Source of the DNA: Pohlia nutans
Lineage: Eukaryota > Streptophyta > Bryopsida > Bryales > Mniaceae
Assembly (NCBI GenBank): GCA_022496805.1
Contig: CM040088.1
Location: forward strand, 10,075,001-10,139,000
Direction of reading: 5' to 3'
Length of the DNA stretch: 64,000 nt
Shown here: positions 1 through 64,000 of the stretch, one piece after another
How the letters are laid out: the number at the start of each line of letters is the position of its first letter
How positions within the stretch are numbered: position 1 is the stretch's first letter
Position numbers and translations under genes: made by a program
Notes under the pieces: model-generated
Database searches by the model: none
Seen by the model: the letters and a program-made list of their open reading frames with translations, nothing else
What the model was told of the DNA's origin: nothing

Positions 1-211
1 AATCTTACTATTGAAGAACCTTGAATGGTTGAAAATTTGTAAGAGCTAATAAATTCAAGTTGGTTGAAAAATCCTACAATTGGATTAGTCTAAAAGGTTT
101 TAGATCAAAAACTATTTGCCTTTTTCTGAGAAGGGGTACTTGTAGGCCCGCTTGTAGGCAGTTTTGGAGTGTTTGGCCAGAGAAACTTACTCATGGTCCT
201 TGAGGGGTTAA
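1..211. mobile_element. Right end of a TTAA-flanked (piggyBac-like) MITE, cut by window edge
   Basis: The stretch ends in GGTCCTTGAGGGGTTAA at 195-211. Its body matches the interiors of the elements at 28369-28957 and 54546-55133 (for example the phrase AATTCAAGTTGGTTGAAA). The left end lies outside the window. Confidence 0.6.
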
Positions 212-318
212 AAGGTGAAAAAACTCATCTACAAGGTCAAAATTGGGTTTGACTAACAAGCTGGGTCCTCAAAGAGTTAATCCATTCTGAGGTTTTGGAC
301 TACAAGGCTTCAGACAAG

Positions 319-491
319 CACTACAAGCAAAGGCGTCATTTCTCACTCTCGAGGATCCTGTTTATTGTCGCTTTTCACTCTACAGGCTTGTCCAACGTGA
401 CAAATCGCACTCATCAAGTCCAACCAAAAAACTGGTGAGGCGCCATTTGACTCACAGAAGGAGTGAAAAGCGACACCTTCTCCTTGTAGTG
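319..491. mobile_element. CACTA-type MITE
   Basis: It starts CACTACAAGCAAAGGCGTC and ends with the near complement CGACACCTTCTCCTTGTAGTG. An inner inverted repeat (CGCTTTTCACTC at 369-380 against GAGTGAAAAGCG at 461-472) lets it fold. The flanking triplets AAG and GAG differ by one base, so the target duplication is imperfect. It lies downstream of the last recognised exon of the PIBF1-like gene, so the open reading extending into it is probably not coding. Confidence 0.55.
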
Positions 492-527
492 GAGGATAAG
501 TAGGGTAAGCATGTTAATTGTTCGAAC

Positions 528-3500
528 CTCAAGGTCCTGCCTGGTTGGAGACGCAGTTCGATCCAAAGTGCTGATTCGAGGTGACACGGCCACAGTCTTG
601 TCTTTCAGACTGCTCCTGGAATTGTAATTGATGGAGGTTGAATTGGATCTCCTCCCACCGATAGGCACTCCTTTCTCTTTGAGCAAGCTGTGAAGCTAGT
701 CCACTGAGCCTCGTGCACGAAGTAGCTTTCTAATATCTCCTCGTACCGAATTCAACCGGACTGACCCCCTCTCCTCTTTTGGGGCACACCTGTATTGTAG
801 AAACAGCATCATTCTGTTCTTACTGTTTTAGAATCGAGGCATAGAAGAATTAATGAAGTGGTCTTAACCCACAGTCTCCTCAAATTACAGGTGCTGAAAT
901 GTGAACCTGCCAGCAGTGCCTGTGAGCTTCTGATAACTGTTCCTCAGCTTAATAATTATCCTTTCCAGCTTCAAGGCGCAGGACTCCTACAACTAGTTTT
1001 CAGATTTGGCATCGGAGTGCTCTGTTAAGAGCAACTCCAATGGGGCTCTTTAAATGAGCCCTCAACGGTTGTGGCACAACTTTGTTGGCCACCTCAACGA
1101 CCACGCACCAAAAGGGCATTTTGGCACTCCAAATTTCCACCTTCTGGTGCGTCTCACCAACGCCCTATTGCATTCCAGATTTGGTCCTTGCTCTCCAAAT
1201 TCGGTCCTTGCCCTCCAAATTCGGTCCTTGCACTCTACTAGATTCATTCCTTTCAGATTTCTTGACCAGTCTTCCACTCTGCTTCGGTGACGTGGCCTCA
1301 ATATGGCGTGGCACATCACCGTGGCCTTGGCTCTTGGCGTGCCATGGATGATGGGGCAAACGCCACACCAACCGGATGCCGCATCAAAGGGATAGACAAA
1401 GGGCATGACGTAAGGCAGATAGCGCGGTCTTTTGAAGAGCCACAATTGGTGATGTTCTAAGAGTGCACTCAGATCACCTTATCTGACGAGAAGGTTATGT
1501 GCCAGATATTCCAATCCACATGTGATTTTTCTCACTGGATTGATTGCGGAACTATTTGGAAACCTGTCTTTAACACTCCTGCTAGGGAAAAAAGGGCATC
1601 ATAGAGTTTGATATAGCTACGGAAAGCACTGTCTGTCAATCTATGAATTAATTTATACCTGGGTTCATTCGATAGCTGATTTTCGTGTACGCTACCCTTC
1701 AACTTGCCTTCACTGCCCTCCGTATTTTCAGCTCTCCAGGCTGAGAAAGACTTGGCCTTCTCCCTCTCAAGGCTCTCGACTTTAGCTGCTTCCTCCCTCT
1801 GATAAGCTTCAAGTTGGTCTCGAGTGCTCTTCAACTCCTCCTTCAGTTCCACAAGTGCCTTCTCCAGCGCACTTTTTTCTTCATTCAGCTTCTTTGTCTG
1901 GGTCTCCAACTCCTCCTTCAGTTCCACAAGTGACTTCTGCAGCGCACTTTTTCCTTCATTGAGCTCCTCTGTCTGGGTCTGCTACTTCAAAAGAAACCAG
2001 TGAGTGGTGCCCCTTCAAGGAAATAGTGAAAATAATCTATCACCTCAAGCAAGTGAAATAAAGGAATGAACTTCTTCCATGCTTCTTATACCCTCCCGGT
2101 GGGAGGAAATTCCAATGCTTCAAAAGTGTAAAGAGGAAAAAGTCTACAAATTAATTCCACTTCACTTCTTGTGTTCACTGCAGTTCTTGTTTACAAAGAT
2201 GCATGTAGTAGAAAACTCTTTAATTAAGTAGAGTTTAACGCATATGAAGAAAATTTATGCACCACAAAGTAATAAGGCGCAGTGAGAGCCAATCCCATTT
2301 TAATTTTTTTTTGTGAAACTCTCGTTCCTTCCAACTAATTAATGGGAAATGAAGTTGTAAACGGTGCATGAGGAGCACGCTGTTGTAACAAATCAACTCT
2401 CTACTGATAACTAAGAGTAGTTTTTGACATTATACTCCTATTGAATGTTGCAGTGGTTGCTTACTAACTCCTCAAAAACAGATGGCCTGATCCCGCACAC
2501 CCAGGGATCCCAGACAATCTTTTGGTTGTGTGGTCACTTGTAATTAGACCCCGAGTTGTTGGTAATATGAGCACATTACTAATAACGAACCTTTAATTTG
2601 ATAATCAAGGCCTCATTCTCGAGCCTGGTCTGATCGAGGGAATTTTTCTTCTCTGCGAGAACAACTTTTAATTGGTCTAGCTCACAGTTGGTCAAAGTCA
2701 GACTTCTCCGTGTTTCGGCTTCCTTCGAGTCTGCTACTCTCTGAAGCTCTCTGAACCTGCAAACCGTAGGTATTGCCCACATTCCAAGTGAGAAGCAAAA
2801 TTCACAGAATAAATAATTTGGTGCTGCCTATTCGGAGCTTACCGTGTTTTCCGGTTGGGTTATAGAACGATATTACACTTGAGAATTGAAGATGAAGAGA
2901 AAGCTTTGTCTGAAAAAAGTGATGATGTTATGCTGACATCAAACACCAAGTTGATCATACGCTGATCATGAGGCATCTCTCAGATTAGACCCCCAAGCTT
3001 CTGGCATAGAATGGAATAAGTCCTTGATGTTTACCCAAATATTAAGAGGTTGAACGTTGGTCATTGATCATACTTCATTCAATTAGTCATCAATAGAGTT
3101 AAACTGAAAAGTCAACCCAAAGAGGAAAGTTTTGACAAACTCATGTTGAACTCATATTGAAAAAAAAGAAAAACCAAAAACCAGTCTATGCTGATGTTTG
3201 AGACAATCTAAAACAAGGCCCTCTCATTATTCTCCATACTTCACTCCAAGTCCATGGCCCACAAGGGGACAATCTATGACAAGACACTATAACACCCAAG
3301 TATAGTTCAAAAGAGAGGTCAGAAGTAGAGCAAAAAGGAAGGTTAGATGGAGGACTTTTTGATTAACTCTAATTGAGCTAACCGAAAAGAAGCGCATCTA
3401 ACCTCCCTTTTTGCTCTACTTTTAACCTCTATACTTGGGTTGAATAGTGTCGTGTCATAAATTGTCCCCTTGTGGGCCATGGGCTTGGAGCTTTGGTGGA

Positions 3501-6500
3501 AGGTGTGGGAGTCATAGCGAGGTGTGGAGAATAATGACAGTGCCTTGCTTTAGATTGTCTCCCAACTCATCATAGACTAGTTTTTGGTCTGAGTTCAAGA
3601 GGAATTCAACACGAGTTTGCCAAAACTTTCCTCTTTGGGCTGACTTTTCGGTTAACTCTAATATGTGGAACAAACGTAAGAAAGAGAGTTTGTTGCCCCG
3701 TTGGGATAAGGCATAATTACTTGGCAAGAAGCTCCTCATACGCTGCTTTACTTTCACGCAATTCAGTGCGACACATCTCAGCAGTTGCCATTGCTTCATC
3801 TCTCATTTCGCGAAATGTCCTGCGTCATCCATATAGCCAAATACGATAAAAGGGTCTTGGATACATGTCAGTGATTGGTTCAGGTTAATTCGATTAGAAT
3901 GCAAGAACTAGCACCTGTCACCATAAAGATGCTAACAGTACCACATATAATGCTTAGCTCAAATGCCAGAAACCTCCGCACTTTGTTGGACATAAAGTCG
4001 TTGCTTGGTTTTGGCTTTGAGCACATCATTTTAGAACGTACTTCAATGATCCACACAAACCAACAAGGTGTCTCGATTTAGGCTTGATTTCGTTCAGAAA
4101 GGCCATTCGACAAAGGCCTGCGTACAAACTCAAGAAATTTGATTCAAAAGTTAAATAAGGCCACTTACCGAAATTTTTCATCAACCATAGCATTGGACTC
4201 TCTGCGACTTAGTTCAATGTCCTGGTTCGTGTGCTCCTTAATTCGCAAAATCTCGGCCTGAAAAAATGTCTAGGTCACCATTGTGCGTGCGTACGTACAT
4301 TAACGTCTTTATATGAATATACACAACTGCATCTACAGGCTCCAGTTTTGACCCCTAGCTCAAGAAATGTAAAGGGTACAAATGTAAATTGTAAATCGCC
4401 AAAAAAATGTTTTCTATTTTTCAAGTTTCAATTTTCAAATCGCCAATGGGATTCCCTTGAAAAAATGAAAAAAGAATCATTGATCACAATCATGAAGCTG
4501 ACCTGAAAACGTTCATTAGCAGCTAGAGAGTCTTTGCGAAGGTCTGTGCGTTCGCGCTTCACTTCCCGCAATTTTTCGTGCTGCTGCACAAGTTCGAACT
4601 CCAATTTTCGTACTTGTTCTTTCAAGGACTCAACTTCTTTGCTCAAATATGCCTGCAGTCAAAAGCAAAGGAAAATGAGTAAATATCATTCATACTTGAG
4701 GACCCAATATCATTTTTGAGGGACTAGGTTGAAAGGGACCTTATCCATGCTCAGAAGATCCAGGTTATGATCTTTCTCCTGAATTGAGCCTCGCAAAGTC
4801 TCCTTCTCTTGTAAAGCCACTTGCAGGGTAGTGACCATGGTAGCCTTTTCATTCTCGGCTTCAATGCTGGTGGATTGTAGATTCTTCAATTTTCCTTGCA
4901 CCTACCACACATGCATGTATGAGATCATCAAGACTAAAATCTTTGAGAGCGATAACTGAATAATTGGCTTGGACCGAGAGAGGACTTGCTTCATTCATTG
5001 GTCACAGTCCTTCGAGAAGCATGGCAAGCAATTATCACAGAAGAATTCCGAGACCAGCACAAGCGCCTCTGTATGTAGTATAGGACTCGACTACAATGGT
5101 TGAGGCGGAGACGAGATACCTAGCCAAGAGAGCTATTTCATCACAGATACTGTGTACTAAGCAGAAATGCGTTCATGAATAACATCGATTTGAAAGAATG
5201 ATAGTTTTGAAAGTACCTCGTCAAATAATGAGCATTTGGCACTCAGAACCTCTATCTGCTCAAGGGAATTGCGACGCTCGGCTTCCAGTTGCTTGATGAG
5301 CACAAGATTGGTGCTCAAATCAAGCTCAGATTCACGGTGTTCAATAGCATGATTAGCAGCCACTCTGTGCAAGTCATCCGTAAGCCTCTGCACTTCATCA
5401 TTTGCTCGTGTCAAGGCCTCCCTGCACGGGGTTGGTTCAGCTATGCATCCTTCTAACAATCCATGCTCTCAGAACCTTTTCTACAAGACACCACTAATGC
5501 CAATTTAAGTACAGTTGTCGACCTTCATCCCCGGGTGAACTCCTGGAATTAGTGAAATATCATTCATTCTAGATACTAATAAAGAATGGAAAGACATCTT
5601 CACAATCCAATGCCAATGTTCTTGGTACCATCAGAAAGCCCTTGAGGAGGGTGTGCACATTTTTGGTTTCAGAAGATTTGAACCTATGGGTGGGAGACAT
5701 TGAATTTCAAAGTATATTCATCACAAATACAAAAAACAAGAAAAATAGCCCTTAAAATGGGATTTAAGCACAATTTGGGCCACGGTAGTTGTGGCAGCGA
5801 CAATGGTTCTACAATTCTGATTCTAACCCATCATTTTTTTAAATACTCTATAAAATGCCATGTGAAATTAAAAATATATATAATAGGATATTTCAATAAT
5901 AAAAAGGAGGTTTACACCAGTCCCTGGGATAAAATTTTAATTTCGAATGCAATGATTATTATACAGAAATTTCATAAATCTAATGCGGTGTCACAAATTC
6001 GGCTCAATCTATGTTTATAAAAACTTAATTAATTAATTTTTTTTATAATCTAAAAATCAGCCTAGAAATGACGTAATTCCGAACACCCTTGTATTGTACA
6101 GTTCAGGTCTACTTTCCAACCCAGGGTCTTCATGAACAACCATGCCCATGAACCTCATTCTACAAAACTACCCCACAAACTAGGGAAAAACTTGCTGTGG
6201 AAAATCGTCAGTCACAAACATTGTGTCAAGGTTCTACGATAATACACATCATGAGATAGTTTGATAGCACAGACCTGGAGGTATCTTGAAATATCCGCAG
6301 CTCCTGGATCTCTTCCCGGTCACGAAAGAACTTCTCGTATGCCAGAATCAGAATATGATCCCTTGCAGTTCTTCGCTGCTCTGGGATGGATTTTAGTTCC
6401 ATGTACCTACTCCAGAAAGGACAGATAATTCATCTGCTCCAAACTGAAATCTCAGCTCTCATGTGACATTTATTAAAAACAATGCCCTCCTGATCCGACT

Positions 6501-9500
6501 GACTCGAACCTCACGTGACTCTCCAGACTGACCCAAAACAGCCTCAAAACGTGTGAGTTGAGTTGCATTGATGGACACTCTTAACCCTTAAAGGACATGA
6601 CTTTCTCGATTCCCATTCCCAAAATCTTTTTAAAACTCCATTTTAAGCATGATTCTCTTTTTAATTTACTTTGGTTCTATTCTAAAGAATTATAGATGCC
6701 TTATATATGTTTGTTTTGGCATTTTTAAAACCCCATTTGGTTCAACAGAGTAGAAGTTATGAGTATGATTCTACCGAAGAAAAGTAAGCCTGTGAGGCTT
6801 AGGATGTCCTTTAAGGATTAACCTTTTCACGATTGGAGGGCTTCGAAACACGCCTCCAATACTCCCAAAACGGGAATAACGGTGGTTAAAGGGTTAACGA
6901 CATTGTTTAAATGTGTGTATTCATGCAGTCAGTTCCAGTGCTCTAGCTAACTGCGTGATCCACCAAATTTTCAGGGAATTAGTTGTACTGACAAGTTAAA
7001 AGTAAGCCTTAAACAGTTTGTCAGGTGGACTGGAGTCAGAAGCGTATATTAGTACCGGTACGTACAATGGCTCGGAAACGTCGAAGTCCTTAATTGTTCT
7101 AAATTGCTCCTCGATCGATGGCACTTTTAGCTCAACCTGCATCAAATTTGATGGACAACTTCAAGACGTTAACCCCTAAACGTCAGAGCGTCCACTTCTG
7201 GACGACTAACAGATTCAAACCCTTCTCATGTTCTCATCAATGCTTGGATGAAAGTCATCCAATTTTTTGGAGATTCTTCACCAAGTTGTTGTCCTATCTA
7301 ACGGTTGGATTTAGTCATACTTGATTACATATTTTTCTAAAATTACAAATGTAGAAGTATGTCAAGTCGTTGACCAAGCCAAAATTGCGTTGACTGTAGT
7401 TCAAAAGTGGCCTTGCAAAAATGAGGTCATAGATTTAAGAAACACAAAAATTTCAAAGAATCACCACGTTTAAGAGTATCTCATTTCAAATTCATTCCAA
7501 CAAATTTTACTCAAAAAATATTAAAATTTTGTTTGTAATCGAATTTAGAAGGAATTTTAAATTTTAACTTTCAAATTTTATAATTAAATATTGGTAATAG
7601 TATTAGTGAATCAAACCGTACGGATGGAATCTAAAATTCAAAATCTAGAACTTTCATTTGTATATCAATTCCAAAATATTCTTCTAAATAGTAGTTTATG
7701 ATGATTTTCTTCAAATTGTCAATTCCAGGGACACCCTGGTACGTTTAGAGGTTAACCCTTTAGTGCCCAGCAAACCACATTATGGTCACTACAACGTCCG
7801 AAATGCAAATAGCAGAGAATCCGTGAAGAATTGGAACTTCAGTTTTGAAGTTTAGATTTGCGCACATACATTACGCACCTTCCAGAAAAAGAAATTTTCA
7901 ATTTGGAATTGTACAACTATCAAAATACCTATCAACAGAACGCAAAAATACTGCAAATACTTGAAAATACAGTAAATACTTACAAATACAACATATGTAT
8001 TGTGTAGTATTTCTTGTGTTTGGAAGTTTGTTATCTTGTTTTATTTTTTTGGATTGTGTTCTCTTCTTCATCTTCCATTAGTGTGTGTAATCTGATCTTG
8101 ACTAATGTACCCACTCCTGTCAATTTTCAACGTATAAAATTTTGTCCTAAACCGTACATGGACAAGTCACTTTCACTTATAAATCTCACAATAATTATGT
8201 GTGAGTCTATTTTTGATATGAAAGATTGCAACGGAGAGGTGTTGACATAGGGCATAGCTGAACTTCTTTGCTTTTATTTTTGAAAATTTACCTCAAATTC
8301 TATTTAACTTTGAAGTCACACACCCCCCAAAATCTTGTTTTTGAGCGTGCATTATACAGTTCAAATACATACTATAATCTTCCGATCCCACCATCAGATG
8401 ATTCTCAAATTTTAATAAAATGTGTGCTCTCGAGTTGAGAATAGAATTGTACGGTTACTTTCTAATTTAACCCATTCTATTTTTGGTAGTCTCAACCACA
8501 GTGGAAAAACCCACTGAAATCCAGAGCTGTCTGCTACAGTACCCTGGGCACTAAAGGGTTAAGGCGCAAGGAAAACATGTCCTTCTCAAGTACTGAAAAT
8601 AATAGCAAGGCCAGGAAAATATTCACTATAAAATCTGTTCACCTCAACTCTCAGAATATGAGAATGGAGGAGGGGCTTCAAGCTTGTAATGCACATTTGA
8701 TGCACAAGCCCTACTGGCGATGGTGGTACTTTAATTGCCATTCATTTAAGTTACGACATTACAAAAATTTTAATTACGACATGTTGATACCTCATTTTGA
8801 CGTCTAGCCAAATCGCTTACTTCCTGCTCAACCGTCTCCTCCAACCTTAACACTTCTTCCTCCAATCTGCAATGTGATCACCAGCTAATGTCAATTATAC
8901 TAAACTGTCTCCACTCTAAACTTATAAAGCTCGCAAAGTCAAGCCCCTGCTACTGTCATACTGTTTTGTGACCAAGGAGCAAGAACGTGAGTAAAACAAC
9001 ATATCCATTTTTACCTTCAAAGCGTGTTTCCAAAATCTGCACCTTTGCTGCTCGTTTGTGAAAATTTACAAATGATAATATTTTTTGTGATAAGGTGGGC
9101 TCTTCGTGTTCTACACAGCCCATGGTGAAATGGTATGTCGTTTAGTGATAGTTGAAACTCATGGCTTACGAAACCAGGCCTGTCTGCGATTGCCCTCAAT
9201 AATTACCAGATCTTGAAATTCCTAACCTTTGTATGTAGAGCGAGTCTAAAGTCTCTCGTTCTTCTACTTTACTCGTGAGGAACTTGATTTGGGCTTCAAG
9301 AGTTGCGACCTGCACGCGGCTGTCCCCAAGCTGCTGCACCAACTTTGCAGTCTCCTCACGATAATACTCTGACAAATGATGACAGGGCCTTGTTTTAGAT
9401 TGTCTTAAACCTTGGCACAGACTAGTTCTTGGTCTATTTTTGTTTCAATATGAGTTCAATATGAGTTCAACATGAGTTTGTCAAAACTTTTCCTCTTTGG

Positions 9501-11948
9501 GCTGACTTTTTGGTTACAACTCTATTGTATACAACTCAATAGGACTTGGACAACATGCTCAACGCACAATTTTTCTGGCAAAAGATGCATGCTAGTAAGA
9601 AATTACACGATCTATCAATTGTGATACAAGAGCAAAGAGCTCCCATTTCAACTCCAACACGGTCATATTTCACTGATTGGTTAGTATAAGCTGTAAACTT
9701 GAAGGAATCGAAACTATGCATGGAAAATCATCTTACTTCCGCAATCACATCCAGATGGGGTCGAGGCGTCAGAATTTGAAACTACAGAAACCCATGAGCT
9801 CACTGTCGTCTCCTTCCCAAGAGGGTCACAGGATCCCTGTAACAGTGTCCAGTAACTTGTTAATTTAGCAAGAAATCCTAGCTATAATCGTCCTTCCTAA
9901 CATATTAACAAGATAAGATACTGAATGTCTCCTTACACTCAAATTGTTTCTAATTGTTTCTGAGCAGGCTAATGTTTCTGAGCAGGCTAATGTTTCAACA
10001 TCAGTGAATGGATTCTTGAGGCATTAGCTTTACCAGGAGGAAGAGCACGTGTGACTACGTTTGTGTATAACCTTGAAGCATTATTCACTTAACGGGCTCT
10101 TAATCTACTCGTGATTCTCAGATCAGGCTAGGGCATCTGATGACTTACATCGACCCCTGCAGAATCAGATACGGGTGGAAAGAGGTCATCACGAACCCCA
10201 CAGCCTCCAAGCGTCGAATCAGACTGCACAATATTCCGAGTCAAATCTCCAAAATCCTCAATTACTCTGATTTTTTATATACCACAAAACGTCAGCTCAA
10301 AAACGGCTGATGGTTATATCTCCTTCCGATTCGAAGAATGGACGTCTAACTCGTCATCTTCAACTTACCTATCCTAAGAGCCAAGTTCCATAGGTGAAGT
10401 ATCTCACTAAAAGACAAATTTTTAGGGACTCCGGGGGACCAAGTACCACATTTCGAGTGAGCTTTTGAGAAAATAGTGGATGAGAAGTTGTCATGAAGTA
10501 TGGAGGGTTCTCAAGCCCAAGACTTCATGGCAACTTCACCCTAAACAATCAAAAATGTTAATGTTCAAGTCCATGGAACATGCACAACTTCATGGCCGGG
10601 TAGGAGACAAACCCAAGTTTCCATTTTTCCCCTCCTCTTGCCTACTTCCATGGGCAACTTCTCAAACCCATGGAACTTGGCTCTAAGTCAAAAACAAGTT
10701 AAGCAGATATTTAAGAAAATATGGAGGGACGATAACTTAGGGCGGGAAAAAAATTAGACTTTAGGATTAAAAAGATTTCAATCCTCTCAACATTCTCCAA
10801 GATGTAACGAATAATCAGAGCCATCTGTAATCAACAGTCACGAGGATCAAAAAGGGACGCTGAGGATTAGAGACCTAGGATAGAGTTTGAAAATTACTTG
10901 GAACTCTTTGAGTAGCCTCTCGAGGTGATGCTCAATGTGACGAGTCGCTCGCGACATTGCTTCTAACAACGCCAAGCGATCAAAGCATTTCTTCCATGGC
11001 AGTCATAACAAATTCAGCATTCTCTTGACTATGGCTTACTGCACAGTACAGATAGCCAAGGTGGTCATTCCGCAATCACATGCTCTTCACAGAAATCCCG
11101 GCCTCAATTCTTCCTATCCACAAATACCACTTTGGATACGGCGCTATGACCAAATCATCGTCTGCCTCACTAAGCAGAACAAACAAATAAACAAAGGAAC
11201 GGCCGTTAAGAAAGCAAAAGTTAAAAAATAAACACGCTAAATCCAGCTGGAATGCTTCATACAAAGTGCTTATTATACATGTGCTCAACTTTCTGATCAT
11301 CGTAACAAACTATTTAACCGAATATTCTCTGGTTTCACCATTAACACCATTTTCGTTAGAAGTGCACATGCAATTTTGTACTTTGAAAAAAAAAATGAAA
11401 AATTGCATAATAAGGAGGTTGGTGATTACCAATTCCTTTCAATACATGGTTTAAATTTCAAAAAGTGCATGACAAGAGAGCTGGTGATCGCCAACCTTAT
11501 GAAATGAGCCTCGTGAAAGACCAATTGTACGATCAGCAGAGAGTGTGGCCAAAGCAGTCTGAAATCGTCAACAGCAACAGCAGCTACACCAGCAGCTCAG
11601 ATTCTCCCCTTGGTCTTGAAGACTTACATTCTGCATGCGATCCTGGTCGAAGGGCATGAGGTTTAGGACCGTGGGCTTGGAACTGGGTGAGCTGGCAAGG
11701 TTACCGAGGACCAAATGGTTCCTAGTAGAGCGTAGATCCAGAATTAAGTGTTAATTTCCAGTGAGTTACTAATCTTTGTGTTAAGGCCATTCTACAAAAT
11801 TCTCATCCATAGTCTCTAAGAGTAAACAGGTATGACGTGAACTTTACCTTAAAGGATATCTGAATGAGCTGCTGGTAACTGGCTCCAAGGCTCCAGCCCG
11901 CGATTGTACACAAGTCCTATTCAAGTGGCTCCTCGTACAATTGACCAG
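528..11948 (-). CDS. PIBF1: PIBF1/CEP90-like centriolar satellite coiled-coil protein (multi-exon)
   Basis: In animals PIBF1/CEP90 is a centriolar satellite and distal centriole protein needed for ciliogenesis. Exons read by eye on the minus strand, 5' to 3': 11948-11848, 11721-11628, 10990-10898, 10223-10149, 9366-9227, 8866-8821, 7136-7066, 6406-6275, 5421-5217, 4901-4740, 4652-4503, 4257-4169, 3819-3721, 2756-2591, 1981-1659, 986-907, 687-528. Nearly all have AG/GT borders and matching phase, totalling about 730 residues against 757 for the human protein as I recall it. Diagnostic blocks are SEPLYMELKSIPEQ (exons 7-8), YLSKEVESL (exon 11), IKEHTNQDIEL (exon 12) and FREMRDEA followed by KFRELQRVADSK (exons 13-14), in the same order as human PIBF1. 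It is coiled coil throughout. The join 1659 to 986 is out of phase, so an exon there is missing or misread. The first exon and the stop codon were not found; the stop may lie before position 319. No ATG was chosen. Confidence 0.72.
1029..1457. mobile_element. PIF/Harbinger-type MITE in a PIBF1-like intron
   Basis: Its termini are imperfect inverted repeats, GAGCAACTCCAATGGGGCTC on the left and the complement of GAGCCACAATTGGTGATGTTC on the right. It is flanked by TAA at 1026-1028 and 1458-1460, the three-base target duplication typical of PIF/Harbinger. It lies between exons 986-907 and 1981-1659, where the reading phase fails to match. Confidence 0.7.
1833..1982 (-). repeat. 75-bp in-frame tandem duplication inside a PIBF1-like exon
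   Basis: Bases 1833-1907 and 1908-1982 are two copies of a 75-bp unit. In protein they give LNEGKSALQKSLVELKEEL followed by LNEEKSALEKALVELKEEL, so 25 residues (about 3.6 heptads) of coiled coil are doubled. The copies differ at several bases, so this is not a very recent event or an assembly stutter. Confidence 0.85.
3094..3660. mobile_element. Foldback element in a PIBF1-like intron
   Basis: The two halves are inverted copies of about 270 bp. The left starts TAGAGTTAAACTGAAAAGTC and the right ends GACTTTTCGGTTAACTCTA. Both arms carry ACAATCTAAAACAAGGC and AGTCCATGGCCCAC or their complements. It lies within intron 2757-3720. A partial second copy is at 9374-9527 in the same gene. Confidence 0.75.
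6581..6822. mobile_element. TTAA-flanked piggyBac-like MITE (family F)
   Basis: The left end is TTAACCCTTAAAGGACATG and the right end is GATGTCCTTTAAGGATTAA. The AGGACAT terminal motif is shared with the elements at 23978-24520 and 61973-62504. It lies in the intron between exons 7136-7066 and 6406-6275 of the PIBF1-like gene. Confidence 0.65.
6819..6897. mobile_element. Very short TTAA-flanked element or remnant
   Basis: It starts TTAACCTTTTCACGATTGG, sharing its TTAA with the right end of the preceding element, and ends GGTGGTTAAAGGGTTAA. At 79 bp it is either a deletion derivative or a chance arrangement. Confidence 0.35.
7169..7755. mobile_element. TTAA-flanked piggyBac-like MITE (family A)
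   Basis: It starts TTAACCCCTAAACGTC and ends GGTACGTTTAGAGGTTAA. The body is an inverted-orientation relative of the 13677-14262 element; shared text includes the GTCCA/TGGAC subterminal block and the GACAACTTC region. It lies in a PIBF1-like intron and abuts the next element at a single shared TTAA. Confidence 0.75.
7752..8562. mobile_element. TTAA-flanked piggyBac-like MITE (family E), intact ends
   Basis: It starts TTAACCCTTTAGTGCCCAG and ends CTGGGCACTAAAGGGTTAA, a perfect 19-base inverted repeat including the TTAA. The CCCTTT start is the classic piggyBac terminus. The interior at 8200-8400 matches, inverted, the interior of the truncated copy at about 22740-23395 (CACACCCCCCAAAATC against its complement). 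Confidence 0.8.
9374..9527. mobile_element. Solo arm of the 3094-3660 foldback element
   Basis: The text GGGCCTTGTTTTAGATTGTC through CTTTGGGCTGACTTTTTGG matches the right arm of the foldback element at 3520-3655. It is a partial insertion in the intron between exons 10223-10149 and 9366-9227. Confidence 0.65.
9964..9998. repeat. Short tandem duplication
   Basis: The unit GAGCAGGCTAATGTTTCT occurs twice head to tail within an intron of the PIBF1-like gene. No function is implied. Confidence 0.6.
10377..10683. mobile_element. PIF/Harbinger-type MITE in a PIBF1-like intron
   Basis: The left end is GAGCCAAGTTCCATAGG and the right end is CCCATGGAACTTGGCTC. Direct TAA triplets sit at 10374-10376 and 10684-10686. 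Internal phrases ACTTCATGGC and CCATGGAAC recur. Size, ends and TAA duplication fit a PIF/Harbinger MITE. Confidence 0.75.
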
Positions 11949-12789
11949 CTATACAGTTGATGGCAGTAAGCCTGCAAACACAGTGATATGATGGTTAATG
12001 TCGTAAAGGATTCTCCATGTATAAAGAATATTCTCATGCACAAAGTGCAACATATGAGTAGCTCCTTTGGCAAGGCGAAGCCGAATGTTACTCAAGGCTA
12101 GAAGGCTCATTCCCAATCATAAGTGTAAGAAAAATTATAGCAACTTATTAATGTATCCCCGTGCAGAACACGAATTGCTCTCAAAACACCGTACCGTTCG
12201 TTTTACTTAACGCAATTTAATTCTGTACAAGCGATACGAATTCTGCAAAAAGTCGGCCCAAGAATCATACACCAGTCCTACAGCAACCATCAGAAAAGGT
12301 GATCGCCGTCCAGAACCTGCTCAGTGAGTGCTATCAGACCTGTCTCTGCAGGACCCCCATTAGCTCTGTCATTATGCTAATCGCCAAAACTGTTTCTTAA
12401 GACAGACACTGACACACGAGATAACACACCAGAAAAAGACGGATCATTATCCATCATACACGGATGTACTCCCCTTACAAGCAGCAGGAAATGTAATCAT
12501 TATGGCGTAACGAAATACCCACACCAACCTTAAAAAAGTGAACACCCTGCTCATGACAGGTTCTTTGTCCACAAGGCGGATTGCTTTGGTGGCAACTGCA
12601 GGGTTTGAACCCACACGTACGAGCCCATACACTCTGTTGCCTTCACTAAGTTATTACACACGAGCGATACAAACCCTAAACCGCATCAAACAGCTGTAAT
12701 TCCGACTCCACATTGTTAAGCTACTTGCATAGGCCAACCCCAGAGATCAACGAAGCTAACATACACCATCAACGCCCAATATGGCCATC
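11949..12789. other. Upstream flank of the PIBF1-like gene; 5' exon(s) not located
   Basis: The first recognised exon has no ATG, so the start exon should be in or beyond this stretch on the minus strand; I could not identify it. At 12601-12612 the minus strand carries GGGTTCAAACCC, resembling a tRNA B-box, preceded by tRNA-like text, so a degenerate tRNA-derived SINE is possible but unproven. Confidence 0.3.
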
Positions 12790-12992
12790 TGCATCACTGA
12801 ACTTTGCAACGTGGCATTTTCTCGTTTTACCTCGGTTTTCTGATTGCAATACATCGCTCTTGGTTTATACTACAAGACCAGCAGTGTCGATCGTGTCAAA
12901 CTGAAGTCATTTTCACACAAACAGATGATTTGCAGCAGGGGGGCCAATTTAGCTACACTACAGAAAATACACAATGGACGCTTAGGGGTTAA
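12790..12992. mobile_element. TTAA-type MITE (family G), left end degraded
   Basis: It ends GGACGCTTAGGGGTTAA. The interior (ACCTCGGTTTTCTGATTGCA) closely matches the intact-ended element at 42761-42983. The left terminus is not recognisable. Confidence 0.6.
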
Positions 12993-13079
12993 TTGACTTG
13001 AGGAAAGCCTATAACATAATTAACATGGAAAGATGAGGATATCTTGAAGAACAGATTTGCGTTCTGTTCGACTCTGTTC

Positions 13080-13312
13080 TTAACCCTAAAGAACAAAGGA
13101 TTCATAGTTTTAAAATGACAAATTCAATCAATCATATTGTGAAATATACAATCCAGATGGGACCAAATTTCATATCACTGGTATCACTGAAGAACATTAT
13201 ATGTGTAGGTTAAAAAAACAAATAATTTTGAACAAAAGAAACTCCATATAGGACTTAAATAAAAAAAATGCATGAGGCCCAATTTGGGCTTCTTGGTCCG
13301 TTCGGGGTTGAG
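13080..13312. mobile_element. TTAA-flanked piggyBac-like MITE (family B)
   Basis: It starts TTAACCCTAAAGAACAAAGG and ends CTTGGTCCGTTCGGGGTTGA, the right TTAA being mutated to TTGA. Relatives are at 45574-45788, 47867-48096 and 63061-63294; all carry GGGCTTCTTGGTCC or a close variant at one end. Confidence 0.65.
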
Positions 13313-13676
13313 CTGTAAGTACACATACCAAGATTGAAAAAACATTCAAAATTGTTGCTGATTAGAAAGCGGAGAACGAAAGTATTTTCAGTTTCCCACA
13401 ACCTAGATTCGATCGAACTTACTAAATCTAACATGCATAAAGAATTCGTCGAACATGCAGACTTGAAACACGCAAGATAAATGACTGTCATCGAGTCATA
13501 CGAGAAGGGAGAATTCCGCATGTGGCAAGCTCACCTCCTAAGGCAAAAAGAAGAAACTACATTCAGAGGAAACAGCTGTTCTCCGTGGAGATCGCAACCT
13601 GTACATTTGATCCCTCTCTCATGCACAAATGAAATGACACAGCATTTGAAATTAAGGCTCTGGCTCTCTCGATCGT

Positions 13677-14262
13677 TTAACCCCTAAACGTCCCAGGGTA
13701 TCCCTAGAATTGACAGTTTGAGAAAAATCATTCTAAAATGCTATTTAGAAGAATATTTCGGAATTGTTATACAAATGAAAGTTGTAGATATTGAATTTTA
13801 GGTTCCATCTGTACGGTTAGATTCACCAACGCCATCACTGATATTCTATTATAAAATTTCAAAGTTATAATTAAAATTTCCTTCTAAATTTGATTACAAA
13901 CAAAATATTGATATTTTTCAAGTGAAATTTGTTGGAATGGATTTGAAATGAGATACTCTTGAAATGATGATTTTTTGAAAATTTTGTGTTACTTCAATTC
14001 ATGACCTCATTTTAGAAAGCTCACTTTTGAACTAAAGTCAATGCAATTTTGGCTTGGTCAACTGCTTGACATACTTCCACATTTGTAATTAAAAAAAATA
14101 TGTACACTAGTACCACCAAATCCAACCGTTAGATAGGACAATAACTTCATAAAGTATTTTCAAAAAATTGAATGAGTTTCATCCATGAAGTAATGTGAGT
14201 GTAGTGTGAGTTGGAATCTGTTCGTCGTCCAGAAACTGGACGCTGGGACGTTTAGGGGTTAA
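13677..14262. mobile_element. TTAA-flanked piggyBac-like MITE (family A), intact ends
   Basis: The left end is TTAACCCCTAAACGTCCCAG and the right end is CTGGGACGTTTAGGGGTTAA, a perfect 20-base inverted repeat. A GTCCAG/CTGGAC block sits just inside the right end. It is related in inverse orientation to 7169-7755. No coding capacity is seen. Confidence 0.8.
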
Positions 14263-14367
14263 GCTCAAGCTTGCTTAGTTCTGTGCATTGTGAAACGGAA
14301 TTAGGGTTTCTCTCGGGAGACGATATTGTGGTCATGAAGGGATATGTTCAGTACCTACCAGTATCTC

Positions 14368-14545
14368 TACTACACCGGTTATTGCCATTACTGTGAGTCA
14401 CAGTAATTGTACAAAAGTGTGAGTGACAAGTAATTGAGAGAATTTGAAAATTCATACAGTAATGTACATTTGAGATAATCAATGTAGTGCATGTGAGAAT
14501 TCTTACAAGAATGTACATTTGAGGTGATCGATTTACAATACATTA
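14368..14545. mobile_element. Partial copy of a foldback MITE
   Basis: CTACACCGGTTATTGCCATT followed by ACTGTGAGTCACAGTAATTG matches the termini of the complete element at 49863-50069. The right end is not clear. Confidence 0.5.
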
Positions 14546-14556
14546 TGATGGTCAGT

Positions 14557-15289
14557 TTTAATCCTAAACCCTTAAAGGTCCAGAGAGCCCTTTCCAACCA
14601 GTATTATACATCAATATTCCATTGTATTTGGCATAGTTCCACACCTCCTATGGGTTTAAGATCAAAAGTGAAGTTAAAATTCATGTCGACATGATTTTAA
14701 TGAGTTATTGGGATCTCAGTTTCGAACTTTCTATTTACAACAAATGTCAAATATACGCCAACGTATATACTATCCCCATCAGCCCTTTAACCATGAGAAA
14801 TGATGGTAGTTCCTCTCAAATATTTGTGTCATTTAGTGGGGAGAGTAATTTCAACCGTGGTCTCTTTGTTGAGAAAAATTAGCAACTTCCGTCCCCTCCC
14901 TTGGTTGAAATTTTACACGGGCATGTTATTTTTCTCAAGATGCTTTATTATCAACAAGACAATAATTTATGACTTTCACACTTATTACTAATAAAAATGA
15001 AATGAATAAAAAAAAAAAAATCCATGTTAACGTGGTTCTATTCTATGAAAAAGAGAAATTATGATCTTATTGAATTTTATTGAATTTTTTTCTTTCAGTT
15101 GTCCAGATTGTTTTAAGTAACTTAACTGTTGCTTTTGGGTGCAACAGAAAAATATGATATCTTTGAGAAACTAATATATTCTTGCACCTTAAAAAAAAAA
15201 ACCAAATAGGTTCACTAAAAATTAAGACCGTGGAGCCCTATCCAAAATTTCAAAAATTTCTACAAGAGCTTGTTTACTTCAAGGGTTAA
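14557..15289. mobile_element. Probable degraded TTAA-flanked element
   Basis: The left border reads TTAATCCTAAACCCTTAAAGG and the right border reads ACTTCAAGGGTTAA. The interior is AT-rich without genes. The termini are less regular than in neighbouring elements. Confidence 0.4.
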
Positions 15290-15559
15290 TCCAAAAAAGA
15301 CTAAATGACTATCGGTAACCTTCTAATAATATAGCCGAATGTCATTTTAAAACGCAATTTGGCATTGAAGATTTATTGAAAAATTTTAGTACTTAATGTT
15401 CAATTCTGAACAAAATAATTTCTTAAAATATTAGAACATGAGCTTTGATCCCTGAGATGTTTTTCACTGCAACCAATCAATTTCATTTTTTCGATGATAA
15501 TATAACAAAAGAATCAAACTAAGTTGTTCTAGGATATCAATCAATAGGCAATACTCACC

Positions 15560-16100
15560 TTAACCCTTTGACGCGCCAGCGTCCATATTCTGGACGCTGG
15601 ATGATTTTTGACGCGTCCCTTCCCCACATACGGTGATGTTTTTCATCCATCCAAAATTCTCTTGATTCTTGTGCTAGTTGACTACCATTTGTACGGTATG
15701 GATCTTCAAAATAAGGTATTGTGAATTTTTGAAAAATAACAAAAGTGATTTATGTCAAGTTTCATTATTAGTTCAAAAAGTGAGACCTTAAACATGATTT
15801 TCCAAAATGAGTAGAATCAAATAATGGAAACCATACCATCTTGTAGTGCATGTTATTCCAATTTCATTACAATATTATTTAATTGTTTTGTGTTAATTTT
15901 TAATTGAATTTCAAGAGAAAACCTTGCAAAATTAATTAAAAAATATTAATAATGAATATGATGAATCCAACCGTACAGATGTTATCTTCACATTGACATT
16001 TATAACTTTTCTTTGTACATGAAGGACATTTTTGTTTTTCATCAAACATTTTATAACAGATCTTTGAAAACAGTGTTGAATCGGGACGTTAAAGGGTTAA
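15560..16100. mobile_element. TTAA-flanked piggyBac-like MITE
   Basis: It starts TTAACCCTTTGACGCGCC and ends GGGACGTTAAAGGGTTAA. The TTAA-CCCTTTGACG start is a textbook piggyBac terminus. A short hairpin, GCGTCCATATTCTGGACGC, lies at 15580-15598. Confidence 0.75.
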
Positions 16101-16330
16101 CATTTGTCATTAATCCACCTTGCTAAATGTCAGTTTGTTTTTAGTTACTAGCTTTTTGCCTTTATTGGTTTGTTTAAACAATAATAAGAAGCCAATTATC
16201 GTGCATCTCCAAGGTTTCAAATCGATCAATATTATTAAGTGCACCTTAGTAGATGTTGTGAATGAAGCGAAATCTCAAATTTTACACACAACACTCGTGC
16301 ACAGGATCGCTACTAAAGTAGACAAGCCTA

Positions 16331-17255
16331 TTAACCCCTAAAGGACCAAGAGGACACATTGTGTCCACAAATAATTTCATTACTTGAATAATTTGTTTGG
16401 ATTTCATAATTTTGACTCAATGTTAACTAGAGGATTGAAAATGTTCGTTTCAAGAACACAAAAAAACTTCAAGATTTGCAATTACATTGATTGATTCATT
16501 GGGAAAAAACTAAAACGTCAACGTAGGTGAACTTGGGACATAGTAGTTAGGGCTGTTGATGACTTGGAAGGCGTTTTCACACTTGGACGTCACATTCGTC
16601 AAAAAAAAAAGTATACAATATGTAAAATATTTGCCATTATTGCATCATTAACACTATATAATAATTACGGAAAATGTTTAAATATATTTAAAATGGAATC
16701 TTTTCAAAATAATTGGAATCTTTTCAACATATTTTATATTATTTTGGAATATTTTGGAATATTCCAAATATATATTTGAATTCTTTAAAAAAAATTTGCA
16801 ATGTAAAAATTAATAACGATCACAAACACCGGCTCAACGAGTCACCAACAAGTCACCTCACCCAAACATAAATCTTTGAGAATCAATCATTGTTGTTGTA
16901 TTTAGTTTTAGAACACCATTTTTTGTGGGCACCTAGATATAGTACATCTTTGTATGCTCCTACACTTTCAAACGCTAATCATGGTTTCTAAATTTATGAG
17001 AAAGTTTGCAATGAATGACCTTTTGGTTTTATTCAAAATTTTCAAAAATCAACTTATAATCAAACCTTATAATCATGTAATATATACGGTAGATTGTTCT
17101 GAAAATTAATGTACAGTCTCATGACTAAGTCCTTTATGAACTTCAACGGTGAAGTTTTCTACATGAATACCAATCAAGAGATACAATTGCCTTTCTGAAA
17201 GCATCACGAGAAAGTGATAAAATTTTAGGAATGAGCATGGTCCTTTAGGGGTTAA
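16331..17255. mobile_element. TTAA-flanked piggyBac-like MITE (family D), 925 bp
   Basis: It starts TTAACCCCTAAAGGACCAAG and ends TGGTCCTTTAGGGGTTAA. The subterminal phrase GGACACATTGTGTCC is palindromic and recurs near the right end of 62501-63056. The interior is AT-rich with no gene. Confidence 0.7.
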
Positions 17256-17385
17256 GCAATTGAGATTATTTACTATTATTAGAACGATGTGATTTAATTT
17301 TTTCCTTACTAACACATATAAATGAAGTCCAATTTATGAATTTTCACTGGCCGAAAATCATGTTTTCTGTAATAACATTAGTATG

Positions 17386-17964
17386 TTAACCCCTGCCCAG
17401 GCGTCCATTTTTTGGACGATGTACAAATTTCATTCAATTTTTCTCATCCGTCATGCACTATTTGTAGTGTGAATTTTAACTATAGATTTTATAGGAAGTT
17501 AGCTTCATGCATGTGTGATCCGATTAGAAGGAGGATGATTTGTGAAGTTTTTATGCCTCATTTCATATTGCATTGATTCACCAAAAATTTCTAAAATCTT
17601 AGTTCAAAATAGTTCAAAAGTGCTCTTGAAAAAGTCAACTCACAGAATTAAGCAACCAAAAAATCTTCAAAAATCTCAACACTTAGAGTATTACATTTCA
17701 ATCCATCATGACAATTTCATCTACAAACTGTCAATATCTTGTTCGTAATCGATTTACAAAATATTTTTGAATTTTAAGTTTCAAAATTTATACAAAATAT
17801 TGGCGACAACAATCATAGATCTAACCACACAATAGAATCTAAAATACATAATGTACAACTTTTATTCATACGTCAAGTTCAAAATATCCCTCTTAGTTGC
17901 AATTTATAATGTATCTTTGCAAAACTACCCAATCTGGAGAGGGTTGTGGGCATTTAAAGGTTAA
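17386..17964. mobile_element. TTAA-flanked piggyBac-like MITE (family H)
   Basis: It starts TTAACCCCTGCCCAGGCGTC and ends GTGGGCATTTAAAGGTTAA. The interior is clearly homologous to 53881-54445 (for example AGCTTCATGCATGTGTGA and AGTGCTCTTGAAAAAGTCAA). Confidence 0.75.
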
Positions 17965-20400
17965 AGGTGATTGGAACATAGATGGATTCAAATGGCGGGT
18001 TTAGCATGTTGCAATATATGTTAACTAGAATGTGACTTATATTGAAGTTCACAAGTAAGTGTAGCAGTACTATTTGGATGGCATTGATTATATTGACGTT
18101 GCTAAAGCATAAGTGGGAAGCCTTTGTTTCAATAACTTTATATAGGAATGTTGGATGGAACAAGGTCTTACCTATGTAGAAATACCATATCTCACAAGTG
18201 ATAGCATATAAAGTGATGTAGTAGATTTATATCTTGGATTCCTTTCAATTGCAGCAATTCTATTGTTACCGTATTCATTTTCACTTCTATTTGAACCTTC
18301 TATTTAGATTTGGGTTGTCTTTGATCACCATACTCAAAAACTCAAACTACATATTTGCTAAGTGTCAATGCAGTTGGAAATGTCTTTTTCAAATAACCAT
18401 CAAAACAATCTATTATAGTGGATCTTTAAAAGTAGCATTGGAACATCTTGGTTGGTGCCCAGATCCGCACTTATCCCCATGTGTTGGATAATGAGCCACC
18501 AACCATATATTGTGTTATTCATCTATACCTGAACCTCCTCTCTACTCGTTATGTCATTCACGCTTTGTTAATTGTTGGCTATCCCTAATTTCTTGAATAT
18601 TGCAAGTTTATTGAGATTATGGCACCAGTGTTTTTGCGAAATGCATAGCGCATTTGGTTCATAATACAGGTACATTATTGTGACTTTTTAGGACTTCTTT
18701 AATTTATTTCAATTGAGACATATGGATAATGAACACTCAAATAATGTCATCTAACTTATGCCATGCTTGTTTTTAGTTACAAGATGACGTTGTACATGGC
18801 TAGGGCCTAGATTTTGAGGTGTCATTGTGTGGCGGAGGTAATTATTTTATTTCTGAATAAAACATTGCCAGAAGTTTGTAGCGAACAATGTGAAGTCCAC
18901 ACATTTTTTTCCCATTGAATATGTTATACATTCTATGCCAACAATCTCCATCTCCTACTAAGGTAGGAATACCTAATATGATTACAATGAGTGATTTGAC
19001 TTAGAGAGGCCATGTATTATTCTCTAACAAAAGCAAATGAAAACGAGAAGAAATGGAAGTGAAACCATATTTTCCTACTTGAGGACGGATTTGTTATGAA
19101 TTGTTGGTGTGTTGCGCTAGTAACCTATAAGTGTTACTAAATCACCCTCAAATTTGGCAAAAAGTGCATCTATATTGATCATTTCACTTATCTATTATAG
19201 CCACAATATAACTTTTGGATTTTTTTGGTCCCAAATTAAATGACACCAATCTTCAAATGTTCATAGGAGATAAATCACTTGGAATCAGAAAAATATGTTT
19301 AGGCTCGTTGAAATCCTCTCAAGACGCAATCAAAGATAAAGTGTGTTTTTTTTGTTCATTTGGTGGAAAAACGCACAAAATATCAAGAGTCAAAATTTTC
19401 TTCCTTAAGGGAAACACAATAAAACATGTTCAAATTTTGACCCTCAATTTCTTTTACACTTTTCACCAATGAAAAAAAAACAAACAGTCTATCTTGTAGT
19501 ACACCTTGAGAATATTTCAAAGAGCTTAAATTCATCTTCTAAATCCAATTGGTATTTGTGCTATGAACAATGTGATGTTTTGATAATTCAACATGAAAGT
19601 TTCTCAATTTTTTCTTGTTGCACGCAAACACGCACGCACAAACACATAATTGCTTGTTTTTAAGTCTTTTGTATCAAAATAGAGTTGAAATTTTTATGTG
19701 TTAAACTTAGTGACCATGTATAAAAGGCAAAACCCTAACGTGACATCATTCCATTCCTCTTTGGAATGAGTTTATTCGTATTTCCCCTCTTTGGCACGAG
19801 TTTGTTGTGAGCTCTCCTTGTGTGACATCATTGTTTTTGATTACTAGAAAACACAGAAATCAAGAACTTAATCTAAAGCCCTTTTGACACCTATTGAACT
19901 CCTTATAAACACATTTGCATGCAACTTCTTATAATATAACAAACTGTGATAGCAATAGTACATAATAAATTTTGAACATGATACATTTTGAACTCATTAT
20001 TATCACACTCTCCAATATCACATTCTCATATATTTATAGAGAATATTTGTTATCGTGTACACATGTGATTGGAAACTTTCTGCATGTCAAATTCTCAACT
20101 CATATACCTTGGTTACCAAAAGGGTGGTATAAAAGCATATGTCCGTTCCCTATGGTTTGGTGAGAGAACAGAGGGTGCGATATCAGCAGAGTCGACAAAA
20201 AATATTCCTACAATAGAATTATCCGCAAAGTCTGTAAAAGAGGGGTGATTGGACCAAAGTTTGTGAAAACTATGGTTGAAAACCTAATAAAAGTAGACAT
20301 GTCAGTTGTTTTAAAAAAATTGAAGTGTGAAGTTTCAAGGTTCTAAAAACGGTGCCCAAAAGCTTTAGACCCTTAGTTTTCTTGTTCCAACCAATTTTAG
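17965..20400. other. AT-rich intergenic stretch
   Basis: No gene, clear repeat terminus or RNA gene was recognised. Open frames are short and lack splice-linked partners. Confidence 0.6.
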
Positions 20401-20414
20401 TTAACCCCTAAAGG

Positions 20415-20450
<36 letters not shown>

Positions 20451-20999
20451 GTTGAACTTAGCTCTTGTTTTCTTGACTAGCTCTTGTAGCAAGCTCAATT
20501 CCTCGTTGGTGTGGGGTAATTTTGACGATCGGCACTATTGAAATTAAAGAAGACTTACGTAGTTTTTTTATGAAAAAAAAATCAACAAAATCGCACAATT
20601 TTTGAGAAAATGCGAAGATTGAAGTAACTTGTTTGGAGTATTTTGTACACATGCTGAAATCGGATTGTTCAAAAGTGCTCCAAAAATTCTGAAATTTTTA
20701 CTGTGAGTAGAAATCATTATTTTAAACATGTGCAAAAAAATTCAAGTAATTTGGAGGTGTGAGGAGGAAGACATGAGGGTCTGAAGTGACGCCTAGATAC
20801 CCACTGTGCAACTCAAAAAAATCACCAAAAATCGCTCACTTGATGAATTTCCAATCAAGAAGTACCTACAGATTTGGCTCTCAAAAAGAGCCAGGGTCTC
20901 TTTGTTGCTCATCCTATAATTAAAAGCCCAAGAACCCGAATTTCCTCACTTTCTAGTTCCAGAAGTCGCGTGGGGGCCTTACGGTCCTTTAGGGGTTAA
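20401..20999. mobile_element. TTAA-flanked piggyBac-like MITE (family D) with a poly-G tract
   Basis: It starts TTAACCCCTAAAGGACCG and ends CGGTCCTTTAGGGGTTAA, a perfect 18-base inverted repeat. A run of 31 G begins right after the left inverted repeat, where other copies have ordinary sequence. Confidence 0.75.
20418..20448. repeat. Homopolymer (G)31
   Basis: Thirty-one consecutive G residues lie at the inner edge of the left terminal repeat of the enclosing element. This would form stable G-quadruplexes on the plus strand; it could also be inflated by sequencing or assembly. Confidence 0.9.
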
Positions 21000-21716
21000 T
21001 TCAGGGAGCCCCAAGCTTTGACTTCGCTTATGATGTCCCCGAATTAGCTTTATGCTTCTGCCAAATCCAAATCAATGCTTCTATCTCCACCACCGGCTCA
21101 TCCGGCGCATGCTCTGTTTTTTGCTAATTAATGAACCTCACTCAATTTACGTTTCCCAAAATTTCAATAAAACTAAGGCTGTAAGTGGCATCGAGTTTGC
21201 GGAAAACTCTAATCAAATGCCAAAATTGTTGGGAAATTGTTTTTCAAAACCATGTTTGAATATTGAAAGCATTCCCCAATATCCCATTTTCCAGACTTAG
21301 TTTTTTTAGATAACTATTTGGCACTGAAGTGCCTACTCTGCCGGTGGTACAGAAGGTGATATTAAAGGGGTCTGGGTGTATGTCAATGATCTTCCAAATT
21401 TTCAGTTTTCACACGTACTGTTTTTTTGGTGGGGGGCATGGAATCAAGGCACATGGGGAGGAATTGTATGGAATCAAAGAATACGAGAATTTAAAAAGTG
21501 GCCATGCAGCCATTTGAAGCCTCAAAATAATCAATATTAAAATGGCCATATGGAAACGTGTCATTTGGTGAATAGCTGAGATCTTCTTTATAATGGTGTT
21601 GGATGGAAATGATCCCGGATTCTGTGCCCAGGGTGGTTCTGGAGAAACCACAGTTTTTTGAGTGATTTTTTTTTTTTTAAATTCTCTTTGAAATTAGGTT
21701 GAAATTAGGGATATCA

Positions 21717-22266
21717 TTGACCCCTAAAAGCCCGAGGGGTATTGGACAAAACATAGATGTATTATAATATGTGCCTTCCATATGTTTGATGAAGTTTGGT
21801 TCAATAGACAAAATGTAGGGCATCATCTCTACAAATTATCCGTACGGTCAAACTTCCAAAAATAACTTTAGATTTTTTTTTCATGAATTTAAAAGCATTA
21901 ACCTTTGAAATTTTGTATTAATTCTAATTTTCACTCTTAGAGTTTAAAATTTAGCATGATTGGTTAAATTTGGTTTATCTATTGTAAACTTCAAAAAAGC
22001 AAAAGAAATGATAGAGGGAACATCATTACTTTCCCCAAATAGAAAATTTTGTAACACTAAGACAATGTTGAAGTGATTCACTTTGAAAAATTCTCTCGGG
22101 TGGAGTTTAACTTGGATTGACATAATTCAAATTGGGTTGGAAAGTAAACTTGATTTAATATTTTAAAATATTTTTTATTTTTCAAAAAAATACTTGTTTT
22201 ATTCCGGGCAGCCCGTTAGATTGGGGCATCGACCAAAAAATGGTCGTTTGGGCGTTTAGGGGTTAA
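21717..22266. mobile_element. TTAA-type MITE, left TTAA mutated
   Basis: It starts TTGACCCCTAAAAGCCCGAG and ends TTTGGGCGTTTAGGGGTTAA. It abuts the next element at a shared TTAA (22263-22266). Confidence 0.6.
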
Positions 22267-22674
22267 TCCCTAAAGGATGTTGGGGTATATTATACGCTGG
22301 TAGTATCAGCATACATGTGCTGCTAAGGGGTGTAAAAGTGTGAATTTGGAGGGGAGATTTTTTGAGGAGGTGCATATCCATGCATTGTGCATATGGTGAT
22401 TTTTAAGAGTATTTCCATCCGTTGAGGGATTATAAAAAAAATTATGTATTTTCCCAATACACGAATCAAAATACATAGAAAACACCCTTTGAGTAGCCAT
22501 ATCTTTTTTTCCATGTCACATATTATTAAATAATTTTTTTGTGTATTTAGTTCCCATTCCAAGCTCCATTTTTCATAGTTGCAGTTTCTATCAATACCAT
22601 AGTCTTCGTGGTGAAATACCATCTGGAAGAACACTTGCAACCCTTTTTGGTATGCAACCTTCTTTAGGGGTTAA
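22263..22674. mobile_element. TTAA-flanked piggyBac-like MITE
   Basis: It starts TTAATCCCTAAAGGATGTTG and ends CAACCTTCTTTAGGGGTTAA. It lies between two other TTAA elements. Confidence 0.6.
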
Positions 22675-22739
22675 TAGTATTCAACCGTATAAATATAAGC
22701 ATAGCTTAATGAAAGAAGTGTCGGTTAAGTCTTGGTAAG

Positions 22740-23395
22740 ATCAGACCGTTGGAATGGAAGATTTTAGTATGTCTTTGAACCGTATAATGCACACTCAAAA
22801 ATGAGATTTTGGGGGGTGTGTGATTTCAAGGTTAAATAAAATTTGGGTTAAATATTCAAAAAAAAGTGAAGATGTTCAGCAATGACCTGTACCAACACCT
22901 CTCCATTGCAATCTTTCATGTCAAGAACAGACCGGGGAACAGACTCTACATAATTACTGTGAATTGTATAAGTGATAGTCACTTATCCATGTACGGTTTA
23001 GGACAAAATTTATACATTAAAATGCAAAAGGAGTTGGTACATTGATCAAGATCGGACTACATATACTAATGGAACATGAATAAGAGAACACAATCCAAAA
23101 TAAAATATACAAGATAACAAACTTCCAAACACAAGAAATACCACATAGTACATGTGTTGTATTTGTAAATATTTGCTATATTTTGAGTTATTTGCAGTAT
23201 TTCGGTGTTTTATACATAGGTATTTGGATAGCTAAGAAAGTCAGATTCCAAATTTCCTTTTGCATCATTTGCAGAATCAAAAGTTACACATTTTAAGTTT
23301 AGACACTGGAATGAGATGGTTTAGAGATTTTACAACATTTCACTTTCTAGTGATTTAGTGACCACTTAGCGGTTACCTGGGCACTAAAGGGTTAA
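22740..23395. mobile_element. Left-truncated copy of the family E TTAA element
   Basis: The right end CTGGGCACTAAAGGGTTAA is identical to that of 7752-8562. The interior matches that element inverted (ACCAACACCTCTCCATTGCA, GATTTTGGGGGGTGTGTGA). The other terminus is missing, so the left border is approximate. Confidence 0.65.
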
Positions 23396-23401
23396 GTTAG
23401 C

Positions 23402-23955
23402 TTAACCTTTAAGCGTGCAAGGAGCCCTGTGGGGCCATGTTTGATCACTTTTTAGTAAAACATTGATTTTCACCTAGTTCCTAATTTCAAATGAAAATGG
23501 TCCGAAATAAGAAAGTGTGGGAGCTATCTTCTACTTTCTAGTTCAATTTACGGTTCTTGAAAATTGTTAAAATTGCGTTTATACAACACTTCAAAACTCA
23601 AAGCCCTAAAATTCCAATATACATTGTAGAAAAAGTTTTTCAATTGAATTTATTTTTTGTGTAAGCTCAAGAAGCATGCCACCTACACTTTGTTGTTCAT
23701 CACTATTATTTACATTTTTGCTAAAAATTTCATACTATTCTAGACATTTTTGTAATTACTATGGCTATTAACAGAGAATTTTTTTGAAAAATATTATAAA
23801 ATTCATTTTCATTTAAATAATTATGAGAAAATGAGTGTAAATTTATTTATGAATAAATTATATGAGAAAAATACAAAAAATATATAATACATTTTAAAAT
23901 GTGAGAAATTGATGATGTTTGACCAGGTAAACGTAGTGTGGACGCTTAAGGTTAA
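23402..23955. mobile_element. TTAA-flanked piggyBac-like MITE
   Basis: It starts TTAACCTTTAAGCGTGCAAG and ends GTGGACGCTTAAGGTTAA. The AT-rich interior has no gene. Confidence 0.65.
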
Positions 23956-23977
23956 GGCTTAGTTGTGATCAGTTGCT

Positions 23978-24520
23978 TTAACCTTTAAAGGACATACTAA
24001 ACCCTGCGGGCTTGTTTATGAGAGAATAGTGGAGAAAAAAGTGGATTTTCTCAACCAAAATTGAAATGAATTGGTGCTTTGGAAAGGTGATGAAAAAGCG
24101 AGGCTAGATTCCCAACTTGCGCCGGAAATAGAAAAATGTGGAACAATCCACAATCAAACAAAGAAATCGAGGGAGGAGGGAAGGAATAGTTGGGCAACAA
24201 CTGCGGCGACTTTGAATTTCAACAAAGATTTCTTTTATTTTTAATTTTTTTTTATGCAACGTCCACAGGGCCTACAGTGGCTTGCAGCGTCTGTAGCAGC
24301 CAACAGTGTCTAGCGGCACTGCGGCAGGCCCTACCGCAGCTGCAGGCTAGGCACAGCCTATGAGCCAGGCGTTGCGCGCTTGCCATGGACTGACAATTTT
24401 TTATTTTAAACTTTTAAAATTATTTTTTTATTTTTTTATAGCAAATTGCCCAAGGGCTTCAAATCTTAGAGATGTTGTTCGGGCTGCCCTTTAAGGACCC
24501 TCTTGACGTTTAAGGATTGA
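23978..24520. mobile_element. TTAA-type MITE (family F)
   Basis: It starts TTAACCTTTAAAGGACATAC; the right border near GACGTTTAAGGATTGA is degenerate. The interior (TTATGAGAGAATAGTGG, TTGCGCCGGAA) matches 61973-62504. It contains a GC-rich patch at 24268-24390. Confidence 0.55.
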
Positions 24521-25106
24521 TTTCCGGTTTGTTGTTATGGAATTTTGAAATGGATACACTAAATAGAGAAATCTTTGGGTTCCAGTACTGTGTCAATCAA
24601 GATTTTGGCTCGCAGGACAAGAAAAGTAGGGAGTGTCGGGTTCCAAAAACAAAAACCAAGTGAGTTTCATTTTTAGAAAACAAACTTGGGTGACTGGGTT
24701 TGGTCCCGTTGTCACGGTACACCGGGGAAGGCGTCGGAGCCCGTCTGAAATTAAACCACATAACTAAAATATTGTCATCACCAAGGTTTGAAACTTGCAC
24801 CCCATGTCTCCAAGCGCCTCATGGCTTCTAATCCTGTTTTGGCGCACCTAACATCTTTTATTTTGAGCTTGTGACAAAATCTTTGAGGATATTTATAAAA
24901 TAGAGGATGGGGAGTGCAAACTGTGGGTGGGTGATCCAAGGGCTTTGCGAATTTCTCTAATATCATCTCCATTATTCCACAGTCCACATTGGCTGTTTGT
25001 TTGACATCCAGGTTGCAAACTGAAATCTGGCATTCCATGTAGGGCCATCCTGCCAAGTGACTAGATTATGGCTTTTCATGGTTAGATCCCATTTAAACAA
25101 ATGATT

Positions 25107-26181
25107 CTTTTTTCTTTCTTTTTTGACACAAATAAAGGGAACCCTTTACTGCACATAAAGAAAAAAGAACATACAAACCAGCCCCACTATGATCGGCGAG
25201 ACCGGTGGACACCTAATCCTCGCTAATCGAGCTAAATATAGGACCACTAATGTGCCAACAAGGTTGAATGCCATCCCACGTGGCAAACAACCGCTTCCTG
25301 CACCACAAGGTCGTGAATTGAGTAAGTAGTTGGGCAACTTTCTCAGGCTTATCCATGTTCTTTTGGATCTCGGCTTGAGTTCTAGTCTACGCGATTTTGC
25401 CGTAGTCCACCATCTCCAACCAGATTTTGCAAAATGTTTTCTCAATGTGCTAGTGAAGTCTCCTAAAAGCAGCGTCATTTCTTTCTCTCCACAACATCCA
25501 CATAATCACACCCCGAAGTAAAAGCCAAATCCTTCCTACTTTTTTGAATCTTTGCAGCATACGGTGGGTGAAGATGTTGTGTTTCCATGTAAGAGAAAGT
25601 CGGTTGGGGGGGTCCGGGAGGGCTTTCCATGCATTCGTAAGAGTTGTGCCTCCATGAGGAGAGAGGGCTACATTCAAATCAAATGCCTCACTTGTGATTG
25701 CAGGTAGCCCCGAGCCAGCCAATTCGTTATGGTCATAACGTGGGACTGACGCGGCTCGCGCCTATGACGCGTAGCACGTCCATGGCGCGTTACGCGCCTC
25801 TGTCGCGTTGTGTGCGTCACGAGCCGGAGACGTATTGGGGTCGGGTGGCCCATAACGGGTTCCCCATTCACTGCCTTAATGTGCCGTAGTACCGTGATTC
25901 CTCGAACTATGACCTTGAGGCGTGGGGATCGCACCTTGGGTAACCAGTGGAGCCCCTCTTTGCTGCATCTAGAGGTCTGGGTTGGTGCTAGCATCTAGAA
26001 CCAGGCCTTGCCTCTTGGAGCTCACATGTGCACTGGCTACCTCCGGCATATTGACAATGGGAGGGGGTGGTTGTCTGTGCGCACTTTCTGCAATAGTGTC
26101 GATCTCCATGGCAGGTTCCCCAGCGCCACGTGGTATAAGGATTTCGAGAATATGCATTCCCCATTTCCATGCCTTAATGGC
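25107..26181 (-). mobile_element. Truncated LINE-like retrotransposon insertion
   Basis: A 14-bp direct repeat, TAAACAAATGATTC, flanks the insert at 25093-25106 and 26182-26195. On the minus strand the insert ends in an A-rich tail (GAAAGAAAAAAG). The minus-strand reading at 25450-25722 contains GVIMWMLWRERNDAAF, the C-terminal hallmark of the zinc-binding reverse-transcriptase domain (zf-RVT) of plant LINEs. The GC-rich part at 25700-26170 does not read as reverse transcriptase, so the copy is internally rearranged or composite as well as 5'-truncated. It is a dead element. Confidence 0.75.
25450..25722 (-). pseudogene. LINE ORF2 fragment (zf-RVT domain C-terminus)
   Basis: A roughly 90-codon open fragment has LTWKHNIFTHRMLQRFKKVG followed by the W..WRERN signature at its C-terminal end. 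In plant LINEs this region follows the reverse transcriptase. Catalytic reverse transcriptase motifs are absent from the window. Continuation downstream needs frame changes and meets stops, so it is a pseudogene. Confidence 0.6.
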
Positions 26182-26880
26182 TAAACAAATGATTCCAAAA
26201 CTTAAGGTAGGAGCACCAAACGTTGTGAATTAGTGATTTATTTTTTTTCAATTTTCCAAGCAAGCCAGTTCTTTTCACAATACTTTGGTGATACTTGGTG
26301 TTGCCATGATGATACTCGGGTAATACCTAGGCCAAATTTGGCTACTCATCTAAATTTTTCCTAAGTATTTGGCTATTTTTTCCTCTCATATTTTCAAAAA
26401 TTCTTCATTAAAATTAGCCATTGTATTTCAAGTATAACAATTGGGCTATTTTTAGCTGAGTTGTAACATGTGAGATAGTGCATGTTTTTTTGGCAAACCT
26501 TCCTAAGATACTTCGTAAAGAGTACCAAGTATGAAGAGCTCGACGCTCAACTACCCTAAAGAAAATGCACCGCTTGAGAACCTCGATGAGCATTGAATGA
26601 AACGGCAATTTAGGTCATCTCTCAACTGAAAAAGAACCCCAATTTCGAGAGAATCATAATTACACATATTGACTCATTTTTTCAGAATTTGTCAAAGTTC
26701 AAAACCTGTAAGGCCAGATCAGATACACAATAATTGAGTCATCCATCACTGCCATTAGTCTATGTCACCAAGAGCGTGAAAAATCTGTGTAAGCCTACAC
26801 TACTACTATATAATTAATTAAACCCATTTCAATTGTTTGTATATACACCCAATTCCCTAATTTAATTAATACCCAATTCC

Positions 26881-28234
26881 CTAATTTTGCACTTGGCCAA
26901 GTGCACTCATTCCATGAGCAAATTTGGCTTTAAAAAAAAATTGTTTGAAAAATTCTTTAAAAAACAGCGATTTTTGTCTTTCTAGAATCCCTTACGTTGT
27001 AAAAAAACAATTTACTTATTTATTTTGTATTCTTATTTTTATCGTTTATCTTTTATCTTTTATCTTTATCTTTATATTTTCTTTTCTTTTCTTTTATCTT
27101 GTTTTTTTTTTCTTGTCTTCTTTCTTGTCTTCCTTCTTCTTTTTCTTCTAGTCTTCCTCTTGTCTTCCTTTTTTTTTTCTTCACCTTGCTATTTCTGGAG
27201 TTTAAACGTTAAAAAAAATTTAAAACAATAAAAATCAGGGAGCAGTCGATGGCTGAATCCGATATAGGCCAAAATAATAATAATAATAATTTTTATTTTT
27301 ATTTTTATTTTTGCTTCCGCTTTTTCCGGGCAGAGAGGGTCCGCGCGCGCGGACCCTACTCTAATTTTAACCCTCCCTCCCTCCTCCCCTTTCCTTTTTT
27401 TCCCCCTCTATCCTACATAAACCCTCCCTCACTCTTCCTCCCTCCCTCCTCCCCTTTTCCTTTTTTTTCCCCTCTATCCTACATAAACTCTCCCTCACTC
27501 TCCCTCCCTCACTCTTCCTCCCTCTTCCTTCTTTATATTGAAGAGAAGGGAGAAAGGAGAGAAGGAGAAGGGAGAAAGGAGAGAGGGAGAAGGACAAGAG
27601 AGGAAAAGGGGAGGAAGGAGAGTGTGAGGGAGGGAGAGTGAGGGAGGGTTTATATAGGGGAGAGGAGGGAATGAAGGGGGGAGGCTGAAAATTAGAGTAG
27701 GGTCCGCGCGCGCGGACCCTCTTTGCCGGGAAAAAGCGGAAGCAAAAAAATAAAATAAAATAAAATAAAATAAAAAATATATATATATATATATTTTTTT
27801 ATTTTTATTTTTATTTATTTATTTTGACCTGTATTGGATTCAGCCATCGGCTGCTCCCTGATTTTTAATTTTTAATTTTTTTTTTAACGTTTAAACTCCA
27901 GAAATGGCAAGGTGAAGAAAAAAAAAAGGAAGACAAGAGGAAGACTAGAAGAAAAAGAGGAAGACTAGAAGAAAAAGAAGAAGGAAGACAAGAGGAAGAC
28001 AAGAAAGAAGACAAGAAAAAAAACAAGATAAAAGAAAATAAAATAAAAGATAAAGATAAAGATAAAAATAAAAGATAAAGATGAGAATAAAAAATAAAAA
28101 AATAAAAAGTTTTTTTACAATGTAAGGGATTGTAGAAAGACAAAAATCGTTGTTTTTTAGAGAATTTTTCAAACATTTTTTTTTAATGCGCTTGGGGGCC
28201 AAGTGCATGATTATATGGCCAAGTGCAAAATTAG
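26881..28234. mobile_element. 1.35-kb near-perfect palindrome (foldback element)
   Basis: The outer ends are CTAATTTTGCACTTGGCC at 26881-26898 and its complement at 28217-28234. The arms run inward as A/T-rich text, a CTT-rich tract matched by a GAA-rich tract, ACGTTTAAACTCCAGAAAT or its complement, a GCAGCCGATGGCTGA-like block, TGCTTCCGCTTTTTCC, and GGTCCGCGCGCGCGGACC at 27338-27355 and 27701-27718. The centre near 27557 joins a CCCTCC-rich half to a GGAGGG-rich half. Long open frames here are low-complexity artefacts. No transposase is present; the class is unknown. Confidence 0.85.
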
Positions 28235-28368
28235 CGAATTAGGTGTTTTATGGATCATGACTTTTGGTTCTACACATTGGATTATGAGCTTCTTTTTATC
28301 AGAATCTCGTATCACATTTTGATTACGTCTATGATATATTGAATGACATTGTCTAAGGTAACTATACC

Positions 28369-28957
28369 TTAACCCCTAAAGGACCACTGATATGTTCCTC
28401 TCCACACACTCCAAAGTACCCCTTCTCATAAAAAGACAAATAGTTTTTGATCTATGACCTTTTTGACCAATCCAATCGTAGGATATTTCAAGCAACTTGA
28501 ATTTATTACCACCTACAAATTTTCAACCGTTTAGGGTTCTTCAATAGTAAGATTATAAGCTTCAAAGTTGGTTGCACCTTTTTTTTTGGTTTGCTGCCCA
28601 TATTTGAAACTTTCTGAAAATGCCGAAAATGCAAAGTTTAGTCTCAAAGTTTAGTCTCAAATTTGGTAAAAATGAATTTGGCAATTGTGTGCATGAGGGT
28701 GTTAGCTCATTGTGTGCAAAAATTTAGATGCATAGCTCATTGTATGAAAATTTTCAGGAGCTGCCCGCAGTTAGGTTTTCCACCTTTGCATGATTATATC
28801 TTTTGATTTATACATCACCTACGTACGCAAATTACCATCCCATCTTTGTTACAAGGAGTAGAATCACCACACAAAATCTCAAGAATTGAGGATTAATACT
28901 CATTCCACAGTGAGCTGACCGAACTTGGAAAATCAACCTTGGTCCTTGAGGGGTTAA
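28369..28957. mobile_element. TTAA-flanked piggyBac-like MITE (family C)
   Basis: It starts TTAACCCCTAAAGGACCAC and ends TTGGTCCTTGAGGGGTTAA. The interior matches 54546-55133 in inverted order, including AGCTCATTGTGTGCAAAAAT and its complement, and also matches 1-211. Confidence 0.75.
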
Positions 28958-30748
28958 AGGGAGCATTTACCTTCGAATGTGCGTATCTACTGCAATGTGA
29001 CATTTCAGACGATCATGGAGGTTTTGGAGTAAGTGGGTATCACATGGGTACCTTGAAGACAAGAACCTATGGGGTCAAACTCTCGTCACTCGATATGAAG
29101 GAGCTCTCATGGGAGAAAAGATCTTAGACTGCCGTGTGGGACCAATTTGGTGATAATGCTGGCCACAATGTTCACGGTTTTTGTCACGGTTCGGCAGCTA
29201 GGGTGTGAGTGATTCTGATTACGCGAGGTTCCAAAAAGAAAAGCATTTTGTTGTTCTATGGAAAACTGATGATCCCGAACGGGACCCTGCTAGATTCTAA
29301 TGGAGAAGTAATATTTCCATTATGGGGTAGTGCATAATATGGTCAACTAGATTGGCCTCCGGTTTTGGTTTACACTTTGTGCACTAGGTGTGCACATTTT
29401 GTATTTTGTCTAAAAGGCTAACTTTAAACCAATTTAAAAAATATGTACCAACGATATAATGAAAAATGAACCAAACCAGATTTTAAATTTATGTACATAT
29501 TGACCATAGAATAAAATTTTACTTTGTCAAAATGATTTTATCTTGAAGATTTTGAGAATCACAATTCCCATTCTAACAACAATTTAACCAATTTATGATC
29601 AAACTTTGAATGTAAATATAGTTCATGTTTGATTCTCTATTTGAATTTAAAAGATAGGCCTCCGTGTAAAATTCATTCTCAAGCACATTCAAAAAAGAAA
29701 TCCATCAAAAAGAAAAGAAAATAAAATAGAGAAACAATTCATCTTTACCAAAAAACCACATTTTAAAATTCAAAAATTCAAAAATTCAAAAAAATAAAAA
29801 TAAAAATAGGATGATATTCTTCTTCACATATTTGAACATTAAAAAAATTATAGTTTAAATTTCCATCCACAACCCTCTTTTGTCCTTCTCTTTTAAAAAT
29901 GTGGTAGTGCACTAGTGCAATGCGATGGTGCACTAAATCACTTTTTTAGGTAGCCCTAAATCTATAAATAACACTTATTTTTCATTTTCATTTTCCTAGC
30001 TCCATATCTAAAGACCCTATAATTTATTAAAAAAAAACCAACCCGTTTTACGTTATGGTGGTTTATTTTGAAATTGCATGTCCAAAAAAGGCCTAAAAGT
30101 AGTGCATTGCGACGAGAAAAGTAGTTGACCATAGCATCATGAATTATACGTCTAGCATGGGCCATCAGATCCTCCGACAATGTCATGTCGTTCCACCTGT
30201 GATGACTAAAAATGGGAGGGATTCTACCTATGAACTTCAAATTGAGATGACTAAACACCTGGGACAAAGAGCGGGTGAATAAAGAAGCAAGCCTCATGTG
30301 GCAGATTTGGCACCACGGCGTGGCGATCAATGTGTGGCGTGGTAGGGTCACAGGGAGGGGTAGGATTGTAGTTGACCAAAGCTACCCGGTCTGTCAAAAT
30401 GGGTCCCATGCATTGAACGGGGAGTTTTCCAAGGAAACCAGCTAAAATCCAATATTTTACAAGAGCAACCAGTTTTAAACAAGAACCCATCCGGTTATTA
30501 CCCATGTTTCACCTAGGTAGCACCTGAGTATCACAAATTTTATCCGAATTTTAGCCTAAAACTATGAGTTTCAACCGGTAATTTGGCAATTCCATTTGGC
30601 TGATTTTACACTAACTGCCGGATCTCCCCATACATTGGTCCCGTGAGATTGTGCTACACTGATTTTGGGAATGTCCTGCTGCATAGCGAGCATGGAAGTG
30701 GGGGATGAGTCTTATTGATGCCTTGCTACCTGAGGCCATGCCACATTA
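28958..30748. other. Intergenic stretch without recognisable genes
   Basis: Mostly AT-rich. A 129-codon minus-strand frame at 29962-30351 has no recognised domain. A short GC-rich palindromic patch (CCACGGCGTGGCG near 30313) resembles the centre of the MULE array at 36300-36620. Confidence 0.4.
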
Positions 30749-30878
30749 CACTACAAGCAAACCCGTTGCTTTTCACTGACTGCAATCAAGGAAACCCTTG
30801 ACCTATGTGACCAAAAGCACTCACCAACTGTGGAATGGCTGAAAATAGCAGTGAGAAGAGACCAGTTTCCTTGTAGTG
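30749..30878. mobile_element. CACTA MITE, 130 bp, with TSD
   Basis: It starts CACTACAAGCAAACC and ends TTTCCTTGTAGTG. Direct TTA triplets lie at 30746-30748 and 30879-30881, the three-base target duplication of the CACTA superfamily. Confidence 0.8.
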
Positions 30879-31065
30879 TTACCAACAAGATTTCAATAAT
30901 CAGCTTCAGTGAGGAGCTCAAAGACAGCAAGAGGACAAGTTGCCCACTTTCTTGCAAACGAAGAACAAAATCTGCGCAGCAGTGATCGGACTCACTGACA
31001 TCAAAGCTGACAGGATGAAAGAAAAAAAAAAACAGAAGAGTGAGAAGACAAAGTAGCCATCCTCA

Positions 31066-31500
31066 ATGCCGCACTTTGAGCTCCTTTTATCACACTCTCT
31101 TGGAACGGGTCGTATTCTGGCATGTACAGTACATGAAATAATGGATATTGTGTACACACGTTGTGAATGGACGTACATTTTGTGTGACATAAATGAGTTC
31201 TTCAGGAATGAAAAAATTGAAGCAAAATTGAGGCAGTGCATGGACGATTCCACACAGCTTTGGTACTTGGGCACCTTAGTTTCTTTCTTGGCTCTTGGAG
31301 GCAGTGAATCCAAACTTGAAGGCGAAGGGATAAGTTACCAGAACTTTCTTGAAAGTGTGGTTGGCCCCAAGTACAGTCCAGTACAAGATGCAGATTGTCT
31401 GGTGAAGTCATCTACTCGTCTTGAAGAATGTGATATTTTCACAGGACATACTGCGGGGCACCGCATCACCTCAAGTTCCAATCACACACTCAGTGCATAA
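31066..31500 (+). CDS. Unrecognised open frame, possible gene fragment
   Basis: A 144-codon frame of balanced composition, including LWYLGTLVSFLALGGSESK and YQNFLESVVGPKYSPVQD, stands out from the AT-rich filler. No domain is recognised. No confident upstream exon was assembled; the preceding 150 bp contains the protein-like text KNKICAAVIGLTDIKADR in a different frame. It could be a decayed gene or chance. Confidence 0.22.
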   Translation: MPHFELLLSHSLGTGRILACTVHEIMDIVYTRCEWTYILCDINEFFRNEKIEAKLRQCMDDSTQLWYLGTLVSFLALGGSESKLEGEGISYQNFLESVVGPKYSPVQDADCLVKSSTRLEECDIFTGHTAGHRITSSSNHTLSA

Positions 31501-31624
31501 AAAATAGCCAGTCTGTGAGAGTACTATCCATTTTCTTTTAATGCCCAAGTACCAGCTTTGAATGACGTCTAATCCTCCATCTGACCCACTACACTCTGTT
31601 GGTTATCATGTTATATACTCCGTA

Positions 31625-31830
31625 ACTCTTGTTTTTTTTCTTTTTTGAACGCAAATGAAGGATACTCCGTGGTACAAACAAAAGAATTCAACACCTCGTC
31701 TGTCAAGGAAAACCTTGACCAGGAGCGAAGGTAACAATACTGTAAATTGTATTGATGGAGGGGGACTCTAAACTGTAACGGTTCGGCCAATTGACCTTTA
31801 GAGCATCTGCACATTTCTCCCTTCAATTCA
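31625..31830 (-). mobile_element. LINE 3'-end remnant
   Basis: The plus strand reads a T-rich run and then TTTTTTGAACGCAAATGAAGG, the same layout as the 3' end of the LINE at 25107 (T-run, TTTTTTGACACAAATAAAGG). This suggests a severely 5'-truncated LINE copy on the minus strand. No target duplication was found. Confidence 0.4.
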
Positions 31831-32905
31831 CCCCTAACTGTCTAACCAGGCGTTCTTGGCCTAATGCAAAGAATTGAAATTCATTTTCTCATTTGTCATT
31901 TGCCAATAAAAAATGGAAGTATGGTTAAAGCACAAAGAACACCTAGGCCAATGGCACAAAGCCACACTAGTAAAGCATTATTAAGCGTTTGCTCTCAAGC
32001 AACCGCTAAAAAGGGGTCTTAAAAAATTAGTAAGTATTAGCATTTAATATTTTTAAATGGGAGTTGAGTGTTCTCATTTTACACTACATTTAATTGAAAG
32101 ACTACATCGTATTTTTTACCAATATGGTTGTAGCGAAGCACTAACCCAAAAATAAACCCAATTAAAAAATACCATTGTGTGAATATCCCTCATACCCCGA
32201 AACCTTCAAAATCTCGTACATCCATCATTTACGAAAAAATAACTATAAATTTTCAAAGTCCATCTTCTCAAAAAAAATTATCACTTCAAACTACTTTTTC
32301 ACTCACTCGTACCATGAAAACGCCTAGTTTGTTTTGAGGTTGTTTTTATGAATAAAATAATACACGACATCATCAAGGAAATTAAAAGGCATCCATATTA
32401 ATAGGCACCCATAGTAAATGGCTAGAGACAAAAAAAATTGATTCTATCAAAATCTTAAACTATGCAACCTGCACAACTTAGCTACATTTTAAACAATGAT
32501 ACCCCAACTTCATGAATTGTTAACAATGTTATGAAAAGTGCCTAAATTTCCCTCAATAAATTTCAGAAGCCATTTCCTAATTCATTAGATAATATGCTTA
32601 TATAATTTAAGTCTCACATATTATTATTTTAACATAAAGGACATTGTTGCCTTTTGTGTCAAATCATTGACACTTCTACATATGTCATACAAATTCTTTA
32701 GTTCACCAAAAATCATTTGAATTAATCTTCTTGCTAGCATCAATCAAACAAGACCTTTTGGCATTTTTCAAGCCCAAAAAGTTTTTTTTAAATATCATAT
32801 ATATATAGCACAACAATTATACTTCCAAATATGGCATGCTATAACAACCAATCAAATTTCTTGAATATCTCACACACCGTCTTTTACAAGAAAATACTTA
32901 ATTTG

Positions 32906-32945
<40 letters not shown>

Positions 32946-33409
32946 GACATGCCAATGACCACATGTGCAATACTCAAATCCTTCTCCACGACAATGTAGA
33001 AACTTATATTGTTTCAAATTTTGAAAGATTGTGGTATGTCAAGTTGGGATTCACCTTGAAAAAAATCACATTCAAAAATGTTTTGTACAATAACTTTTAT
33101 TGCATGTCAAACACATTAGTATGAGTCTTAATGGAAATTTACTCTTCACCACACAATGTGCGGTGATTGGGCGGTACTTTACATTTTTATTGGAATTGTG
33201 TTATGAAACTATGTGGTCATTGGCATATCTACTATTATTGGAACTATGCGGTCATTAGAACTGTGTGGTCATTGGCATGTCTACTATATATATTTTTATA
33301 TATACATACATTTTTTTTTTCTTTGTCTTACATGTTCTTCATTCTCTGTGATGCAATATATTGTTCCATCGTCTTCTCCAGTATTTTCCTGCTCCTATTC
33401 ATGTGCTTT
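31831..33409. other. AT-rich intergenic stretch with a (TA)16 repeat
   Basis: No genes are recognised. The region 31830-31920 matches the subterminal part of family H TTAA elements (CCCCTAACTGTCTAACC). A (TA)n microsatellite occupies about 32909-32940. Confidence 0.5.
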
Positions 33410-33418
33410 TATGAAAAC
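33410..33418. repeat. 9-bp target site duplication, left
   Basis: TATGAAAAC is repeated identically at 39604-39612. Nine bases is the normal duplication length for the Mutator/MULE superfamily. Confidence 0.85.
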
Positions 33419-33624
33419 GGGGGGCGCTAGTATGTGAGCCCAAGAGCGGAGAGCAGAAGAACAAGAGAGCCTGAGAGCGTAGGAAATTTTTGAGTTTTTT
33501 TTTTTTTTTTGAAAAATACCTATGACCGTGGGCCGAGGGTGTAGGATTCAGGGACTCTCAAGGCTGATGATTTACTGATTTTGGGTTTTAGATATTGGAT
33601 CCATATAAAATAAATTTGATATTC

Positions 33625-33649
33625 GGTTTAGGGTTTTAGGGTTTAGGGT
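33625..33649. repeat. Interstitial telomere-like motif
   Basis: GGTTTAGGG, TTTTAGGG and TTTAGGG occur in succession, plant-type telomere units, about 200 bp inside the left end of the MULE. Confidence 0.7.
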
Positions 33650-33699
33650 GACATATACAGTGATTTAGGGTTGAATATTGTAGAAAATGCAGCAATTCA

Positions 33700-35345
33700 T
33701 AAAGGCATCAGAGATCATCAAAGACAATGACGTGAAAAGGAACGCACGTATGAAAACATGAGTGTAGTGGCCCTTTTAGTCTCACTACCAATCATAAAAT
33801 AACATAGAAATGAAAATTACACTTCTCTATGAGGAATCATCAGAGGAGTCCTCATGTGTAGAAGATGATGTTCTAGAAAAAGAGCTAGAACTGTGGGTGC
33901 GAGAAAACTCCGCAGCTTCTACATCCAGGAACCGTGAAATCCCAGTATCATCGGGTCCCTCTATCATCTCTACGTCATCAAGACTCTGCTCAGCAAGTGC
34001 CCTAGCGAGTGGCTCCACGTACACAGGCAGCTCAAATGGTTTAGGCGGACTTGGGAAGAAACCGCGGAGAGCAATAAAAAGACTTCTGTTGAAGAGGCCT
34101 CGATTCGATCAACAGTCTGTAGCACATAGAAATAACATTAGTACTTTGAGCGACGTGACATTTATATCATCGCGTAGTAAACAAATGTGAATCCAAGCAA
34201 ACTTACTTACTCTGGCGTCTTCTCTTGATCTGCATGGGAACGATCTCTATGATCTCCGGATCCTGAGAGCGCTTCGGTGCCGAAGGCCGTGGTGCAAACG
34301 AGGAAGCCTTTGCATGCACCAAAGGAGCGATGAGTGCATTAAAAATGGCTTTATCCTCCTCTAATGCCACAATGTGGCGGTTGACATTCCTGCATAAATG
34401 AATGGAAGCGCCTGGAATTCACATACGAAGTTTATGTAATACGGTATATTTATGCATACCAAGAATGACGTGGATAAAATGTAAACAAATCAAAGCCGTG
34501 TAGGACAGTTTAAGGTTTATCAGTCATGGCATCAAAGATTACAACTAACAATGAGGTGAAGAATCACAAGGGTATGAAAATATAAGTGTAGTGGCCCTTT
34601 TAGTCTCACTACCAATCATAAGAAAATAAAGAAATACATAATAGATTGCTCTATGAAGAATCATCAAATGAGTCCTCATGTGTAGAAGACGATGTCCTAG
34701 ACAAAGAAATAGAACTGTGGGTGCGAGTAGACTCCTCAGCTTCTACATCTATGAATTGTGAAATGCCGGTATCAGCTGCTCCCTCTGTCATATCTACGTC
34801 GTCTAGACTATGCTCTGCAAATGCCCTAGCAAGCGGCTCTACGTACATAGGGGGCTCAAACGGTTTAGGTGGACTTGGAAAGAAACCACGCGCAGCAAAA
34901 AAAGGCTTGTGTTGAGGAGGGCTCATTCCAATTGACGATCTATAAAACAACGGAAAGACATTAGTACTTTGAGCGGCATGAAATTGATATCATCATGTAG
35001 CTAGCCAATTTGAATTCAAACAAACTTATTTACTTTGACATCTTCTCTTAATTTGCATTTGTACGATCTCCATGGTGTCTGGATCCTGAAGACGCTTTGA
35101 TGCGGAAGGCCGTGGCGATGGAGGGGTAGCCTTTGCACGTGCTAGAGGAACGATGAGTGCATCAAAGATGGCTTTGTCCTCCTCCAAAGCCACAATGTGG
35201 CGATTGACATTCCTGCAAGCATGAATGGAATCGCCTGGAATACACATACAAAGTTTATGAAAGAGAGTACTAGTAATAGATATATAGAATCACGTCGATA
35301 AAATGTAATAAAATCAAAGCTGTTTAGAGTGATAGAAATTCACCA
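33700..35345. repeat. 823-bp tandem duplication of methyltransferase-like 3' exons
   Basis: Two copies with an offset of 823-824 bp. Exon ends at 34411 and 35234 and tail stops at 33827 and 34651 show the same spacing. Both start with the flank GTGTAGTGGCCCTTTTAGTC. Both copies keep the 201-nt exon with GT/AG borders and an open acidic tail, although they differ at many bases. Confidence 0.85.
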
Positions 35346-35605
35346 GTCATGGCGTGGCAGTCAATAACAATGTCTCCCGGCTTAGAACAAGTCTCAATGA
35401 GAATTTGCCAAAAACCTTTGCTCTTCTCTCGGGGTCCGCGCCAGGGCTTGGAGCCGATTATCGCTTGGTCAATCTTGGTGGTGAAGTTCTCCAGCCACTC
35501 GTCCGGACCAATGTCCACTCCGAACTCGTTCATGAATGAGACTGGATTGAATAGGAAGGTGGAACCCTCCCTCTTCACCAAAGGGTAGGCATTGAATCTC
35601 TCCGT
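33827..35605 (-). CDS. MULE-borne N4/N6 DNA methyltransferase-like gene (5'-truncated, 3' exons duplicated)
   Basis: Exon 35605-35344 ends in phase 1 with a GT donor. It joins exon 35234-35034 to read PGDIVID-CHAMTGDSIHACR and then NRHIVALEEDKAIFDALIVPL. That is the motif I region of beta-class N4/N6 DNA methyltransferases (D..xGxG-like loop, helix, then an acidic residue after a strand), preceded by FWQILIETCSKPGD as in that family. A serine- and acid-rich tail is open from about 34941 to a stop at 34651. A second copy of the last exon and tail lies at 34411-34211 and about 34100-33827. The catalytic DPPY/SPPY-type motif, expected upstream in this class, is not in the window; sequence beyond 35606 runs into the repeat array. 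The splice phase into the tail exon is unresolved. Likely nuclear if expressed. Confidence 0.6.
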
Positions 35606-35789
35606 CTGTAATATCACAAGATAATGAAAACTAGAAACAAAGAAGCCAATGCAATTAGATTGAGAGTAATGACAAATGAACCATTTTAGATAAAGAACTT
35701 AGACGAACAACCGTCAACTCCGGTTTACTCAGATAACACAAAGGCAAACGATTCAGGCAAACGATTCATGCAAACCTGATTCATGCAAA

Positions 35790-37215
35790 CCTCCCTTAGA
35801 GGTGTCTCATACACCATTGAAAAGGTGCTCATGAGACCTTTCTACTGGTATAATACACGCCGCAAACTGAAAAAAATTGTGCCCGCAAATTGAAAAACCA
35901 ATCTTACGAGCAGCGGCTGGAGAAAAAAACTAGTCTGCCGCGCCACCTTGGGGGGGGGGGGGGGCGTCGCCGGCGACGCCCCCCCTAGGGGTGTTTCATA
36001 CACCACTGGAAAGGTGCTCTCGAGACCTTTCCAACGATATATTACACGCCCCAAACTGACAAAAATTGTGTCCGCAAATTGAAAAACCAATCCTGCGAGC
36101 AGCGGTTAGAGAAAAAAACTAGTCTGCCGCGCCACCCTTGGGGGGGGCGTCGCCGGCGACGCCCCCCCCCTAGGGGTGTCTCATACACCACTAGAAATGT
36201 GCTCTCAAGACCTTTCCAACGGTATTTTACACGCCCCAAACTGATAAAAATTATGTCCCCAAACTGAAAAACCAATCTTGCGACCAACGGATGGTGACAA
36301 AATTTTAAAAATGGGAGTCATGGCGTGGTGTGAAGCCACGCCATGATGCCTCGGTGGAACGCCACCCCCATTATGCAAGAAAAATTTGAAAAACGGGGGC
36401 CACGGCTTCACTATTCAAAAAAGATTTGAAAAAACGGGGGCCACGGCGTGGCGTCACGCCACGCCGTGACGCTTCGGTGCGCCACCTCTAGGGGGGGGCG
36501 TCACCAGGGACGCCCCCCCCCCCAGGGGTGGCGCGTCCTGGCCGCATTTTTCAAAAATATTTGAAAAATCGGGGCCATGGCGTGGCTTGACGCCACACCG
36601 TGACGCTTCGATGCGCTAACCCTAGGGGGGGCGTCGCCGGCGACGCCCCCCCAAGGGTGGCGCGGCAGACCAGATTTTTTCTCCATCCGCTGCTCGCAGG
36701 ATTAGTTTTTCACTTTGCGGACAGAATTTTTGTCAGTTTGGGGCGTGTAATATACCGTTGGAAAGGTCTCGAGAGCACCTTTTCAGTGGTGTATGAGACA
36801 CCCCTAGGGGGGGGCGTCGCCGGCGACGCCCCCCCCAAGGGTGGCGCGGCAGACTAGTATTTTTCTCTAACCGTTGCTCGCAGGATTGGTTTTTCAATTT
36901 GTAGACACAATTTTTGTCAGTTTGGGGCGTGTAATATATCGTTGGAAAGGTCTCGAGAGCACCTTTCCAGTGGTGTATGAGACACCCCTAGGAGGGGCGT
37001 CGCCGGCGACGCCCCTCCCAAGGGTGGCGCGGCATACTAGTTTTTTTCTCTAACGACTGCTCGCAGGATTGGTTTTTCAATTTGCCGACACAATTTTTGT
37101 CAGTTTCGGGCGTGTAATATACAGTTGGAAAGGTCTCAAGAGCACCTTTCCAGTGGTGTATGAAACACCCCTAGGGGGGCGTCACCGGCGACGCTCCCCC
37201 AAGGGTGGCACGGCA
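35790..37215. repeat. Inverted array of ~185-bp GC-rich repeats between divergent MULE genes
   Basis: Left-facing monomers start near 35801, 35990 and 36175 (GGTGTCTCATACACC). Right-facing monomers carry its complement near 36789, 36973 and 37156. Each has GGAAAGGTCTCGAGAGCACC or its complement, TCAGTTTGGGGCGTGTAA, and a G-run plus the perfect 18-bp palindrome GGCGTCGCCGGCGACGCC (35963, 36146, 36630, 36813, 36996). The centre (36300-36620) holds further palindromes such as CACGGCGTGGCGTCACGCC. It may serve as a bidirectional control region or protein-binding array; that is inference. Confidence 0.85.
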
Positions 37216-37284
37216 GAACCGCGGAAGAATTTCAATGCCGTCGTCGCTCGCCACGGACTTTAAAACCCTAACTTCAAGGGCTTC

Positions 37285-39111
37285 ATGGCTCACAGCGCGC
37301 ATGCAAATCAGAATGCTATATGCATTGTGTACGGAAGTGGAGATGCATCAGTCCCAATGCGATATAAAGAACGAACTTGTCTTTTCCATTGGGTTCATTC
37401 TTTGGAGAAGCACACCAAGGCTGACATCTGAGTTGATCTCGAAAACCAACATCCCATGCTCTGCAAGCAATACAAGACGGAGCCAGATTCCCGGTATCTC
37501 GCTATCCGACCTTGGTGGCTGTCCTCTGGAGCTACAATTGAAGATGGATCGAGACGTCTTGACCTCTAGCTTGCCTTTTGGCATTTTTGATACTGCCAAT
37601 GGGGAGGCTTTATGTAGCTGGTAAGCTCCTAAACCCTAACCTGTAAACCCAAATTCTCTATCATATGTTTCGTACCGCATTTCACATCCAAACTCTAAAG
37701 GTGCATTGCTTCCACTATACTAGGACCTCACAGAGGACGAGTTGGCTGAAATGCCGTCGTGCAACTTGGCCGAAAGTATCCACAACAAATGGAAACAACA
37801 ACCCGGTGATCGAGGATCAGACCTATTTGTCGGTACAGTTGATGACTTTGTCCGCTCCTTCATGCAGAGCGTCGCGTACTACCAATACCTCAAAGGAGAT
37901 AGAACAAGAACCGGCCCTACTAAAGAAGAACTGAAGCTTCGAATCGCACAAAAGTCTACAGAGCGCACGAGGAACTCAAAATTCCTACACAGCGCATTAG
38001 TGAAGATGCCGAGTGCTAAGGAGTTCTGCACTCGAATGCCTCAACTTGAAGGAGAGGAAGTCTTCCTCTCGTTGAAGCGGAAAGCAGACGTTCTAATGGG
38101 CTCGAAATTTGACACGCACAGACCTGATATGATCAGCATCTTGCGTCCTCGAGTCCAGACAAGATCTACACAAAACAACGCCCTAAACCTCCCACCGTCT
38201 CCAATGGGGCTGGAGGACTCTCCCCAAGTATTAGAGAAGTTAGATGTGCAAGTGCAGGTACCAGCCCACACCCTTGCGGCAGCCCTAAACCACGTTACTT
38301 CCGTGCAAGAAATGGCTTGCAACGAGAGTCAATGGCACATTGCTAGGCTTCCAAAATCATCTGCAAAGGCTTGTTTCGCGCAGCAGGCTGTCACTAAGAA
38401 AAAGTGCATTGCTCGAATCATACAGGACAAAAAATCTACCGTTGTTCCTACGTACACAGGCTTGATGGACAATTACAGGAAAAACCGCAAGGACCGCATG
38501 CAATTTTTCTTCTGCAACGACGACATTGAGAGGTGTATCAAAGGAACTCGCAGAAAGTGGGTTATGTCCCGCCCGGAGGTCCTCGAGATCTGGCCCGTCA
38601 ATAACGGCACTAACCTAAGTACACTTAAGGAGATACTTACTCTAAAAAATGCTGGTTTTCGACTTCCACGGCGGGAGGTCATATCGCCGCAAAGGCTTAA
38701 CTGTGAAGGATTTAGGGGTTTAGGGTTTAGAGTAAAGTGCCCGTAGAAGCTCACAGAAACCAGTGGGAGAGCGCTCGCAACGTGAAGGCAACAATTGTCC
38801 GAGTTAACCTCCTTCCATATCCGGGTCTAGGAGCAATCGTTGTCCTACAATCTGGAGTTGAGCCTAACGCAAACATTTACAATATCACTCTCTGCAATTT
38901 CCCGGCTTGTACGTGCCCACATTATCATAGTATGACTTCTTCTGCAATTGGAAGGCGTGACATGTACGTCAACTGCAAGCACCTTTACTATGTCTTTCGC
39001 TTCTTTTGCAAGCTAGACTACAAAGTGGACACTTTCATCTATGCCCCCACTCTAAGCATAGACAAAGTCCAGCATATTCTGGTAGCTGCAGGGATTATCA
39101 AGATTCCTTAG
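37285..39111 (+). pseudogene. Decayed MULE transposase with SWIM zinc finger
   Basis: The frame from 37285 reads NQNAICIVYGSGD and then MRYKERTCLFHWVHSLEKHT, typical MULE transposase text. It is broken by TGA at 37429, TAG at 37567 and more stops up to 37623. A plausible intron (GT at 37624, AG before 37730) leads to a long open stretch (37730-38706) with NLAESIHNKWKQQ, a MULE C-terminal signature, and FRLPRREVISP. The frame shifts at a telomere-like insert (38711-38730). It then continues to 39111 with a SWIM finger, C-T-C then C-K-H (cysteines at 38908, 38914 and 38974; histidine at 38980). Several stops could come from CGA to TGA or CAG to TAG changes. Catalytic acidic residues cannot be confirmed. 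Confidence 0.72.
38711..38730. repeat. Telomere-like motif at a transposase frame break
   Basis: TTTAGGGG, TTTAGGG and TTTAG follow one another exactly where the transposase frame shifts. This may be a filler from double-strand break repair or a coincidental motif. Confidence 0.6.
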
Positions 39112-39603
39112 TTCTAGATGCCATGTTTTGTCATGGCTTGGAAACCCCAAACCGAAGATTGGTTAATGGACTGCTGAGGTAGTTTTGTGGTTTAGGGGGG
39201 GAGTAGAATCATAGATTCTATTACAAAGTACAACACTATAAATTGTAGATGATTGGAGTACTTGCCTACCAAGTGTGACTTCAATGATCATTTATTCACA
39301 AAAAAAAACTTAAAAATATACTACCATATGTTAGACCAATTATATTCATTTATATTGTTTTGCCAAACCTTTTCCAAATTGACAGCAAAAATTTACATTC
39401 TGCACTGCTAACACACGGTCTTAGGTCCAGCGGTCATAGGTCCCCTAAAATTACTATAAATAATAAAACCCTATTTTTAGAAATGTTTTTTCTAAAAATA
39501 ACGCCAAAATTTTAATTTAGCAAGATTGTATGCTCTCCGCTCTCCAAATCACCGCTCTTCGCTCTTACGCTCTCCGTTCTACGCTCGCACGGTAGCATCG
39601 TTG

Positions 39604-39612
39604 TATGAAAAC
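39604..39612. repeat. 9-bp target site duplication, right
   Basis: TATGAAAAC, identical to 33410-33418. Confidence 0.85.
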
Positions 39613-39668
39613 CTCCAAATGGTTTCTTTACATAAGGATGGTTTTTCCAAATTACTTGAGAATCTTAT

Positions 39669-39823
39669 CACAAGTAGAAAACCCTGTTAGAGATAACATA
39701 GATATGTAATGTTGAATGTGTCAAGGATAAACAAGATAACATGATTTTTGCGCTTTCTTGTTTATCCATAACACATTCAATGTGACATTTTCATGTTATA
39801 TATAACAAAGTTTTCTACTAGTG
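39669..39823. mobile_element. CACTA MITE, 155 bp, with TSD
   Basis: It starts CACAAGTAGAAAAC and ends GTTTTCTACTAGTG, and most of the interior is also inverted-repeated (AAACAAGATAACATG and related text). TAT lies on both sides (39666-39668 and 39824-39826). It is inserted about 60 bp beyond the MULE. Confidence 0.78.
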
Positions 39824-42140
39824 TATGTGTTATGTAGTATAAGAACATCCGCACTCATGCCGTGAACTGATCTAGCACGTTGGAAAATTGAATGATAGTT
39901 CACGTTAGTGGCCTATCAAATAACCTCTGAACCCTTGATCATAGCGTGTTAAATAATGATTCTTCAAATCTAATTTTAGTTCAATATATCCCACATTCTA
40001 CATGTGATTGGTCCATTGACTATTTGATGTACACATTTGGTGTGAGGGTGGGGAATTGTAAGTTCAAGTGCTCTTCAAATACATATAAACAATTTTAGCG
40101 TGTGAGTTTTACAGTAGCTTGCAAGGGTGCAGATGCTCTAATTCATGCCAGCAGTGATTGGCCAGGTGGCGTAAAACATATCACTTCCTACTGTACAGGA
40201 ACCTTTTCAACCACAGTAAAGTTTGTTTTTCCATTGGAGAAAAAATGAAGTACAACTCCCCAAAGTTAACATTGTCTATCAATACGCACAACAACCAAAG
40301 TGCAAGCAACGTATGATGTACAGCTCGGTCAGTAGCTCACCAGATTGAAGAAACTACACCTCAAATGTACAGCTCAGTAGCTCACCAGATTGTAGAAACT
40401 ACACCTCAACTACAGGGCACGTGCACATCAAGCCCAGAAGAATGGGCCAACATTAGCAAGCTGTGATTGCGAGAGCAGTAAGTTATGGTTTTGCATGTCC
40501 ATAGATAGCAGCCATGCTGATGCAAAGTCAGTAAATTATTCATGCATGAACAGTAAATCAATAGAGTAAGTTGTAAGTTATAGGAGAATGTTATGAAATC
40601 TTAGCTGACACCTTAAATTAAAACAATTATTTTTTGTCACAACCTTGGTGTCCAAAATCTTGTGCATGGATCTACCTGGCTAGATGGAAGTTAACTTAGC
40701 TCCTACTCTCACTGTTCTCCCGCCCCTCCCTTGGGACCTGGGCGGATTGTTTTTTCTCCGTTCTGCACTTAATTCCATGGTTTCCATTTTGAAAAAATGC
40801 ATAAAAAATGTTGTGCATGGGCATGTGCATAGACAGCAGCCATGCTGATGCAGAAGGCAGTAAAGTAATCATACATGTATCAACAGAGCAGTAAGTCGAG
40901 GTTGTGCATGTCCATAGATAGCAACGCATCAATATTTATATATTTCCGCCTTTCCATTGCTATCTATGGACATGCACAATATGTAAAGGTATATATAGTA
41001 AACCAAACAGTAAATGAGGAGGAACTTAGCTGGACTGGACTATGAGGAAGTGACAGAAAAGAACAGCGCTGGTGTCTAAAATAGTCCTCTAACTTGGAGG
41101 AGCGTCCCTTGCTCAAGGCTGCGGAAGAGGCTCCGGAGCAGGACCAGGCAGTTAACTAGCTCCACATTTCAATGGGAGCCTCTAAGAGCATGTAGATCAG
41201 AAATCTCTGCAACTCTTTAGAAACCTCCGCTAACTTAGCAGTTCGCCAGACTCGTACCAACTCCTCGCTAGAAACCTCTCATCGTCTCTCTCTCTCTCGC
41301 TCGCACCAGCAGCTGACCAATCCATGTTTACAAGTGGCGGTACCTGATTCATAACTCTTGGTTCGGATATATCTAACTTAGAGGAGATTCTATATATTAG
41401 CTGAGTTGAGTGTCTCTCTCTTTGCGTGGAGGTGATTGAACCGGCCTGATCGCCTATTGTGCTTGCAGTATGATTTTAGAACAACTGAGTTCGATCTAGT
41501 TGCATTGACCCTGCTAGCTTCAGTTTCAAAGCTGCACACAGGAATTCGTTTCTTTGTACTTTCATTCCCAGCGACCAGTTTCAGTGACAAGACGGACGCC
41601 GAGTGTGTGTTTTCCCAGAAAATAGGGATCTTGAGTTGCTCAATGGCGTAGTGTGTTCTTGAGTAACAATGAGTTTATATATATGTATATATTCCAAGTG
41701 AGGGGTATTTGCCATTGTTTCCATAGCCGCATTAATCTCTGGTAGATCCTGAGAATGATGGAAATGATTTTCTCAGTCATGAGAGATCGTTAATTGTGAT
41801 TAGTGCTCGCCTGGTTAACTTACAGCGTTTTTTTTGTTTTTGAAACAAATGGATGCTTTATTTCCATTGTAACTTACGTCGTTTTAACGACGATTGATAT
41901 GCCTAGTGCTTCATTACTGGAACTAATAAATTAGTCTTGAAAAAGAAGAAGAAGAAAGAGGAGGTGCATTTCACCCTGATTAGGGGGTAATGCAAACCCG
42001 TTTGTGTATAAACAAATTGAAAGAAAAGAAGAATCTGAAAGGAGTGTTATTAACTAGGGGGAATTAATGTGAGACTGTATTGGGAACAGTCTAACTAGCA
42101 TTACAAGTGCAAACAGACTAGTACATATATTGTGGGATTG
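39824..42140. other. Upstream region of the 872-residue gene, with local repeats
   Basis: Two copies of a roughly 54-bp unit (GTAGCTCACCAGATTG) lie at 40320-40410. Copies of CATGTCCATAGATAGCA occur near 40495 and 40906, with an inverted copy (TGCTATCTATGGACATGCA) near 40958. A CT microsatellite (TCTCTCTCTCTCGCTCGC) at 41284-41303 is a common plant 5'-flank feature. A T-run then TTTTTGAAACAAATGGATGC at 41829-41865 may be a LINE 3' scrap. The transcription start and any 5' UTR intron are not determined. Confidence 0.4.
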
Positions 42141-45100
42141 ATGAGTGGAGAAGAGGCTCCAGCGCCGGAGGACAGGAAGCTGTCGGCTGTGAAGAGCTGG
42201 TTCACGCGGAGTGTCAGTTTCGGAGGAGTCCATGGCTCCTCCACTGCGTTGGCTGCGGCTGCGGCGTCCAAGGGTCTTTCCGAAGGCAATGGTCATAATG
42301 GAGAGGATCAAGAGGCCTGGGGAGGCTTTAACATCACCTTGAAGCAGCTCTCTATGAGGTAAGAAACAGTTTTTTCTTTTAAGAAAAAAAGGACAAACCA
42401 TACATGTTTGATCAATTCACTCTTTGTTGGGAAAGAAACAAGCACAGACGATCGAGCATTGTCTGTTCCAATGGCCTCCCATTCTCTGGTGATCGAGCAA
42501 GCTCACATGCTTCTATTCTAGACTGAACAATGTGAGCTCTTGTTTGATTGGAGGGGTTACTTGCACTGTGTTAGTTTTAGAACCTCTCGCTTCTGCAATG
42601 TAGAAATCAACTTGTATAGTGAGAAAGCACAGAAATTATTGGAGAAACGAAATCTGAACTCGTGGCTAATCATATACGTAATACGGTAACAGAAAGGGAT
42701 TAGAGACCGTGATACATTGGGATGTTTTGATACTACCGGAAGAGTTGGAAATGGGAGCTCTTAACCCCATCATTGAGCTTTGCAACGGTGGCGTTATTTT
42801 CTCATTTTACCTCGGTTTTCTGATTGCAATACATCATTTAAAACCTCTTGTTCTATACTACAAGATCAACAGTGTCAATCGTGTCAAACGGAAGTCATTT
42901 TCAGACAAACAAACAGATGATTTGAAGCAGGGGTCCAATTTTCCTACACTACAGAAAATACACAGTGGACGCTTCGGGGTTAACATAATTTTTTTTGTAT
43001 TACTTGGTTGTGCGCAGGAGGTCGAAGGCGGGCAATGAGAATAGCTATGAGCGAGAGACTGCGCTTGGGAGCCCTTCCATGACGCCCAGAAACGTCACGC
43101 CTTTAGTACCTCTGACGCCCCTCCGATGGAAATCGAGCCCCCCGGAACCCGAAGAGCAGGAGAAATCCGCGGTTGCAGTGGAACGCAGCTCCAGACTGGG
43201 ACTCCGTGTTACAAACTCCAGCGACAACAATATTACAGTGCAGGTGCAAACGGAGGAACAGGATTCAGACCATATCCACGCAACCCCTTTCGAAGGATTT
43301 CACCCTCAACAGACAACAGCAGATGAAGATGAAGACGATGAGTCGTCGTCGTCATCGGCTATGGAGTCACCACCCGGTGAAGACATGTACGAAAGAAACC
43401 AGCTCTCATCATTTTTGTTCTACTCTGCTCCCGTATTAGGTTATGCTTGCTTTGTCATTTTGGTTACACTTATTTCGATTGTATTTTGCAGGAAACCCTC
43501 CTCAGGCGAGGATGTGATGACGATGACGATTGATTTTTTACGCGTGAGGCTCTTAGCAGAACGCTCTGCATCCAAGGTCGCAAAGCAACGTATTCACGAG
43601 CTCAGTAGAAAGGTGCGTGCTCCCTGTTGGAATTAGGTTACCCATATGGTAATTAAGTTACTTATGAGGGAACTGATAGACCAAGCGTTTATGAATCCAA
43701 GTTAGTTAGAACACCAAAATAGTAGTAGTCTAGTTAGTCTGTACATATTCTAAGTATGTAGACAGACAATACTAGGACTATAAGTGTGGCTTGGTAGGTG
43801 AAGGAGATCAAAACTTCTAATCGACAAGATCTCACTTCTATGGTTGGGTGGCAAGTCACACAGTAAACATTATTTACCATTTGTGCACATTGTCATTCTT
43901 AATATTTCACTCCCTGATTAGATCGACGTGGGTACCAACCAGATTCTAAGCATATTAGAGCGCTGTCTTTGGATTTTGAGTGTTGCATTCAATTTTCCTA
44001 CACAGGTGATGGAGCTGGAACTCAAGTTGGAGCAAGTGATTGAAGAAAAGAACAAGGCCGAGAAGTCTGCTGAAGAAGCTCTTCTGAAGTTATTGACTGG
44101 TACGGGCTTTTAGAGATAAATTCTTGAATTATAGTCTTCTGATAGTAGAGTTTTATATCACTTTTTGGGAAGCGGGTAAGTTGTGTGTATTAAGTTTATC
44201 AAATATTTCTAAAGCGACTATTCGTGCACGCAGGAGATTTTGCACAGGTCGCTGATTGCACAGCTCGAGCGGCACAGAACAGAGCTGCCTTCAGCTCGCA
44301 TAATATTACTGCAGCTGGCTCTGGATCTGGGGGTGAGGAAATCAAGGAGGAGCTCCTAAGTGTCGGTGATTTTTCCAGAACGGCCTCTATTGCCAGTTCC
44401 GTAGAAAGCAAGGACTCAAGAAAATCCCAAGGCCGAAATGAAAAGGAGGCCAATGGACATGCTGATCTTTGGGTCACGCCCAAAAACATGTTTGTGTGTG
44501 ACGGAGAGTCGCCAAAGAAGCAGGAGAAGAGGTCAGTTGAGATTTACATTTTTCCTAACAATTTTCCCCTTTTATTACTATGAAGAAGAGACAAAATCGT
44601 GCACATGGGTTGATTGACTTATCCAAGCATGTATGTATGGTTGGTGTGCAGGGCTGCTATTGAAAATCGGTTGCAGAGCATGTGGACTCAAATTTGTGCA
44701 GATATGTCTGCTCTTGCAGGGGATGGAAGTCAAGAAGCGCTTGCGCAGGAGCAACTGATGAATTGGATGGATCAAGTGCCTGCGGTTCTTCAGAACAGAG
44801 TGCCTCAGAAGTCACCCGAAGATATGATATCACAAGGTATCAATCTCGACAATACTAATATTTTCTTAAATTCTGATCAATTCTTTGTCTTCCATGAAGA
44901 CAATAGAGTTATCCGTAAGGTCTAGCAAAACCTTACTAGAAGAGAAAAAGACAAGGCAAAACTGGTTTTTTAGTTTCAAAGGCAGTTTTGTCTCCGTTTT
45001 TTTTTAACCAACAAGGTTGCACTGCGATGTCAAGGAGATTAGATCCTACCACCTCTCCGATGCAAGAGAAGCTCTTAAATTTAGCAATCGGGTTCGTGGC

Positions 45101-47588
45101 TTCGATCTTTTGCATACTGAAGTGAGAGGACTTCCCTAACTTGCAGATACGGAACTCACTCTTTCACCACCGGAAGGTATACAAGACAAAGCGCATGTGC
45201 GCGCGAGAAGCGATGCGGAGATAATGCTGGAAGAATACGAAGCGCATAAGAGAGTCCAAAGAGAATGGGAGAGGAATTACTACGAGTCCAAACAAAGACT
45301 GGAGCAATCCAAGGGAACCAGAAACCAGGGTCACGGATCCGAGCAATCAGAAGATTCAGCACTGGTGGCTCACCGAAGCAAAAGCTCCATTGACTTCAGG
45401 CACCATCCTCACCTCCAGTTTGAATCATGGGCTGCAGATCATAACAGTCGGTATAATTCTAATGCTCACCCGGATCACCGACAGCGATTGGCATATGACC
45501 CTCCCCTCATGGAGCATCCAGCCGAGCGTCCACTACGGTACATTTCGTTCCTTCCTGTTGCAGAGACTTCCACATCCTAAAAGACCAAGGATTCATGGTT
45601 TTAAACTGACAAATTCAATTGATCATATTGTGAAAAATATAATTTAATTGGGACCAGATTTTATATCATTAGTATCAATGAACATTGCATGTATTGGTCA
45701 AAAAACAAATAAATTGAACAAAAATAAGCCTCGGAACTGCTCAAACAAAATGAGCCCAATTTGGGCTTCTTGGTCCTTCAGGGGTTAAGACTGTGCATAA
45801 GTATGTTTACATACAAGACATGTCATGGTAGGATTTGCCAACAGTCACGTGAGTATGACATCATGTTTTGTATTTTTGTAATTTTTTTAGTCTCATCAAG
45901 AGGTGTATGTTGAATCAGGGCGCATGAACCAGAGAGTCGAGAATGGCAGCAAGAGTATGAGGACAATTATTTGCAGCAGTCAGGGTCCCAACAAAGCGTC
46001 AGACGTCAGATTGGGTACCCTGATGCCCAAAGAAGATCTTCTGTAACCCGGTCAGCAGAGGATCCATTCAGAAATCCGCAACACGGTAATGGGGCTGTGC
46101 ATCCCATGTGGGATTACCGTGTCGGCTTGGGTCCAACACACGGTTACAGGTACTGACAGATCCTAAATTGCTCTTGAACATGGTATACTTCGAACTATAA
46201 TTAACGTTTTTAGTAGGTGTAAGTAGACACGGTTGTTCTAATCCGGAAAATAAAATCAAAATTAAAATGACAGGCTCCTCGCAATAATTTCCCATCCTAC
46301 ACTCTAATTGATGCAGGCCAAGAGATTCGTACAGTCAGTCAGAGAATCAGTACAGCCATAGCCATCGGTCAGCTGACAGGAGCAACTGGCCAACTGAAGA
46401 AGACAACAGAAGTTACCAGCAAGGGTTGAGCGGGGAGATCCGTGATTTGTCCTATCATCCTGGAAAAGCAGCTCACAACAGCTTTGGCAATGGTGACTCT
46501 CAGCAATCGTACGAAGTAGACAGTTTGCGATCTAGGCATGAGACCCGGCACCAGCATGACATGTATCTTGATGCTAAGGTTAGCCAACCACATGAATCCT
46601 TTCTTTTCTAATAATATTTCATCTAACAGGAGACTGAAACATATGTTTATGTAGTCATCGTATATTTACGCCAAAGTTCTATTGAGAGACAATGATAAAA
46701 CCAATATTGGAGGTGGTATACATGATTCTCAAAATCAAATGCACTCGTTATATATGCAAGATATTGGAGTGTTGCATGTAGGTCGACCAGTGTGATTACC
46801 ACCTCTTGTCTCTGTTTTCTTTCTTTCATGTAGTTTGTAAATGAGTTACTGGTTGTCTTCTGTTCAGCTTACTCATTCTTCAGAAGCTTAATGATCAGTA
46901 TTTAGATGAATTATTGTGTCATATTTATGATTCTACAAAATTGATCATTAGCAATCAACTGACCATCCTATCCTTGTAATCCTTATGGTCAGATTCTAAT
47001 GCCTTTGGTGCTACTGAATGTTTGTAGACCAATGGGCCACCTCACCACCACAACAACAATGCTGGCAAAGCAGCAACGGACCCGAAACTCTACCTTGGGT
47101 ATGGACCTGCGTATGATGCCCCAAGAGAACATGCCCCCATGCAACCATTGCAGCAGGACCAAGCATCGAGGAACAAGAGTAGCATTACGGATGTATTGCT
47201 TGCCCTAAAAAAGGCCAAAGCCAACATTCAGAAGTCAGAGCATGTTCCGTACACAGGCATTACAAATCAACCCAGGTAACTAGTCAACTGTCTTATTGTT
47301 ATTTTTTTTGTTACCTACATTATTTCTCTTCTATGAATGAAAAACTCTCACTCATTGTACTCACGGGTGTGCTCTGCCTCATGCAGAGCTGGCTCGGAGC
47401 CGAAATACGGCTTGTGGACTGCGGAACACGATGATTTGGGAGCTGCCAGGATACGACCCTCAAACTCCGCTCCCTCTCTAAATTACAACCCCACTGCCAT
47501 GGACCTCAAGCCTCCTGCAGCAGCCAATGGTCGTTCCAGTTATGTCGATCAACTTACTGTTGGAAAAGGGATCGATTTTTTCTTCTGA
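42141..47588 (+). CDS. 872-residue coiled-coil protein of unknown function, 11 exons
   Basis: Exons: 42141-42358, 43018-43386, 43492-43612, 44006-44099, 44234-44531, 44652-44836, 45147-45537, 45919-46149, 46317-46578, 47028-47275, 47387-47588. All borders are GT/AG and in phase, giving 872 codons plus TGA. The ATG at 42141 follows an in-frame GTG that I did not use. Residues 14-25 read LSAVKSWFTRSV. An acidic serine run (EDEDDESSSSS) lies near 175-190. Residues about 205-267 form a coiled coil (DFLRVRLLAERSASKVAKQR, LELKLEQVIEEKNKAEK). REWERNYYESK (about 466) and REWQQEYEDN (about 566) repeat a motif. The C-terminal block ITDVLLALKKAKANIQ lies at 776-791. This order resembles a conserved plant-only family of unknown function as I recall it; I cannot name it safely. 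No membrane segment or signal peptide survives once the 105-bp intron (43387-43491) is removed. Confidence 0.85.
42761..42983. mobile_element. TTAA-flanked MITE (family G) in intron 1
   Basis: It starts TTAACCCCATCATTGAGC and ends GGACGCTTCGGGGTTAA. It lies 34 bp before the acceptor of exon 2 of the 872-residue gene. It is homologous to 12790-12992 (ACCTCGGTTTTCTGATTGCA). Confidence 0.7.
45574..45788. mobile_element. TTAA-type MITE (family B) in intron 7, left end degraded
   Basis: It begins near CCTAAAAGACCAAGGATTC and ends TTGGTCCTTCAGGGGTTAA. It is inserted about 36 bp after the exon 7 donor. The interior matches 47867-48096 inverted. Confidence 0.65.
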
Positions 47589-47866
47589 AGAAACGAGTGA
47601 CTGAACTTTCGTTCTTAAGACAGCTCGGTAGAGTTGGGCCAGTCATCACCAATGTGGGTGATTCTATGGTGTTGATAAATTGCCAAGTTGTGTGCATACT
47701 AGTTCAGGATTGGAGTTCCCGATGGTTACGGGACACATTTATGTTTATTGATCAAAAGGCCCTGACATACTTCTGTCTGTACAAAAAAACAAAACAAAAA
47801 AACATTCATGTGATTTTTTGTGAACCACAACTAATCAAGTGGTATAGTGATACATAGAGGTATCCT

Positions 47867-48096
47867 TTAACCCCTAAAGGACCAAGAAGCCCAAATTGGG
47901 TCCATTTGTTCATAAATTATTTTAGCAGTTTTGAGTGGTCCTATGTGTACTTTTTGTTCAAATTTATTTGTTGTTTGACCAACACATCCAATGCTCTTCA
48001 GTGATTTGAAAAAAAATGATCTCATCTGAATTATATTTTTCACAATTGAATATTTCATTTTATAAAACCATGAATCCTTGGTCCTTTAGGTGTTAA
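47867..48096. mobile_element. TTAA-flanked piggyBac-like MITE (family B)
   Basis: It starts TTAACCCCTAAAGGACCAAG and ends CTTGGTCCTTTAGGTGTTAA. It sits 278 bp after the stop of the 872-residue gene. A second copy of the same family is inside that gene's intron 7. Confidence 0.78.
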
Positions 48097-48181
48097 TTCG
48101 TAGTAGTATGAATTGAGAGATTTTTTCCCTTAGATCTATCCCTCTTTTTTACTTTGACACAAGGTTAAATACTCCTCTTCA

Positions 48182-48274
48182 CACTAGTAGAAAAGGTGGC
48201 ATTGCCCAATTCCATGTATGCACAGTGATTTTGTATGGGCATCTCCCTAGGGAGCGCCACCTTTTCTACTAGTG
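48182..48274. mobile_element. CACTA MITE, 93 bp, with TSD
   Basis: It starts CACTAGTAGAAAAGGTGGC and ends GCCACCTTTTCTACTAGTG, a perfect 19-base inverted repeat. TCA is present at 48179-48181 and 48275-48277. Confidence 0.88.
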
Positions 48275-48277
48275 TCA

Positions 48278-49862
48278 AAAGATAACTTTAACATTCAAAC
48301 TCTATTGATCTAAAGGCAAACCGCCCTATTATGACTTTGTGCCACTTTGTGTATCAATGTCTTACATTTATAATTTTGATATGTACACTGCTAGCACATA
48401 GTGGCACAAATAGGGTGACTTCCGAATCAAGGCACAAATTCGGTGACGTCCGAATTGTGGCACAAATAGGGTAGCTTAGTACCTTAATTAAGAATGGTGG
48501 GGTCTTCAAAACAGTCTGGCAATGGCCTTTATGTACTGTATGAGATGTGCAAACTTTTTTGTGGAGATGCTGGAGAGTGCACTCTCAGTGGCTTGCGAGT
48601 TGTGAGCACACCTCGATGTATTCCATGCATTGACCACGAGTATTTTAATGATTGAAAATGTTGACTAGTCCTCTTGACAACAAGCATCATCTACAGTGAC
48701 CTAATTAACATGCAAAAATGGGACGCGTTTTCATCCACATGTGTGCAGTCTGTCAGTCAGTCAGTCAGTCAGTCCAGGCAGCTTGTTGTGGGAACAGAAT
48801 ATTGGACCCACGTTCAAAAAACTATTGCAACCATGACCCGAACGAATTTTGAGGGTATGTTTTGCACATGTCAATGGACAGCTAGCCATATGCATGAGCC
48901 ATGATACTTGCCGTTGAATATAAAAGCAAAACAAATGCTTGAAAGTGCAAATCATTCACGATGTTGGTCGCGGAAAATACATAAATACACATATCCTGCT
49001 GCCAGAGTTCATCAACTGGGAAGTATGGTCATAACTATCAGACATGATGCACTCTCTTTGTGGACACGGGAGAGCACTATCAATCAGTTGAGGTGATGAG
49101 AGAATATATTATCAGAAATTGGCACAGCTGACATGCACAGCGTGCTCATGAGGCATGAAATTTGTCTCACTCCCACCTACCGATTTGTCACATTCACGAG
49201 GTTTTATTCGGTCGTAGTGGAGATTGGAGACTCATGGAAGGTGATGATGGACCCCATTGACTATCTGGAAGTATACTGGCTCACCTCACCCCTGCACTCT
49301 GCCTATTTTGTCATGAATATAAAAAATGTGGCGAATATATATATAATTTTTTCATGGACAGAATCATGTCGTAATCCTCGAGATATCATTGAATCATTGA
49401 TTTGGAACTCAAGATCAGTGTTTTTTCCTGTGTTTTTTTTTTTTTTTCTTGAATCCTAACTGGCTACGTAAAAAAACAATTCGGAAACAATATTTGGCGA
49501 AATCTTAAGCTTACAATCATATTTTTATAGAATTTCTACATATTTTGGTAGTTTTCTTCACAAAATCTGGCTATCTTCACCAAAAATAGAGAGAAAATCT
49601 GGCAAAAAATTCAAATTTTCTCATTTTTTCCCTAACAAAAAATAAATGCCATATTTTGGAGAGAAATTTGGCGAAATATAGCCAAAAAAAAAGAAAAAAG
49701 AAAAAGAAAAAGAAAAAAACGCTGCTCAGGATGGATTCAATAACCTGGCTTCAAGAGCCAAAAGGTTGGTTACTTATTGGACATCATATTAATAATAATG
49801 ATACCAGGTTGCTTTATTGAATCTTGAACATTCAGAATGGATTGATCAAAAGGCTCACATCA
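48278..49862. other. Intergenic stretch without recognisable genes
   Basis: Apart from the short tandem repeat at 48401 and a CAGT microsatellite near 48750-48777, nothing is recognised. A 108-codon frame at 49133-49459 has no domain and ends in a poly-F artefact. Confidence 0.5.
48401..48477. repeat. Degenerate short tandem repeat
   Basis: The phrase GGCACAAATAGGGTGACTTC and two variants follow one another at about 30-bp spacing. Confidence 0.55.
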
Positions 49863-50069
49863 CTACACGATTATTGGCATTAGTGAGTCACAGGATTAGT
49901 GTGAGATTTCACACCAATCCTCAATTAGTGTGAGACTTTACACACAATCCTCACTACTCACTGTGAGAATTCTCAATTACTGTGAGTTACACTTTGTTCT
50001 AATACCACAATTACTACGAGAATATTGAATTACTTTAACTCACAGTAGTGGCAATAATCGGTGTACTAG
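49863..50069. mobile_element. Foldback MITE
   Basis: It starts CACTACACGATTATTGGC followed by AGTGAGTCACA, and ends AACTCACAGTAGTGGCAATA and then ATCGGTGTACTAG. The interior also carries inverted GTGAGA/TCTCAC blocks. A partial copy lies at 14368-14545. Confidence 0.65.
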
Positions 50070-50730
50070 AATGTTGTCCCTGTTGATTAGAGAAGGGTGA
50101 AAGCACGAAAAAAGTGTACCACCTCTAACTATTATGACCATTCAACAATGCAAGGTTCAAAAATACATTATAAATTTGAATTTTGTAAAAAATTAAATAA
50201 CAATAAAATAAAACACCTATTGTTTTATAAAGTCTACTAAAAAAATTTGAGAAAATGATCTTCAATAAGTAGTTATAAGATTTTTATTGACTTAGAAGTG
50301 GCCAAAATTGAAAAAGTAGTTACGTACAATCAACAAAGTTGATATAAAACAAGCAAAATGTATATCAAAACATATTTTTTTCTACTTTCTTTTTGGACAA
50401 GGACCTCAATTCTATCATTATCTCAAAGTTCATAAAAATTATATTTATGTTGAGTGTATTTAAAGCCATCAATTTTGCAACCGAGATTGGATTTAGGCAT
50501 TCATTTTCAAACACTACTTTTTGTAAACTTTTTTGAAGATTTTGTTCTGAAAATTTGGGTTCAAGTACCTATAAGAACTCTAGAGGGCTTCATGAAATTA
50601 AAACCAAAATACAATATATTTTGATATAAATTTATGGCCTTTGACCAAAACAATTATAATTTTAGTATAGCAGACTAACTTTTTGGTACAGTTTTTTGTG
50701 CTTTCACCCATAAGTGTGTCCAAACATGCT
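50070..50730. other. AT-rich intergenic stretch
   Basis: Nothing recognised: no gene, no repeat borders. Confidence 0.6.
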
Positions 50731-51530
50731 CACAACTAGTCTAGTTTGTCATGTGGGGTCTTCTCGTGGGTCTTTTCTCTTGTTTATGCGATCGGGATTC
50801 CAAAGGATTATGTGCATGTTACAACCAGTGGTGGGCGGGTATGATATCTTCTGCATGAAATGAACACAACCTTAATAGTGTTCTATAGTGTACTGTACTT
50901 CTAGATCAACATTCGTTTATTTATATTTATTTATATTAAATACACGCCCAACTTTGGTTACAGCGTTTTTCTAACCAGTCGAGGAGAGATATAGAAACAT
51001 GGTTGCCTTGAAAACTGAACATGACTTTATGAAAATTCATATCACTCCAGGAGTAGAAACACCGTTCACGTAGACTAGAGAAGCATGCCGAAAAAGATCC
51101 ACAACTAGTTTAGATCGTTTTGTAGGGTCTTCTCGTTGGTCTTTTCTTTTGTTTATGCGATCAAGATTCCAAAGGATTATGTGCATGTTACAACCAATGG
51201 TGGGCGGAAATGGCATCTTCTGCATGAAATGAACACAACCTGAACAGTGTTTAATAGTGTACTGTACTTCCATATCAACATTCGTTTATTTATATTTATT
51301 TATATTAAATACATGCCCAACTCTAATTACGACGCTTTTCTAACTAGTCAAGGTGAGATATAGAAACACTTGGTTGCCTTGAAAATTGGACATGACTTTA
51401 TAAAAATTCATATCACTCCAGTGGTAGAAACACCATTCACGTAGACTAAAGAAGCATGCCCAAAAAGATTCACAATTAGTTTAGATCGTCATGTGGGGTC
51501 TTCTCGTGGATCTTTTTGCTAGGCTACAAG
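50731..51530. repeat. Tandem repeat, ~366-bp unit, 2 full copies plus a partial third
   Basis: The starts CACAACTAGTCTAG, CACAACTAGTTTAG and CACAATTAGTTTAG lie near 50731, 51101 and 51467. Each unit contains GGTCTTCTCGT, GGATTATGTGCATGTTACAA, TTATTTATATTTATTTATAT and ATATCACTCCAG. The third copy stops after about 55 bp. Confidence 0.85.
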
Positions 51531-53142
51531 GCGGTGTTTCTACTAATGTATGTAGGGGTTTAATTGTATAGTAATGAAATTTAATGAATAGTCTATTGTA
51601 TGAAAGGAATAAATTGCGGAACTGGCACAATTAGGTGGGGGATATATTATTCCTTACTACCAAGTCTGTGTTTGGATAAGTTAGAGGATGCTCTTATCTC
51701 AAGGACATACAATTCCTCATACTCAGTGGGTGAGTGTAGCAGATTAGAAGCATGATCATGAGCAATTCCAATCATGCATATGCGGGCTTTTTCTCCCCCT
51801 GCTCCAGCCACTCTCTGCCTTTGCCTTTTGTACTGCATGCTTGTGATGCAAGATCTGCATGACATGACAGTTGTAGATTAGAGGAAAAAAACACAAAACA
51901 ATTATTCCATTCTGCTGTGCTCTGTTTCATTTTTATATCATTGACAGCTGGAAACCCGGCCACTCACTCCTCCGTTTTCCCTAAAGGCAAAACTTACCAC
52001 GGTCTTCTTGCCCACCACCGACCCAACATTCATTCATCTGTTCATTCATTCTCATGGTAAATCACTCTAGAAGATATTAATCACTATTTGTGGCATGGCA
52101 GTTCTGATGGCCCATTCACACCAAGAAGCTCCCGCACTTGCGTTGCGTTTTTGGAATGCTACAAGGTAAATTTTGAAAATAATATACAATTTCTTTCTTG
52201 CGGTGTCGAAGCCTTGTCTCTTCCTGCTTTTGGCCAACGCCATGTGCGTTGGTGGAGCGCAAATTTCTAGCGACACCCAAAATGCGTTGGAGCAGCTTCT
52301 TGCATGTGTCATGTTCACAAAATAAATTTTACACAAGCACACTATAGTTAGCAAAAAATTACTTGACAAACAAAGATTCTCTGCCGTATTGGCGTTGGGC
52401 GACTAGTGTGAATGGGCCATGAGTGACGGACTCTAAGTCAACTGAAGTCCGTCCATAACATTCAGTAGCCTTCACTAGCTTTGCCTTGCTCTTAAGGAGA
52501 ATGTGCAGTATATTCTGCATTATCATCCAAGAACAATCGATAGCTACTCATGTTTTTTTTTTCAGGTGGAGGTTTTGGAAAACTAGAAGGGAAGGTAACC
52601 ATGCATGGTCTTTGCTGACACATCCCCACATGTCCCTCACTTTTAAAGAGAGCAACATTATAAGTAATAATACTTTAACCCAAGAATGTTATGGTGCATG
52701 GCTAACCAATAGAAAATGAGCAACCAGAATTAAAGAATTCCTTAAACAGTGCGCCAATTCTTTTGTCCCTCCATTGACAATGGTTTATGAGCTTCCTGCT
52801 TCTTTCCCCACCCTCCCCACTCTCTGAAAAATGAAAAAAAGAGGACTACACTTAATGCACTACATAGATGGAAATCACATGATGCATTACAAATCACGAA
52901 AAGGCAGAATGATCGAATGCTACTGAATGTTATGGTCTCTCACAAAGAAGAGACTTACTTTTACCCTGGTGTAAAAACATGCCAAGTGAAATTAGAAATG
53001 TTAGTTACTTTGATGGTCAGGGCACTTTTGGCAAACTGAAGGGTGTTCCATTTCACAAAGAAAAATGTCTGATCCCACCTATGAAAAGTTGAAGATCACC
53101 AGTCTTTGGTGGTCATACTTACACATTTATTGGAACAACGTA
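51531..53142. other. Intergenic stretch holding one terminal-repeat MITE
   Basis: Apart from the 52107-52420 element, no gene is recognised; the open frames are short and unrelated to each other. Confidence 0.5.
52107..52420. mobile_element. MITE with ATGGCCCATTCACAC termini
   Basis: The left end ATGGCCCATTCACACCA has its complement GTGTGAATGGGCCAT at the right end. No clear target duplication is seen, so the superfamily is uncertain (hAT is possible). Confidence 0.6.
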
Positions 53143-53873
53143 CTAACCCCTAAACGTCGCCTGGACCAAAATCTGGCTTATGAATGGAACTGATTATTCA
53201 ATTCCAACTGCACGTGGATGATTTCCATCCAATTCTTTTTGTGAACGATTTTGCTTGGTCATGCCACCTCTTCAAGTTAAATTCATATCATTCAAGCTAT
53301 TTTTAGATTTTATATGGGTCCCAATTACAAAAAGAGTCGTAAAAACAATTCACTATGTAGTGTATTTTGGATTCTTCTGTTTTTTCTGCTTAAATTATAT
53401 TTAAGCCATGAAAATGAGTTCTATTGCATTTGAGCTTAACTAACAAAATGAAGTTTGCCAAATCTAGTTTCTACTCCATTTTAAATTTTTGAAAAACTTT
53501 GAAAGTTGATTGTTTTATTGCACTTACAAGATCGGTAGGTATTACCATGGTATAGCAAAAATTCTAAATTTAGATACATGGATGATTTTCATTAACTAAA
53601 TTTTTTTCATTGTAATTTACACCATTGATTAAAAAAATCGGAATTTTTTAATACATTTTGTAATTGATATGAATTTTCTTTATAAACAATTCAAAAAATC
53701 ATAGTAATTTCAAATTTTCACCAAAATTTATGAAAAATTCATGATTTTTAGTAGACACATGGCTTCATTTGCTAAAAATATAAAGTTGAATTCTTGTATT
53801 ATTTATAGTGGCAAAATTGATGTGACAGGTAAAGCATGATTCTACGGTCATAGGTCCAACCTTTAGGGGCTAA
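53143..53873. mobile_element. TTAA-type MITE flanked by CTAA on both sides
   Basis: It starts CTAACCCCTAAACGTCGCC and ends CAACCTTTAGGGGCTAA. The flanking tetramer is CTAA at both ends as a direct repeat, instead of TTAA. Confidence 0.65.
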
Positions 53874-53880
53874 ACAAAAT

Positions 53881-54445
53881 TAACCCCTAACTGTCTAACC
53901 GGGCTTTTTGGCCCGATGTACAAATTGAAATTCATTTTCTCATTCGCCATGCATTTTGTTGCAAGTAAAAAAAATCTATGGAAAGATAGCTTCATGCATG
54001 TGTGAACCGATTAGAAAGGGGATGATTTGTGAAAATTAGATGCCTCATTTCATGCCACACATTTCCACCAGAATTTTCTAAGATCTTAATTCAAAACAAA
54101 TCAAAAGTGCTCTTGAAAAAATCAACTCATAAAATGAAGCAACCAAAAGATCTCCAAAAATCTCTACACTTAGAGTATTACATTTCAACCCATCACAACA
54201 AATTTCATCCACAAATTTTCAACATCTTATTTGTACTTGAATTACAAAATAATTTTGAATCTTGCGTTCCAAATTTTATACAAAAATATTGCAATCATAG
54301 ATAAATCCGTATAGATAGAATCTAAAATTCATAACGTACAATTTTTTTCATACATCCAGTTTCAAATATCCCTATTAATCGCATTTTATAATGCATTTTT
54401 GCAATTCTCCAAATCTGGAGAAGGTTGTAGGCATTTAGGGGTTAA
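53881..54445. mobile_element. TTAA-flanked piggyBac-like MITE (family H)
   Basis: It starts TTAACCCCTAACTGTC and ends TTGTAGGCATTTAGGGGTTAA. The interior is collinear with 17386-17964. Confidence 0.75.
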
Positions 54446-54545
54446 ACCAACATTTGAAAAAGATGAATGGATTAGCCTATTTACTACACTTGAACATAGG
54501 TGATGCTTCATCTCGTTTATATTAATGGTAAATCCAACATTGAAT

Positions 54546-55133
54546 CCTAAACCCCTAGAGGACCAAGGTTGATTTTTCAAGTTTGGTCACCTCAGTGTGG
54601 AATGGGTTTTGATCCTAAATTTTTTAGATTTTTTGTAGTGATTTTTCTCTTTGTAACAATGACGGGATGGTGATTTGTGTACTTAGGTGATGTATAGATT
54701 GAAAGATACAATCATGCAAAGGTGAAAAACCTAAGTGCGGGCAACAACTTAACTTTTGCATACAATGAGCTATGCATTTGAATTTTGCACACAATGAGCT
54801 AACACCCCCATACACACGATTGCCAAATCCATTTTTATCAAATATAGGACTAAACTTTGCATTTTGGGCCATTTAAAGAAAGTTTTGAACTCGGGCATGG
54901 AGCCAAAAAAAAATTGCGGCCAACTTTGTAGCTTACAATTGTACTATTAAGGAACTTTGAACAGTTGAAAATTTGTAAAAGCTAATAAATTCAAGTTGGT
55001 TGAAATATCCTATAGTTGCATCGGTCAAAATGGTTTTAGATCAAAAAAAATTTGCCCTTTTTTGAGAAAGGATACTTTTAGGCAGCTTTGGAGTGTTTGG
55101 AAAGAAACATAGTCGTGGTCCTTTAGGGGTTAA
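54546..55133. mobile_element. TTAA-type MITE (family C)
   Basis: It starts CTAAACCCCTAGAGGACC (left TTAA mutated) and ends GTGGTCCTTTAGGGGTTAA. It is inversely homologous to 28369-28957. Confidence 0.7.
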
Positions 55134-56872
55134 AAGCCAAGACAAAAAGGTTGTTACTATGGAAGGATGTATCATTTATAGAGACCAAGGACAAAGATTG
55201 CACCTTGCTAATTGCATTCACAACTAAAACAAAAAGGAAATTTTGTTCAAAACAATTCATTGTCGTATAAAATAAGCAAGGTTTGACTAAAAATACAATG
55301 AATGAATGTTTGGAACTAAGATGGAGTGAATAAAAAATTTGGTGTTACATGACTAATATGGCACAATAAGTTCGCGTGAATTAGTGACAAAAATGGGTAA
55401 AGAATAGAGTAGAAATTTTGTAGCAAGTGTACAAAAGTGGTGCTACAAAATTAGTACTATATCAATTTTAGAAGTGTCTTTTGGCAAGAAGAGCATAGTA
55501 ACAGAGGAGTTGTCTATATATTATGGGAGAATATGCATTATGAATACTACATATTATGGCAAAATAAAAATCTTGTCGTTTGCTTTGGTTTTTTACTAAG
55601 TAATTTTGTTTCAATACTACATCATTTTATCCTATTAGACCTACTTCAAATTAGAATCACTTAAATATTTTTTACAATGTACATTATATCTTGAATTAAA
55701 TACATTGAGTACATTTCAATCAAATCTACTTCAAACTAGCAATACATGCAAAGGATCAAAATTTTATTTTCTTGCTAAATTACTATTTTCTTGGGTGGTG
55801 AATAATAATAATAAAATTTTAATTATTCTTTCAATGTGATTTTCTAATATATACTTAGACTTGTAATGCTTTGAAATTTTGAAATCAACGGAAATAAGAT
55901 TGTATACATTTTAGAGTTTGAAAAAAAAAATCTATTTTTTTGGTGTTGTAAAGTACACGCAATCTAACTAGCAAACTAGCAAGTGAGGGAGTCTAATTTT
56001 TTTAAATGTTTGCCTCTTCATTGCAACATCTTTTTTTGCAAATGAAAACCATGCTGCTAGAATATGGCTTCCAATTCATGAATCATAATTGCACAAGTAA
56101 GACCAAAGTTCTATTTTTCCTAAAGAATTGATAGAAAACTTCTTTAGAGGTCAAAACACCGTCAAAACCATCAACACAACAAGAACTACCGTAGACACAT
56201 CAACCATAAAATAACCAAAAAATTTAATGAAAGAATTAAATACTTGATATATAGATTTAACGGGAGATATAACCACTTATGGGGAAGTTATAAAACCCAA
56301 AATGGGTTATAAGAGATTTGAATCTAGTTCTCAATTTCAAATGCAAATTACTTCAATTTAAAAAAAATTGACCATTCAAATCTAATTTCAAAGACTCAAA
56401 TCCATTTTGAAATTTTGTTAAAATTGCAAAAGTTATGGCAACCTAAACTTCAAAAACTTCAAAAACTTGGAGTCTAATATACAATGTAGAATAGATTTTT
56501 CTATCTATTTTTTATTTTATTTATAATTGCTAAGATCATGCCAACTACAAAGCTCAGATTTTTGTTCACTATAATCTTCTCCATTTTAAAATAAAATAAA
56601 AACAAAAAAATGAGCTTTTTTAGAATTACTATTATTTTTCAAAGTCAAAAACTTTGAAAAATCATGATAATTTTAGTTTTTGTCATTTAAATATGCAAAA
56701 ATCAAGTAAGATAGGAAACACAAAGAAGCATGCGGGGAAATTATAAAATATCTATAAAATAAAAAATTAAACACGAAAAATTTTAAGGCTTGAAAAAAAT
56801 GAAGAAAATAGACTTCATTGAAAATTGTTGAAATGGAGTTAGGCATTAAAAAGGCCAATTGAATTTGGTGCT
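55134..56872. other. AT-rich intergenic stretch
   Basis: No genes, element ends or RNA features recognised. Confidence 0.6.
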
Positions 56873-57047
56873 CACATAAGGTTCTTTAGCAGTTAGTGGA
56901 GTCCACCCTTTTCAACAGTAGCACCACCTAACTTCTTTAACTAAAGATGATGTGGACTTGTCATTATTCGAGGATCTACTACAATGATTCGGGAATAATG
57001 ACCCGACTCGGAGGTGTGGTACAGAAGAGCTAAAGAACCTTATGCAC
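56873..57047. mobile_element. MITE with CATAAGGTTCTTTAGC termini
   Basis: The left end CATAAGGTTCTTTAGC and the right end GCTAAAGAACCTTATG form a perfect 16-base inverted repeat. The target duplication is unclear. Confidence 0.7.
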
Positions 57048-57089
57048 ACATGCAAATAGGAAACTTGATATGTGGATCCAATGCAACTA

Positions 57090-57770
57090 TGTAACTTAAT
57101 ATATATTTATTACGGGTTGAGGACTGCAGTTTATGTATACTAAACGGCGTATTTAGTGTGTAAAGAGAATTGATGTTTTTTACCACAATTCGTTCAAATG
57201 TGAAGAGAAATAGTGTCCCTTGACACTACATAGGAGTTTGTCATTTGTCATTCCCACTTTCCTTGAGAGTGCCATGTTATTTTCAAGCCCCGACTCCGAA
57301 TCCCCCCTTGACGCTAATGCAAGCACTATTCACCCACGAGCCCCATTGTTTGAAATTTCCATTTTGGGCACCCTAGGGTCTTTTTTTGGCAATTCTTTTG
57401 CAAATTTGAGACCTATAGTCTCATTGTAGTCTAGAAGGACCCCCTTGGGAATTTCAAATCCTTGGAAGAGGGGGTTATTTTTTAAGGTGGACCTCTACAT
57501 GCACAAAATAGGGGGCAAGTTTTGTCCTCTTGCATTAACGTCGATGGGGGGATTTAGAGTGGGGGCTTTTCAAGTAATGAGAGTCTCATGACGTGGCATG
57601 CCATATTTATTATAAAGTTGCCATATATCATTAGAACACTACATTCATTTTTTTCTTATGAGGACACTATACTCCTCTAAAATTAAATAGTGTCTAGGTT
57701 TAGAAATACTGTCCCGGGACACTAAATACGCCATTCAGTGTAGTCCATCTCTTATATTAAGTACACAGCC
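57090..57770. mobile_element. MITE with GGCGTATTTAGTGT inner repeats
   Basis: ACTTAATATA then GGCGTATTTAGTGT on the left faces ACACTAAATACGCC then TATTAAGT on the right. The interior is noncoding. Borders are approximate. Confidence 0.55.
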
Positions 57771-58900
<1,130 letters not shown>

Positions 58901-58904
58901 AATC

Positions 58905-59035
58905 CAAAAGGGCTTCATGTGCATGTGAATATGTGATGCTGCTGCAAGCAACCGAAACTGACAAAAGTCTGAGCACATACAAAATTTCAATATGGCCAAT
59001 CATGACTTATTAGCCGTCTGTACAAGTTTCCTTCC
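58905..59035. repeat. Copy of a fragment also present inverted at 59850-59970
   Basis: GTCTGAGCACATACAAAATT and TCTGTACAAGTTTCCTTCC here match, on the opposite strand, the complement of 59850-59950 (CTGAGCACATCCAAAATTTC, GTCTATACAAGTTTCCTTC). The origin is unknown; possibly pieces of one decayed gene or element. Confidence 0.55.
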
Positions 59036-59784
59036 TAGACAGAAGTTAACTTTAAAGTCATACTGTAGGTACCATCCAGGCTGAGCACTGCACTGCTACT
59101 GTAAGTTAGTCAGTTATGAATATTCATTTTATTTTCATGAATATCATAAGTTAGTCAGTTATGAATATCATGAATGATTTTTGAACATTCATGATATTCA
59201 TAAGGGCATGGTTTACAAAAACCATGAATACACCAACTACTCCTCTCAGATGATGGAAGCCAAAGAGTGAAGAGAATTTTTTTTACTTGTTCAATTTAAT
59301 TTAGACCTCGATTTGGACGTCAATGTGAACTTCAAAACCTCTACAATGATACCTTTTACAAAAACACATGTTTTTTTCAAATTTTGATAGATTTTAACCT
59401 AAACTATGGGGTTCTCATATGGTTCACATGAATTAATGACTCCAAAACTTAATAATGCAATATTGATCAATAATGTTGACAAATGCAATCATATAAATGA
59501 ACTTCCTCTAAATAGAAAAATAGAAAAATAAAAACTTGAGTATTCTCTATGGGTAATTGGAAATACGCAACAATATGTTTGTTTTATATTACTATACAAT
59601 GATGTATTTTGTTGTACTTTGAATTAGATATTGTTGTATTTGGATGACTTGTCCGTGTTTAATTCATGAACGATTTTTTGCAATGCATTTTCCTTGTCAT
59701 TCTCCAAATCTATCCGGAAGAGAAACTTCTAAAACAATATGAAGTTATTCAAGCTTTACTCAACAAAGTGACCACTTTCTTTCT

Positions 59785-60130
59785 CTTTTTTTTTTTCTTT
59801 TTTTTTTTTACGACACAAATGAAGTAAATTCAATGCATGGGCTCAAGAGGATATTGATGAAGGAAACTTGTATAGACGGCGAAGGCATGATTGGTGATAT
59901 TGAAATTTTGGATGTGCTCAGAGGTTTGTCAGGTGCACTCAGTTGATTGCAGGCATCACATGCACATGAACTCATAACTTCAGTTATTAGTCTTATGACG
60001 TTTTTGGCACTGAAGTCTGGAATCCGGCATAAAGATGCTGCTGCATGTGTTATTGAACCCAAACAAAATTCTTCAAGAACCCTGAACCTGGCTGCTCATC
60101 ACCACAAATGGGACAGAATTTAAAAAATAA
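59785..60130 (-). mobile_element. LINE 3'-end-like remnant
   Basis: On the plus strand two T-runs are followed by ACGACACAAATGAAG, resembling the LINE 3' ends at 25107 and 31625. An 84-codon minus frame (59808-60062) has no recognised domain. Confidence 0.35.
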
Positions 60131-61412
60131 ATTTATTACTTGTTTATTTTCCAAATAACTTCCAAATTTTAATAACTCTGGGTTGTGCAATTCCAAACCC
60201 GTGGCTACTTTTTCTGGTAAAATCCTGCCAGATGCCCTAAAATGTACCCAAAAAAAAGTATGAAGAGCTGGTACCCAGCGAAGTTAAAGTGAGCGAATTA
60301 TCACCAGGTGGCTCCATTTGTATTCCTGTGGCTAATCGCAACAAAGAAAATTGAGATTTTTTTTTTTGGAATAATCGTCTGATACTCTCCACTGTCGCAT
60401 GATGCGTGGCTTGATTGCTAGGATGGCTGGGTCTGCCCTAGCCCCGGTGACATCACCGGGACATGCTGCCAGCCACCTTCGGTAGCCCTTACGTCTGCCC
60501 ACAACTCCCATATTTGCTTGCTCTGGAGCCCACTATTTTTTTCGCATTCTTGCAGTGCTCATTGTGGATCTCTGTAGTAACTAGCATTGCACTCCATGCT
60601 CTTGTTGCTCTAAGCATTGTTGGTCGCCGCTTGAGGTAATCATATCGCCAACTTTGTTGCTTTCAAAAATGCATATGAGGCTTTGTTGGAGCATTCTTCA
60701 GTAGATAAGTTCAAGAACAAATTGTTGGACCACGTGGATTTGTGCGTGTGTATGTTTACACAATTTTTTTTCTTTACAAAACTTTTCTTTTGATGAGGTC
60801 ATTGAAAGTTGGAAGGACTGTAAGTGTCGTGCAAGTCTAATGGGAATCTAGTAGGTTTGTTTAGGTTTTGTCATAGTTGTTGGTTTAGTGTAACTGCTTG
60901 GTTGGAGCTTGGCATTAGTGTTTCCTTTGTGATGATATTTATGTGAATTTCAAAGGCGTTTTTGAACTAGCCTTTGACTCCATGAAGTCAATCAGTGTGG
61001 TGATATCTAGTTTATACCTCAAGGTCCTAAATTTAAGTGATATAAATAAAGGAATACAATTTTGTAAATTTTGTGTGTTGTGGCCTTTCCGGCTTGTTCA
61101 ACATAGTATTGTTTAGCCATTTTGCTGAATTTTAAGCTAAGGAGGCAACTATATTGTTGCCATTTGCTCATACTTCAAGCCAAAAAACGAGAAAAAATAA
61201 AACAACTTAGTCACGATTTACTAAAGGTTCTCTGTCTCCATCGCCTAGTGTGATCTTCATGAAACCCACCATTGTAGCCCATTGGCCATACTTCCATGAT
61301 GCATGCAACCTTCGATAGTCAACAAAAAGTAAGTGCCATTGACCCTTAAGGCTGGAAAAAATAATTCCCAGAAACCTTTTTGCTAATGAGACAAATATTC
61401 CCCATTGCCGGT
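60131..61412. other. Intergenic stretch without recognisable genes
   Basis: A slightly GC-richer patch at 60390-60560 shows no protein similarity I recognise. Confidence 0.5.
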
Positions 61413-61514
61413 ACCTCAACAACCTCCAAAACCAACAACCTCCAAAATCAACAACCTCCAAAATCAACAACTTCCAAAATCAACAACCTCCAAAATCAAC
61501 AACCTCCAAAATCA
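61413..61514. repeat. 16-bp minisatellite, about 6 copies
   Basis: The unit AACAACCTCCAAAATC is repeated with one CTTCC variant. Because 16 is not a multiple of three, every frame reads the same peptide mixture, which explains the overlapping open frames here. Confidence 0.85.
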
Positions 61515-61646
61515 GTACTGTTCCAAGCTAGGATCTATATATTTATCACCAGACTTTCATCCCAGCAAACCTTATGAGAATTTGAACAGTTTGTATCATA
61601 CTCCATTGAAAGATTGATCTGCTGGGTAGAGCTTAACCCTTGACTC

Positions 61647-61976
61647 TTAACCCCTAAACGTCCCAGCATCCAGAAACTGGATCATGAACAGATTCAAAGC
61701 CTTGTAACTTTCTCATACAATATTGGATGACTTTCATCCAATTCACCTTTGTAAGCCTATTAAATTCTCTACCAATTACAATGAATCTTTTATGATGGGG
61801 AGCTGTTGATAATATTGTAGAGGCCTCCAACTACAAGTACGTCAAATTTTTTGGGTAGATTTTATGCTTGCAATGGTCCTCTCATGTACACCTCATGTAC
61901 ATCTGAGCCATGCTAATATCTATATTTGAGGCTAGCATCTACTTCTGTACAAAGGGTTGGTACGTTTAGGGGTTAA
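61647..61976. mobile_element. TTAA-flanked piggyBac-like MITE (short)
   Basis: It starts TTAACCCCTAAACGTCCCAG and ends GGTACGTTTAGGGGTTAA. Subterminal CATCCAGAAACTGG resembles family A. It is the first of a chain of abutting elements reaching the window end. Confidence 0.75.
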
Positions 61977-62504
61977 ACGTCAAACTAAGTCCCATGGGCT
62001 TAGTTATGAGAGAATAATGGGAAAAAAAAGTAGATTTTCTTGACTAAAAATGAAATGGATTGATGTTTTGGAAAGTAATGAAAAAGCGATGCTAAGTTCT
62101 CAGTTTGCGCCGGAATTAAATGAGTGTGGAACACATGAATTACACAAGAGTGAATCGAGGAAGACTGGGCGGGGCACTTTGTGGGAGGTGAGTGTGAGAA
62201 GTCTTCGGGCGTGGGAGCAGTTAGGAGCCATCGCCCAAGACTTGCATGCTCTAGCATGCTGCACAACTCATCATAGGTTCCTCCAACGTTTGCTTAACTT
62301 CACCAACATCCCTCCCTCAATTGACTTCGATCAATCGGTGTGTGCTATGAGAAACAATTTCCACAAAGCTGTAGAAGAATCTCAATGCACATTTCAATCT
62401 TCTTTCCAAAGTAATTTACCAATTGAAAAATGGTCAACTACATCAAAAAAAATTCTCAAAGATTCTTACAAAACTAAGCATGTGGAGCTTAGTATGTCCT
62501 TTAA
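61973..62504. mobile_element. TTAA-type MITE (family F)
   Basis: It starts TTAAACGTCAAACTAAGTCC, sharing its TTAA with the previous element, and ends TTAGTATGTCCTTTAA. It is homologous to 23978-24520. A 180-codon plus frame (62050-62592) runs through it and past its end and is judged fortuitous. Confidence 0.6.
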
Positions 62505-63056
62505 CCCCAAAACGACCATCCCTTCTAAATATAGCCAAACTTTGATTTGTAGCTCAATTTCTCTTTTTAATTTGATAAAAATATATTTTTGATATTTTTA
62601 ATATATTTTTACTATACATCCTAAATTTTTCATAAATTTCTCTTGGAAAATGAATTTATTATGATTTTCTTAAGCTTTATGTCTTCAATAAGTATACAAA
62701 ATTAAGCTTTATGATTTTCAATAAGTATAAGAAATTTATGAAATTTCTATGTTGGGTGTAAATCACAATAAAAAACACTTTGTTGTGTTTAAAATTTACA
62801 TAAATTTTTTAATTTGAAAATTTTGATAGGAAAACCATGTTGAAGAACAAATTGGCTCTTGACCCATTGAAATGGTAATTGCTATAAAAGATTCAATAAT
62901 TGGAAATTTGATGAATTGTAAAGTGGAAAAAAAACTAGACTTGATTCCTTTACTTTGTTAGTTCAACTCAAATTAAAAAAACATTTTTTTCAAAGTGAAA
63001 ATTCAGTTTGACCAAAGAAGGGACACATTATGTCCTCTCTGTCCTTTTAGTGGTTA
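62501..63056. mobile_element. TTAA-flanked piggyBac-like MITE (family D-like)
   Basis: It starts TTAACCCCAAAACGACC and ends GTCCTTTTAGTGGTTAA. GGACACATTATGTCC near the right end matches the GGACACATTGTGTCC of 16331-17255. Confidence 0.6.
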
Positions 63057-63060
63057 AAGG

Positions 63061-63294
63061 TTAACCCCTAATAGACCAAGTATTCATGTTTTAAAATGAT
63101 GAATTTGATCAATCACATCATAGAAAATATAATTCAAACGGAATCAAATTTATACTACTAGTATCAAAACATTATGTGTGTTGGTTTTAAAATTAAATAA
63201 AATTTGAACAAAAAGAAGTTCAAATTGGACCTACTTAAAACTCCTTTAAAAAACTTGAGGTCCACTTTGGGCTTTTTGGTCATTTGGAGGTTAA
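63061..63294. mobile_element. TTAA-flanked piggyBac-like MITE (family B)
   Basis: It starts TTAACCCCTAATAGACCAAG and ends TTTGGTCATTTGGAGGTTAA. It is collinear with 45574-45788 and 13080-13312. Confidence 0.7.
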
Positions 63295-64000
63295 CCCCTA
63301 ACCGTCCCGACGTCCATATTTTGAACGTTTTTGGGGTACATTCACCTTCGGAGAGCTGTACCTTTTGCAAAAAGTACCCAATTTCAATGAAATTTTGTAA
63401 AAACCAACCGCATGATGTATGGAATTAGTGGTAAAAATTTCAGGTCAATCCAAGATGTATTGAATTTTTGGTGATCATTTGAAAGTAGGGTCCTTTTTTT
63501 GGACAATTTTTGTGCATTTTGAGGGCTGCAACTTCGGGGGCTTGTATCTCCTTCATCCCATATTTGTTTTCAACAAAACATTATTGGGTTGGATTCTCCT
63601 AGAAGTCTAGTTATCATAGTAAGATTTTCATGTCAATCCATGTTCTGAATGTTTGGGAATCATTTTAGTGCACGGGTCTCTTTTGAACACTTTTTGCTTT
63701 TCGGGCTACTTTTTGACATTGCAAGGTCATTTTAGGGCACATTTAATTTTTTTCATGAGTTTCTTTTTTGTACCAATGTGTTTACATGATGATTTTGAAC
63801 TACTTTATAGTTGAAAGCTTTTTCATTTGAGTAATTTTTTGAAAACGAATTTCACCTCTAACTATGTTGCTAGGAAAATTTCAGCATCCCTTTCTTACAC
63901 TTAAACACTATGATCTTGCAATCTATATGGCCAAATGACTCCAAATTCGATCCACATCATCTACAACATGTATATTACAAGATTATACAGTTGAGATTTC
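63291..64000. mobile_element. Left part of a further TTAA element, right end not in window
   Basis: It starts TTAACCCCTAACCGTCCC with GACGTCCATATTTTG just inside, as in family A. No matching right terminus occurs before the window ends. Confidence 0.45.

Follow-up and report, generated by a model that had tools for sequence, protein, structure and literature searches.

A decayed MULE-like transposon in the moss Pohlia nutans carries the remnant of a methyltransferase-like gene with altered catalytic motifs

Results

The window analyzed here is a stretch of 64,000 nucleotides from Pohlia nutans (GenBank assembly GCA_022496805.1, contig CM040088.1, forward-strand positions 10,075,001–10,139,000). 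At window positions 33419–39603 it contains an element of 6185 bp, flanked by perfect 9-bp repeats (TATGAAAAC; 33410–33418 and 39604–39612) and bounded by imperfect inverted ends, just as a preliminary description of this DNA had reported. The interior is likewise arranged as described there, with two divergent coding blocks and a central repeat array between them, and the same divergent layout recurs in three full-length copies. The features are as follows.

33410–33418, no strand: left target-site duplication TATGAAAAC, read from the sequence; sister insertions have different matching repeats
33419–33490, plus strand: imperfect terminal inverted repeat of the left end, with many GAGAGC units, recognizable in 18 of 20 fetched copies
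33827–34108, minus strand: exon E9, second copy in tandem, frame-shifted relative to the other E9 copy
34203–34418, minus strand: exon E8, second copy in tandem (ASIHLCRNVNRHIVALEEDK)
34651–34939, minus strand: exon E9, the C-terminal tail of the methyltransferase-like protein
35030–35234, minus strand: exon E8, following motif I of the methyltransferase-like domain
35344–35605, minus strand: exon E7, with the 3′ end GDIVIDCHAMTG (altered motif I)
35712–35762, minus strand: faint E6 stub, matching the 3′ end of that exon (weak, E = 0.013)
35790–37217, no strand: GC-rich array of inverted and tandem repeats between the two genes, in 183–189-bp units with the core CGTCGCCGGCGACG
37225–37614, plus strand: remains of the final part of the large transposase exon (CLFHW, WWLSSGA, GGFM)
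37724–38674, plus strand: following transposase exon (ESIHNKWKQQPGDRG...)
38761–39111, plus strand: C-terminal transposase exon with a SWIM-like CxC...CxH pattern, read by eye, and a stop at its end
39521–39603, minus strand: right terminal inverted repeat
39604–39612, no strand: right target-site duplication TATGAAAAC, read from the sequence

The window copy is an internally deleted, broken, non-autonomous derivative that would move only with help. Its second gene is reduced to the last three exons (E7–E9) plus the faint E6 stub, the rest of E6 and the exons upstream of it not being found in this copy, and E8–E9 are tandemly duplicated at a spacing of 823–824 bp; on the window sequence alone, the Pfam match of the second gene is not significant (E = 0.06). 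The large transposase exon of 752 residues is represented by just residues 589–723, in a frame (37225–37614) that is interrupted by three premature stops in one alignment (at 37429, 37567, and 37588) and by four in another. The stops at 37429 and 37588 are common to all seven copies compared, and because separate insertions share these same two stops, we infer that the window subfamily moved in trans.

An initial search of the genome yielded 40 scored places, including the window. Ten sister copies were found to have the same ends, each with its own matching repeat (L010, L011, L012, L014, L016, L021, L028, L023x, L027x, and L037x); counting the window, both ends were located in 12 copies, 11 of which have their own perfect flanking repeat of 9–12 bp; the exception is L015. 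The matching repeat pairs at these 11 insertions favor the single element proposed in the preliminary description. In addition, an unoccupied target site for L037x is present in L035, as a single GTAGATAAC. The terminal inverted repeats are imperfect, with a core of ∼60–70 bp, and among the 20 fetched copies the left one has been replaced or lost in L015 and L022. The three full-length relatives that we read (L023x, L027x, and L037x) are 14.5–14.9 kb long and carry both genes in divergent orientation.

A predicted transposase gene is present in all three full-length copies; its reading frame is open in one of them, and its dN/dS is 0.12–0.19 for L037x against L023x and L027x. No library among those searched recognizes the predicted protein: two 752-residue transposase exons match no Pfam family at E ≤ 1, its 32 database relatives have neither Pfam domains nor informative names, and the MULE domain PF10551 is absent from the transposase exon and from all eight homologues. 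PF10551 scores at at least 150 places in the genome (263 candidates), none of them at the fetched elements when compared by eye. The SWIM-like CxC...CxH pattern is visible by eye in the last exon, with no Pfam SWIM match. The first gene is presumably a transposase. Terminal inverted repeats are present, as expected of a MULE, and the target-site duplications of 9–12 bp (11 of 12 copies) agree with the 8–11 bp given for MULEs (PMC6446971, excerpt). The earlier designation as a MULE-type transposon therefore stands as far as duplications and terminal repeats are concerned; since PF10551 does not match the transposase, we call the element MULE-like, an assignment made on structure only, and do not file it as a MULE member.

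At 36 or more of the 60 scored transposase places, the transposase and the second gene are divergent and 8–28 kb apart, against a chance expectation of 0.33 on average and 3 at most in 1000 random trials, and no other geometry of the two genes at 4–30 kb was found among the matches listed for these 60 places. Of the checks proposed in the preliminary description, the one on whether the two genes travel together also came out for a single element; 24 of the 60 places have no E6 partner among the matches listed.

In full-length copies, the second gene has ten exons and encodes about 1,090 residues; the spliced model from L035 has 1,088 residues and one internal stop, and at least one stop is present in all ten copies that carry the long version. 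Over 857–1063 codons in ten copies, dN/dS between subfamilies is 0.14–0.19, compared with 1.1–1.7 in the wrong-frame control (four pairs tested), and it is about 0.15 in both genes of the element. The domain exons E6–E8 give 0.06–0.25 in six pairs. The second gene is likely under purifying selection in the family, its altered catalytic motif notwithstanding, and its conservation throughout the multiplication of the element suggests that it works for the element. A single-sequence protein search found no relative, and a search of viral contigs found none either. The E2 sequence CDGN[HQ]R...AW, which we took to resemble ParB, was without such a match in the libraries searched, and the ParB-like reading was dropped.

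The C-terminal domain of the L035 protein matches Pfam PF01555 (N6/N4 amino-methyltransferase) with E = 7.2e-5 and 23.3 bits against a curated cut-off of 26.7, over just the last quarter of the profile, as well as a PHROGs methyltransferase (2e-4) and NCBIfam CcrM (1e-3); a profile of five copies matches DpnA in the PDB (2e-4). The L035 exon homologous to window E8 falls within the PF01555, PHROG, and DpnA matches. A homologue from Ceratodon purpureus, the one species named among the relatives, has a methyltransferase match at 1.9e-5, and the database homologue P0004 reaches 25.2 bits against PF01555 (cut-off 26.7). The N6/N4 amino-methyltransferase matches are weak in each of the four libraries. 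The PF01555 profile has no match at E ≤ 0.001 in the P. nutans genome itself, as expected because the gene is weak and split by introns. AlphaFold models of homologues P0004 and P0001 are poor (mean pLDDT 47 and 46), and a Foldseek search returned nothing significant; its weak rows (MTA1, M1.HpyAVI, CcrM, METTL3/14) were not used as evidence.

Canonically, N6/N4 amino-methyltransferases have the motif IV [DNS]PP[YFW] and the SAM motif I F-x-G-x-G. At the DPPY position, all 11 aligned copies of the moss gene have DYQE or DYPE, and among 24 homologues examined, the 21 that cover the position all have the D and none has the P-P-aromatic. Most copies read DC-x-A-x-TG at motif I (dcnamtg, aligned without gaps to DPFMGSG of DpnA), and F-x-G-x-G is absent from the aligned copies and homologues. 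The methyltransferase-like gene of the preliminary description thus retains its resemblance to N6/N4 amino-methyltransferases in Pfam, PHROGs, NCBIfam, and the PDB, with motifs IV and I altered, and the search for the intact catalytic motif anticipated there came up empty among the 11 aligned copies and the 21 homologues covering the position. Judged from these motifs, methylation activity of the second gene product is unlikely. The D of motif IV is retained, and residual activity is possible.

Discussion

Our preferred reading, to which we give slightly less than even confidence, is that the window holds a 6.2-kb deleted copy of a 14–15-kb two-gene MULE-like element, the second protein of which is a predicted non-catalytic, DNA-binding regulator that would sustain the element's expression or mobility. 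A fold without the P-P-aromatic and the canonical SAM loop would no longer methylate; the methyltransferase-derived protein would instead bind the element's DNA or chromatin, in a manner VANC-like rather than methylase-like. A more far-reaching scenario is conceivable but rather doubtful: moss MULE-like transposons may have acquired an amino-methyltransferase of prokaryotic type whose catalytic tetrad was then lost lineage-wide, and turned the dead DNA methylase into a VANC-like anti-silencing factor of independent origin, dedicated to the element, maintained by selection, and now present in more than 100 copies in one genome.

The second protein might instead be a transposition partner (mudrB-like or a DNA-end binder) and not a silencing regulator, as the divergent co-occurrence of the two genes would suggest and as would the dN/dS of exon E2, which at 0.05–0.08 (defined for four of the six pairs) lies below that of the methyltransferase-like part. 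However, among the matches listed, E6 is nearby in 0 of 13 members of a transposase lineage at 74–75% identity and at 3 of 17 transposase hits below 85%; as the partner is missing from the 74–75% lineage among these matches, transposition may not require the gene, and we consider a transposition partner unlikely. An active DNA amino-methyltransferase that marks element or host DNA with 6mA or 4mC is less probable still. The significant domain matches in all four libraries are indeed N6/N4 DNA methyltransferases, CcrM and DpnA included, and both the low dN/dS of E6–E8 and the D of motif IV would suit an enzyme, but the P-P-aromatic is missing from every copy and homologue covering the position, motif I is altered in most copies, and in rotifer N4CMT, changing S and Y of SPPY to A abolishes activity (PMC8885841, excerpt, where SPPY, DPPY, NPPY, and DPPW are named as motif IV variants).

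A functionless host gene fragment, captured as a Pack-MULE-like passenger, would account for the three partly duplicated and frameshifted exons of the window copy, but hardly for a ten-exon gene in other copies, with a dN/dS of about 0.15 compared with 1.1–1.7 out of frame and with exon E6 scored at at least 150 genomic places (1,431 candidates); we regard this reading as very improbable. For the family, a functionless captured fragment is ruled out by dN/dS, and the description applies to the decayed window copy alone. A Pack-MULE is a captured gene fragment without a transposase of its own, a definition that does not apply to family members carrying a predicted transposase and a long second gene. 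As for two unrelated insertions side by side, we found no point in their support, and their probability is practically nil: in 11 of 12 copies, both coding blocks lie within one and the same pair of target-site duplications, which rules this reading out.

The likeness to VANC that our preferred reading, the non-catalytic regulator, draws upon would be one of role, between a methyltransferase-like protein in the moss and a sequence-specific anti-silencing protein that lowers DNA methylation of its own family; to our knowledge, VANC has no methyltransferase ancestry. SET is a histone methyltransferase with a fold unrelated to that of N6/N4 DNA methylases. The VANDAL MULEs of Arabidopsis, which carry VANC, share with the moss element the 9-bp duplication; they have a SWIM-type transposase, of which the CxC...CxH pattern read by eye in the moss is reminiscent, and an accessory gene serving the element, as the second moss gene would (PMC6446971, excerpt), the sequence-specific anti-silencing by VANC being described in PMC10398659 and PMC5735166. 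MULE-Phytophthora_1 is a further MULE group in which an epigenetic gene, SET, forms the accessory ORF (PMC6446971 and PMC12730594, excerpts). Fungal DNA transposons carrying TET/JBP also have a DNA-modification enzyme gene aboard, but the enzyme is a dioxygenase and the groups named are hAT and IS3EU, not MULE/Mutator (PMC12730594, excerpt). DNMT or Dam DNA methyltransferase genes are carried by SymbioLINE/DIRS, KnitGypsy-Dnmt3 (Ka/Ks < 0.2), and DIRS elements, and DNA transposons with DNMT in marine viruses are cited in the same source (PMC5890265); elements of this type are retrotransposons or viral, with C5 or Dam-like enzymes, whereas the moss element is a plant DNA transposon with altered motifs. 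Bdelloid N4CMT is, like the moss protein, of bacterial amino-methyltransferase type, found in a eukaryote, and linked to transposons, but it is encoded by a host gene, has the catalytic SPPY, and silences transposons, whereas the moss gene is transposon-borne and has D-x-P-E or DYQE (PMC8885841, excerpt).

Transposons with DNA- or histone-modifying genes are already known from a few lineages; a MULE-type DNA transposon bearing an N6/N4 methyltransferase-like gene did not turn up in the open-access literature that we searched, which included PMC6446971, PMC13317346, PMC12730594, and PMC12695648. A mobile element bearing a methyltransferase fold that is conserved but catalytically altered would offer a natural experiment in the change from fold to regulator, and the second gene is a testable candidate for silencing escape by bryophyte transposons.

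Family, ends and insertion sites

A check of the sequence agreed with a preliminary description of this DNA on where the 9-bp repeats, inverted ends and two diverging coding blocks lie, with the following layout:

33419-39603, element proper, between the 9-bp repeats
minus strand, second-gene exons E7, E8 and E9; the E8-E9 pair occurs as two tandem copies spaced 823-824 bp apart
plus strand, transposase blocks T1, T2 and T3

Exons E2-E5 and nearly all of E6 of the second gene were not found in this copy, and residues 589-723 alone are left of a transposase exon of 752 aa. The window copy is a derivative of a full-length element; three full-length relatives at other loci are as follows.

Full-length elements
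L023x, 14,640 bp, both genes
L027x, 14,468 bp, both genes
L037x, 14,871 bp, both genes

Using window positions 33400-34400 as a DNA query against the moss's own assembly (698 Mb), we obtained 50 matches at 40 places including the window (best 40 of 654 first-look candidates scored), and 20 of the 39 non-window places were examined as 10-kb stretches; because all were picked by their left end, the second-gene exons seen in them are no independent test. Loci L009-L016 are 89-97% alike to the window (blastn pieces outside the array), and L017-L028, 83-86% alike over the first kilobase, are a second subfamily. Both ends could be located in 12 copies (the window copy, L010, L011, L012, L014, L015, L016, L021, L028, L023x, L027x and L037x), 11 of which are flanked by a perfect 9-12-bp repeat; L011 has a few additional G between repeat and element end, and in L015 no flanking repeat was found. 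The remaining copies have one end outside the stretch examined, or have lost it. The separate locus L035 (C18) holds the unoccupied target of L037x (L037, C2), with a single GTAGATAAC; the target lies in repeated sequence. In L024, T3, T2 and T1 are inverted relative to the usual layout, and this copy has probably been rearranged or is nested.

All seven copies of the window subfamily compared have two transposase stops in common (T1 positions 51 and 104), and six of them have a third (T1 position 97). Since these copies lie at separate sites, six with target-site duplications of their own and one (L015) with none, the common stops suggest that the subfamily moved in trans once its transposase was broken. 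Window positions 35790-37217 hold inverted arrays of 183-189-bp units with the palindrome CGTCGCCGGCGACG; the exact array core recurs in six of the eight loci L009-L016, in L037x and once in L035x, and is absent from L023x, L027x and the other copies of L017-L028.

The predicted transposase and its partner

The first gene is a predicted transposase, so called because it lies between inverted ends bordered by 9-bp duplications, shows a SWIM-like pattern and has an apparent likeness to MULE transposases around CLFHW. Its 752-aa exon is open in all three full-length elements, and the C-terminal exons are open in L037x. Pfam gave nothing telling for its exons at E ≤ 1, NCBIfam gave nothing for the long homologue P0036, and none of 32 database relatives carries a Pfam domain; because the protein fails the Pfam MULE test, we term the element MULE-like. 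Ordinary MULEs are plentiful beside this family, as PF10551 occurs at at least 150 places in the genome (best 150 of 263 candidates scored).

The pairing of the two genes was examined genome-wide. The 752-aa exon gave 63 rows (best 60 of 2,933 candidates scored), three of which were removed as second pieces of listed copies, leaving 60 places; E6 was represented by the best 150 of 1,431 first-look candidates scored. Among the matches listed, E6 lies on the opposite strand and the expected side at 36 of the 60 transposase places, 8.0-28.2 kb away (4-30 kb allowed), with no other geometry at 4-30 kb, as compared with a mean of 0.33 pairs and a maximum of 3 in 1000 trials of random placement. A listed partner was found at 33 of 43 places with at least 85% identity and at 3 of 17 below. 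Because both lists hold best-scored candidates, the second gene may be more distant or absent at the other 24 places.

Methyltransferase likeness without an intact catalytic motif

The methyltransferase identity proposed for the minus-strand gene is not demonstrable from the window alone (Pfam N6_N4_Mtase, E 0.06), and the evidence for it comes from longer copies. The gene model has ten coding exons; for L035 it yields a protein of 1,088 aa interrupted by one stop. All 10 copies whose second gene is long contain stops, 0-3 per exon. In L035 the C-terminal domain, once spliced, has a PF01555 match at E 7.2e-5 (23.3 bits, below the cut-off of 26.7) and hits five methyltransferase families in PHROGs (2e-4 at best), and an NCBIfam scan of the domain gave CcrM at 1e-3. 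A five-copy profile retrieved DpnA from the PDB at 2.3e-4, gap-free around motif I, followed by unrelated rows at 0.039 and worse. A single-sequence search found no relatives; a profile run against 5.8 billion proteins recovered 24, which are not 24 independent witnesses because many are close to one another. Two have a species name, P0004 and P0007, both from Ceratodon purpureus; P0004 matches PF01555 at 1.9e-5, also precomputed for the entry. P0007 is named M758_UG251900, and from this name the gene apparently lies on the U sex chromosome.

An intact catalytic motif had been sought, and none was found: the 11 aligned copies read DYQE or DYPE at motif IV, and in the 21 of 24 homologues covering it D is invariant, P stands at position 3 in 19 and E at position 4 in 19, with neither P at position 2 nor an aromatic residue at position 4 in any. 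The need of DPPY-type motifs for amino-methylation is backed by SPPY mutants in PMC8885841. For motif I, most copies have DC-x-A-x-TG; L018 has NC in place of DC, the motif is disrupted in L019 and L017 lacks it. The four homologues that span this site show D-[CY]-x-A.

Exon E2 (e.g., L035x 4888-5334) carries CDGN[HQ]RxQAW and looks ParB-like by eye, a likeness that no library match supports. The upstream frame E1 (L023 4353-5045, plus; L021 2419-3045, minus), which may be part of the second protein, has PTSPPEFV-type 8-residue repeats (also read as FVPTSPPE) that recall the repeats in the tail of RNA polymerase II; in L021, L023 and L035 it terminates at a comparable point, with a stop after RR[LS]A. 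A 558-aa frame at L035x 8499-10172 (joined L036 and L035) weakly matches protein kinases (PF00069, E 0.0085); no right end was found for the element beside it.

Tests of selection on both genes

NG86 was applied to the 10 copies whose second gene is long (L018, L019, L020, L022, L023x, L025, L026, L027x, L035x and L037x), excluding partial copies, the window subfamily, gapped codons and stop codons. Second-gene dN/dS is 0.14-0.19 in all between-subfamily pairs (857-1063 codons), values that are rough because dS, at 0.85-1.62, is near saturation, and 0.27-0.54 within subfamilies, where recent decay weighs more. As a control, the alignments of four between-subfamily pairs were also read in the wrong frames, which gave 1.1-1.7, and third codon positions differ ∼3 times as often as second. 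Within the protein, dN/dS is lowest in E2, at 0.05-0.08 in four pairs out of six; for the other two it is undefined.

For the large transposase exon, dN/dS is 0.16-0.19 (dS 0.21) when L037x is compared with L023x and L027x; the next exon gives 0.12 (L037x versus L023x). Between L023x and L027x, transposase dN/dS is 0.34 at dS 0.05. Between L037x and L023x (L023, L030, L037, L038), dS is 1.14 in the second gene versus 0.21 in the transposase, a ∼5-fold difference that suggests that the two element halves were swapped between lineages by module exchange.

Discussion

PMC6446971 describes MULEs that carry additional ORFs or domains (RING, OTU, SET, PMD, FAR1); the word "methyltransferase" is absent from its main text. 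The nearest precedents of the moss element are TET-carrying DNA transposons (PMC12730594) and DNMT- or Dam-carrying retrotransposons (PMC5890265), the latter source also citing DNA transposons with DNMT in marine viruses.

Because of the methyltransferase likeness, the co-occurrence of the genes and the dN/dS values that we observed, we infer that the second protein serves the element. Structure prediction was of no help toward the mechanism. In the weakest step of our proposal, the protein would work without catalysis, through DNA or chromatin binding, and would oppose silencing of the element, a predicted role that may be likened to that of VANC, which opposes silencing in VANDALs.
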